Shown piece by piece: positions 1-64,000 of a DNA stretch of 64,000 bases. The position numbers and the translations under genes are program-made. The stretch is from Scatophagus argus (Eukaryota; Chordata; Actinopteri; Scatophagidae). The DNA is taken from the NCBI RefSeq assembly GCF_020382885.2, contig NC_058495.1, positions 2,287,627-2,351,626 of the forward strand, in the 5' to 3' direction. The notes under the pieces were generated by a model. The model was given only the letters and a program-made list of their open reading frames with translations. It made no database searches and was not told the origin of the DNA. Position 1 is the first letter of the stretch, and each line of letters opens with the position of its first letter.

Positions 1-627
1 GTAACACTGTGCTTCCTAGATTCAGCTCACATGACAAATATGACTGTTGACTTTTGGCTGTGGCCCACCACCACTAGGGCCCGCAGACATCATAACATCA
101 TGAGGCGACGCTCTGAGCGTGCTCACACTGTATGTCAAATGAATTTTAGATGGCACAATTGCATAGAAAGTCACAGCAAAGACACATTGCCACACTTCTC
201 TAGTTTATGAATTCTTCAAAGTGGTTTAAAATACCTGCCACATTCAGCCATTCACACATACACTCACACACCAGTGGAACATGCCATTAGAGCAATTTTA
301 GGGTTCAGTATTTTACCCAATGACAATCTAACCAGCTGTCACATGCAGCCGGAGATCAAGCTGCTTCCCTGTGTTGTATGTTTTTGTTCTAACAGTTTGT
401 TCTAAATAAGAGACTGAAAAAAAATATAAAAAGATTATTTTCATAGAGAAGGGACTGAAGGATAATAAGCAGCAGAGATCCTATGCAGGATCACGTCAAA
501 GAAATCATATCTATATGGTCATGGACATCTCAGGTCATTACATTGTGATCAACACCTGTTACAGCAAAAACACTCTGAGAATATTCTGTGTGCCATTAAA
601 TGGACTTTGTTCCCATCACTTAGGACA

Positions 628-683
628 GTGATGATGATGATCATGATGATGATGATGATGATGATGAGGATGATGAGGATGAT
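628..683. repeat. ATG/ATGATG trinucleotide microsatellite
   Basis: An interrupted run of GAT/ATG triplets in intergenic DNA. It yields a spurious methionine-rich open frame but has no coding support. Confidence 0.9.
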
Positions 684-733
684 TCCCAGTGTTTTGCTCA
701 CACTTGGTTCTTGTCAAGGCAAGTTTGATACAT

Positions 734-1098
734 CCATCCATCCATTTTCTATACCGCTTATCCGTCAGGGTCGCGGGGGAGCTGGAGCCTATCCCAGCTG
801 ACTACGGGCGAGAGGCGGGGTTCACCCTGGACTGGTCGCCAGTCAATCGCAGGGCCAACACACAAAGACAAACAACCACACACTCTCACACTCACACCTA
901 GGGGCAATTTAGAGTAGCCAATTAACCTAATGTGCATGTTTTTGGTATTGTGGGAGGAAGCCGGAGTACCCGGAGAAAACCCACGCAGGCACAGGGAGAA
1001 CATGCAAACTCCACATAGAAGGGCCCAGACCGGGATTCGAACCTGGAACCCTCTTGCTATGAGGCGACAGTGCTAACCACTGCACCACCGTGCCGCCC
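734..1098 (-). mobile_element. tRNA-derived SINE with target-site duplications
   Basis: On the minus strand the element begins GGGCGGCACGGTGGTGCAGTGG, an A-box-like start. About 50 bases later GGTTCGAATCC gives a Pol III B box. The body contains the common fish-repeat phrase for "gaattcgaacc...cccacgcaggcac" and ends in an ATGG/CATCC-type simple tail. The 13-bp sequence AAGTTTGATACAT lies directly on both sides (721-733 and 1099-1111). That is a target-site duplication, so the copy inserted by LINE-type retrotransposition and is nearly full length. The family name is not certain from sequence alone. Confidence 0.85.
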
Positions 1099-1111
1099 AA
1101 GTTTGATACAT

Positions 1112-3420
1112 GTCAGATAAAACCTTCTGTATACATACTATGGATAGTTATATATTCCACATAGTGGATATCAATTTCTATTCTTAACACAATATCAGTT
1201 TAGTTTAACAATGCCACCTCAAGGAGCTTCCCTGTGACTCAGGCTAACAGGACACCATCCCAGAAGCACAAGACTTAATCCCCAGCAGTGGATATGCTTC
1301 CATCTCTACTGAATTTAGGTCTGGTGTTGGTGAGTGGGAAGCCAATGAGGGATCATGAACTGTGTGGTAATGTCCAGGTCTGTGCGTTCTCTTTTTCAGG
1401 AGGTCTGCAAACTCAGAAACAGATGTAAGGAAGATCTTTGATTGAAAGAGACTCGTGGACAGTCAGATCTGGGCCAACACAATCCAAAGTGCAGTGGAAA
1501 TTCTAAGACTGAAACAGATTGCTGTGGTATCAGACATACTGACACACAGATCCAAGACCTACAGCATTACAAGGGAACATTACCAGACCTGATCAGACTG
1601 AATATCACTAGGACTGGGTCCTGAAGTCGCCCAGTCCATATTCTACCAACAGAGTCAACAGAGGGAATGAATAGAGACAAGAGATGCTACTGAGAGGATA
1701 TACAATATATACACAGATCCTTTAGACAAACCATCAGTCCTCATGTACTGTACTGTACACATTAGACAAATTCAGTTTAAATCTAAAAATCCTCCTAAAT
1801 CTAAAGCTCCATCCATCCATTATCTATCACTGCCTGTCCTTTGCAAATCTGAAGCCCCAGTTGTGGTGAAACAAGACTTCCAGCAGCTCCACAGCCCCCA
1901 GCTGGTCAGTGCAACAGTGCCACCATGTGGATGCAGGCTGCTTTACATGTGACAGACATCCTGTTGCATAACGCCAGCTTTGCAAACTGAAGGTGTGTGT
2001 GATGTGTGTGGGTAAAGTAAACGTTTCATTTGACGAATAAACCAAACCGATGACACTTCAGACTGCCTCGGATCTGTGAACCAATGATTTTCACAGGTTT
2101 TAGAATCGTGATACTGATACTTCAGTACTTCTAGCTCTGTGACATCCCTCTGTGACCACGAGCTGTGTGCCGCACTGCAGACTCTGCTCTTTCGTACAAA
2201 TCAACTTTCAAGTTAAATAAATTGACTCCACAGACTCTGTCATCAGTGTACTCGTATCAAGGATATTTTGGCTTCACTTCTGTACAGTGGGACAAGGTGA
2301 AGACACGTTGTCCATCCTTATATATGTCAATGGTCAGAACCAACTTCAGAGACCTCTGGAGCTCTTGTACAGTATTTATAAATTGCAAGAAATTTGATAA
2401 AAGCCTGTTTCCTACTGTAAGTTTGCAAGCAGGAGTAAAAGTTCTGTTAAATGCAGGCTTAATCTGTAAAACACAGCTTGAATACTACGTCTGAACACGA
2501 CCAAACCCAAGTCACAATCTGACTGGCCCCTGCGCTTCCCGCTGTGAGAAATGTTGACTTCCATCTTCCTATTAGTTTCCCCTTTTCTTTTCTTTTTTCA
2601 ACCTCACCACTTCTCTCTCTCTCTCTCTTTTTCTTTGTCCATGTCCACTTGTCTTTGCATGTCTTCACACCAATGTCATTTACCCTCTAATGGACTAAAT
2701 CACTTCTCCTCCCACAAGCCTCTGATGGCTGCCCACATTTCTCGCCGGGGGAAACTCGTCCTGGGAGGTGTTGTCAAGGCAGTTACATTTCAAACGTTGG
2801 ATGTGGTGACACTGCAGCAACCAGAGACTCTGGTTTATCTGCCTTCATTAGTGTTGGGGGGGGGATTGTAATGTCAACAAGCTGGAGAAAAGCTCTAGGT
2901 GACAAGCATCTTAACTATGGAGTGTGTTAAGAAAAGTTTAAACCTGAAGTGACAGAGAGTTTGCTGACATTCAGTTTATCCACGCTGACTCATTCCTGTG
3001 TCTTCACAATCAACATCAATAAAACCCATCAGACACATTTTCCTCTTTTCTGTCAGATGAATGAATCTCTATGAAAGAACTGGGTGTGTGTGTGTGGAGG
3101 GGGGATTAGACCAGAAAATAGAAAAAATGATAATCCCTCAATTGAATTTCATCCTCCTTTTCAAAACACGTGATTATGTAAAGGATATCTGTGACTGTCT
3201 AAACCTCTTCCACTGTCACACTGTGCTGCAAGAGACTCTTTGGGATTGTGTGTTAATACAAATAACCTGCAAAAGGTTTCATATTTTCCCTCTACAGACA
3301 AATCAATGACAGTGCTGACGTTTGTTTCATGAGCAAATCAAATGCCCCACTTTGAATTAATTGTCACTCTTAAGCCTGTAGGAGGTCTGAATTGTGTGTG
3401 TGTGTGTGTGTCAGGGGGCT
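1112..3420. other. Intergenic, no gene recognised
   Basis: Several short open frames are present, but none has splice context or recognisable protein similarity. A short TG run lies near 3391-3412, just upstream of the pth4 TATA box. Pol II regulatory elements for pth4 may lie here, but I cannot identify any beyond the TATA box. Confidence 0.5.
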
Positions 3421-3421
3421 T

Positions 3422-3429
3422 TATAAATA
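3422..3429 (+). promoter_or_regulatory. pth4: TATA box of the PTH-like gene
   Basis: TATAAATA lies about 80 bp before a good splice donor (GTGAGT at 3503). This suggests a short non-coding first exon of roughly 3452-3502 and an intron to 4571. A strong TATA box is usual for tightly regulated peptide-hormone genes. The transcription start is inferred from spacing only. Confidence 0.6.
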
Positions 3430-4574
3430 CTCAGGAGGTTGAACCTGAAGTCAGTTTAGTGTCTATTCATCAGAGGAAGCGGCTGTCACCAACAGGGACA
3501 ATGTGAGTACCTTTAAGAGCCCAAAGCTCAAACTGTGATCTAACTGATCTCTTTTTAATTTGATTTTCCATTTTTTTTTCATTCAGATTTTATTTTTTGT
3601 CACTCTTCTGTAATGTGCGTCTTCCTCTGTTATGTGACTTACGTTGTCCATCCATGTGGAAGAGATTTGTGATTCTTTCAGGCAACAGAACAGAAAAACG
3701 TTCCTTTTACAGTTAAAGGTATACTACGTAGAATTTAAAATAAGTGGGAGTAGCAGCAGCATTTGTGGACTTCACTGATTGACAGAGGTCATTCTAAGAT
3801 GTTCACATGGTTGTTTTAACATTTATGTAAGTTTTTCTTTGCAGCTTTAAACCAACCTGTGGACAGCCTTTCTTCTTCTTTTTTTTCTTTTTGTGTGCTT
3901 TTTTTTTGATTGACTAGAACTCAGTGAATTGATTGGCCGAGCTGATTAGGTTTAGACATGAGAAGTGAAATTGATTAGGCTCAGGGTAAGACTGTTAGAG
4001 AGAGGCTGAGTGGGAGGGTTTATTGCAATAAGAGTTGGATCAATCAAAAGGTATCCTATTTTTAAAAAGTCCAAAAATCTTCATTTGGATTCGAATTTAA
4101 ATAATATTCAATTTCATTTGAAAGACAAAAGCTTTAGTTTGTTTCTTCACAGAAAAAAGCAGCATGTGGAGCTTAAATTCAGCAGTTAGGTGGTACATTT
4201 TTTGATTTTTGATTTTTTTGATGATTCTATTATATTTAGACTCAATAGCTCTGCACTGCTCTGCACAGTCAAGATGTGTTCATCATTCATTAAATGAACA
4301 ATACTTTTTTTTTTTTTTTTTACACAGAAAAAAAATGGAGCTTAGAATTTTTTTTTCTTCTGTGTGATTTCATTTAAATATAACAGTTGCAATGAAAATC
4401 AGTCTTTGGTTGAATTGCTCTCAGATGTTAGACGAGGGGATGCGAGTGGATGTTTCTCCAGGGGTAATGAGCCAATGAAGCTGTTAACTGCCAATCTAAC
4501 TAAACAAATAACAGACACTAATCTAGAAACAACATATTTTTTCATACTCCCTGTTCTTCCATGTGTTCCAGAAG

Positions 4575-5379
4575 ATGCAGATGTCCCATAAGCCTGTGCA
4601 CTGGCTCACTGTCATGCTCCTTGTCATCTTTACAACTGGCCGGTGTCAACAGAACGAGAGGTAACGCGTCTAATTTCAATATTTTCACATGGTGCGAGCT
4701 ATGAAGGATTTGAATTACTTTGACTCAGAAGTGGAGTAGCTTAATAAAGCAGGGAAATGTTTGGCATACATTGTGTGTAGCTTAAAGTAATACTGCACTG
4801 TAAGGAATATTTTTAAATACGCAGAGAGACAGAATTCCAACAATTCAAAAAGATATTCACAAAATCAATTTCCTGCTCACAAACAGAAGAATAAGAATTG
4901 GCGGCTCAGTACTGGGAACCACAACAGAGTCAGAACAAAACAAATGTGATTTCTTGTCCGCTTTGTGGACGTGAGGATGTTTAATTCGAGTCCATTGATT
5001 TCTGTTTAACAAATGGCACAACTTAGAAATGGAAATTTATAAGAGGCTGACTCAAACCACAGTGATTTGGATAGATGGTTTTCAGATTTCCTTGTCTCCG
5101 CCCTGCAGCCGCAGAGCTGTGACTGAGCACCAGCTGATGCACGACCGTGGCCGAAACATCCAGAGTCTCAAGAGACTCATCTGGCTGTCCAGTGCCATTG
5201 AGGGTCTCCACACTGCCCAGACTCGCTCTGCTGCTTTCAGCCCCACAAAGATTCTGAACCTGGCTCTGAATCCAGCTCTACTTCCTGCTGCTGGGAGCCC
5301 CCAGCCCGCCCGTATGCAGAGCCTCCTGAGAGACTTCTTTAATCCCTACCTGACTCAAATACCAGACAGGGAGTCCTAA
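4575..5379 (+). CDS. pth4: Parathyroid hormone-like secreted peptide precursor (Pth4 type)
   Basis: Two coding exons, 4575-4660 and 5109-5379, join in phase to give 118 residues. Residues 1-24 or so form a signal peptide (MQMSHKPVHW, then LTVMLLVIF). The mature part follows an RR dibasic site and starts AVTEHQLMHDRG, the N-terminal receptor-activating motif of the PTH/PTHrP family (compare SVSEIQLMHN in PTH). The middle stretch SLKRLIWLSS with EGLHTA matches the amphipathic receptor-binding helix. The first ATG after the acceptor at 4571 was chosen; a second ATG two codons on is also possible. A strong signal peptide and the class B1 receptor ligand motif imply a secreted hormone or neuropeptide acting on PTH receptors. 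Assignment to pth4 rather than pthlh rests on the short precursor, the lack of the long PTHrP mid-region and nuclear-localisation stretch, and the cept1/dram2 neighbourhood. An alternative acceptor six bases downstream would remove the RR site. Confidence 0.8.
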
Positions 5380-5432
5380 CATTGCACTTTTTCCCTGGCA
5401 AAAAGCTACTCTAAACATTTTTGTTCATCAAC

Positions 5433-5438
5433 AATAAA
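5433..5438 (+). terminator. pth4: Polyadenylation signal of pth4
   Basis: AATAAA lies 54 bases after the stop codon, giving a very short 3' UTR. It is the first canonical signal downstream. Confidence 0.6.
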
Positions 5439-5439
5439 A

Positions 5440-8400
5440 CATCAAAAGCACAACCACAAAGATTTCCGTTGTGCCAAGAAACCCACTCAGCTGCAGATCC
5501 AAATGTCTTCAAGAGTTTAAAAGCAGATTTAAATTTTATCATTAAAGAAATATTTGAAATTGAACTTCTTGAGGTAGTTTATCAGTGGGGAGAACCACAG
5601 AAACTTGGCAATACAAATAAAACAATTTTCAAGCACGGGGATGATCACAAATGTAATCACTTTTTCCCTAAATAAAATAAAATACAGCAACACAAAAACA
5701 CGACTGAAGCATATTTTTGGTGAAAAGCACAGCGAGAACGACAAAAGACCTGCAACACTCTTCAGTACCAGATGATTCAACCAAGCTTAGCAATAACTCA
5801 CAACAGCTCACCGATTCGCCTGCTCCGTTTGCGTTTCTGTACATCAGCCTGACACCTGTAGGCGACTGCAGAGCTAGTGTTAGCTACCCGGACAACACGT
5901 CTGAGGCACGGTGAGAGCCTTGTCAGCGAAGAAGACAAACACAAAAGCCATTTTCAGCAGTTCATCTTTTGCTCAGCTTGGAACTCACAAGAATTCCCAC
6001 CAGCAACCAATACATTGTAAATGAAGAAATCATAATTTTAGCACTGTGTTATCTCACTAACAGACTAGGAACAATAAGATCGCTTTCACGCAGACATTTC
6101 TGTGTAACGAACATCAGAGCAGTGATCTTTCATCATTTTCAGGGCTGAAAACCAGGTTTGGTAAACAGAAGGCTAAAGTGACCATAACTTTTGGGACAGT
6201 GACCATAACCCTACTCTTTCAGTGGCAAAGCATAGCTTTTGCTGGGCTTAGGATGTGGTCCTGTGTGTGGTTCTTGCTGCACTCGATAAGACATTACCCC
6301 TTCTGATCCAGGAAGCAGCAAAACATATTAAGCAAACTAGTATATACATTTAATCTCTTTCACCCATTATTGCTTAGTTGAGTCCCCTCGACCAAGAGAG
6401 CCAGAAAACTCCTAGCTAAAACTGCTAGCTAACAAATGACAGATACTCACAACACACAGATACATAATATGTAAGTAAAAATGTGCAACAAAAGGCATAC
6501 CTGTTTGCACTGGTGACTTCAGGCTGATTTTAGACTGTTTGTTTCTCTCTTTCTTTTTGTGGTTGAGAACTTAATTGAAACTGAAGTGTTTTGTGATTTG
6601 GGGAACCAAAATATTCCGTTTACCAATGGATTAAGCTCTGAGACAGTGTGACTGGTCTTACATATATCTTACACATATTGTCTTCAGCTGAGGACTGTGG
6701 AGTCTGTCCTCCATCTGCAGTCTGGTTGGTGTTATGAAGGATCACTTCGCACCCCATATAAACAGGAAAAATGATTAAAGATGCCACACCTTAATATATT
6801 TCCTCATGTGAATGTTGTATTATTATAAAGAACGTGTCCTTTAAAGCTGCCGCTGCCACAGCCAATGGGGGATTTTTCAACTTAAAATGTATGAAATGTG
6901 CATGTTTATTATTGATCTGGACTATAGTTATAACAGTGCTTAAACCTATATGATGTGGTTGTATAACAATGACTGAATGCCTGTCATTTTATTCTGTGAA
7001 TATTTATATTAAACTTTGTGGATGCATGGATATGGTCTGTGTTTATGCATCTATAACTATCGGTTTAAACTTCGCCACACTTCTGTTTAGCTTAACATTT
7101 GCTAAACCAAAGTCGAATAACTTAACAAATGCAACTTAACACAATATGTTAGCACAATAAGACAGTCATGTTCTGGATTTCTGTACATGCTGTTGTTTGC
7201 AGAGAGCTGAAGTAAGAAAGACAGCCTACATACCAAGAGGTTATGGGATTGTGTCTTTTTAATTATTTCCAGAAAGAGAGGGGTGGAAAAAAATGGATCA
7301 AACATACTTAATAGCCATTAAAGCTATCATGTTAAAGTTATCATGTTAGCATTATCCATTACAGTCCCGCTCTTTATTTGGTTTTATTTGGTTAGAGGGA
7401 CATTTCAACCAAACCTGTTTTACAATATAACACTGCTAAAAACATCTCTAATGATATATTTATTATGCATAATGTTATATTTTCCTGTGTAATACTGTAA
7501 CACAATACTGTAGGGCTAATTAGCCCTGTAATCCAAGAACAAAACTGCACTTTTATTTCCATTTCTTCCTGACTGACTGATGAGAGTGCTGACTTTTTAT
7601 GTGAGGAAGGAAGCATCTAAACTCTAATGACTGAACGTAATGAAGATGACAGATGGCTTATATGCAGCCAGGATTTCCAGTTCCAACGCACGGGATAGCA
7701 GTAACATAGCATCAACAAAAACAAACAAACAAAAAAAGCCGAAAGATAACCCTTTTAGCCCCGCAGTTGGGAAAACACATCATTTTAAACCATACTGAGC
7801 GCTATTTACTCAGTGGGAAAACTTTTGGCAACATGGCCCCATACCAGCTGCAATAACTTAACAATGTAACTACCGTAAACTCAGACGAGCTAAAAGAGTG
7901 TAAGATCAAAGTCAACAACTAAGGAAAATAAACAGGAACGTCTTCAGAAAGGAAAGGACGTCATGAAGGTACTCGTACTGAACCACAAAAATACATACAG
8001 AAGAAGGGGGTGTCTTCACGAAATGGTAAGACTGATACTTCTATCAGTGCTATTCTGTGATGGACAAAGGCCAAGCGTATAAACTATTTATTTTTAGTTG
8101 CTGAAGGTTTCTTAGTTTACCTTTTCCCCAGAGGTACTTATTATTCATTCAGCTAATTAATAATCTTGATTAGCCGAGGTAGTGCTGGTAAACAAGGTAC
8201 CCCGATTTAACAAGGAATAATTGAAATATTAGATATATTTCCTAAAATTTACGATTCCTTCTAAACAGAAAGAAATTTCAAAAATAGTAAACAAGCTTTA
8301 TCCTCTAAATGAATGCTTCAGAAAAAAGGTAAATTTCAGTTTTAATTTAATTGTCAGCAATGCAACAGAAATGCATCATGGTCAAGTGTGAGCCAGTTTC

Positions 8401-8800
8401 AGTCCAGCCTTCTTTGTCGAATCATCTGCTCTGGTTTTCTTTCTTCTGTGGTTCTGTTTTTTTTTTTATTTTCAAGTCTGTTCGTCGTGTCTGCCATGAC
8501 AAAGGGCAGAAACAAGAGGTGAATCAGAAAATGAATGGATGGATTTATGGAAATATTTATTTATTATTATATTATGTATTTTTATTCTCTATACATAAAG
8601 TTGGGGTCAATGTTGGGTCACTTTGAAACCTGAGAACTTTTAAAGACTTTAACTGAAACACTATTCTGGTGCAAGCAACAGGAGGACCACATCTGAGAGA
8701 ATGAATTGTGTTTAAAGTAAGAAAGTTTTTGTCACTTGGAGAGCATTTGGAAAGTAACTGAATACATTTACTTTAGAAGCCTTCTGTACAATTTTGAGGT
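5440..8800. other. Intergenic between pth4 and cept1, no gene recognised
   Basis: AT-rich sequence with only short chance open frames on both strands. I see no conserved protein, RNA gene or clear mobile element. Confidence 0.5.
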
Positions 8801-9328
8801 ACATTATATAGACAAAAGTATTGGGACATATGACCATTAAACTGAATTCTAAACAAATAAGCATTAATATGGAGTTGGTTCCCCCCTTTGCAACTATAAC
8901 ATCTTCCATTCTTCTGGGAAGGCTTTCCACAAGAGTGTTTCTGTGGGAATTTGTGCCCATTCATGCAGTAGAGCATTTGTGAGGTCAGACACTGATGTTG
9001 GACTAAAAGGCCTGGCTCACAGTCTCTGGTCCACTTCATCCCAAAGGTGTTTGATGGGGTTGAGGTCAGGGGGTCTGTATGGGCCAGACAAGTTCTTCCA
9101 CACCAAACTCATTCAGCCATGTCTTTATGGACTTTGTGCACTGGGGCACAGTCATGCTGGAATAGAAAAGAACCTTCCTCAAACTGTTGTCCCAAAGTTG
9201 GAAGCAAAGCATTGTTTAAAATGTCTTGGTATGCTGAAGCATTAAGATTTCACTTCACTGGAAGTATGAGACTGAGCCCGACCCCTGAAAAACAGCCCCT
9301 GTCTGAATACTTTCACCTATATATGTAC
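8801..9328. mobile_element. Decayed non-autonomous DNA transposon copy
   Basis: The left end (TATATAGACAAAAGTATTGG) and the right end (CTGAATACTTTCACCTATAT, read in reverse complement) are imperfect inverted repeats. The interior (GGGAAGGCTTTCCACAAG, TTGTGCCCATTCATGCAG, GGTGTTTGATGGGGTTGAGG) is a sequence I know as very frequent in fish genomes. The copy is shorter than the usual repeat, so it seems to carry an internal deletion. Short open frames inside are not genes. The superfamily (Tc1/mariner, hAT or other) is not certain. Confidence 0.7.
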
Positions 9329-9394
9329 TTGTACTTTATTTAAGTATTTCCATTTTCTGCTACTTTCCATTTCTTCTCCACTACAATTCAGAAA

Positions 9395-9545
9395 CAGAAT
9401 CATCACCGGGCGCTGCACGCGGTCGCCCACTGCCCCGGGTTTGCTGTGTGTGTGTGCACGTCACTTGGGTGGGTTAAATGCAGAGAACAAATTTCGTTGG
9501 AGTGAGTTCCCTCCAATGACAAAATATGTCACTTTCACTTTCAGA
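9395..9545. repeat. Fish interspersed repeat fragment (SINE/LINE tail type)
   Basis: Contains CGGGCGCTGCACGC, GGGTTAAATGCAGAGAACAA and TTTCGTTGGAGTG, then a TGACAAAATATGTCACTTTC end. This order is typical of a common fish retroposon 3' part. It is recognised from memory of the motif, not by search. Confidence 0.6.
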
Positions 9546-10079
9546 AATTCAGAAATATATATATATTTTTTTCATTAAATTTATTTGACAACTTAACTTG
9601 ACAACAACATAACTAGTTGAACTATTTACTTTGCAGATTTGGTATAAAAAAACAAAAAACAAAATATATGGTAATCAATAAATAAATTATGATCTAATAT
9701 TACAGATTAGGAGAAACCTTTTTTGATGCCTGAGGAGAAAATCATCCAACATATGAACTACAAACTAATTAAAGTAATACCATTAAATAGTTAAGCCACA
9801 TTTACCAACTACAGAATAAAAATAATAAAACATTAAGACATCAATAAGTAACATACATAATTCTCAAATATGCCATTCTGCATAATAAAGGCTCCACATA
9901 GGGAACAACAAGAAGGTTTTGATTCTATTATTTATAAAATTTTACGAGAGTAGAATGTAAAGGCATGATTTTCAGCTGTGAAAGAGTATGTCTACACTGT
10001 CGCATTGCTACCTTTATTTTTTACTGAGTACATGATCTGAGTGCTTCTTCCTCCTCTGCCAAAAGCACAGAAGGGGGAG
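9546..10079. other. AT-rich intergenic stretch before cept1
   Basis: AT-rich with no open frame or repeat that I recognise. It leads into the GC-richer cept1 promoter. Confidence 0.5.
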
Positions 10080-10384
10080 GGGAGAAGGGTGTCAGGTACG
10101 GGCTTCCTGCCTGCGAGACGTAACTCTGGGTAAAGCTCGCAGTTAAAAAAAAGACTGCTTCGCGAGATTCCGGGGTGGCTAACGTTACGTTAACTAGCTT
10201 GCTGTGACAACCACAGTGACACCGGTCGTGGCTATTCGCCTACACCTGCAAACGTTTCGCCGGTATTTTAAGTCATTCAGTGAAATTCTAAAAGAAACTG
10301 CACACAGAAGGGTCCTGTTTGTCGACTTGAAGCGCCCTCGCCACCCGTCGGACTGTCCGCGGTTCTCGTCCTTTAATCGGCCAG
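10080..10384 (+). promoter_or_regulatory. cept1: cept1 promoter and probable 5'-UTR exon
   Basis: Composition turns GC-rich and CpG-containing here. TCGCGAGA at 10160-10167 matches most of the TCTCGCGAGA element found in TATA-less housekeeping promoters. A donor (CCAG then GTCAGT) at 10384/10385 ends a likely non-coding exon that would splice to the acceptor at 11831. The start of transcription is inferred. Confidence 0.55.
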
Positions 10385-11943
10385 GTCAGTCAGTGTTACA
10401 TCCGTCAGTTCAGCAACTCGCTAGCTGTCTTTGGGTTAGCTAGTCAACCTAGCTTAAGCTAGCCGCTGTCTTCACGGGGGGTGCCTGTAGTGTAGTTTGA
10501 GTAAATCAGTTTCCTTAATGGACAGTGGCATTTCCAGTAATTCAAGCATAACAAAGCGAGCCATCAGCAAGCCAGTAACTTTATATTGCTAAACTGACAC
10601 GAATCTTTCGTAGCTACTTGCTGAGCGATCCTTACAACCACCCCAGCTAATGCTAATCCTCAACATCAGCAATACTGATGTTAAGTTGGCTGTTAGCAAG
10701 TAGCTGTGTTAGGCAGCGTTAGCAAACCACTGAAGCAGATAGTTTGTTGTCAGTTTGTTGCTGACAGTCATAAGAATTAGTTTGTCAGCAAACATACGGT
10801 CCGTCAAATGGGTGTTTCACGCTGTCTTTGATTTTTACAGTGTTAATAGTAAACTCATAAACACTGGATAAAGACTTGTCTGCATGTATATGTGGTGTTC
10901 TGTTCCGAGTCTAATATGTTATAGACATCAGGTAGTTTGAATGTTCATTTGACAGCACCACAAGCCTGATGTAATTAAGCGTACTAACAATAACACGTGT
11001 GATAGTTCAGACAGTTCTTGCTGATTATTTTGGTTCCCGAGAGCTGAAGTCCACTGGCACCCATGACGGGCCTGATCTGTGAACTTTTTTGAGTAACGAT
11101 TAAGTCAGTCATTTCTCAAGACACCATCTACACATTATAGCTTCTCCAATGTGGCCATTCGCAGTTTCTCTGCTTTATGTCATTGTAAACTGAATTTCTT
11201 TGGGGTTTTAACTGAATGATTAACAACCAAATAAACTTAGAAAATGATCATCAGATTGATTAATGATAAAAAAAATAATCATAGACAATCCTCACTCAGG
11301 TCGTTTTCCTCTGACGTCATGTCAGGGTGGAAAGCTTAAATGCTGACCTGTCATACTGCTGTGTTTCAGGTTTCCAGTCGTATAAACAGAAATCATCATT
11401 TCATTGCTTCCCTATTCATCCGTAACTGAAAAGGCAATGGATAGTGACAGACACAGAGGGACATGGGGCCACATTTTGTGCAGTGCTGCCCAATGATAAT
11501 GTTAGCTTGGAAGTGGCTAATGTTAGCTGTTGTCTGGTGGTAGCTAATGGATTATCAAATACGATGTTCTGCCTTGAAAGATGTCCCAGTGCTACTCTGG
11601 ACTTTCAGTATCCGTTGTGTTTTCAGTTGCCAATCGATTGCTTTGCAGTGAAATGACTCGTCAGGTTAGTTCAGTTAGTTAGATCAGTTTATATGACTGC
11701 TGTAACACAACAGGTGTGAATATGGTCTATTGATTACAGCCTTTGTAAAACGATTCATGAGTTTGGTTAAGCTTTCATATATCATGATATTTTCACTGGA
11801 CGGTATTGTAATATTGGTTTCTTTTTCTCAGGTACTGTCCAACCTCATCCTGCCCCACTGTGGATCTTTAAGCCCACAGGCAGGACAGTGGCAGAGGCAC
11901 AGCCAGAGCCATCAGGGATTAGACCAGCAGGCAGCAGGGCTCC

Positions 11944-12541
11944 ATGAACACTACGGTGCAGCAGCAGGGGGGGAGCCTGCGTTCTCGCCGAGGCCTTGGT
12001 CGGGATAAGGACCCTGGGCAGAGCATGGGTATGGAGACGGCCTGCTGGCTTGCCCCTGGAGTGCTGCGAAGGCTGATTGAGCTGCCGTCACCTCCCCTCT
12101 CCCGACACCAGCTCAAGAGACTGGAGGAGCACAGGTAACAGTGATTTATGCTCGTCAGACTGAAGTACCGCATGTGGAGTTATTTAACGCTATCCACAAG
12201 CAAAAGTCTGCAACTCAACTAAACAGATCTCTTTTAAACTTTAATTTTGTTACTGTTCCTGACAGAGGTGTTCATACTGAATGTCTTTTAAGCCCTACAG
12301 TGGGTTCTGGTGTTGTAAATAAGGTTAGCACATCTATCAGAGGATAAACAATAACAATAACAATACAACTTCTGCATTTCATGGTATTTAAAGTACCAAG
12401 AGTAAAAAAAAAGAAAAAAAGAAAAAGATCTACAATCAGATTTTCAACCCAAGGCTGCACAGATTTTAAGGTTATTACAAATGTTTTGATATTTGTACAG
12501 TGACTTCCTGTACCAGTATCATAAGAGTTGTTGTTAATTAA

Positions 12542-12583
<42 letters not shown>

Positions 12584-15500
12584 GTTGCCATACGTTCAAA
12601 TTCTGGTGTTGTGACAGCCCTAGTTCTGAAGAGTTATTATTTTATGCAAATTAAGTGCTCAGGTTTGGAACAATGTAAGGGATCAACAACAGGGATTGCC
12701 AACTTACCACCCTGGGCTACTAAGCCGAGCAACTCTCTTGCTGATTGGAAAAGTGAAAAGAATTTAACTTGCACCTTTTTACAGAACTGTTGAAGGAAGT
12801 GCCTAAGGTGTGAGCCCTACACGTACAACTGTAAATGTAAATGTAATGTACTGACCTATACAAGTTGGACAACATGTCTCCTCCTCTTCCCACTGTACAA
12901 AAGCGAGGCCAAATATCCAAGATAGGAGTGCTGTCATCGGAGCCTGCAACAACACGGTAGTGATCAGGCATTGGAGCTGCGTCATTTAGTTCCTGCCCAT
13001 ACACCCATCTGAACCAACTACAAGCAGATCTTAGCTGTCAGTCATGATGTGTTAACGCATTATTTTAACATCAAATAAGTAATTAAAACCAAACTTGAAC
13101 TCTCGAACATACAAGTGTGAAAAGAACTCCTGGAAACAAGAGTTTAGATGGGTGGTGTTAGAGGATGTGGGCACAACTCCCAACTGTGCATTGCACAGAT
13201 TTCTGTGAGTTTAAGGAAAAGATGAATAAGATTAAACGATTCGTTTCAGTCTGTGTTATTATTGTCTCAGTCCATCCAGGGGCAGTCAGAGAAACTGACC
13301 ACTTGAGGTCACCTGTTAATGTCATATCTAAAGTAATTAAACACTTTCATTGGTGGTATACATAACATTACTCAATAATAGTCATGTATGTTCAAAAGCA
13401 AGAACAATGGTCCAGTTATAGTTTCAGAGAAATGCTTGTGGCAGTGGTTTCATGTTGCTGTGTTTGTTCCACTGTTCTAAACCCTGGAGGTGAGACGTGA
13501 GTTACAATTTAACCAGAGATTCTGTCGTTCTGTCTACCAGCTGTTTGTCACTCACACTCCCGTCTGAAATTGCTGAAAGGTGATCACCGAAATTAGTTAT
13601 GTAGTGAAGATTTGTTTTTGAACAGCAAAAAGGCAAAGTCCTTATTTATTGACAAACACTACAATCATGTGCAGCACTATAGTGCTGGCCAAGGTTAAAT
13701 GTAGAGACACCAACTTACTGGGAGCATATTAACAGCCAAGATGTGGTTTGTATGCCTCCACACCATAAACTGCACATTAAATAGTGGACTGAGTCACTGC
13801 TAGGTCGCCCATAGGTTTCTGAAGACCTATGCAGTACATGAAGTTTAATGTGGGCGACTCTGACCATCACCATCTTGGAAGAGCCTGGCTGCACCCAACT
13901 CCTGCCTGATCAAAAAATGTAAAATATCAAAAGTGTAAAAGTTTTACAGTTCAGAGTCCAGAAGTACAGGTAAGCAATTCAAGAGAGAAATTTCTGGCTT
14001 GAACTGTCACATGCTAAAGGTTGTAAGGATATGCTTATTATGCAGCTTGAAACTGAATGAGAAGATCTGTCCATGCAGGTACAGCAGTGCTGGACGCTCC
14101 CTCCTGGAGCCTCTGATGCAGCGTTACTGGGAATGGCTGGTGGGACGAGTCCCCTCTTGGATTGCTCCAAACCTTATCACCATAATCGGCCTTGCCACCA
14201 ATGTCTTCACCACCCTGGTGCTGGTCTACTACTGCCCAACTGCCACTGAACAGGTTAGTCGTCACTGTGTAGGGTCTTCATGGTAAAGCATATTAAACAC
14301 GCTAGAATTCACATCATCGACACACATACTGTTTTCATACACTAATTAATGCCAGTTGCTTCTGCTCGACTGTTGCCATTGAAAACATGCAACTCATGCA
14401 GAGTAGTGAGTAGTAATGAAAGAAGTGTTGAATTTGCATTTGCAGCAAATTCAAACAGAAGTGGATCATAAAACAGGGAGGCTTCTTATCAAAACATGAT
14501 CAAATATTGGAAAATTAGAAATTAAGGCCTGTTGTAAACTAAACAGTCAAATGCAAAATCAGATTGTGAGATTTGCTTTAAATTGTTGTAAAATGTTGGT
14601 TACTAAACTCTGTATTAAATTTTTTGGAACAGCTAACTTCTGTGTGATACATGTATAAACAACAGTATTTATATTAATAGCTATTTCCCCTGGATGTCAT
14701 GGGCCCAGAGCCTTTGCCTCTGCTGCCTAGCAGACAGTGGTGAGCACATTTGATTACAGGGATTATTAATAAGCATCACCTTTTGTTATGAGGGAATGTT
14801 CAGACTGTCCAGTCATAAAGAGTAGCAGATGCTGTCTTCGGGTGTCAGTACTGTAATTACTGACCAAAGCGTGTTTCTTTATTCATGAGTATTACACACA
14901 TTGTTGTACACTGTATAAGGTTTTTCATTCTATGTGTTGTCACCTGATCTGATGAGTTCTGAAGCTCTGAACTTGGAACTTACTCAAATCAGTTTTGTTT
15001 GTGGCCTTCAAGGTAGGGTGAGTGACAACTGCTTGGATGTGTGTGTGTGTTCTTTCAGGCTCCTCTCTGGGCATACCTGCTGTGTGCTGTGGGTCTGTTT
15101 GTCTACCAGTCATTGGACGCCATAGACGGGAAGCAGGCCAGACGCACCAATAGCAGCTCTCCGCTCGGCGAGCTGTTTGACCACGGCTGCGACTCCCTTT
15201 CCACTGGTCAGTTTTTTTTCCCCCTATTTGACGCTGTGTTCCGCTGTGTCCCAGTGAATCTGAAGCCCTTTTAGTAGTGCCTGCACTCATGTGGGTTGTC
15301 TCCGCAGTGTTTGTGGTGTTGGGAACCAGTATAGCAGTGCAGATGGGCACCAACCCAGACTGGATGTTCTTCTGCTGCTTCGCCGGGATGTTTATGTTCT
15401 ACTGTGCCCACTGGCAAACCTATGTGTCAGGAACGCTGCGCTTCGGCATGTGAGTCAGCAAGATTGTTTTTTTGTTTAAAGGAATAAGTAGAGCATTTGC

Positions 15501-18500
15501 AGCCATTTGTCTGTCAGTAATGCTCATATCAGGGGTTAGAATTCAATCCTTAGCAGGTTGGTTAGTAATGTTATTTTTCTACCAATGTGATACCTGAATT
15601 ACAGTACTGATTCCAAAATATGTTGCAAAAGCTTTTCTCCACATTTAACAAAACACTCCAAATGCATATCAAGTGCATAGGTATTTCATGTTTTTCTGAT
15701 GATTAAAAAAAACATGCTAATTTAGTCAAAAGAAAATGAACTGATTGTGTATTTAAATTAAATCTGATCAAAAAACAGGACATGGTTCAAGGGCATCACA
15801 GCTGTCAAATGTCCTTCTGTTAGTAGTATTTAGTTTGTGTTTTCCTTCTTTCTCTCATTGAGTCTTTGTTTTCTGTCGCTGTAGTTAAAATGAAGATTTG
15901 AATTTCCTGTTAGTCAGTTGTCAGTAGAACAACTGGGTTATACTTTAGTGTCAGTCATTTCATGAGATTGTAGCAGTTAGGTGTGGAGTAGTTGAGATGG
16001 AGTAAATGTGGGTCTATTTTTTGTATAGATTTGACATAACAGAGGTGCAGATCTGTCTAGCAGGATTACAGATGCTCACAGCCACTGTGGGTCCCTGCCT
16101 GTGGAACATGATGGTAAACCTTGTGGCTGTTGCTGCATGGCTCACTGCTGTCTTCTTCCCCAGTGGCTGCTTACTAGCATGGAGTCAATATGAACAATCT
16201 GAATTCAGTCCATTCTGCTCAAAGGTGCAGTCAGTCAAATCTATCTCTTCAGTAGCATCAGCTGACAGAAAACTGCTTTACAGCTGCTAGAACTGACAAA
16301 TACTCGTGTCAGACTGTCATGGAGGTTTTCCACAGAGCCAGCAGGAAATATTACATGAAATGCTTAAAATCAAGTTTGACTTTTAAATCCAGACACACTG
16401 TTGAGTGTTTGTAAAGTGCAACTCTGGCAAGTCACTCTGGAAATCTATTTTATAATCAACAGATTTAACCAATTCACATCCCATTGTAAAAATTGCAAGT
16501 GTCGTAGTACGCAGCAGTAATAGCAATTACCTCATGAACTCTCTCCAGGAGTCTGCCTTGACTGAGTGGGGCAATTGAAAATCATTCTCTAAAACAGTTG
16601 GCGTCGCAATTAATCTATTTATGGGCTAGTACACATAATAATGAACAGAAAAAAAACATGATAAACACACAGTAAACATTCAACAACTTTCTGACAGTGC
16701 AGAGTTCAGATGGATATCAGTCTGGTGTCCAGTGCTAACCATGGCTAACCTAGCTTAGCATGAAGACTGGAAGCAGGGGGAAATGGCTGTGCAAAGTTCA
16801 AAACGACACGTATGAATGCCTCTTAGGTTCACAAATTGATACTCATTATCTGTACACACACTGAAATGTAAAAACGACAATTTGTGGTTGACAAGCGACT
16901 GGGTGCATGTCTGTCTGGAGTTTCCTATATGTGCTTAGCAGTGGCACAGTGACAAAAACATTCTAAAATATATCAGCAGTCATTGAGTCATTTTTGTTAA
17001 AAAAAAAAAAAAGCCAGTGAAATATTATTGACTGCATTTTTAATGCAGTGATTTTTTTTCCTGTTTAATCTTCAGTTCTCCATTAAACATGAGTAGCGCA
17101 GAAGAATAGCATCCCGTCAGTTCCATGTCCAGCAGTGTGTTGTGGAAGAAGGCTTCAGGATGACTGTGTGCTGGTAGATGTCACTAATCCTTCCTGTAAA
17201 CTCTGCTTTCTCCTCCCACTCAGCATTGATGTGACTGAGGTGCAAATCTTCATAATAATCATGTATTTGCTGGCCGCCGTGGGAGGATCTGCTTTTTGGC
17301 AGTCACTGGTAATTGTGATCGGTTCTAATTCTTACAGACTGAGATTAATGAAACAAATGATGTCATAATTATGTAAAATTGCTTTTGTTGGTACATGAAG
17401 GACTGCTCTAACATTCTTGTTTTATTAGAATTATTATTAGAAATGCAGAGAATGTCAGTGTGAATGCTTTCACTTTTCTCTAACATTACTCATGATGTTT
17501 CACTGTGGATATAAAAGTGAATATACTCACAAATCACAAAACCAGCTGGAAAATGACAGTGTTGATCAACACATCATCAGATGTTAATGTTTGACCGTTA
17601 TTGTCATTCCTTAATTTCAGTGTTTTCTGGTCTTGACTCATAGATTCCGATCCTCAATATCCAGATGAAAATGGTTCCTGCCATCTGCACATTTTTAGGA
17701 GCCATCTTCTCCTGCACCAATTACTTCAGAGTCATTTTTACAGGAGGTGTGGGCAAAAACGGATCCACAATAGCAGTAAGTTTGAGAACTTTAGTGCTTC
17801 TCCTGATTAGTTAGGCCTGTCTGTCAAGGTGGATATTGTTCCATCACAGATAGATCACTATAGAAAAGCTTTGATAATTTTTATCCCCTAGTTGTGCCTG
17901 TCTTTTTTTGTTAGCAGGACATTTGTCTCTAAAATACATTAGCAGTTTCTTTGTCAGTTCTATCACTGATAACTTCTCTGCGCCCACTTGTCCCAGAGTT
18001 GTTGGCCGGCGTCTCTTTTTTTAGATTTTCTTAGCTGCTGTTAATTAACAATAAAATTGTGTTAGTCAACCACATCGAAAATCAAAATGGTCAGCCACTG
18101 TCATTGCTAAATTTTCTGGTACTTTTTAATGTGATTCAAAGTTTTGAAGCAGAATAAGTACGTTGTTTTTCCATTAGCAGCAGTTCAAACATATTCTGTC
18201 AGAGCAGCTCTCCTTTTTTGTGTTTTTGTTCTTACCTAACCATCTGTATGTTTATTGTGTTTTTGTGTGTCTGTCTTCAGGGAACCAGCGTCCTCTCTCC
18301 AGTCTTACATATTGGTTCAGTTATAATTTTGGCAATGATGATATACAAGAAGTCTGCTGTCCAGCTCTTTGAGAAACATCCATGTCTTTATATCCTGGCA
18401 TTTGGCTTTGTCTCGGCCAAAATCACCAATAAATTAGTTGTAAGTCAAACCTGCTTCTTTGTACGGGGGAGGTCAAACACAATTCTGAACAATTTGAACT

Positions 18501-20162
18501 CGGGGGGGGGGGGGGGGAGTAAAAAGTTTAAGGAGCATTTTGAGATATTTAGGTTAAATCTCAGCAGACATATGTTCTAGGATGTGTTCAGTATAGCCGA
18601 GTATATTACAGATTACAGCAGAGGGAGACTGCTAGCCTAACTCAAAGAGAGAAAAGGTTACCTCCACAGAACTCCAAAGCTGGAAGCTCTAACTAAAAAT
18701 TAAAACTAAAACAAAAAAAAAACCTAAGCTAAAACTCACAAAAAAAGGGATCAGTAGAATGTTAAGAAATGTTACTGTTATGTCAAAAGCATCTATATAT
18801 TGTATTACAGACATATTAACTGAGGTTAACATGCTAACCAGCTCAGCCCGTCCTGTGTCATTATACCGCTTTGTACCTCAAAGTGATGGTCAGAAAGTAT
18901 AGCTCAGCCCTGTGAAGGTGGCCACTGTCTCAAACTGGCCCTCGCCAGTCCATTAGTCTGTGGTTACTCTGGTGATAGACTGCCCCTGTTTTGTTGGGTG
19001 AATTTAATGGGTAACCAATTCTTACATATCGCACCTTTAACATTGGCTGAATTATAAAAGAAGAATTCTCTGTTGAGAACTTAGGCTAGCCGTCGTTCAT
19101 CATCAGAAAGTATATTTAACATCTTACAAACGATAACGTGTCTGTTTCTCTAATTTCAGCCTTTGCCTTGTGAACTGGTTATTCTAAGTTTGTATTTGAG
19201 CTGTTTTTACCACATTAGTTTTGAGTTCATTTTGTTGCCATCTCAACAAAAGTTGTTAGTAACTAGACCTTATTGCAGAGAAATACAACATTTATCCCAA
19301 CATACTGATAAAACCACCATACTAAAAACGAAAAAGTGCACTTTACAGCGTCAAAGGTTTACCGTTTAGAGATTTCAGTGAAGAAATGTTAACTGTTGTC
19401 TTTGATGCTGACAGTGTTTTACTCTATCCACAGGTAGCACATATGACAAAAAGTGAGATGCATCTCCATGATTTAGCCTTCCTGGGACCAGGATTATTGT
19501 TCCTGGATCAATATTTCAATAGTTTTATTGATGAGTACCTGGTGCTGTGGATCGCATTGGTAAGTATACATGAAAGTCTCATTAATGAGGTAGTGACTCG
19601 TATTTTTATGAGCTATGATGACAGATATATGGCATGCTAAGTCAGAATAATGGGACTGTGACCCTACATCAAAAGTGTGCAGTACTATATACACCGTTGA
19701 CATGTATAAAAACGTACGATGCGCCTCCACGTCCTCCCATTGTACAAAAGTTAATTAACATTTTGACATAAGATTATGTAATTATGACAACCAGTCAAAA
19801 GTATCATTTTTTTCAAGTTGAAATTATAAGACACAAAGTCAAAATTAAGAGCTAGTGTATCAGAACTATTAAATGTTGAACATTTTAAACATATGAAGTA
19901 AAACACGTGACTCCTGTTGTACCTTTTTATAGTTTTTTTTACCTTCTGATACTGTGTTACTATGTGTTTCCATAGTGTGTAGATCTCCCCTGTTTCTGCT
20001 TCAAAAGAGTGACGGTGTTTTGTTTTTCCTCTCCCACAGATCATTTCCTTTTTTGACTTGGTGCGTTACTGTGTCAGTGTTTGCAACCAGATTGCCTGCC
20101 ATCTTCACATTTTTGTTTTCAAAATCAAGCCTTGTTCAGTGCTCAGTTCAGCTCCTCACTGA
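11944..20162 (+). CDS. cept1: Choline/ethanolamine phosphotransferase 1
   Basis: Final enzyme of the Kennedy pathway. It transfers phosphocholine or phosphoethanolamine from the CDP-alcohol to diacylglycerol in ER/nuclear membrane. Coding exons: 11944-12134, 14079-14253, 15059-15206, 15308-15449, then one of 16029-16113 or 17224-17308, then 17644-17775, 18281-18439, 19434-19559, 20040-20162. Either version gives 426 residues (human CEPT1 is 416). The catalytic CDP-alcohol phosphotransferase motif is intact at residues about 142-167: D142, D145-G146, A149-R150, G159, D163 and D167. Multiple transmembrane helices follow, and the C-terminal region ([22 protein letters not shown]) is strongly CEPT1-like. 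The N-terminus ([11 protein letters not shown]) is typical of CEPT1 rather than selenoi. The ATG at 11944 is the first in frame after the acceptor at 11831; a second Met lies at codon 28. The fifth intron holds the extra exon described separately. Confidence 0.95.
12546..12576. repeat. (TA)n microsatellite in cept1 intron
   Basis: Perfect TA dinucleotide run in the intron after the first coding exon. Confidence 0.9.
16029..16113 (+). CDS. cept1: cept1 alternative exon 6a (transmembrane segment, variant form)
   Basis: This 85-nt exon is flanked by an acceptor (TTTTTTGTATAG) and a donor (GTAAAC). Joined to the AT left by the preceding exon, it reads [13 protein letters not shown]..., ending LWNMM, and it leaves phase 0 for IPILNI in the next exon. 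It aligns with exon 6b without gaps: 10 of 28 residues are identical, including D-T-E-V-Q-I and the W near the end. It is thus a tandem duplicate of the canonical exon that has diverged while staying open. Human CEPT1, as I remember it, matches 6b better. It would supply an alternative TM5-like helix. Confidence 0.85.
17224..17308 (+). CDS. cept1: cept1 canonical exon 6b (transmembrane segment)
   Basis: This 85-nt exon follows a strong polypyrimidine acceptor (TCTCCTCCCACTCAG) and ends CAGTCACTG before GTAATT. It reads [13 protein letters not shown], ending FWQSL, very close to the human CEPT1 segment. Splice phases are identical to exon 6a. Using both exons, or neither, would shift the frame. 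Confidence 0.92.
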
Positions 20163-23100
20163 GGACACGGCGGCCATTACTGACTCTGTCCCTTCCTGTT
20201 AGTCGCACTCATCTTTTCTTCCCTCTGTTTTCCACGTAGAGATGCAGGGGATGATGTGGTGTTTGTATGTGCTTCTGCCAACTGAATGTAAGGACAAATA
20301 TTATAAGATACTGGAGTATTACTGTCTTTTTTTTTCACCAGTGTAGAATTAAATTTTGTACCAGTTTCACCATCTGACCCAGTAATAAGAATTCTTCCTA
20401 CAAACTCATGGTTACACAGAGCAAATATTTCATGAGAGTACAGGTGCTACAGGAGAGAAACTTAAGCGTGTTTTAACTGTTCTTGTGCAAAGAAAATGTA
20501 TAGGAAATGAATCACAATTTGCTATTCATGATTATAATTTTTGTAATATTTGCGCGACTTTACCTTTTGCTATTGTACATACCAAACTGTTAGGGTGTCT
20601 GTGCTTCTCGTTTAAGTTAAAAATCCTGCTTTGACGCATTTATAAACTTTTTTTTTTCTTTTTTTTTCATGTTCTTGATTTTAAAACGCCTTTATCTCCT
20701 TCACATCACATGAATCTGTGCAGCTGTTTCACGTCAGGAAAATGTGGTTTTGGAGGAAATGTAATGTCAACTTTGTTACGTATTTTACTTATCAAAATGT
20801 CCTTCTGCGAAATAGTCACTGCCAATGTTTTTCATTTAGTTTGTCAACTGGAACTCCTTGGTGGAAATGCCACGTGGGCTTTTTTTTGGGTGCTATTCAA
20901 GGCAGGGTAAAGATTTTGTGTGTATTTATTGTCATAAGTAATGTTATTTGCCGATATGTTCGTTATGAGGATTCTGATTTGGTTAGCGGTTCACGGAGTT
21001 AGGTTATAGTCACAGGTCAAGAGAGGTCAAGAGGGAAAGACACAACAGCCAACGTTTTTTTCCACTTAGAAGTTTTCACATATAAATCATCTAAACTCAA
21101 AGCTTAAGATGGCCCCCGATTAAGAGGCGTGTGGAGAAAAGGTGCAGCTACAAAGTTGGCCTTTGAGGTCCAGAGTGAACTTTGATACTCGGATGTTCCC
21201 TCATTTTGCAGTTTGTAAGAACAAAGCTCAAGGTGTTTTAAAGAGAATGTGAACAGGCCCGTCCTTCTTAGGGGCTGTGGGTATTTTGAATCAGTTCTAA
21301 GCTCAGAGTTCTCCATCACTCCGTTAGCCATCACTCTGCTGATTATCATCTTCGTTATTATTATTAATGTTATTACTGTTACATAGGTCTGTCATTGTCA
21401 ACAAATCCCATGAAATTTTGTCTCTCAGTGCTTTCTGACCCCCCTGATGTGTTCATTTAAAAAAAAAAAGTAATTTCAGTAATTTCCTTAAACAATTGCT
21501 ATATAGGGGCTATTTTCATTGTGGATTAATCCATATTTTCAGTTCTAGTGAGTATTTTCAGCAGCAGGAGGGTGTATGTGGCACTGAATCTAAATCCAGT
21601 GTGTATGGCCATGGTAATGAACGGACATGTCTGCAGCAGTGTTGCTCTCTTGAATTTCTTTAATAGCTCTGTGGCACAGAGCAAGAAGATATTCAGATTT
21701 TGGATGCACAGACAGATTCCTGTTAGTGGATCATTTCATTGTTGACCTTGGTCTTTTCATAGGATTTGTTGGCTAATAACCAGACCACTTCTTTACCTGC
21801 CACCTTTACCATTACACTGAATGTTACACTCCTTCTTGTATTTCTGGTGGATGCCACTACAAAGACTGAATCACCGTTTTAAAAATGTGTTCATGATACC
21901 AGAACCTGGTTGACACTGTGTTTCCCCCAAAACATGCCTGCTACAGCTGAGCAGGTGCACTTGGACTGAATATGTTGGAGATAAGTTCTCACGATGACAT
22001 TACCATTTTTAAGGTGGTGACTGATGAGAATCAGATCAAACTTTCTGACAATTGATTTAAAAAGCTGTTTATTTAAAGTGGCTGCTGCTCACTCCACCTC
22101 CACATCTACCAACATCATCTTATACTGTCACAGCACCTTATACTGACCGGGTGTTGTTAATGTTGCTGCTTCTGGAGAGAACCTGTACTGATAGCTTGTA
22201 TTAATGTGGACAACATCTTTGTGCTTAACAACAGAGATTCATTTCTTGCTTTTGCATATTGTGCCTGTTTTATTTGTGTTTCATACAACAGTTCCATCTG
22301 CAGACACTGTAATAAGCCACTGCAATTTGTTAAAGTGTTCTAGAAGATGTTGGCTGTAGTGAGGGTCATTAGTGTACAATACTTCAGAACAGGGCGGTTT
22401 GGTCGTGAACCACAGTTATCTGAACACTGTTGGTCTGATTCATAGAAAACAGTGTTGAAGGGTCAATTCATATGAGTCACAAACATATTTGTCCTCGGCT
22501 GCCTTCTGGTATCTTAAGGTGGATTATTAGAGAATTACCAAGAATATTATGAGATTTATAGAATGAATTTAAATGACTAAAATAAAGGTTTAGTTTTATG
22601 TTAAAAAAGATTATGCATATAAGGTATGGAATTTAGAAAAAGATCAGAAGAAAAAAGTGCTTTCAAGGTTATGGTTTCAGTATTTTGAAAATGTAATAAT
22701 TATGTGATAATTAAGATCTGAAAAGGTTGAAACAACATTTCAAGAAAAAGCTGTGATACTTTGTGAAAATAGGAAAACAAATTCTTTTCTTTTGAAAGTT
22801 GCCAATGTTGGGGAAAAATTCCAAATTGTATGAAAAAGGGAAATTTGGCCAAAAAAAAAAATTCAGTATTTTTACAATAGTTTTTTCTGATGGAGTCGTT
22901 TCAATACCTGCAGCACTACAAACTTAATTCCATCCACCTCTGTTGTATGAGGCTTGAAGGCAGACGTTTCAGTGGAGATCTTAATATCTTGACGTATAAA
23001 AGACAATTTACATGATTAGCTACTAATTGGGGTTTTTAATGGGGAATTTATATTTGTAATTTGTGTGAACGAACCCTTAAAGGAAGAGCTCGACGGTGGC

Positions 23101-23663
23101 ATAACTAAAGACACACTTCTCTTCGAGTGCTCTAATATGACAGATCAAGTGGGTGTTTTCATGCTTTATTTTCCACAGTGGATGTCTCTTACAGTCATGT
23201 CTGTTCACACTGGGTGTTGGGGGAGAAAATGGGAAAATAATAGTAATAATAATTATCCCCTAATCTGCATGTGTATCATACTGCTGTACAATTTGTACTA
23301 TAGCTTTGTATAACTCACGACCTGAAACCCACAACTGAACAACTTTTCATAATAACTCTGTGTATATGCTCATGTGCATATAGTTACTGATGTCAGGTCA
23401 ACTCTTTCATTGTTACTAGTAAAAGTTTGCCTTAAACACGTTTGTTTTCTATTGTTTCTATGATTTGTTATTGAGAAGAAACCTTTCATGGTGAGCGTTT
23501 GTCACTGTGTGTATGTGTGTGTGTGTGTGTGTGTAAAAATGTGTCTTCTGTTGGCCAGAGTGCCAGCTCAGGTATATCACCAGTATGCAGAACAATGTCT
23601 TAGAAGAATTATAGTAAACAAGATCACCTGACAATCTCTTCTTCACCTGCCAATGCAAATAAA
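20163..23663 (+). other. cept1: cept1 3' UTR and flank
   Basis: No further coding exon is seen after the stop. AATAAA occurs at 22580-22585 and 23658-23663. The latter is followed by GT-rich sequence, so the 3' UTR may reach about 3.5 kb. The exact poly(A) site is not determined. Confidence 0.45.
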
Positions 23664-23944
23664 GGTCCCACTCCTGTCTGGAAGAAGGTTTCTGCTGTGT
23701 TTTACTGGAAACGGAACCTGCTGGAGTCATCATCTCGTTCCTTGGTCTGTGGAAAACCACTGATAATGCCACTGAGAACAACATGGAGCATCGTGTACAC
23801 GGATGCTGTGTTTCTTAAAGGAATAGTTCAACAGTTTTGGAAATAACGCTGGTTAGTTTTGCAGCGCAGTGATCACACAAGCCGTTTTAATGTCTCTTAG
23901 CAGGATAGCATTGACTGTATGGTGTATATATGTCATAAGAAATA

Positions 23945-24022
23945 ATGGTAAATGGACTTGCATTTGTATGGCGCTTTTTAAGTCTACCGCCTCCTCAAAG
24001 TGTTTTACTACAATTTTGCAGC
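23945..24022 (+). repeat. Fish retroposon fragment
   Basis: The phrase TAAATGGACTTGCATTTGTA followed by TGGCGCTTTTTAAGTC and CTCAAAGTGTTTTACTAC is typical of a common fish LINE/SINE segment. It is short and truncated. Confidence 0.55.
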
Positions 24023-24373
24023 TTCAACTGAGGCCGCACATGGCGTTGCTTCGCCCTGCTAGCCTGCGAGGCAGCATTCGGGACAGAAACATTCCACAGA
24101 TTTGACTTGTTGTTGTTGTCAAAGCGCATGCGCGTTTCACTCTTGACTGAGCTACAACGACGCGGTGACAGCTTTTAAACTTTATTTTTAAATGGACACC
24201 TGCAGTACACCACCAGGGATCAGGGACATTTGATGTAAGTCTGAACACCAAAGCCAGTCTGGAAACTAGTGATTCAATGGGTTTAGTCGCCCTGGGAAGA
24301 TAATGGTCGTTGGAGGACACGAATAACCCAAGTGTCATTATGTTAAACCGACTTTCTGTCAGAATGAGTCTGG

Positions 24374-24383
24374 TTCACGTGAC
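24374..24383. promoter_or_regulatory. dram2: CLEAR-like E-box upstream of dram2
   Basis: TTCACGTGAC matches nine of ten bases of the palindromic CLEAR element GTCACGTGAC, bound by TFEB/TFE3 in lysosomal and autophagy genes. It lies at the start of the probable dram2 promoter region (about 24360-24730), 1.6 kb before the first coding exon. A donor at 24729 (CACACG then GTAACG) could end a non-coding exon. The function is inferred from motif plus gene identity. Confidence 0.45.
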
Positions 24384-25084
24384 GGTACTTCTTCAGTCTC
24401 GCGGCTGTGTGGTCGGCAAACAAAACTGAAAACGTAGAAATAAAACGCTGAAATTGTGGACCGCTATCGACGTTAGCTTGCTAATTCTTACCTACAATCG
24501 TTATTTTTCCTAAACGTTTTGATGTATATTCGATAAACTAGCTTACTTAGTGTATGCTTCATGTGTTTATGCGCATGTATACTCAGTGTGGGTCGCGGCA
24601 TGTGGCCTTTTGAACGGAGATTTGGTGTGTGCCATTCTGGTTCCGTATCAGCGACATAGTTAATTGTACACACTCTGACTTTCTGTTTCACTTCCTCAAT
24701 GAACACAAAGGACTTTGCTCTCCACACGGTAACGTTACGCTGTTATTAATCTTTTATTTCTGTTTTTGTTATCGAATTAAGTCCCCGGTGAAGCTGTGAA
24801 TGGAGGACCCTCTGATTAGGTTCACTCTCATCAAGTACATGAACTGTCTTAGGACGGATGTTACTGAGTGTTAAACTGATTTATGACAGATCGGAATATT
24901 AAAATGCCCTGTACTTTTACAGGTTGTTAAATTTGCAGATTATTTTCTCTCTTTTTTTTTGCTATTCAATGTCAAACAGTAATAAAACATGACTTTTTCA
25001 CAGGAAAGAAAGCAGTTTTGCTTGGAAAAATTTGATTGGTCAAAATAGTAGTTATTTTCTGCCAGTCATCGAAGTGTTAAAACA

Positions 25085-25300
25085 GTCCCATCCATCCATT
25101 TGTACTCACAAAGACGGATAATCACATATGCTCACACAGTCACGCTGAGGGGCAGCGAAGCGCAGCCAGTTAACACAATGTGCGTGTTTTGGGGACTGTG
25201 GGAGGAAGCCCACGCAGGTACAGCGTGCTAACTCCGCCCAGACCGGGATTTGAGCCCAGAACCCTCATGTTGTAAGTCAACAGTGCAAGTCACTGCCCAA
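25085..25300 (-). mobile_element. Truncated, diverged copy of the same SINE family as 734-1098
   Basis: CATCCATCCATT at the left, then GTGGGAGGAAGCCCACGCAG, CAGACCGGGATTTGAGCCC and AACCCTCATGTTGT occur in the same order as in the SINE at 734-1098. The B box is degraded and the middle is deleted. Confidence 0.75.
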
Positions 25301-25627
25301 CTTTAAATTATTTCAGCTTCATTAAATATTGTTTTTAAATCATTTCATATAATACTCAATAATATCCTCACGTCAACACACAAAAAGCTACAGTTTCCTT
25401 CATTAGTAGACAGTCAAGGCAAAGCGTATGCCTTAAATACATTCATTTCTGTTATTTTGGACAGATTTTTCCAGGATCATTAAAATCTAACATTTACTTT
25501 GTTAACAGAGTAGGAAAAAAAATAAGAGAAATGGAGCCTTGCAGTTGATGAGAAGTAGCAGCTTCACCTGTTTTCAATTGAGTTTGTCAAAACTTATTAG
25601 CAAATGAGCACATTCTCCTTTATTTAC

Positions 25628-25900
25628 ATAAGATGAGATAAGAACTTTATTGATCCTGCAGGAAATTGTTGTGCCAGGGTTGCAATACAAAGAGGCAAAC
25701 GAAAGTATCAAGTAATCACACAAAATATAAAATAACAGAGTAATAGAAAAAATAACTGAGTACTATAAAAACATAACGGAGCATATACATGACAGAAATA
25801 ACTGCAGATAAGGTGCGGAATGGAACGGAGAAGGTGCAGATGCAATCTTAAAGTGTTTACGCTGTGCACAAGCATCTCGACTGTTTTGGAATCTGGGTTG
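25628..25900. repeat. Retroposon-like tail sequence
   Basis: AGATGAGATAAGAACTTTAT followed by TGATCCTGCAGGAAATTG is the motif at the end of widespread fish retroposons. The A-rich continuation to about 25900 is probably the same insertion, but its right boundary is unclear. Confidence 0.5.
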
Positions 25901-26005
25901 TGATGCTGACACACTCCTGATGGCTCCTGCACTTGACTGTCTATCAGCGTGTGTGTCACTGTTTGTGTGTCGTATACAGGACAGCGCACACACAGTGAGG
26001 TGGCC

Positions 26006-26849
26006 ATGTGGTGGTTCCAGCAGGGTCTGTGCTTCCTGCCCGCGGCGCTGGTCGTCTGGACGGCGGCGTCTTTCGTCTTTGCTTACATCACAGCAGTGGT
26101 GCTGAAACATGTGGATCCTCTGGTGCCTTACATCAGGTCTGTCGGTTTTCTCACAGCACATACGCATTTTACACTGTAAACATTTACCTTCTAAGTCTAG
26201 AGTAATTATTTAACAGCATGATTTCAGACAGACCAAAGCAGCTGCTCATTTTTTTAACACGTCTGTTGGAGTTATGCTGATACTGATGCCAATAGTGACC
26301 CTTTTTCATAACTTACATTTTTTGATTATGTACACCCCCCCCCAAAAAAAACCTTTTCTCCTATTTAACAAAATAAACTTCTTTTTAATGAATGTTGTGT
26401 GTTACAGTGACACAGGAACGTTGGCGCCAGAGAGGTGTGTGTTTGGCATCATGCTGGATGTGTCAGCTTTTTTAGGTAACGCACACACACCCACACACTA
26501 CATTATTTAAAACAGTCTCATTCAGTCTCTTTACAGTTGATAGAATGTAAATTTAATGGTCATTGGTTGTAATACTTATTGGCTGATGTGTGGTTATTGG
26601 ATTTTGGTTATTTTAACTGTATGTGTGTTTGCAGGTATGGCAACAGTGTATGTGCGTTACAAACAGGTGGAGGCTCTGACAGGTGACACTGAGGTCAAAC
26701 TCCACAGGCTGAACTTCTCTGGGCTGCTGCTCGGCTTAATCAGCTCCTTTGGGATGTGTGTGGTCGCCAACTTCCAGGTGAGAGCTGCTACTCCTGGATT
26801 AGTTCGCACTATTCAGTGTGTCAAGTGCTGAACGACGTGTCGCCACTCA

Positions 26850-26893
<44 letters not shown>

Positions 26894-28498
26894 AGCAGAA
26901 GACCACTCTGTTCTCCATGCACATAGTGGGGGCGGTGCTGACCTTCGGGGTCGGGGCTCTCTACATCCTGATTCAGACGGTGCTCTCATTCTACATGCAA
27001 CCTCACATCCACAGCAAGTTCATCTACCTGGTCCGCCTCAGCATAGGAGGCTGGACGCTGTGCAGCATCATCAGCAGTATCCTTTAATATACAAATATAT
27101 TATAAAATTTATCACAATAAAGTGTTTTATAGCCTGAGATGAGCATTCGACTTCCAGACTAAAGGGAAGGTGTGCTGGCCTACCTGTTGCCTTGTTGCCC
27201 CAGCACTGATCTGAAGCCTGTAACTTGATTTGGTTTCTGTGGTTGGACACTGTTTGGCATCTGTACTCCAATGACAGCTCATCTGTAGCTGCAGAAGCTG
27301 CAAACAAAACTAGGGAAAGGGGGACACTTGATGGTCTTATCTCTTCTCATTCTGACAGTTTTCTCATTGCTACTGGTGAATTTCTGGTACATGTTGCTGT
27401 CATTTTATTACACTGGCCAAATAACAAAGATTTGTCTGATTTTGAAAATAACAACCATGAATGTTACTAGATAAAGATTCATTTCTAGGGTAGTCACCAG
27501 CACTGTGCGCACAGATGATTTAACATGGGGTCACATATATCAGCTGTGTATTGAAACACGTTCTTCTTCCAGTGCTTTGCTATACAGCAGAACCCGATTC
27601 TGGTTGCATTAATGCTATGAACCTTAACTGCTTCCTCTCCTGCCAGTGTTTGTATCGTCTGTTATCATGTACAGCAGTCTGCGGGGAGTGGACGTAGTTG
27701 ACAAACTGCACTGGACTCCTGGAGAGACGGTCAGTAGTCCTTTTTTTTAAAACTGATACTAATAATTACACTGTTTGGTTGGTGACAGATTTTATTGGTG
27801 TTAATGTAGGCAGAATCACTTTAACATTTAGGTCTAAATGTATGTTGTCATTTTCAGGGCTACACGGCTCATATTGTGAGCACTGTGTCTGAATGGTCTC
27901 TGGCCCTCTCCTTCATCAGCTTCTTCTTCACTTACGTCAGAGATTTTCAGGTACTGCAGCTCATCCACCCACACAGCTGCTGTCGTAGAGCTGTCCGTTT
28001 TGGTTCGTTTTGTGTTTACTGTAAAGACCATTCAAGCTATCTGGCCCACTTGGAAAGGAAATATTCCTACAAGGAACATTCTGACATTCTGCTTCTTCTT
28101 CAGAGTCAGAAAAGTTTTATCTGTGTTTGTACAGAGATACTGTTCTTGCAGAGAATTAGACCACGTCCATGTCTGTACAGTAAAGCTTCATTCATTTTTA
28201 TGTGCAAAGACCTTATGTTGTACGCACAGCAGCTACATGCATCCCTATAGCAACCCCCCCAGGAACAGTCACTTTGGTGTAGTGGCCACATGAAAGATTA
28301 TTCTAACCATCTAAACCTTCTGTAACTTCTTATGTTGTTTCTTTTTGGGTTTTTTTTTTTCTCAAGAAAATTGATTTGCGAGCAGAGGTAGCTTTGCAGT
28401 GCAGCCACCTGTACGACTCGCCACACGGAGGCATCACGGCGTCCCAGCACAAACGGGAAGCCAATGAGTCATCTCCACTCCTGGCAGGAGGAATTTGA
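26006..28498 (+). CDS. dram2: DNA damage-regulated autophagy modulator 2
   Basis: A multi-pass lysosomal/photoreceptor membrane protein of the DRAM/TMEM150 family that promotes autophagy. Seven coding exons: 26006-26136, 26408-26475, 26635-26777, 26899-27076, 27647-27729, 27858-27950, 28367-28498. They join in phase to 275 residues (human 266). The start [19 protein letters not shown] is nearly the human N-terminus, and [29 protein letters not shown] and EWSLALSF give further family anchors. About six hydrophobic segments are visible. The C-terminal tail is polar ([12 protein letters not shown]), with a possible acidic-dileucine-like sorting signal that aligns with the human tail region (RTRLLSRDI). 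The ATG follows the acceptor at 25979 by 26 bases; no earlier in-frame ATG is needed. Confidence 0.95.
26852..26892. repeat. (TG)n microsatellite abutting dram2 exon 4 acceptor
   Basis: About 20 TG units end six bases before the acceptor AG at 26898, so they occupy the place of the polypyrimidine tract. Confidence 0.95.
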
Positions 28499-31400
28499 CC
28501 TGCAGAGGAACATCCCACAATGGCTTTTTACAACAGTTTTCCACTTTTCTATTGAAAGGCTTTTTATAAGGTTTTTGTAAAGCTGGTGTATCGGCTCTAA
28601 AAGAGCGAGTACAAAGAAACATTATGCTCTCTTCCCTCCGTTGTTGGAAGAAGGATATTTTTATGACCCTTTAAACCCAAATATGATGCTTTGCACTTTT
28701 ATCCTCAAACTGCATCAGTCCCTCAGGGACTTTGTCTGCTTCAGCACTGCACTTTTTTTTCTTTTTTTTTGTTCAATTATACTTTAATTTTTTAAAATGT
28801 CCCGCTTTGTTTTTTATTATACCTGCTCTTCCTGCATGTGTTTCTCTGGGGGTCGTGTGGAGCATTTAAAAAAAAAAAAAATCATTTGAAATTTCATGCA
28901 GATAAACTGAGTTTCCAGCCGGTGTACAGTACATAACATTGTTTTGTATTTTTGGGATTGTCTTGAAGGCAGTTCCAATTCTGTGCTTTCTTTTGGGGGT
29001 TTTTTAAGGTTGTTAACAGTAAATATCCACACAGAACATTACAGTACAGTTTCCGGTTTTTACTGCGAAGGCCAAAGATATACTCCAGAGGCTATGTTTC
29101 AGAATTCCCCTAAGACCTTGAGTTTACCTTGCACTCAACTTTGTTCCCCTGTGGGTGGCGCTAATCAGTAGTTGTAGAACTGGTCTGACTGTAACGATGG
29201 AACAGCTCCCCCTGCTGGAGAACCAGCGGCCTGACAAACACCTGTGTGGTAACAGGTGCTGTGATGTGCCACCAAAGTAATGATATATTTTAAGAGTGCG
29301 ACGTTATAAACAGCATTACTTTGCCAATTAATCATTATATTCCTTTGTTTTTTGTTACAAAAGCTATTATTTAATCTTCTAGTGCTGATGTTAATTCCTC
29401 TTTCTAATGTGTTTTCTTATTTCAGACCACAGTTCATTTGTATACCGCATTAACATTTACAGTTTTTTTTTTGTTTTTTTTTTATTTTTTACCAAAACGC
29501 AATGTATGTCTCTTTTAGGTCTAAAAGGTGTCAATAGCATTGCTTCATAGCACTACAAGTGGTCAGAAACTCCACAGGGGACCATCAGAAACAGCTCTGT
29601 TGAATATGAAGAGATGTGAGCATCTAAAGTGATTGGTCAGACTCCTGCTGCCTATGAACTGCGAACATATCTGCATTTTAACAATGCTGAACTCAACATC
29701 CAGACTTGACTTGATACTGTACTGTTTTGATGGTGACTGTTTCTGTTGTTCATGTTAAGATGATAAAGATTTACATCTTGTTTTTATTTGTATAATCACA
29801 CTTTGTCTATTTCAGTTTAGTATAAACATTTTTATAATTAATTCTGATTTAAAGCTGCACTAATCATTATTTTGATTTTATAATGGTAAAACTTTGGTTG
29901 TAGAGAATTCTCTGCACCATTCAGAGCTACAAACGAGCCTCAAATGCGCCAACAGTGGGATGATCGTATTGCTGCTCATAATACCTTAGCAGCTGTGTTT
30001 TCAGCTTGTTCTGCTGCCCAGAAGTGGCCAAAACTTAGGGCTCAGTGAAAGCCTGATCCAAACTTGTTCAGCAGGTGTTTACATTAATCACAACTCTGTA
30101 ATACATTCTATTATAACTTATTAATACGTAATAAGTTCTTTGGGTTTGTCATTAACTCACACAGTCCTGCTGCCGATTCTGACCTGAAAAGGATTCAACA
30201 TGTATAACACCTAATCTATATGTGACATGAAAAAAATGAGAGTATATCCACTTACCTTCATCCAGGATTTTAGAAATACTTAAGTCCAATTATATTACTG
30301 ATACATTAACTGATTAAAAACACTTTGGGGATTCAAAACCTTGTGACTATGTGTTTCTGTATCAGTGCACAGAAGGAAAACTTGCATCTGCAAATAGACA
30401 AGGCGCTTGTGCTTTTGACAGGACATGATCTAAACATTAATGCAGTTGTCCTTGGCTAGGTTTTAACTTTAGCTAGCTTAGTTAGTTTTGAACTACCCCT
30501 TGAGGATTTGTCAACAATAGCAGAACATTGTTTGACCCAAACACTGTAAATTCAGAGTACAATAAGCCAAAAGTTGGACCTTTGAATCCCAAGAAACACT
30601 GTTAAACATGATGTACAATTTATTAACTGCAGGTCACAATGATTCCATAAAGATGGATGACATGACATCTCCCCAAAAGTAAAGCTAAAACATCACCGCA
30701 CAGGTCAAAATATTTCCAAAAGATGGTTTCTGTTTTAGATAGTTCTTAATACACTGATAAGTTTAGTTTTAGTTAGTTACTTGATGTTATAAAAAAAGCA
30801 AAACATTATCATTGAATCTGATTGACAACAGAGTGCTGCTCATGATTGGGTTGGGCAGGCTGGAACTCAAGTGAACAAACACAACTGCATGATTCTGGCT
30901 CCAAATGATGTCATCAGCGCAAGATGGCAGCACTCATATGCAGACTTCATTTTTGTACAGTGAGAGGATAAAAACATGTGTTGTCCATCCTTATGTCAAT
31001 GGCTAGAGAGATTTTTTTTTTTCTTTCTGATACTTGTGGTGCTCTGGACATTCATGAGGTAATCTAGTAAGAGTAGTAAAGGAGTTTGTTGAGTACAGCA
31101 AGCAATTCAGCACCTTTTCTCATTATTTCACCTTATTTTCAACCACAACAAAACAAAGTCAATCAAAATCCCACACAGATGGAAGCAAATACAGTTTTAA
31201 TTTTCTCATAAAACTATGACATTTCTATGCAAAGCAAACATCTTAAAAGATCACTCCCAAGTGGTTTGAAAACAAAACGAGGCAGTGCATCTTTTAAACT
31301 GACAGGCATAACCTTTGGCAAACTGATTTCATATTATTCAGACGACCCACTGAAACCCTTATCAACCACAAAATATTTCAGCTTCACAGCTTCATGGTGA

Positions 31401-33065
31401 TGCTAACCTGCCTGCACTCTACTGATCACCACAACTGATCAAAGCATAACAATATTACAACACATTATAATTAAAATGAATGGCTTGAACATATATATTA
31501 CATACAATCAGAATAATAAATAAAGACACTGGAAATAGAGAAGCAGCATTGTTTGTTAAATCAGTAAAATCACAATTAAAAAGAATATCTGAAGCTGATC
31601 TTGACAAACATGAAGGATATAAATGAATGATGATGCTGTGAGTTAGGTTAAGTAATGAGTTAAAGGGTCAATTCGTCCAAATTACAAAGCATACACATCT
31701 TCTCTTTTCCCTCTCCAATCAAATGCTTGCAGTTATAAGATTTGTGCTTTTTCGGGGTATTTTCTGAAGGAAAAACAACTTTTACTCAGCTGGAAAGAAT
31801 TGTGTTTACACCAAAATGAATCTCTCAGCTGATGTGTGTACCATTTTTCCTTGTGCAGGACAAACAACGCCCTAGCAGTGGAATGTGTGTTGTTGCATGA
31901 GAATCAACGCAAACTGTCGAGGTGATCTCTCAATGACAAATGGTGACAGTGAGCAGTATTAAAGCAGCTTTCTTCTGTAATATCTCAAATGTGAGCTACA
32001 TTAGCGATTTCTCTCTAGAGAAGCTGTCTTCTGCAAACAAACCATGGAAGTCATCAACAAGAAGCACATGACTTTATGTTCTTTTCAGTCACTTTTTGTT
32101 TTTGCAAATTGAGGGTCAGGCCAGAGGGCATCATATGTTGTAAAGCTCCTCGAGGCGAACTGGCATACCTGATATTGGGCCATATAAATAAAATTAAGTT
32201 GACTAAACAAGTCTGGATGGAGTCTGGACAGATGGAGAAAACAATTACAATATTTGTCAGAAAAATCACTGTGAACTGTGACATTGTGTACGAGGTACCA
32301 CCAGAAAATTGTGGCACATGTGTAACTTGTGTAAACTGACCCTTGAACATCAAACAACGAGCCAGATGAGAAGCAATAAAAGTGCAGATGTATCTCACAA
32401 CTTCAGGAGGTAGTGAACGTCCAACATGTACAAACACCAAAAACACTTCATTCCTTGAGTGCACTGCAGAAAGATGCAAAGATGAACATATCGAGCAAGG
32501 GTCAGGCCTTATCCAACTCCCTGTGTTAACTAGCTTATTGTAATATCCAGGGCTGCAGGTGTCCTGATAATCAGACAGAATATCTACTATCTACTGTTTC
32601 TTTTCATTCTTCAGTCTGTCTTGGTCTTCATGTTAGCTGTGAGATTGCGAGGGGCAGTGACTAATCTGTCCTGTTAACATCACGTTAAGTCGACACAAAT
32701 CAGCATTTCCTCGCAGCAGCTCACCTCAAGCCCCCCTCAGCAGTTAGAAATGTTTTTCTTCCTGTTCCTCCAGTTGAATATTTGAGTTTCACTGTCTGTG
32801 CAGTCTGACACTATTCACATTTATAGCTCAGAATGTAAATTTGTGATTTTAGGAGGCAGAGCCTACGATCTTGATTCGGGACATCGCAAAGGGTTTGGAA
32901 GCCGTTTCTGGTCCAGTACTCAGCATACATAAGAGCGATGAGGAAACTTGAAGTTTCTTGTGTCCAGCAGCTAAACTTGTGAAATGACACATTTTTGCAT
33001 ATTCATACATTCTGTTCATTTTTTTGTTTGTTTGTTTGCCTAAATGAGGGAAAAGGACATGATAA
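28499..33065. other. dram2 3' UTR and intergenic DNA between convergent genes
   Basis: No coding exon is recognised. The dram2 3' UTR starts here, but I cannot place its poly(A) site; AATAAA occurs at about 31520. The region ends in the 3' UTR of the minus-strand C6orf89 gene. A LINE-tail fragment lies at 32138-32200. Confidence 0.5.
32138..32200 (+). repeat. LINE 3'-end fragment
   Basis: GTAAAGCTCCTCGAGGCGAA, then GATATTGGGCCATATAAATA and AAATTAAGTTGAC match the end of fish non-LTR elements (GCGCTATATAAATAAAATTG type). The 5' part is missing. Confidence 0.55.
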
Positions 33066-33071
33066 TTTATT
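33066..33071 (-). terminator. Polyadenylation signal of the C6orf89 homologue
   Basis: AATAAA on the minus strand lies about 640 bases past the stop codon at 33711. No stronger signal lies between, so this is the likely gene end. Confidence 0.5.
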
Positions 33072-33710
33072 CCTTTAAGCGAATTTACATTAACATTTCG
33101 TCCAAATTAAATGTCCCCATACTCAATCCCAAGCTACAAAGCTCTGACTAGTTACAGAGGCCACAGGCGTCAATGAGCACAACACCACACCTGTTTTTAA
33201 ATCAGCGAACAGGTCGCATATGTGGGCCGTGATTTAGAGTTCTGGAACCAGACGAATGCCAAAGCACTAAGAGTTTCACTACCTTCTGAAAGAGAAATAC
33301 ACCCAATGAGTTCTTCTTTTGTTTTTTTTTTTAAAGCGCTAAAGATCTGCTTGAAACTATGGCACAAGTGCAGCACATCCAACACATCTGAGAGTCACAG
33401 AGTTTAAAGTGTGTTGATGTTGTTGTTGCTGTTATACATAAAGGACAAACTCAAAAAGTCGCTTTTAAATCCTCTAGACCTTTGAAGTCAAGCATGCAGT
33501 GGTTTCCAGTTTTCTGAGGACAATGGAAGGCTAACCAGATGGGTGCAGCATCAAAAAGAGAAAAATACAAAACAAAAGGAGGGTTGTAAGGCATCATCAG
33601 TGGGCAAGGCCACACAAAGGCCGACAAGCTCTGAAATCGTCTCAGCAGGAACTCAAACAACCACACCCAAGCCCTGAACTGTCCCTCCTCCGTTCCGCTC
33701 CACCTGAAGG

Positions 33711-34082
33711 TTAAAAGGCCGATCCATCACAGATGATGTTCTGGCCTCGGCCGGGGAACAGCTCCATCTGCCAGTACCGAGGGTCGGCGTACACTGCACG
33801 GGCCAGAGGTCAGAATTAACGACCATCAATCAGTGTTCACGCCAGCAGCCACATGTCACATTCAGCCATATGATTGTAAGGATCAGAACAGAAAACAGCA
33901 CGCAAACACCTCAAAGACTAAGAGGACCGTATTCACGTGTCACATGACAATCTGTAGACGTCTTCATACCATTTGTCTGCAGACTGAAAGGTAACGGCTG
34001 TAATTCAGAAGGAAATAACCTCTGTTTGACACCTTACTGTTTCAGCTGATAGCAAGACATTTCATCTTGATTTCCAAGATGC

Positions 34083-34119
<37 letters not shown>

Positions 34120-37100
34120 GGACTGAGATGACTGGTGAACATATTGGTTATCAGCAACTAATGAGGTGACCAAAGATTACTGCTGCCTGTTGCATTTTAT
34201 TTATGTTACATTTATTTATTGGATGACTGGCAAAATGTATTTGTTTAACTGTATAAAAATCCTTATCAGTCTGCTGTGGTAATCCTCAAGCAATTCATGT
34301 GTTTTAGACAGTGCCCTGAAGATACTTTATGTCTTAAGGGCGCAAGAAGAATTTGTACTATCTGAAGTTGCTGTTTTGTCACATTAAGGTATTTGTGGAT
34401 AAAAAAAAACAGGTGTGGCAGGTGTTACCCATGTCTCCAGGTGTCAGCCACAGGTTGAAGGAGCTGCAGTGTTTCTGACAGCGCTGAACAGGAAGAACTC
34501 GAACTGTTGGAAGCCCCTCCCCCACCACGAGCCAACCAAACACCCCGATACCCTGAAACACAAACGACAACTAAACGTTGAGACTGAGGGTTCATTAGTG
34601 CTGAATAAAAATGCCAGCAAAGGTCAAGACAAATGCTACAAACAAATTAACAAATAACTGCACTGATCCAGCATTCAATCAATCTGAACTTTCAGTTGCA
34701 TTTTCACATAGAAAAGGTTGGGCAAGTCACCACGGAGGGAAAAACATCAGCTTGTTTAAAGTCCCCCTGCAGTCAGAAATCTGACACTATAAGGCTGTTT
34801 TCACATTCATTGCTCAGATGGTAAATTTGCTCTCTGCTCAATGTCACTGGAGTTATTTTCAACCAGGACCTGTCCTTCAATTCCCATATAAAACATATCA
34901 CTGAGACTGCCTTCTTCCACCTTCTTGCATCATTAAAATAAGGAACATCCTTTCTCAGAGTGATTCCTGTAGGATACAGGATAGACTTCAAAATCCTTCT
35001 ATTGACTTATAAGGCTCTCAATAACAAAGTTTAAGGACTTCATTGTTCCTTATTGCCCCAGTAGAACACTTTTCTCCCAGAATGCAGGTCTGCTTGTGGT
35101 TCCCAGTATCTCTAAAAACAGACTGGGAGGTAGAGCTTTCAGCCACCGTGCTCCACTACTGTGGAACCAACTCTCTCCATGGGTCAGAGAGGCAGACACT
35201 CTGTAAAGTCCAGGCTAAAAACATTCCTCTATGATAGAGCTTATAGTTAGGGCTGGCTCAGGTAACTGAACCATTTCATAGCTATGCTGCTATAGGCTTA
35301 GACTGCTGAGGGACTCATCAGGATACAAGGAGCCATCTACCCTCCTCTCCTCTCCTCTTACACACTTGCTGTTCTGTCTTTATCTGTTATACTGTGTAGT
35401 CTGGCCTTGGTGTCTCACACTCTCTCTGCGTCTTCACAGATTTCTCCACAGCTCCATCCACCGGCACCAACCTCCACCTGCATCACCTCCTTCCCTGTGT
35501 TTCTACCCTGCCAGCCGTCCCTGCTCATCAACCAACCTGCTGCTCCTGCTTTCCCTGGTCACAGCCCAGTCTGCCCACCAGGATCTGCCTCCATCAGCCT
35601 GACTGAACATTCCCCATCTATCACATATCTCATGTTGTTAACTGCTTTCCTGCCTGTACAACATCCATTGCACGTCTGCCCGTCCTGGGTGAGGGATCCC
35701 TCCTCTGTTGCTCACCCTGAGGTTTCTTCCATTATTTCCCTGTTAAAGGTTGTTCTGGGAGTTTTTCCTTAGTCCATGTGAGGGTCGAAGGGCAGAGGAT
35801 GTTGCTATGATGTTATGTAAAGCCCTTTGAGACAAACTGCTGTCATGGCAGGAAAAAAAACATTTATGTACCCAAATTGGAAACAACATTACCTTTAGCT
35901 GACCGAAATTCTGTGTGAAATATAGGAAAAAAACATGGCATTTTGGAGTCACTCTTAGAGTCTTTAACTGTAATCTAAGACATTTCTTACTTTTTGTTTG
36001 TGGCTTTTGTCAATAACAGTAACATTGTTCCAGTTTAGTTGTCCAGTCTATCAGTGTGGGGACATTTGGACAGGTGAACTCACCTTGCTCTGGGAGTTGG
36101 TGCTGTGCGTGACCAGGCAGCGCTGCACGATGGTCCCGGCACTGTCCAGCAGGGGGCAGAGCTCTGCCTTCGGGAAGAGCCACCTCAGCACCTTCTCCCT
36201 GGTCCCAGAGCTGAACCTCCTATAACACACACACCCACACACATCATCACTCACCAGTCACAATCATTACAGACAACTGTGTCCACTTAATGCATGTAGT
36301 GAAGGTTTAGGGATGCTCGGGTCTGATCTGAACAGATATTAAGTGGACCGCTTATCAGCCAAATGTGACCCATTCACATTAAATCCTGCTTTCTGTGCTA
36401 CTTCCTGCAGTTTCACAATAAATGTATTTTAATGTGAAGGCAGTGATACACCTCTGACAATGACTTTCATTGTTAGTTAATGTTATCAAAAAAATGTTAC
36501 TCAGATGCAAATCCACTTAAAGAGGAATTCCAGTTTTTTTTAAACCTGGGCCACATATTCACCTATTTCAGCGTGTACACGATTCATACTCACCAAAAGT
36601 TATGGAATTGGTCCAATAAAGCTGCAACATGGCTTCATTTGCTGAAAAGTAATCCTTTGGGGCAACTTCGACTGTCAAAGTTATGTCCAATAAAAATGCT
36701 TTTTGTGACACTCATAGGCTGAATTTGTTACATCAAGTGTCAACATTACAGAAAGGATCCCTACAGAGAGAGAACGTTTTGTTAAAGAGTAGAAAGAGTA
36801 CCTCTGTACTTTTTCTGAGGTGCATATAATAAAAGTCATGTAATAATTACTCTGCTTTGGTGCTGCAAAGATCTTGTATAATGCTAATTTCCCACTATCT
36901 CCTGATTGCTTGCATCACTGAGTGTTTGTGTTTAGGAGAGTGAATGTTTGGAGGAGTGAGAGCTCTACCATTAATGCAAGATCTTTGATCAATGCAGAAG
37001 TTTTTGGGCCTCTCAAAAAAAAACGGGACAGACAGCTGAATGCTGCGGGCTGAGACAGCATGGACTATACTGCAAGATTGCTTGTAATTCAGAGACTGGA

Positions 37101-40100
37101 TTGGGATGAAAATGTTGCGCATTAATTAACTAGTTAGCTAAAATAATTCCATCCACTAAGGTGACGTTGACTAACACTAAAGTATGAATGCTTTGTTTGC
37201 AGTCAGGTAGCTTTAAGAGTTAAAATAAACCGTAAAATGAGGAACTCCAATTTTTTATTGCTTATCATTATTCTAATGTACTAGTGGAGCATTGTCTATC
37301 AGTATAATATTTCCATACAGTATATCAACTAAAACTGTCCTTCCTCTTCTGACAGACAAAATGAAAAGACTATATCAGCTTAAGCTCAGCTTGGGTAAGA
37401 GATGAGACAAAGGAGAAGCTGAGGGGAAAGAGATGGTGAGAAAGGAAGAGAAGGTATTGTCCACTGTGTCCAGGACAGGATTAGCATGTGGTGGTGTGTT
37501 GTCAATTTTCAGTATAGATGTGCCCTTCTCCCGCCTTCTCCATGACACACAGACTTAGAAAACTAATTAGTTTCCTATAATTGGATATGGGTACATTTCA
37601 GAGATGTTTGTACTGAAAATGTAATTGTGTTCAGAATTTAATTAAACATTGTCAATATTAATTTTAAGACCTTTCATGATTATTTTAGCCTGCTCATTTT
37701 TCCTATAGTCGAGATCAACATTTGGACCTCAGTACTTCTAAAACCCTGACTACAGCCCTGCCCAAAGGATTACATTACAGCAATCTACTGGACCAGTTCC
37801 TAAACTTTTAGTAAACATGAATCATTTGCAGATCTAAATACTTAAACATATGGCCTAGATTTAGGTTTCGCTGGAATTCCACTTTAAATCTCTGGCAAAT
37901 TGACACATAGACCCAAGGCATACTTCAGTAAAACAAGACCAGGCTGACATGGTCACACTGACCATCCAGTCTGGGTACTTAGAACAGAACTGTGTACCAG
38001 AGTAGAGTGAAGTTGGCGGGTCCCTGAGGGAGGTCAAGATTGTGGTTCTGCAGACCGTCATCCTCTTCCAGCAGAACAGACATGGAGCCTGAATGGGCCA
38101 AGTAGAGCTCCTCAAGCTGCTGCCGCTGGACACTGAGGGATTCCCCACCCTGCAGAGGCCAGTATGAACAAACAGAAACCATTCAAATAAAGAGACACCA
38201 GTATGAACAAACGGGGATCCGTAGTGTGGTCAGAACAGTTCAAACTGATGGCCAGAACATAATCTTGTAGGACTTGCAGAATGATGGGAGGCCCATCAGA
38301 CGGCCAGGCCTGTCTTGTATTGATCTCTGACCTTCAGCAGGACCAGCTGTGGCCCCCGTCGCAAAGTCACAGTTCCTCTGAGGCTCTCCGGGACTTCCAG
38401 CACAGAGGAAATCTCTGCACAGCTCGAACAGTTGACCAGATTCTGCCTGAGAGAGGCAGCATTCCACCATTCATGGAAACCTACAGCACACACACATTAT
38501 TGTTTTTCAAAACAGCTGTAAAAAGCATGTGCTGCCTCATACGGACATTTTGGTTTGTGCTTTTTGTCTTGAGACTTTGATCCTGTATTTTATCAGTTTA
38601 TCAGTTCTGCTTAACCTATACTAATTTCTTTCATTAATCATTAATTTATTGTTCTATAAATGTGAGTTAATGGGTGAAAAATGCTGTTTACAATTTACTT
38701 AAGTTCATAATATTGACATCAAATTGTGCGCGAGAGAGACAAGTCTTTGATAATAAAACGCGATGTCAGACCGTCATTTGTGTCTTGTTCACCTGCAGGG
38801 TGTTTTACTGATAACAGACAGAAACAGACCAGACAGGTTAATAATGAGTTTGAAGGCTAAGCAACACACTGCACTGCTGTTTATAACATGAGACATGATT
38901 TTACACTGTGGAGAATTACCTTGACGATTTTATCTTTCATTGTGAATATCACAAGGTAAACGGTAGAAGCACGACATTCATATTACAGTAACTCAACCTA
39001 AATGTACACTTGGACATATTTGATTAGCCAATGCAGCACCTTGCCAGACGCAAAGGTTGACCCGGGTTAAACTTACAGACATTCCTGTGCCAGCACTAAA
39101 CAATGTTGCCAGACTGGCCTCATGCAAATAACTTTACTTGTAATTACTTGCACAAGTCCACACTCAGTGTGTTGGTGTTATACTTAAGTAACTATGTCAC
39201 GTTTTCATCCTTTAGGTACCCAGTACTTTATCATTAATAAAAAAAAAAACTGCTGGTCAATGCACGTGTGTGCTCGTGAGAGACATTCGAAACAGAAAGA
39301 GAGACAAAGCAATCATGTTTCTGACCTTGCAGGTTGTACTTCTTGGCAATAGGCAAGGACAGGAGGCGGACGTGGCTGAGGGGGGAGGACCAGTTGTAAC
39401 AGCCCAGGTTGACCAGACCTAGCTGTGGGGTGCTCTGAGGGTATGTGAAGGCCAGCACAGCCACCAGCAGGAAGCCCACTGCCACCACAAACTGCAGAGA
39501 CAACAGGGACATTACTAATGCCGAGGGCTGCGTCCTTCCTCACTCAAAGCATGAATAAACCGTCTCTGTATTCTCTATGACAGCCAAGTCATTTATTTAA
39601 CCGCAAGAACATTAAATAATCAGCATTTTTAGAAACAAAAACAATCTAAGAGTCTGATGTGACCTGCAGTTTTTGTCGTCACCATAATAGCTGTGATCAC
39701 TCAAAAAAAAAAAAAAAAAAATCACTCACAAAATTGGAAGAGTAACATGAGGCTTAAGCAGTTTGGGTTAGACAAGTCAAGTTGACATCCTCACAAAATA
39801 TGATCTTTTTAATACAAATTTCCTGTACTGTTTTCTCGTGGAGCAGCAGCATAATAGTAACATAAAGAGAGAAGGTCCACAGGGGAAAGACCAGGGAAGA
39901 ACAGCATAAAAGGGCTATTACTAACAAATGCTAAAAAACAACAACAACAACAACAACAAAAACACTCAAGAACTGAACTGTCAAACTGGGAAAAGCAATC
40001 ACAAATCCTCCTCTTCAACAGGCCTGACCTTAATGGTGGCCCTCAGGATGGGGAACTGGGGAGGCTCTCTCCTGGGCTCGTTGGTTTCCAAGACCTGTTT

Positions 40101-40217
40101 GATGAACCTCTCAATCTCCCTCTCCGACATGCCGTAGCGGTAGCCTGACTGACGGAGAATATCGATGCTCTCGGACAGCTTGTCATAGATACACGGCTCG
40201 CTCATCGTTGTTCCCAT
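33711..40217 (-). CDS. Bombesin receptor-activated protein C6orf89 homologue
   Basis: Seven coding exons on the minus strand: 40029-40217, 39326-39491, 38332-38480, 37998-38149, 36084-36219, 34429-34552, 33711-33793. They join in phase to 332 residues (human about 347). The cytosolic N-terminus (IYDKLSESIDILRQSGY, GMSEREIERFIKQ, EPPQFPIL) matches human C6orf89 closely. One transmembrane segment follows (FVVAVGFLLVAVLAF), then SLPIAKKY and a lumenal domain with FHEWWNAAS. The end has QRCQKHC, LTPGD and ICDGSAF, as in human. The topology is that of a type II Golgi/ER protein. Reported roles involve bombesin-receptor-3 signalling and cell-cycle effects, and its biochemistry is poorly known. The start at 40217 aligns with the human start; an in-frame ATG at 40307 in good context would add 30 residues. 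Confidence 0.9.
34082..34118. repeat. (GT)n microsatellite in C6orf89 intron
   Basis: Near-perfect GT run in the intron between the last two coding exons. Confidence 0.95.
34840..35860 (+). mobile_element. 5'-truncated, inactive LINE (Rex1/L2-like) fragment
   Basis: The left part translates in broken frames to YRIDFKILLLTYKAL, SRLKTFLYDRA and similar pieces, the usual C-terminal end of fish LINE reverse-transcriptase proteins. The right part resembles a LINE 3' UTR (TGGGAGTTTTTCCTTAGTCC, AAAGCCCTTTGAGACAAACT). Stops and frame breaks show it is dead. It lies in a C6orf89 intron, antisense to the gene. The open frames 35366-35772 belong to it. Confidence 0.7.
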
Positions 40218-40730
40218 GACGACAGCAGAGTTGGCAGGATCTTCGTTGAATACGTCAATCACTGACTGCTGCAGCCTCAAAGAGCATGGTGTCACCTGCG
40301 AAGCCATCTCAAATGTTAACTGCCATTTCACAATAAACATCACTTTCATGCTTACAGGTGCGCCACTTTAACACAACCGACAGTGTAGCATGCCACATAT
40401 CAACATGCCTGGACTGCCACCGCCTGCTTTGCTTTAGCAAGACGTGTTTTAGCATAACTACATGTTAAATGTTGTAGTCTTTATTTCTGTCACAGTATAG
40501 TACTGTTCAGATGACATGACATTAAAAGTCATATTAACATTGTCTAATATACAGACAGACAGACTCGGTAAACTAGTCCTTGTGGTGCTTCGGATAAGTT
40601 GAAAAGATAGTAATGGTGTTTAAAACCGTAAGCGACACGTAATGTCGCTACAAACTAGTGAGATGGCACCATTTAACGTTCGTGCTCACTTACGTGACAT
40701 GATTTAACGTTAGCAAACGCAAAAACTTAC

Positions 40731-40860
40731 CACTGCAGATGTACCGTGATCAACTCACAGCAATACACTGACATGTTAGCTTGTGCTTACTAGCCTTAGC
40801 TAACACTTTCAGTACGCGTCGCTTAAAGGAAACTAAAACCCTCGCCTTGAAGTGAGACCC
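40731..40860 (-). promoter_or_regulatory. Probable 5'-UTR exon and promoter side of the C6orf89 homologue
   Basis: On the minus strand CTGCAGTG is followed by GTAAGT, a near-ideal donor, at 40731/40730. It could join the first coding exon. The upstream limit is a guess. No TATA box is obvious. Confidence 0.4.
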
Positions 40861-40869
40861 ACCGCTATA

Positions 40870-42403
40870 GTGACTGTCTCTTCTTTCTTACGGTGCGTTC
40901 CAAAATATCCAAAATCTACTTCTCTTTTCTGAAAACTAGCTGTCTAGTTATCGAGCATGGCTGCCACAAACAACCTACGTCTTCGTCTTCTCCTCAAGGT
41001 TCACGAACTGGAGCATTACCGCCGCTAAGTGGTACGGAATATAACTGCATGGCGATCAAGGTATTATTTATACTGGGAACAAATCAAGCGACAAGGAAGT
41101 TGTCTGAAAATAATGAATGGGACCCAACATCCGATAAGTCTCCTTAATTTGTCTCTGCTGTTTCTCCATTTGACCAAACCAGCACATACAGTCCACTCTT
41201 ACATTCACTTGCAATTTGTGTCTGCTGTACTATTTGAAACAAGTAACAAATATTTAGGCTGTTTCTGACCATAAACACCTTGTTCCTGAAATTAAATTAA
41301 ATGTGACTGAAACGTTACATGTATGTTTATGGCAATTGGTTCACATAAGTTGCAAGTGAATTACTGGACGACCATATTGGTGAAAACGTCTGAAAGAAAT
41401 ATTGATTTTGACCACCAAGAGTAACTCACTGTACAACATTGAAAGATATTTGTACTTATAGTAACAGTAGTAGCTTTCATGTAAGGATATACACAGTGTG
41501 CATGTTGATACAGGCCATTGGCGCTTAGTAATACATGAGAAAAGCAGTATTATTATGTTCGGCAGAAATCCATATAAAGGTATGAGGAAAAAAATAATTT
41601 GAGGATTATACACAGGGTTTTGAAAATTCAGAATTCGATGACTGTGCTTAAGCAGCTGAGGAAAAACTATTTAACCTTTAAGGAGTCAATGGTTTTCATG
41701 AAATCTTTGCAGGAGGTTGAACCCGCGGTTCTTGAACTGGCTGTAACTAACCAGAGGACAGAGGAATACCATGGCCTCGCCGCAAACAGGACCAAAACAA
41801 CGTATGCCGTCCAATGAAAGCGCAGCTTGCCCAGAGGAAGTCCCACCCACCGTTTCCGTTACTTGTGCAACTATGAAACAGCAAAGACGCCGAGCTGTGT
41901 CAAGATGCAGGGATTCACAGGATCCAGCTACAGAGAGGCCGAAGTATGCTCCGGAAAAACAGAATAAAGAAAAATATTTTCAGCCTGAATATTACTTTTA
42001 GTACAAGACATACATTTATATTATCAAATGTTTACCTAAAGATTTCTCGTTAAAATTGTAGTAAAAAACACAAGTATAATAAATAAATAAAATTCGCATT
42101 TGATAAAAAAAATAATTTATTTTGAAAATCATCATCGGAAGTGTTCATAGTTAACTTACTTACACAGATACTGACTGATTCTGTTGTAACCTGCGCCTTG
42201 ACAGCTTCATCCAGCGTTTCTCAAACCAAACTTCGGGCACATTTAAATTTTATTTTTTAATCGTAAATACTCTTCTTCGTTTCCATCCCCAGAAATCAGA
42301 AGGTTAAGCTGGTTTAACTAGGTTACACTGGTGTTTTGGTGCCGGTCAGCGTGTTGTTTTCGGAGGTCAGCGGGTCTCCAGGTGAAACCAGCACGCCGTC
42401 CAG
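40870..42403. other. Divergent intergenic region and nfs1 5' UTR
   Basis: The space between the outward-facing C6orf89 and nfs1 genes. I see no TATA box and no conserved exon; open frames at 41599-42001 lack any support. A CpG-bearing stretch at 41750-41900 and another just before the nfs1 ATG may be promoter. Confidence 0.45.
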
Positions 42404-43994
42404 ATGCTTTCACAGGGCAGGTGTGTTTCCTCCCGGCTGATCAGGCCGGCCTCGTGGATTCCTTTCTGGCTGGGTTCTGAGCGGAGATTCGCCAGCACTC
42501 TGCAGAAAGGTAACGGCAATCCGGAGGCAAGACAGTTTACCCAGAACTGCTAGCATGAAGCTAATCCCAAAGTGACGCAGTTTACAACAGCTTCAAAGTG
42601 TCTGAGTCGTCAGCGACTTTAGAAGAATACACTAACACAAGTTCTCAGGAACTAGTTGATGGGCAGAAAAACTATTCGTCAAAAAACTCATTTAGCCATC
42701 AAAAGTGTCAAATATGATTTCAGTTCTGATTATATTTTTTGTATTATTTTGTTTTAATACCAAGATTTAGGAGAGAAACAGCTTTTATTTTCATCAGTTG
42801 TATGAGTTTTAAATTTCTGTAGCCTATTTTTTAAGATTTGTATGTATTTTGAATATTCTAAACATTCTTTGGTTCGTAGACCGTTCTGCTCAAACTATTC
42901 ATTTTAAGTCTTTTGTAATGTAAACATTTAATTCCCGTTGAATGTCTGTTATTGATGTAAAATTTTGGAAGGAAGACGCAGTTACTAAATTACTAAATGA
43001 CCACAGTGAAGAATCTGGAGGCAGTTGAATGCAGTTGCTATGTCACAGTCAGTGTTCTCCTTATATACCCTACACAGTACAGTGCACAATAGAACAAGAT
43101 TGTCTTCACTGAGTGCTCCATTTTATACACTAGACAAACAAACAGGAGAAAGAGAAATGGATACAAAATGCAGTACAGCAATCTTAAAGTTTTTGACCTC
43201 TATTAGTGCCATGGAGCTGCTTTTGAATGAGTGGGTCCTCTCTCTTTTTCTTTTTTTTTTTTTTCTGATGATCTTATGTAGAAATGATGTACAGTCCTGC
43301 ACTATAGAGAAATGCTTGTGATGTCACTGTAGGCAGAAGTGACCACACTGTTTATAATTATCAAGAGCTGCAGTGTTAATATTCAACTTGAAACATGAAA
43401 AACACATCTGGAATGGGAAAGAGTTGTTCGTGTGCGATTGGCTATTCAGATACACTCAACAAGAAAGTGGTGTTATTTGGTGTAAAATGTCAGCACACCT
43501 GATTCCTGGCCACATGTCAGTGTCCATGGACCTCTGGTTCTTTAATAAGTTGTAAAGATTGCAATTGAGTGCAACTCCCTTTCGTATAGGCAAGTATTGC
43601 TTGTTTTACTCCTGGTTTTGCAATTTCCCCTTCTAAATGCATCCATGGGGGGCAAATTCAGGTGGGAATGTGATGTCAGCACATGCCTTTTACTCTACAG
43701 CTGGAGGTATGTTGTGATGTGCCAGAAAAGGGAGGGCAGAAGAAGATGGGAAGAAGTCGGGATTTAAAATACTTCAAAAATTAGCTTTACGAATGGTTCA
43801 GGAAGGAAATATGCTTGGTGTTTTTCCAAGTATTTCCAAATGTAAACAGATTTTCTAACCTCACAGAGCACTTTTAAGCAGCATAACGCAGTAAACTGTT
43901 GGAAAGATTGTAGTTTGCTGAAATGAGTGCTAATTAAGGGCATCCTCACATATAGGGATGTGCATTGTTTATCATATATAATAAACTCAACAAA

Positions 43995-44072
<78 letters not shown>

Positions 44073-47000
44073 GATAAAAGATAATAACAGTGGTACATGT
44101 TTTGGTGTCAACATAATACCTTTTTCAGAACTTATTCTCAATTTCCCGTATGCAGTTCAGCACATGATGAGTGACTCAGCAATTACTGACTCGCAGATGG
44201 GACCCCGTGTCTTGGTCCACAGTCAAACAGATGTGATTAAATTCTGAGTAAAACAAATGACAGTCTGTTGTTGTTTTGTGCTGCAGAGTTGATAAAGAAG
44301 CGTGACCTGGAGAAAGATGAGCTTCGCCCCCTCTATATGGACTTCCAGGCCACCACACCCATGGTAACCATCACCAACCATGTTGTCATGGTTATAGGAA
44401 GATGTTACAGTACAGTTTAACCTGTATGTATGTGTGTGTCCGTTGGTTTGTAGGATCCTCGGGTGCTTGATGCTATGCTGCCCTACCAGGTGAATTACTA
44501 TGGTAACCCTCACTCCAGAACACACGCCTACGGCTGGGAGAGCGAGAGTGCCATGGAGACAGCCAGGAAGGTAGAGACGCACAGTTTTAAAATAAAATCA
44601 AGTGTGATGTAAAGTTATTTTACTTTTTTATAGTTACGTTTCACTGTGTAGTAATGCTTAAAGCACTAGTGGCCTTATTTCTTACAAATTCAGAATTTAG
44701 ATTGTAAACACTGTGGTATTTAGTTGTGGTGATCAGTCCTTCCTGAATTTGAGAGAGACATGGACTGAGTGTTGTCTCTCTGCATGTGTCTGAGTAGCAG
44801 GTGGCTGATCTGATTGGAGCAGATCCCAGAGAGATCGTCTTCACCAGCGGAGCCACTGAGTCCAACAACATGGCCATCAAGGTTACCCTCTGCTCTTTCT
44901 CTTCATCACTCCCACTTTCTTGCCTGCTCTCTGTCACACCTTCTTGCCTCCTCTCACCACTACATCCTTTTGTTTTGCTTGTTTTGTTTACAGATAAAGA
45001 ACTCAGGGAACACAGAGAGTTCATTTAGAACAGGAGATTAGTTAACCAGAAATTAATCTGTGTCTTTGTGGAATATGTGTGTCTACTTGCAGAGCTGAGC
45101 TGGTGAACTAACCGCTAACATGTTTCCCAGGTGGGCTTGTGCTATTCAGTGATAGTAGCTCTTCAAGCTACTGTTTCCTCTGCATAATGCTGTTAGCTCT
45201 CCTGGCTGTTTTTCACCTTTATACACCCTTTAGTTCAATAAAATGTTTTTGAGGCGGTACAATGAAGATCTCTGACTGTTAGCAGGTTTACCAGCTCATT
45301 TTTTAGCTAGTCACTAATGGTAAAATAAGTTCACAGTTCATTTGAAAGATGTAACTGTACCATGAACTTCTGTCCCATGACTGTCTGCTAACCTTTGCTG
45401 TTCCTACTCTGACAGAGGAGGTTACATAAAACTGCATGGTGACACACAGCTTGGTTTTTTCCATTTTAGAGTTTTTGGTTGAGCAGTTTGCTTGTGCTCA
45501 TTGACCTGAACTTGCATGTCCGAGTTCACTAATCACATGAAATCCACTCAGACGAATTTATTTACTCCGCAAAATTTTGCCATTTCAAATACTAGTGTGA
45601 CGATATCTTGAGAACACATTAAGAGCAGAATGAGAGTGCTGTAAGAACTCGGAGAGAGCAGTCAAAAAGTGAAAGAACAATAATAAAACAAGACAGATTT
45701 GTGATGTCAGTAGTGACCCCGTCTCTCTCTTTCCTGCAGGGTGTGGCCAGGTTCTACCAAGCCAAGAAGCGTCATGTGATCACCACACAGACAGAACATA
45801 AATGTGTTCTGGACTCGTGTCGAGTTCTGGAGGCTGAAGGATTCAGCATCACCTACCTGCCGGTCCAGAAGAACGGACTGCTGGACCTTGAGGTACACAT
45901 GCTGAGCGTACAGAGAAATCACACCAGAGATCAGCTTGTACTGAGAACATCAAGAGTATTCAGACAACATGCAGAAGTCAAAATATGAATTATAAACTGT
46001 GTGTGTCTGTGTGTGTTCAGCTGTTGGAGGCCTCCATCCGTCCTGACACCTCTCTGGTGTCGGTGATGACGGTCAACAACGAGATTGGAGTCAAGCAGCC
46101 CATCAAAGAAATCGGTAACCATGACATCACAAACATGTTACTCAGTCCTCACGTGAAGCAGAAGTCAGTTTACTGAAACATTCATGTATGCGTTGTTTGA
46201 TCAAAATATAACTGTGATGATGTAAAACCTTCACCAATTTCCTGATCTTTACTGATCTGACTATTGATTAACTCATCTTGACTCTTTCTGTCCTCAGGGA
46301 AGATTTGCCGTTCTAAGGGAGTTTTCCTCCACACTGATGCTGCTCAGGCTGTCGGAAAGATTCCCATAAATGTCTCGGACTGGAAAATTGATCTGATGTC
46401 CATCAGTGGTCACAAGATCTACGGACCCAAAGGTTAGCAGCACGTGCTTGTTTTGCAGCTGAAATGGGAACTAGCTGAAATACTGAAAGCACTGAAATAC
46501 AAATGCTGAATGAAGCTAAAATAGCTGTGAAAATGGAAGTGATGAGAGAAGTTTCAGTTGAAGTGCAAGCACTAAATAAAGGAAAGAAGGAATCAAGGAA
46601 GCATTTAAAAATGATAGCTGCTGAAAGGTAATTTAAATTTCAGTGTTAGTTAAGATGTAACAAGCAAAAACAAAGCGTTGTAAATGAGTGTTAAAATGTA
46701 AATGAGTAAAACAGAATTTGAAACCTCATTTACAATGTAAGTTAAAGAAACAGAAGGAGGTTTTTATAAACGGGTATACTGTAGCTTCCATGTGTTCCAT
46801 GTTGACAGTGGGAACATTCAGATGACCTAAAGTCATCTTGCCTGTGTTCTAGAAGCTTCCTACTGTAGCGACCGTCCTTCTGTTGTTTGTTCGAAATTTC
46901 CTCAGATTTGTCACAAATGTGCACTTGGACTCAAAGATGACCTGACTAGAATCTGGTGGTCAAAGGTCACTCTGACATTACAAAACACATTTTGGGCCAT

Positions 47001-47537
47001 AAATCAAGAGTTCATACACTAATTTTGACAAACTTTCACAAAATGTCTAACAGGACAATACGATGAAGTGATGACATTTAATATCCAAAATGTCACAGGT
47101 CAGCTTTGCTCTGACATCATAATATTTTCTGTGCATTATTTAGGGCAGCATCCTTATGTGAATCATTGTAGTCCACCACAAGCTCATTGGTTTAGGTGAT
47201 ATCGAGCTTCATGCGATTGTTGTTGCACCTTGTGATGAAACTCTCCGTCAGCATGTTTTCACTGGAATCACACGTGTGTGTGTGTGTTTGTTTGTTTGTG
47301 TTTGTGTGTGGGCACTACAGGCGTGGGTGCTTTGTTTGTGCGTCGTCGGCCCCGGGTTCGTTTAGAGCCACTGCAGAACGGGGGCGGGCAAGAGAGGGGG
47401 CTGCGTTCTGGGACTGTCCCGACCCCACTGGCTGTTGGGCTGGGAGCTGCCTGCAGCATTGCCCAGCAGGAGATGGAGGTAAAACAAATTCACCAAACAT
47501 GCCAAGACTCAACAAACACAACCAAATATCTTGATGC

Positions 47538-47609
<72 letters not shown>

Positions 47610-49004
47610 AACAGTATGATCATCACAGAGTGTCAATGCTGGCTAATCGTCTGGTCCAGAAGATCATGTCTGAGATTCCCGATGTCGTCATGAACGGAGA
47701 TCCAGAACAACGCTACCCTGGTACACACACACACACACAGAAGTGAAACTGTGGCACAACACCACGCCATTGTCACATGCTTGCATTTCATCCGACATGC
47801 ACATGAAACACTTCTAAAAGCCCTTGAACTTAATGTTAGGGGTTTCTGTTGGAAATCTTACTACAATCGATGAGGCAGAGCAGTTGTCTGACTGTGTGTG
47901 TACTTTTCAGGCTGTGTCAACCTGTCCTTTGCCTATGTGGAGGGAGAGAGTCTGTTGATGGCGCTGAAGGATGTTGCTCTCTCATCTGGAAGGTCAGTTT
48001 TATGCATGTGTGCCCGTTGCATGATTCACATTGCTGTTGCTTGTTATTTCACGTTAAAATTGGTTTTGTACATAATTCATGTGGAAAGAAATACATTCAA
48101 CATGTTTGCTCGACCTCGAGGGTACACACAATGTGTTTTGGTAAACTGTTTGTTTATATGTGAACTCCATCTGGCATCATTTTTAACTTAAGATGAATAA
48201 ATATGTATGTGTGCACGCAGCGCATGTACTTCAGCATCTCTGGAGCCATCATACGTCCTCAGAGCAATTGGAGCCGATGAAGACCTGGCTCACTCTTCCA
48301 TCAGGTAAAAACACACGACACCATAATCCTGATGATAACTGTGATTACATCGTTTGCTATGATCAGCTTTAACTTTGTGAAATGACTTGGTGATGCTGTT
48401 AATAGTCATGATTCTAATGTTGTCATGTTAATGTAATCGTGTGTTTGTGTGCGTGTGTACTGTAAGGTTTGGTATTGGCAGATTCACCACAGAAGAAGAG
48501 GTGGATTACACAGCAGAAAAATGTATCCAACACGTCTCTAGACTCAGAGAGATGAGGTGAGTTCAGATGGGCTCGTCATTCTGGTTAAGTCTCATTTTGG
48601 TTGTTGTCAGTTATAATAACACCATGGTAATGGTATTAACCATGGGAATATCTGAGTCTCAGTTTTGTCTGAATGCTCGTGTTTCTTGACCCATCAGACT
48701 TTTTTTTCAGTGTCAGTGTGTTCCTAGATGTCAGGTGTTCATTTTTTTACGGTTAAAATGTTATTGTGACTGTTAGAAATGATGGACAGAACTGTGAAAA
48801 TAATGAGGAACTGGAATTAAACCATAAGATTCAATTCATGCATTTCTCTCTTGCGTCTGTCCAGTTAATTTCTTTGCTTGGATGGTGAAATTATCTGCGT
48901 GCTAAATGGTAAAAGAACTCTTACTCTCTCTGTCTGTTAGTCCTCTGTGGGAGATGGTTCAAGAAGGCATTGATCTGAAGAGCATCAAGTGGTCGCAGCA
49001 CTAG
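42404..49004 (+). CDS. nfs1: Cysteine desulfurase, mitochondrial
   Basis: A PLP enzyme that takes sulfur from cysteine for iron-sulfur cluster and tRNA/molybdenum-cofactor sulfur transfer, working with ISD11, ACP and the ISCU scaffold in mitochondria. Thirteen coding exons: 42404-42509, 44287-44363, 44454-44570, 44798-44881, 45740-45892, 46021-46114, 46298-46432, 47321-47478, 47615-47720, 47911-47992, 48221-48304, 48467-48556, 48941-49004. They give 449 residues (human 457). The first exon encodes an Arg/Ser-rich targeting peptide. Key residues are present: [22 protein letters not shown] with PLP lysine K250 (human K258), and the catalytic loop SACTSAS with C373 (human C381). The C-terminus [12 protein letters not shown] is typical. 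The exon 4 acceptor is a TAGCAG tandem. Intron 8 is only 136 nt and almost half is (GT)n. Confidence 0.97.
43995..44069. repeat. (GT)n(AT)n(AC)n compound palindrome in nfs1 intron 1
   Basis: A GT run of about 9 units runs into about 10 AT units and then about 18 AC units. The whole is self-complementary and could fold as one long hairpin or cruciform. Confidence 0.95.
47540..47607. repeat. (GT)n microsatellite before nfs1 exon 9
   Basis: About 30 GT units ending GCGCGCGTGAACAG, which is the acceptor of exon 9. It fills nearly half of the 136-nt intron 8. Confidence 0.97.
47721..47740. repeat. (CA)n run at the start of nfs1 intron 9
   Basis: The donor itself (GTACACACAC) opens a CA run of about nine units, complementary to the GT run on the other side of exon 9. 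Confidence 0.9.
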
Positions 49005-50267
49005 ACTCCTCCCACTTCCTGTTTATTCCCTGGCTGACGACGTTGACGACAAAGACAAAGATGATGATTCCCGGGGAAATCGGGACTAGACCAGCTTTTC
49101 CTTCTTGCATACAAACACGCACAAACTTCCTGTCTGACTTGAAGTCTGTTTGTAGCTGTAGTTCTCTGTAGAGGCTCTGTCAGGAGATGTTGCTCAGAGT
49201 TGTCCAACACATCAATTCTCTTGTAGATCACCCAGCTTCTTTTTCCACTTGACTGAAAGGTTCCAACAGGCCGCCTGGCTCCTGTATCATGAGGTCAGTT
49301 CATCGTAGTCTGGCTCCTTTTTATATATTCTTAGGGCATTTTCACATGAAAGAGGAGTTCTTAATTACAGTCAGAAGAAGAGGAAGTGATTATAGGATTA
49401 ATATCAAGGTGAGACTGAAAATTGGTTTGCAACTCGCCCTGTCAGAATAACTTATGTTTTTCCAGTCATCTGACTGATCAGTATTGGACCCTGAACAGGT
49501 TTTTATCTGCTCCTCTGAAGTGAACTTGTTCTAGAGCAGAATGTCCCTGCAGCATAGGTTACCTTAGTGATCTAAACTGGTTTAAAGTGAGGGTTTTGTT
49601 AAACGCAACAATAACTGAAAGAACTGCTAATCTCACTTCATGATACAGGCTCTGGTCAGCACCTAAGCAAAGCAATGACCCAAGTGGCACAGCAGACAAG
49701 CTGTTGATGGCAACTTAAGGCAGAGGACTTGAATTCACTGAGTTGATGACACACTAGCAATTTGTTGCAGAACTTATCACTTGATAATTCACATATTGTC
49801 TCCTGTCCTCTGTGTGTCAGTACTCACGCTCATGGTTTTCCTTTCTCTTCCCACATCAGTTTACAATACGCAGCAGTATTGTGTCAGTGTTAGCAGCCAC
49901 AGTTTGATTATATTTTTCCAAGTCTGCATAGTCTACATGACTGTAGCCCTGTTTTTAAGTTTTTCAAGGTTCTGGAGAGTAAACGGCTGAGGGTCTGGTG
50001 CACCAGGTCCAAAAGATGACTAAGACTCAGGGTCACACTTGTGTGACATATTTGTGCCTGAGGTTGTTGATGGAAATCTGCCGGTGATCCTGAAAGTCTG
50101 AACAAAAAAATTTAAACTTGGTAAAGGTTCTCTTGTAGTCCAAGCAGATTTCTAAAGTCTTGAATTGTGTTCCCGGATCTAGTCAGCTGAGCCCATACAG
50201 GTCATATTTATTGGACTCCTGCATCTACTCTCTTTTATAGTTACTCTCATCTTATCGATTACTATCC

Positions 50268-50299
50268 AATAAAGTGCTGCTTCATGATTATGCAATAAA
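50268..50299 (+). terminator. nfs1: Two tandem polyadenylation signals of nfs1
   Basis: AATAAA at 50268-50273 and again at 50294-50299, followed by a T/GT-rich stretch. This sets a 3' UTR of about 1.3 kb after the stop at 49004. Confidence 0.7.
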
Positions 50300-50319
50300 G
50301 TTGTTTTTTTTAAGTTTTC

Positions 50320-51099
50320 ATTTAATGTTTATTTTTGTTGGGATTGTAACATTTCATGGACAAATGTCTACAATACATATGCCTGCATTTACAAACAGTG
50401 ATAGTGGTGGTTTCATGGTTCATCTATAGTTGGGCCAATACACAAATACACACAACTCCACAAAGACAACATACAACTTAACATGCAGAACAAATCCAAT
50501 AAAATAAAGGTACCATAAAACATCTGACTTAATATAAATACATAGGCTATATGAGGGTTAACTTTATCACTACTGTACACCATAAACAAAGAACTTACAA
50601 TTTATACTGTTCACCTTAAAAACTACATAGTGTACAACTAATATTAATATAGTAAGTGTATACATTAGTATTAGTCTGTAATGCTAATATTAAATAGTAC
50701 CAATTATTAGTCATTTTTGTGGTATTGTAGTAAGTACGCGGTTGCAGGTGGTTGGATTAACCTGGTTAGGGGCCCTGTGCAAAAAACGATAAACTCATTA
50801 GGCGCCATATATGTACAATGTAAGAATAATAATTACGTTTTACAGGGCGTGTGATGAAGTAATAATGCAGGGTTATTACAGATTTCAGCAATGTGTGATA
50901 ATTGAACACGTTGTATGAAAACAATTGGTATTTATCGCCTCCACTCTTTTGGAAAGCTGCAGGGACTTTCTCTCATTCAATCCCAAGAGCATCAGTGAGT
51001 CCAACAGTGATGTTGAGCGTCTGTTAAGACTTCATTCTCCTCCCTCTTGTGTCATTACTCCTATCCAGCCGATAGAGGGCGATGTCGTTTCAACGTCAG
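50320..51099. other. Intergenic between nfs1 and rbm12
   Basis: AT-rich, with no gene seen. The open frame 50925-51326 has no recognisable protein and overlaps the rbm12 first exon. Confidence 0.5.
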
Positions 51100-51252
51100 G
51101 AAAGCGCAATCTCGCGTTATCACTTCGGGTATCGCGGTGTTTGCGCCGACATTTCGTGCCGTGGCAACCTGCAGATACATCGGAGGAGAGAATAGAAGAA
51201 AAGAGCTTCGTTAATGAGCTAAACCTCAGTGTGTTTGTTGACAGATTTCTCG
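51100..51252 (+). promoter_or_regulatory. rbm12: rbm12 promoter and probable 5'-UTR exon
   Basis: GC/CpG-rich sequence with no TATA box. A donor (TTTCTCG then GTAAGA) at 51252/51253 can join the acceptor (TTCTCCCCAG) at 56650, giving a 5.4 kb 5'-UTR intron. In human the RBM12 and CPNE1 transcripts share this kind of 5' exon; cpne1 coding exons are not in this window. Confidence 0.55.
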
Positions 51253-54200
51253 GTAAGAATTCAGCAGAGGCAGTCTACTCATTGACGCACTCACACATGG
51301 AGCCGAGGGGGAGAGAAACCGTTTAAAGCGTGCATGTTGCTCGTTTCTCCGCTCCAATACACACACAAAGCAGGTTTCACAGCCAGATAGCAGTAGTTGG
51401 CTAACGGAGCGTCATCCTGCTCATGTAGCTAAGCTAAGCTAATATAGCTACAACCAGCATTTCTTCTGGGATGTAGCTGATTAGCTGAAGCTGTTACGTT
51501 TTACATTGTCAGTTACGTGTTACGTTTTAGCGGCATCGTGTCGAATAATGGTTTGTTATAATGAATGATTGTGTAAAATGTTTATGCATGTTTGTTCAAA
51601 ATGGTGTCTGGTACGTAGCAACTAGCTACGGTTAGCTAGCTTACCGACCAATGAGTAATGTTTTTTGTATGTTTCATTACGGCTCAGCTGTAATTTCATC
51701 ACTGTGCGAACTGATGAGGATGGAGGAGATCTGTGAGTTTGCTGAACTGTTTCATCTAAAGCATAGTATTATCCATTGTGTGGTTGCTGCCAATATGGAG
51801 CTACGTTCCTACCAAAACATCTTTCATAAATGCCCTACAATTTACTAGCAGCGTGCTTTGCAAATTCAAAACACCATTAATAAGCAAATGCATAATACAG
51901 CCTCGCGTAGTTTAAATTAATGAATACCGCCACCCGCTGTTTTGGATGGCGAAATATTTGTGAGAATAGCACAGCGGAAATATTTCCTGTAAGATACATT
52001 TCTTTTGTACATTTTATATGTTTGTAATACAAAATGCATCAGTTAATTAGGTGTATGTGCCAAGCACGAAGGGCATTTGCGAAACATGTTTAAATTTTGA
52101 CATGAAAGTAGCTCCATATTCCCATTGGACACCACTAGTGCAGCCCACACTAACCGGCCGTGATGTCACACGTCGTCCAATACATGAAAGCAGGGAAACC
52201 GGGGTTTAACTGCCAACAACAGTTTTACTGACTCAAGCCCTTTTCAGACGTGGAATTTAAAACTAATGCCAATGTAATGACTGTCTTTCAAACACGGGTC
52301 TCTGTGATGTAAACTTGCATTTGTTTACACAGAAAAATCACTATGAGCAGATATATAATGACCATGTTTTTAAACTCCCTAATATCAGAAATTCAGAAAT
52401 GTATTGGTTGTCAGTTGTCTGTGTGAGGAAGGTTCACCTTGCTTCTCTCCGTTCTGATCCACCCAGTGGCTCTGTTAATAAATTTTAACATGAATTTCAT
52501 TGAAACTCAAGTCCATTTTATACAGAGATTGCACAATACTGCTGCAGTGAAAACCCTTGTCTATGTCGCTGCCACTTTTTTTTTTTTTTACACTGAACCA
52601 AGCAACAGCAGGATAATGCCACCTAATGTGCAGTTTTTTTAGACAACATTCCAGCATTACACAAGCAGAAGAGGCATGACATATAACACAGTGTTTTACA
52701 TGTCAAGTAGCACTTTCTAAACAGTGGACTAGCTTAGCAACAACGGTTGTTTTCATGAGAGTTCAAGAGCTCTCAGACCTTGTGTTGTGTCCTCAGTTTG
52801 CAGATGTTTTCAGTTGCCGTTCTTCTTCTTTGTGTTAGCTGCTAACTGCTGCTAGCTACTATTACTGTTTATCCCAGTTGTTGGTAGCGCACATAATGCG
52901 ATGCATATCTGAAAGGGGCTATATTTAAGTCAGTGAATGTTACTTTAGATGATGAATATGTGTGGCAAAGGTAAATAATTACTTTGAGATATTTTTGTCA
53001 GTTGACTTGTGCAGGTCAGTGGAGTTCTGTACAGTCACTACTGACATAGGTGATGGGATCAGATCTGGAATACGTAGCCATCGTTAAAGGTTTGATAAAT
53101 TGCAGCAAAAGTGTGATGTCACATTTTGTCTCTTTGTCTTGTCTGTTGAGATTTGAGCTCTTGTTGGTTGGCTGTTATGTACTATTCCTTCATCATTGTG
53201 CTTAAATAGATCTATCTTTGTGTCTTGAGTTGTTTGCTCCATGAATGGGTTTCCACTCTTGTTGTTTGATAAATTGCATTATTTTTGATTTTTGAATTGA
53301 TGACAACACGGACACTTATGTATTCCAGCTTTAAATGTGAAATCAAGGCTGTTTTTTGCTTTTTAATCCTTAATTCAGTGCATTGAAAATTTCTGGTTTT
53401 CTGGCTGTTTGAAGGACACGATTTTCTGTCTCTTATCAGCTCCATTTTGTTTCTTGGGTTTATGTGAGTGCCAGCTGCAGCTGAACCTTTTCACCTCTCT
53501 GAAATTATATTAACTGGTGCTGTTTCCTCTCTTGCTGTGTTTTATCTTCTTGGTGCTGTTGATGTTTCATACAGATTGTTGGCAGGTTGACACCAACAAA
53601 AGGAGTGGATGTTCAAGTTGAAAATCCATTAAAACTTGGTGAACCTCTAACCATAAGTCCGTTTTGGATATGTTTTGTCAGTGCTGTTGTGCACTGAAAT
53701 CTTTGATGATAATGTTGTTGATGTCTGACATAGAGTTAAAAGTTGTGGTGAGCTGCATGTAGCGAACTAGAATTCTAAGAATGTTTTTCCTTTCAACATT
53801 TTTCAATGATGATTGATGATATCATTTGCAGAGTGACTTAAATGATTTTAGTTGAGTTTAGGGTGATGTTTATTCTGGGGCCATAATTTATATTGTGACA
53901 GTCCTGGATCAGGGTTAGTTAGAGCACAGAAACTTGAAGATTTGTCTGAAGGTCCAGAGACATTTGTGAAGCAGAGGATTGTGAACACTGTGAGCATTGC
54001 TCCAACTGCTGCCGTTATCAGCGATAGCTAACATGTTGCTCTGAACCTTGCTTCTGTTTGCTTTCTCTTCTGATCAGCCTCTGTCTTTGGTTGCTGTTGC
54101 TGATGTTGCTCTGGTTCTCATAATGCTAATGTTTCTCTTGTTGACATGATGCTAATGCTGCTCTGGTTTATATGTACTTGGCATTTCTTAAATATTGACG

Positions 54201-56650
54201 ATATTGCTCTGGATGAGTTACTGCTGTTGGCCATGTTAACATGATGCTAATATTTTGTTGACAATGTATTGCAGATTTGCTGGTTGACATGTTGCTTGCA
54301 TTGTGGTGTTCTACAACAAGTGGCTGAAGTGCTGCCTGCTGATTTGGTGCTGCTTGAGGAATCAGACAGCAGGGGTGGTCCTGCTCTCCTCTGTTTGTTG
54401 CTTACCTCCTGGTTGCTGGATTGGTCCTGGGTTTTTGCATGGTGTTTGCAGGTGATTGTTGGCTGGTAGCAGATCAGCATGTCCTAGTGTTCACCTTCAA
54501 TTTCAACTACTACTCATTGCTAGGAAAGATTGAGTTTGATGTTTGGTGTTCACTGGTAGCTTTAGTGATGATGGATTTTGGTTCTGGACATATGTTGTTC
54601 TGCTGTCAGACAGGAAAGCTGCTGCAGTCTGAAATTTGTTTTCATGTTGCTTTAAAAATCTGTTGTGGCATTTAAGATTCTTTAGTTGTTTGTTCAGTGT
54701 TGAGGCTTTTTAATAGTTACTGACAGTGGCTAAGCACAAACTGTCAACAGCTGAAAACTAAGACACATCAGTTACTGAATCTAATGTCTGTTCTGTAAAA
54801 GGTTGAATTCAATCAGGATATTTTAAGCAGGAATATTATTTTTCTGACCTTTTCACCATGTTTCAGTGTCCTACAGAAATCCTCTCTCAGTGAAACTATA
54901 CATCCAGCTAACAGCTCAGTTGAGATTCATGAAGGTTTACTGTTTCACAATATGTTTCAGACTCAGCCAAAATTACAAGCAGTTTCTTTGCTCTGCATGC
55001 AGTGTCTGAAATAACCTTTTTGACTCACCAGACAGGGTGACAGGAGAAGAAAAAACACTCTGCCAAGCATTACTTTCTCTGGCTAAAATGTATATATTGG
55101 GTAAGACTCAATAATGTAAAAATACTGCCGTGAAACAACTTGACAGTTACCACAGAAGTAGGCATAAATGGGGACCTGATAACAGTTTCAGTTGATGTTT
55201 ATCGATTTTTCAAATCTGCTCATAGATATGAATGGGATTTCATTTTGATTTTAGCATATAATTCTTAAAAATGCTGTGGTGACAGAACCAGAACGCAATG
55301 ATAAATGTAGTCTATGTATTTCTGCAAAGGAAAATACGAAAAAAATTGAGACCTTCCTCTTTTAAACTGCCCTTGTAGCCATTGGAGTATTGATATCACA
55401 GTTTAGGAGGAGCACCTGAAAGCAAGATTCAAGAAGTTCCTGTCCCTGTGTGTCCTTCAACACAGACATCAGCCAGAAACAGTGCGCTTGTGAGACCAGA
55501 ACGCCGTAGAGACTTTTCATTTCATTTTGGTACAGACATTTACCTGCCAGTGTGACAGAGCCTAGTAAAATTTACTCTCTAGACAGGAACTCTACCCACA
55601 TTTGGTGTTTGGCAGACTGCATGGTGGGCAACATTAAGGGTTACTTCAAAGAATTAGCTCACAGCTTCCCAATTACATACAGGGGTTACATATGGAAACG
55701 TTACTGAGGATTAAGGTCTTGAGTAATCTTCAGCTGAACTTGGTTGTCTGAAGTTATGTCAGCCAAAATTTCTTTATCTGCTTCAAATTATCGATCTTAA
55801 AATAGGGTTGTACGTACGAGCAAAGTTTTTTGTGTAATTACAAAATATAAGGCTGAGCCGTTTATCAGAAACACACAAGGGGACGAATCTAACTATAACC
55901 AGCCACGATGTACGTGAGAGATCTGCTTAAACTGAAACGTACTTGTTAGACACAATAGAAGTTAGTTGTCGATCAGCCCAATCAGTTGTTACTGGGAGAG
56001 GTTGTAGAATATGACCTGGCCTAGGCATGTGCTTGTTTCACAAAAAGTGGTCAAATTTAGGTAGATATTAAAAATATTAGACTGATTCAGCACCGAGTGA
56101 TGTCACAGGCGGCGTTTTCTTTATTCCTTTTAGCACTGTGAATCTCATTGTCCCTGTATATGTAACATCAGAGACATTTGAAGAGAGAATGTGTGTGTGT
56201 ATGTCTAATGAAATCACTGCCATTTGTTTATTCCTTGACTTTTAAGCAGAAATTAGTGAACAGTGGAGCAATATTATTGCTTCAGATGGTTTCTGTTGGA
56301 TCTAACAAAGTCTGACATGATGTGAACTGAAACAAGTTTATCTAACTCATTAAAATCTTCAGAAGGCTGGAGACCATCTTGGTTTAGCTTTTTTTGCCAG
56401 TTTCCTGCAGATGTTTCTCCTCTGTCCCTAAAACCCCTTCCAAGCACCACTGGTTTCCAAATGTCAGGACCTGAAAATGGGTATACAAAGTTTTAAACAT
56501 GGTGTTTGGCTTATTCTGTAGAAACTGGAATGTAAGCATATTTGGCTAAGCCTATGTTGACCTGTGACGTCAGATTTGAGGAAACATCTGGAAACCAATG
56601 GTTGCCCTCTTTCTGCTCTTCATCTGACAGTAGTATTACTTTCTCCCCAG
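51253..56650 (+). other. rbm12: rbm12 5'-UTR intron
   Basis: A long intron with no recognised exon. The part at about 54020-54260 has loosely repeated GATGTTGCTCTGGTT and CATGATGCTAATG units. The rest is unremarkable AT-rich sequence. Confidence 0.5.
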
Positions 56651-56678
56651 GTTGTAGGGCTGTTGTTTAGCAGTCAGT

Positions 56679-59357
56679 ATGGCAGTAGTCATCAGGCTGC
56701 AGGGTCTGCCCATAGTGGCCGGCACCATGGACATCCGACACTTCTTCTCCGGGCTCACCATCCCTGACGGGGGAGTGCACATCGTTGGGGGTGAGCATGG
56801 TGAGGCCTTCATCGTCTTTGCCACTGATGAGGATGCCCGTCTGGGGATGATGCGTACAGGTGGGTCCATTAAGGGCTCCAAAGTGTCGCTTTTGCTTAGC
56901 AGCAAGACAGAAATGCAGAACATGATTGAACTCAGTCGCCGCAGGTTTGAGGCTGGAGCAGGCACTGTGGAAACAGCTGTACCTACAGGAGGAAATGCCA
57001 ATCGACAAGTGGCTGCCCCCATTCCCACAGTGCAGGCAGGTGCGAGAAGCAGTAACCATGGAAACCAGAGTTTCAGTAACACCTCAGCCTCAGTGACGGC
57101 AGCAAGCACATCTCAGGAGCCACAAAGCAACAAGGCAGTGGCCAGCGTGGTGCCCAGCTTCCCTAACAGCTACACCTCTGCCCCAACAATCACCACAGCT
57201 CTGGCATCACTTAATGCGGGCCCCCCACCTATCCCTCCCCTTCCAAGCATGCCTTCCATGCCCCCCATGCCCACGCTGCCCACCATTCCAGTTCCTCCGC
57301 CAGTGTCCTCCCTTCCCCCTGTCCCTACTGTCTCCCCACTGTCCCAAGGCCCTCCGGTACCTCCTATGTCCCACCTCCCTCACATGTCCTCCCTGCCTCC
57401 TTTCAACCCTTCCCTACCTCCTCCAGCAGGACTGGGCTCCGGCCTCCCCCTTGGAAACCCCAACCCCATGCTCTTCAATCCTCTCTCCCCCCTGGCCTCT
57501 CTTGGTCTCCAGGCCCATATGAAGGCTGCTGCTGCAGCCAGTGGAGCAGGAGCAGTCAGTCCTGATGAGTTGTTTGTTCTCCTGCAGAATCTTCCATTTT
57601 CCTGCTCAGAGGTGGATGTTAGGAGTTTTTTCCGGGGTCTGGGAGTGGATGGGGTTCGTCTGCTGAGGGATGGACAGGGCAGGCCAAATGGCAGGGCCAT
57701 GGTAAAGTTCTTCTCACCCCAGGACAGCTTTGAAGCTGTGAAGCGGGGAGGTGGTATGATGGGCCAAAGGTTCATTGAAATCACCCCAGGTTCTGAGCGG
57801 CAGTGGGCTAGCCTCAATGACAGTGCCACAGGCCAAGCTCCTCACAATAACATCAAATCAAATAATGAGTCACAGGACCAGCAGCATCGTCGTGGTAATA
57901 CTGGGGCTGGAGGCAGGGATCAGCGAGGAAGATCACGTTCTCCCCACCGGCAGGAGTTCTGTGTCTACCTGAAGGGCCTTCCATATGAGGCAGATAAGAA
58001 ACAGATAAAGGAGTTTTTTAACAATTTGGACATGATCGAAGACAGTATCTACATCGCCTATGGGCCCAATGGGAGAGCCACAGGAGAAGGCTTCCTTGAG
58101 TTCAAAACAGAACAGGACTACAAGACTGCTCTGGGTGCTCATATGCAATACATGGGCACCCGCTTCATCCAGGTCCACCCAATCAGCAAGAAGGGAATGC
58201 TTGAAAAGATTGACACCATCCGCAAACGTGAAGCAGCACAAGGTGATGGAAAGAGCCAGGATGGCTTGAAAACTCCCAGGAACTGTGCCCACATCACCAA
58301 CATCCCCTACAACGTGTCAAAGAAGGATGTCCGTGCCTTCCTGGAGGGTGTAGGGCTTTATGAGGACACCCTGAAGGTCCTGACAGATAGTCATGGCAAT
58401 GGTTTAGGCCAAGCTATCTTCCAGCTGAGGACTGAAGAAGATGCCCGCAAAGCTGAGAGACTGCACCGGCAAAAACTCAATGGCCGTGATGCCTTTGTCC
58501 ATCTGGTGACATTTGAACAGATGAAGGAAATTGAGAGGAATCCTCCTCCGCAGAACAAGAGGGGCCAACGCAACCAGAACCAGTTGAACCAAAATCAGAA
58601 TCAACACCAGCAAGCCCAGCCCAGTCCTCAGCCATCCCAGATCAACCCATTTGCTGGCATTAGTGGTGAAGAGTTCAACTTTCTCAGAAACACCATGGGA
58701 AACCTGAGTAGTGCCCCTTTTGTGACTCCATTCTCAGCCCCAGGGAATGGGCTGGCAGGACCTCCTCCTCTCCCTCCTCTGGCAGCAGGACTGGGGGATG
58801 TGAATTTGGGCGTGGCTCCTCCCCTTGTGGCTGGGCTTCCTGGAGCTCCAATCCTAGAGCCACCGGGCTTTCGACCCGGAGCTGCTGGAGGAGCCCCTTT
58901 CAGCCAGGATGGACTTAGAGGGTTGGTGCCCTTTGACAATGCCAACAGAAAAGGAGGTGGAGGAGTACAGAACCGAGGGGGAGGGGCTAACAACAACCAA
59001 GGACATCCAGGGGGCAGGGCTGCAGGTGGACAGCAGGTGTTCACTCCTGGAGCTGATGGTCTCCGTAATCCACCAGCCCCTGGAGGAGCTAACAATCCCA
59101 ACAGTCGCGGTACTGCTGGTCCCACAATCGTAAAGCTTCAGAACATGCCGTTTACTGTAACTGTGGATGAGATTATGGACTTCTTTTATGGCTACCAGGT
59201 GGTGCCAGGCTCAGTCTGCCTGCAGTTCAGTGAAAAAGGCCTGCCAACTGGTGAGGCGATGGTGGCCTTCCAGAGCCATGAGGAGGCCACAGCCGCTGTC
59301 ATGGACCTCAATGATCGACCTATTGGAGCACGCAAGGTCAAGATAAGTCTGGGTTAA
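56679..59357 (+). CDS. rbm12: RNA-binding protein 12 (SWAN), intronless coding region
   Basis: A single 892-residue open frame (human RBM12 is 932), preceded 28 bases upstream by an acceptor at 56650. Domains: RRM1 about 3-78, proline-rich segment about 180-255 (PPIPPLPSMP type), RRM2 about 296-372 (LFVLLQNLPF), RRM3 about 425-500 (FCVYLKGLPYEA), RRM4 about 535-610 (AHITNIPYNVSKKD), a Gln/Asn-rich then Gly/Pro-rich linker, and RRM5 about 815-892 (IVKLQNMPFTVTVDE). The fold order and the start MAVVIRLQGLPIVAG are as in human RBM12, an RNA-binding nuclear protein. Long antisense and off-frame open frames here arise from its GC-rich composition. Downstream order matches human (NFS1, then RBM12). 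Confidence 0.97.
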   Translation: MAVVIRLQGLPIVAGTMDIRHFFSGLTIPDGGVHIVGGEHGEAFIVFATDEDARLGMMRTGGSIKGSKVSLLLSSKTEMQNMIELSRRRFEAGAGTVETAVPTGGNANRQVAAPIPTVQAGARSSNHGNQSFSNTSASVTAASTSQEPQSNKAVASVVPSFPNSYTSAPTITTALASLNAGPPPIPPLPSMPSMPPMPTLPTIPVPPPVSSLPPVPTVSPLSQGPPVPPMSHLPHMSSLPPFNPSLPPPAGLGSGLPLGNPNPMLFNPLSPLASLGLQAHMKAAAAASGAGAVSPDELFVLLQNLPFSCSEVDVRSFFRGLGVDGVRLLRDGQGRPNGRAMVKFFSPQDSFEAVKRGGGMMGQRFIEITPGSERQWASLNDSATGQAPHNNIKSNNESQDQQHRRGNTGAGGRDQRGRSRSPHRQEFCVYLKGLPYEADKKQIKEFFNNLDMIEDSIYIAYGPNGRATGEGFLEFKTEQDYKTALGAHMQYMGTRFIQVHPISKKGMLEKIDTIRKREAAQGDGKSQDGLKTPRNCAHITNIPYNVSKKDVRAFLEGVGLYEDTLKVLTDSHGNGLGQAIFQLRTEEDARKAERLHRQKLNGRDAFVHLVTFEQMKEIERNPPPQNKRGQRNQNQLNQNQNQHQQAQPSPQPSQINPFAGISGEEFNFLRNTMGNLSSAPFVTPFSAPGNGLAGPPPLPPLAAGLGDVNLGVAPPLVAGLPGAPILEPPGFRPGAAGGAPFSQDGLRGLVPFDNANRKGGGGVQNRGGGANNNQGHPGGRAAGGQQVFTPGADGLRNPPAPGGANNPNSRGTAGPTIVKLQNMPFTVTVDEIMDFFYGYQVVPGSVCLQFSEKGLPTGEAMVAFQSHEEATAAVMDLNDRPIGARKVKISLG

Positions 59358-59704
59358 AGCTCCGCCCAGAATAGACTGACTGTAGATTTTGTTAAAAATC
59401 ATACACTTACTTGGATCAGCCATCCAGGTGAAACAAAGCCAACTTAAACTCAAACTCAACTGACCTTGCTCTGCCCAGACTGTCAGTCATTACTGAAAGC
59501 CCTCTGTGTGTAGATCATGGCAGGTAAGCCCGCCCTCTGCAGTCTGTCCAGTAGGCCGAAACTCATCCAGAAAGACTGGTAGGACAAATTGACGATAATA
59601 TTGATGTTGGCAGGATTTTGGTCCTTTTTTTTTATCCTGTTTCCAATGCAGCTTTTTGTCAAGTCATGTCCAAAGATGACACACTGAACAAATTCACCTG
59701 TTTT

Positions 59705-59975
59705 GTTGCTATGGTTAACATGATGAGTATAATAAGGCTGACATTGTTGCTGTATGCGCTTAAATATCCTGTGCTGCTGTGGTTTAAAATGTACACGCTC
59801 TGTGGCTGTGGTATAATGACGATGAAAAGCTATGTTGCAATGATCAAATGTTTATGCTCTGTTGCTATGGTGAAATATTGACATGCCCCGTTGCTATGGT
59901 AAAAATGATACTGACATCAAGCTCTGTTGCCATTGTAAAAGGCTGAAAATCTGTTGCTATGATAAAATGTAGACA
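59705..59975 (+). repeat. Degenerate minisatellite with X-box-like cores in rbm12 3' UTR
   Basis: Copies of GTTGCTATGGTAAAAT and variants start near 59705, 59746, 59775, 59803, 59834, 59861, 59890, 59926 and 59953, mostly 27-31 bases apart. Shared flanks include TGTACACGCTCT. The order and spacing show a decayed tandem array. Confidence 0.75.
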
Positions 59976-60344
59976 CAATTATGTGTTGTAACAGTGCTAT
60001 GTTGATATGATAGGATGTGGGATGGAGAGATTGCTGATACGTGTTTTATTTTCTAAATAACTTGGGCCGCTGATTCTTTTTTCTCTGTCACATTTTTCTG
60101 ATGTTGCTGTTTTTGAATAACCCCCACCCCAGCCCACCCATTTCTGCAGCACATGTTCAATAGGTGTTTCCACTGTAGAGCGCTGAGATGAGGTCTGTAG
60201 TTTTTTTTAGTTTGGTAGCTTTTGTTGTGTGCATGTTTCATAATGTTTTGAATGTTTTCACCTTAAAGCTCATTTTTATTTCAAATGTCAGTGTGAACAA
60301 ACTTGTATAACCATACGTGATGTGGAGTCTCCTTTGCTTTGGCT

Positions 60345-60350
60345 AATAAA
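60345..60350 (+). terminator. rbm12: Polyadenylation signal of rbm12
   Basis: AATAAA about 990 bases after the stop, in the context GGCTAATAAAAGGAC. This is the likely end of the transcript. Confidence 0.65.
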
Positions 60351-62082
60351 AGGACATTCCTGATGCACACCTGCGCCCCTGCAGTCAGTCCTCTTTGACT
60401 GTGTGCTCTTCACTACCCGATGATGGAATCTTTCTGATTAAGTGATTCGAGTTAACTGAGTAGCTTGTTTCTTTATTTTGTAAATGAGAATGGGTTTTGT
60501 TTGAAATACAGAAGACCATCAATTGACATCTTCAGTGCAGTTTAAGGTACTTGGATTTGAACCTTGATCCAGATAATAGCTTCATGTTGTGTGTTGAGTA
60601 ATTTGTTTTTGACTGAAATGGTGGATTCACAAATTTAGACTGGAACTTTTACATTTCCATAATAACTTTAATCCTAACTAATAGATTTCTGTGAATCCTG
60701 GTGAATTCTATTTTACCAACTTGAGAATAACAAAAGGATGTTTATATTTTAAACCATACATAACAGCATTAGAAGTGGTCAAAGCTACTTAATTTTGATT
60801 TCAACATGAATAGTTTGATTCTTATTAGTCAGCACAGTTGCTCTTAGCTTTGTGCTGCAGATTTGAAAGAGAGCCTCATTTTCTGTTTAGTCCACACATG
60901 CAGTCTCATAAGAACTTTGTAGCTGTAAATCAAGCTAGCAACCATCAGTGGAAATGGGTTTATCTGAAGAGGGACCATCTGCTGCTTTAAGGAAGTGGTG
61001 AACCTCCAAACAGGTACACTGAAAACAATGTTTACTGGTTGTGCATGCATTGTTGTATGTGTGAAATAAATGGATAAAGAGGCCATAATAAAGTGGTGTG
61101 AAACACTGTCTAGATAAGTGGCGTGTTGGCAAAGATGATTGGTTATGTTGTGGACCTGATGTGTGGATAGAAAAAGGATAAAATATGCTGGAATAAAAGG
61201 AAAATCCTGATGACAGGTTTGGCTTTTTGCTAAGGATGTGAGACTAAATGAGTCTGTATGGATGGGTGAGTGTGGAACAGGGCTAAAATTATCACTGAAT
61301 GACTGGCACTGAACTGTCAGTTACCTGCTGAGACCTTCTTTCCGACTGATCAATAGGCAGGACTTGCAGGTGAGTGACCAGACACAAAAATGCTCCTTTA
61401 TAAATATGAGAAATGGCAGATACTGTGTCAACAATAGCCTGTGCCTTACAACAGTCAGCTGTAATCTGTACACAATCATCAACAATCACAGATTCACCTT
61501 GAATGACCATAAAAGATAACTTATGAGGAGTAACTAAATAATTGTTAATGGGTGAATTTTTTAAAGTTCAAAACTGTTGTCTCATTTTTCAATCGTTCTT
61601 ATCATAGCTTTTGTTCAGGTCCCGAGTTCAGAAGCTCATTCCTGACTTGTATTTTGGGTTATAAACCCAGTTCATGACTGCTGCTGCTGCTGTCTTTTTA
61701 CAGTTTGAGGGATTGGATTCTTTGGTAATTTAAGTGATGTAGTATTGCTTAATTTCATGTTATATAATAAATAGAGAATAAAATCAAAAACTTAAAAGAA
61801 AAATACTTTTCCCTTATATTTCCCTTTAAGTGATTTAAAGTTTTTCTGTTTAAGGTTGTACCAGCTCTTTATTGATACTGTGTGATGTTATACACACCCA
61901 AGACTCTCCACCAGAACTTAAAATGAAGTTCTTTGCATTTGAATGGCGTTTATACGCAGCTCAAGCTGGTAAAGATGGAGGCAGGAGCAGAATGTAAGAG
62001 TTCAGAAAAGGGTGTAAGCAGTTTTTTCCAAGGAGGGTGGATCATTTGAGGATGATGATGCTAAAGATGGGTGAGGCAGGGG

Positions 62083-62105
62083 TTCTGTGTGTGTGTGTGT
62101 GTGTG
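62083..62105. repeat. (TG)n microsatellite
   Basis: Short TG run that continues into GCATGTGCGTGCGTGC. Confidence 0.9.
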
Positions 62106-63171
62106 CATGTGCGTGCGTGCATGTGAGACAGATTTACAGGGTTGGACACAAAACTGTGGTTCTGTATATTATGCTCTCTTTCTCTCAGGTCTCCTTTTCT
62201 GTGTTTTGGTCTTTCCAGTTCTGATTCCATTTTCTGATGTGACGCTCTGCTGCTTTCTTCTGTATGGTTCCACGAAGGATGAATAAAATGAACCTGTACT
62301 GTCCACTGTGAGGACGCTGGCTCGTACTGTGTTCAGTTTTTTTGTATTCCACTTCTGCTCTGACTCTTCTCAGTTATACTTCTGACGCTACCCTGTTGTT
62401 TCTGATCATGTCATCATTTGACTCATCACATATCTTGAGTGCTGTTGCCTCAGCGACAGTACTTCCGGCTTGAGTGTGTACCTTCAACATAAAAGCACAT
62501 ATTTGTACCTTTGAAGCCAGTCGCAAAGCGAGTCTGGAAGTTAATTCTTGTCTTTGACTACTGTATTTTGACCAGAAACAACTGCACTAAAGGTCCAATT
62601 ATTAGCTCTTTTCAGCAGAATGTATGAATCATATGTCAGAATGCTGTTAGTTCACTACAGATTAATGAAAATGTCCAGTGGTTGGTTTGTTTGGCCAAAA
62701 GTTTGGAATTATGTCTTATTACTGCACTCGCCCTTTGTATCCGTTAAACTAATTGCATTCTTGCAATGGAAAGGTGGACTCCTTGGACTTTAGCCTAGAG
62801 AGAGAAAACTCAGTTTCACAACATTACAATGAAGGTACTGGAAGGACCATGGACTATTATCTTACTTACCTTGGATTCTTTCTCTTTTTTAGCTTTTGTG
62901 CTATGCTCTTTGTGTCACTGAGTTTATGGTATTACTGCTGCTGTAGTTTTGACATTTTATTACTGGCTTTCTGGCCCAGGCCAACTTGCATCTTCAAAGA
63001 TAATAAAATAAGTTTGCCTTTAAAATGTCACTATTTGACATTTTGTGTGTTACTGATTGGAAATAGTAAAACACAACCAACCCTGATTGATTGTGATGCT
63101 GCTCTTATTCTGAAGGGGTCAAGTTGGATTCTCAACTTTTATTGGGGCTTTCTTTTCAAGCTTGAAACGTC

Positions 63172-63250
63172 ACCAATCCGCCCTGGGCTCAGGGCGTGAT
63201 TGACAATCGTCTTGTCCAATTATAATGTGGTGTTGTAGCTGCTAGTCCAA
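63172..63250 (+). promoter_or_regulatory. Cluster of CCAAT-box-like motifs
   Basis: ACCAATCCG, TCCAATTATA and TCCAATCACA occur within 80 bases, ahead of a GC-richer stretch. This suggests an NF-Y-type promoter for a gene whose exons lie outside the window. No transcript evidence can be seen here. Confidence 0.35.
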
Positions 63251-64000
63251 TCACAGTGCATCCTATCTGTGTGCCGCTCCCTGTTAGCTTAAGCTGCTGA
63301 GCGAGAGAAGATCTGTCGCTAATTTAACACACAGTTAAATCTAAACTCCAGCGGTGGTTGATATTAGTAGACTAACGCAGTGGTTAAAGGACGGTCAAAG
63401 GACAGTTTAGTGCACTTTCAAGTGCGTTTTTTTTTTCATTGAAAAGGTGTCGTTTCCTGTACGGACTGTGAATACTCCGCCTCCGCCTGGCTGTTTGCTC
63501 CTGTGGTCTGAAGCAGATAAAATACAACCGTTTTGATAAGGTGATTAACACAGTTTTTATTGACACAATGGCTTGTGTGTGCGCGCTTTTGTTACCTACA
63601 GGGGACAGTTTCTGGTCGAAACACGAGCCTTGTTGGGTCTAGTAGTTCTCACGGGGTCGGAAATCCTAATGCGACGTCCTAAACGTCATTTCTGCGGTTT
63701 CAGTTGTGGAAATCAGAAAGAAGCCTAACGAAAGTACCAGTGTCCTAACAAGAAGAGCAGCGCAAACGCACGCGGGTGTGTTGTTGACTGTGCTAATTTA
63801 ATTGGCTGACTGGTTCTCTGATTCTCATGCTCGTGCCGCAGTTCTGTCCAGTCGCGTGCCAGCTGGCAGGGGTACATCCCAGCAGAGTTTTGTATGCAGT
63901 CAGGTGCTGTTATGTATTGTGTAACAATGTCTTATTTTTTTTTTTTTGCTCGTTGTAAGGTTTTGAAGTCTTCATGTGCAAAGCTATTCTTAAGCGGTCA

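Follow-up and report, generated by a model that had tools for sequence, protein, structure and literature searches.

Probable mutually exclusive twin exons for the fifth transmembrane helix of CEPT1 in Scatophagus argus

Between exon 5 and exon 7, the cept1 gene of Scatophagus argus carries two stretches of 85 nt, here called A and B, either of which could fill the same place in the mRNA. Does this gene have two alternative exons for a single transmembrane helix, used one at a time, and if so, what would the exchange of one helix for the other do to the enzyme? We considered these questions in the window, that is, the whole 64-kb stretch of DNA analysed, beginning from a sequence-only reading in which such a pair had been proposed. 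In our judgement A and B are very probably a mutually exclusive pair of working exons. The genomic sequence points this way through the homology of the two exons, their equal length and phase, and a frame logic under which only mRNAs carrying a single twin would be translatable.

The gene is closest to CEPT1 rather than to CHPT1, and a separate chpt1-like locus is present on contig C22. A 282-residue stretch of the product spliced through B aligns from end to end with human CEPT1 (8gyw), at an E value of 9e-171 and 570 bits, while the same stretch scores 455 bits against 9uet and 447 bits against 8ero, two vertebrate CHPT1 chains that we take to be those of human and Xenopus, respectively. The Pfam domain CDP-OH_P_transf falls at residues 29-143 of the product, ahead of transmembrane helix 5 (TM5). 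Among the solved CEPT1 and CHPT1 chains (8gyw/8gyx, 8ero/8erp and 9uet), exon B matches TM5 of human CEPT1 at 23 of 29 residues. When a 55-residue stretch containing the A helix was compared with the PDB, three distinct chain sequences were matched, at E values of up to 1. The A helix is absent from all three, and human CEPT1 again ranks first among them, with 75.6 bits. The parts of the gene that concern us are as follows.

11944..20162, plus strand: cept1 coding span from ATG to stop, coding exons 2-10, from our reading of the sequence and from the B product against human CEPT1 (8gyw)
15308..15449, plus strand: exon 5, upstream of the twins, ending ...GGC AT, with two bases carried over
16029..16113, plus strand: twin exon A, the extra TM5 exon, 85 nt and 29 codons, recognised by its frame, its homology and its single genome match
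16114..17223, plus strand: intron between the twins, 1110 nt, removed as such only when A is joined to B, in an mRNA that stops at once
17224..17308, plus strand: twin exon B, the human-type TM5 exon, 85 nt and 29 codons, 23 of 29 residues as in human CEPT1
17644..17775, plus strand: exon 7, downstream of the twins, entered in phase 0

A pure run of 16 G bases lies farther along the gene, at 18502-18517, in the intron after exon 8. Elsewhere on the plus strand of the window, a single open frame of 899 amino acids with four RRM stretches (Pfam RRM_1) extends from 56658 to 59357; it resembles RBM12, whose coding region is likewise contained in one exon. An open stretch at 45623-45988, also on the plus strand, has an aminotransferase class-V match and looks like an exon of NFS1, the gene for a cysteine desulfurase that neighbours RBM12 in human.

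The coordinates and the common length of 85 nt that the sequence-only reading had given for A and B proved exact. Both exons have AG and GT ends, with TATAG before and GTAAAC after A, and CTCAG before and GTAATT after B. The two also share the entry and exit described for them, following the same AT-ending exon 5 and leaving in phase 0; with the two carried bases, each amounts to 29 codons. The intron from exon 5 measures 579 nt to A and 1774 nt to B. The count of 10 identical residues in 28 was likewise correct, and becomes 11 of 29, with 18 differences, when the split codon is included. At the level of DNA, 43 of 85 bases are identical, and for six of the 11 shared residues the codons differ.

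It had been further argued that using both twins or neither would break the frame, so that any working mRNA must contain exactly one, and in-silico splicing agrees on both points. The A-only and B-only forms stay open through exon 7, and they alone do so: when A is joined to B a stop follows after one codon of B, and when exon 5 is joined directly to exon 7 a stop follows after eight codons. Because both and neither each give an early stop, exactly one twin is needed for a full-length protein, and it is from the reading frame that we deduce the term "mutually exclusive" for this pair. A and B have three of the features by which tandem exons of this kind are recognised, being homologous neighbours of equal length and phases whose joint inclusion or joint skipping breaks the mRNA. 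As a usual rule, an mRNA with a stop upstream of several further exon junctions is decayed. Since the stops in the "both" and "neither" forms are so placed, these mRNAs should be decayed as well, presumably by the nonsense-mediated pathway.

Frame and decay provide the only exclusion visible at this locus, and a regulator would have to be inferred. Steric exclusion between the splicing of the twins was ruled out, because the intron between them is 1110 nt long. We also considered whether exclusion might be enforced by base pairing between exon B and the intron upstream. There are 13 inverted repeats in the region, and the pairing that was tested, which includes the repeat 15885-15900 / 17243-17258, was no better than chance, being equalled or surpassed by 156 of 200 shuffled introns.

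A chance origin of A is excluded. Within the 1774-nt intron closed by the B acceptor, A is the sole open candidate of the form AG-85-GT, and its BLOSUM62 score against B is 56, a value reached by none of 3000 dinucleotide-preserving shuffles of that intron (the best shuffle scored 26). Open candidates of the same form number 60 on the plus strand of the 64-kb window, A and B included, and 64 on the minus strand. No third twin exon was found among these stretches on either strand, the best after A scoring 11 (plus strand) and 8 (minus strand), against 56 for A itself.

The search for copies and relatives was extended to the genome (570.7 Mb in 48 contigs), in which exon A has a single match, by DNA search and by protein search alike. 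A search with the B-form protein finds cept1 on C3, one chpt1-like gene on C22 and one further relative on C19, which we take, by name, to be selenoi-like; two further matches are weak (E 0.4-0.5). The TM5 exon of chpt1 is also 85 nt long, with the same boundary (locus L014, reverse complement 4402-4486). No A twin was found in chpt1 when the A helix was searched by tblastn over the 10-kb locus, introns included: the known exon was returned at E 9e-4, and everything else at E 0.43 or worse. The intron of about 1.2 kb behind the chpt1 TM5 exon likewise holds no twin by tblastn. The intron in front of it (intron and exon together, L014 reverse complement 4284-4486) is about 118 nt long and offers little room for an upstream twin; in cept1 the corresponding distance is 579 nt for A and 1774 nt for B. 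In the selenoi-like gene on C19, a 10-kb stretch around the match gave nothing better than E 0.12 for an A twin. Pattern scans of collections of genome contigs and viral contigs returned 62 and 163 matches, respectively, none of them confirmed as a protein relative.

We suppose that a tandem exon duplication inside cept1, probably an old one, gave rise to two alternative TM5 exons that would be used one at a time. As reference rows for TM5 we used five helices, those of this genome's B and Chpt1, human CEPT1, human CHPT1 and Xenopus CHPT1. B agrees with this genome's Chpt1 at 19 of 29 residues, and A agrees with each of the five at between 8 and 12 of 29. Two histories are compatible with these 29 residues: A may have diverged from B before the split between CEPT1 and CHPT1 and have been lost in chpt1, or A may have evolved fast.

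What, then, would the choice of exon change in the enzyme? With residues named as in human CEPT1 and placed by alignment, the exon carries D212 and TM5, and this gives an identity to the "one transmembrane helix" of the earlier reading. TM5 of human CEPT1 takes part in the chamber that holds the acyl tails, which has its opening towards the membrane at the gap between TM5 and TM6; the residues lying on the acyl tails include V213, V216, F219 and I220 from TM5, and Q217 seems to bond the sn-1 carbonyl (PMC10156783). In mutants of the human enzyme, activity falls by 60% with Q217L and by 40% with V216L, and is also lowered with D212N (PMC10156783), while for V216A an altered use of diacylglycerol is quoted from earlier work (Henneberry 2002, via PMC10156783). 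For Xenopus CHPT1, the structure report suggests a slit between TM5 and TM6 as the entry for diacylglycerol (PMC10182977).

Of the six TM5 residues named for human CEPT1, three are unchanged in exon A (D212, V216 and Q217) and three differ (V213I, F219C and I220L). Together with the further changes I221A and I222G, this turns F-I-I-I at 219-222 into C-L-A-G. The sum of residue volumes over 219-222 is 424 cubic angstroms in A, 690 in B and in human CEPT1, and 485-589 in the three CHPT1 proteins. Summed in the same way over the named contacts 213, 216, 217, 219 and 220, the volumes give 726 for A, 780 for B and 679-706 for the three CHPT1 proteins; most of the drop in A falls at 221-222, positions that are not named as contacts.

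The sequence-only reading had suggested that the choice of helix could change either the substrate preference or the shape of the lipid site. The second part is plausible because the exon is TM5, which belongs both to the acyl-tail chamber and to the TM5/TM6 cleft. In the A isoform the lipid-touching D212, V216 and Q217 would be retained, and C-L-A-G in place of the bulky F-I-I-I should widen or loosen the chamber and the cleft; we regard a roomier or looser chamber and gate as about an even prospect. A change in the handling of acyl chains seems the most likely consequence, and an effect on the head group less likely. In a comparative study, CPT1 (CHPT1) has a stronger preference than CEPT1 for polyunsaturated alkyl-acyl species, and the two enzymes are similar among ordinary phosphatidylcholine species (PMC8387743). 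An acyl effect is therefore possible, yet differences in TM5 need not have a large one.

The first part of that suggestion, a switch between choline and ethanolamine, is less supported. CDP-choline is mainly surrounded by TMs 1-3, with the choline near Glu65, outside the twin exon (PMC10156783), and A and B have the same polar TM5 residues, D212 and Q217, close to the head-group site. Some effect on the head group may occur all the same, because TM5, together with TMs 2 and 3, is described as coordinating the head group of the bound product and so takes part at this site; the catalytic cavity is surrounded by these three helices and the transverse helix (PMC10156783). CHPT1 proteins, moreover, differ from CEPT1 at TM5 219-222 and transfer choline, while CEPT1 takes both choline and ethanolamine. 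A difference of location is another form that the switch might take, as CPT1 is placed in the trans-Golgi network and CEPT1 in the ER by the comparative study mentioned above (PMC8387743). Weighing these points, we are doubtful that A and B encode two enzymes whose exchange sets head-group preference, location or membrane fit in place of acyl handling.

All of this supposes that A is a working exon. Seven columns of TM5 are invariant in the five reference helices, and A keeps six of them (D, T, E, Q, G and W), with V replaced by I in the remaining one. For a helix with 11 identities in 29 residues, the hypergeometric probability of keeping six of the seven is 0.0055; the test is scored by identity to B, which is also among the five reference rows. 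We also simulated drift, starting from B (not the ancestor) and applying 42 random base changes, and 86 of 2,000,000 runs ended stop-free with at least six of the seven invariant residues and at least 11 identities. This constraint on the sequence is indirect evidence in favour of A as a working exon. The splice sites of A look weaker than those of B. Its donor scores 1.41, against 2.78 for B, and is the lowest of the nine cept1 donors scored with a donor matrix; the 22 nt upstream of A contain 12 pyrimidines, against 18 of 22 for B. The mean Kyte-Doolittle value of the helix core is 1.46 for A and 2.16 for B. Weaker-looking sites would fit a regulated or minor exon, and would fit a fading one equally well.

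The splice sites could accordingly be read in another way, with A as the dead relic of an old exon duplication, formerly used and now rarely or never spliced in. The weaker donor and the shortage of pyrimidines are compatible with such a history, as is the distance of A from B, with 11 of 29 residues in common, when B and Chpt1 of the same genome have 19 of 29 in common. We consider this unlikely. The frame, the length and both splice dinucleotides of A are intact, six of seven invariant residues are in place where the bases agree at 43 of 85, and drift from B reproduces this retention only in the 86 runs mentioned, although a recent loss of use is compatible with that test. Very improbable is a mainly regulatory A, whose joint inclusion with B, or the joint skipping of both, would tune the amount of CEPT1 through decay-bound mRNA with the protein change incidental: the early stops with several junctions still downstream would serve this purpose, but the frame of an A-only mRNA stays fully open through exon 7, and a poison exon would have no need to retain a TM5 in which D, T, E, Q, G and W are conserved.

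Our preferred reading is that A and B are alternative working exons, both presumably spliced in vivo, with B as the probable default and A used in particular tissues or conditions; B is inferred as the default because its splice sites look stronger. Going further, one might propose that a single cept1 gene yields two enzymes by exchange of TM5, and that the A form, with C-L-A-G by the lipid cleft, has a preference for diacylglycerols that are bulkier or more unsaturated, such that splicing would set the fatty-acid make-up of new phosphatidylcholine and phosphatidylethanolamine. Under this proposal, which we put forward tentatively and with the balance of our opinion against it, A may predate the CEPT1/CHPT1 split and have been lost from chpt1. 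If it is true, membrane fatty-acid make-up would be settable by splicing at the last step of the Kennedy pathway, besides later remodelling. CEPT1 makes most of the new choline-phospholipid in HEK293 human cells (PMC8387743). How CEPT1 chooses and releases lipids was left open by the structure paper (PMC10156783), and a natural swap of an acyl-chamber helix would be a ready-made experiment on both.

Twin exons are a well-known kind of arrangement, and, as far as the titles and abstracts of the open-access literature go, the case of cept1 is apparently without a published description; we found none there, and the sequence-only reading likewise knew of none, while allowing that the pair may be known in some lineages. 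CEPT1 occurs nowhere in the main texts of two human exon catalogues (PMC9741552, PMC5740500). Two published mentions of CEPT1 near splicing, one of a human intron-retention variant and one in a sheep gene list, do not describe twin exons in the passages concerned. Both isoforms may already be listed automatically in gene databases.

Another point of comparison is ACSL, an enzyme unrelated to CEPT1. As in cept1, the ACSL1 and ACSL6 genes, which also encode an enzyme of lipid metabolism, have a mutually exclusive exon pair for a short element, one proposed to control the entry of fatty acids (PMC1543647). The same source reports ACSL1 and ACSL6 transcripts with neither exon (PMC1543647), whereas skipping both in cept1 breaks the frame. 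The ACSL pair is backed by RNA evidence, and the cept1 pair is a prediction from genomic sequence. The cept1 twins are also like the tandem-duplicated exon substitutions and mutually exclusive exons of human genes, which, as described in two catalogues, are homologous neighbouring exons included one per transcript (PMC9741552, PMC5740500). Exon lengths not divisible by three, as in A and B, are given there for 377 of 629 human clusters of mutually exclusive exons (PMC5740500), and among 236 human tandem-exon events, close to two-thirds are traced to the vertebrate ancestor, and teleost orthologues exist for more than 90% (PMC9741552).
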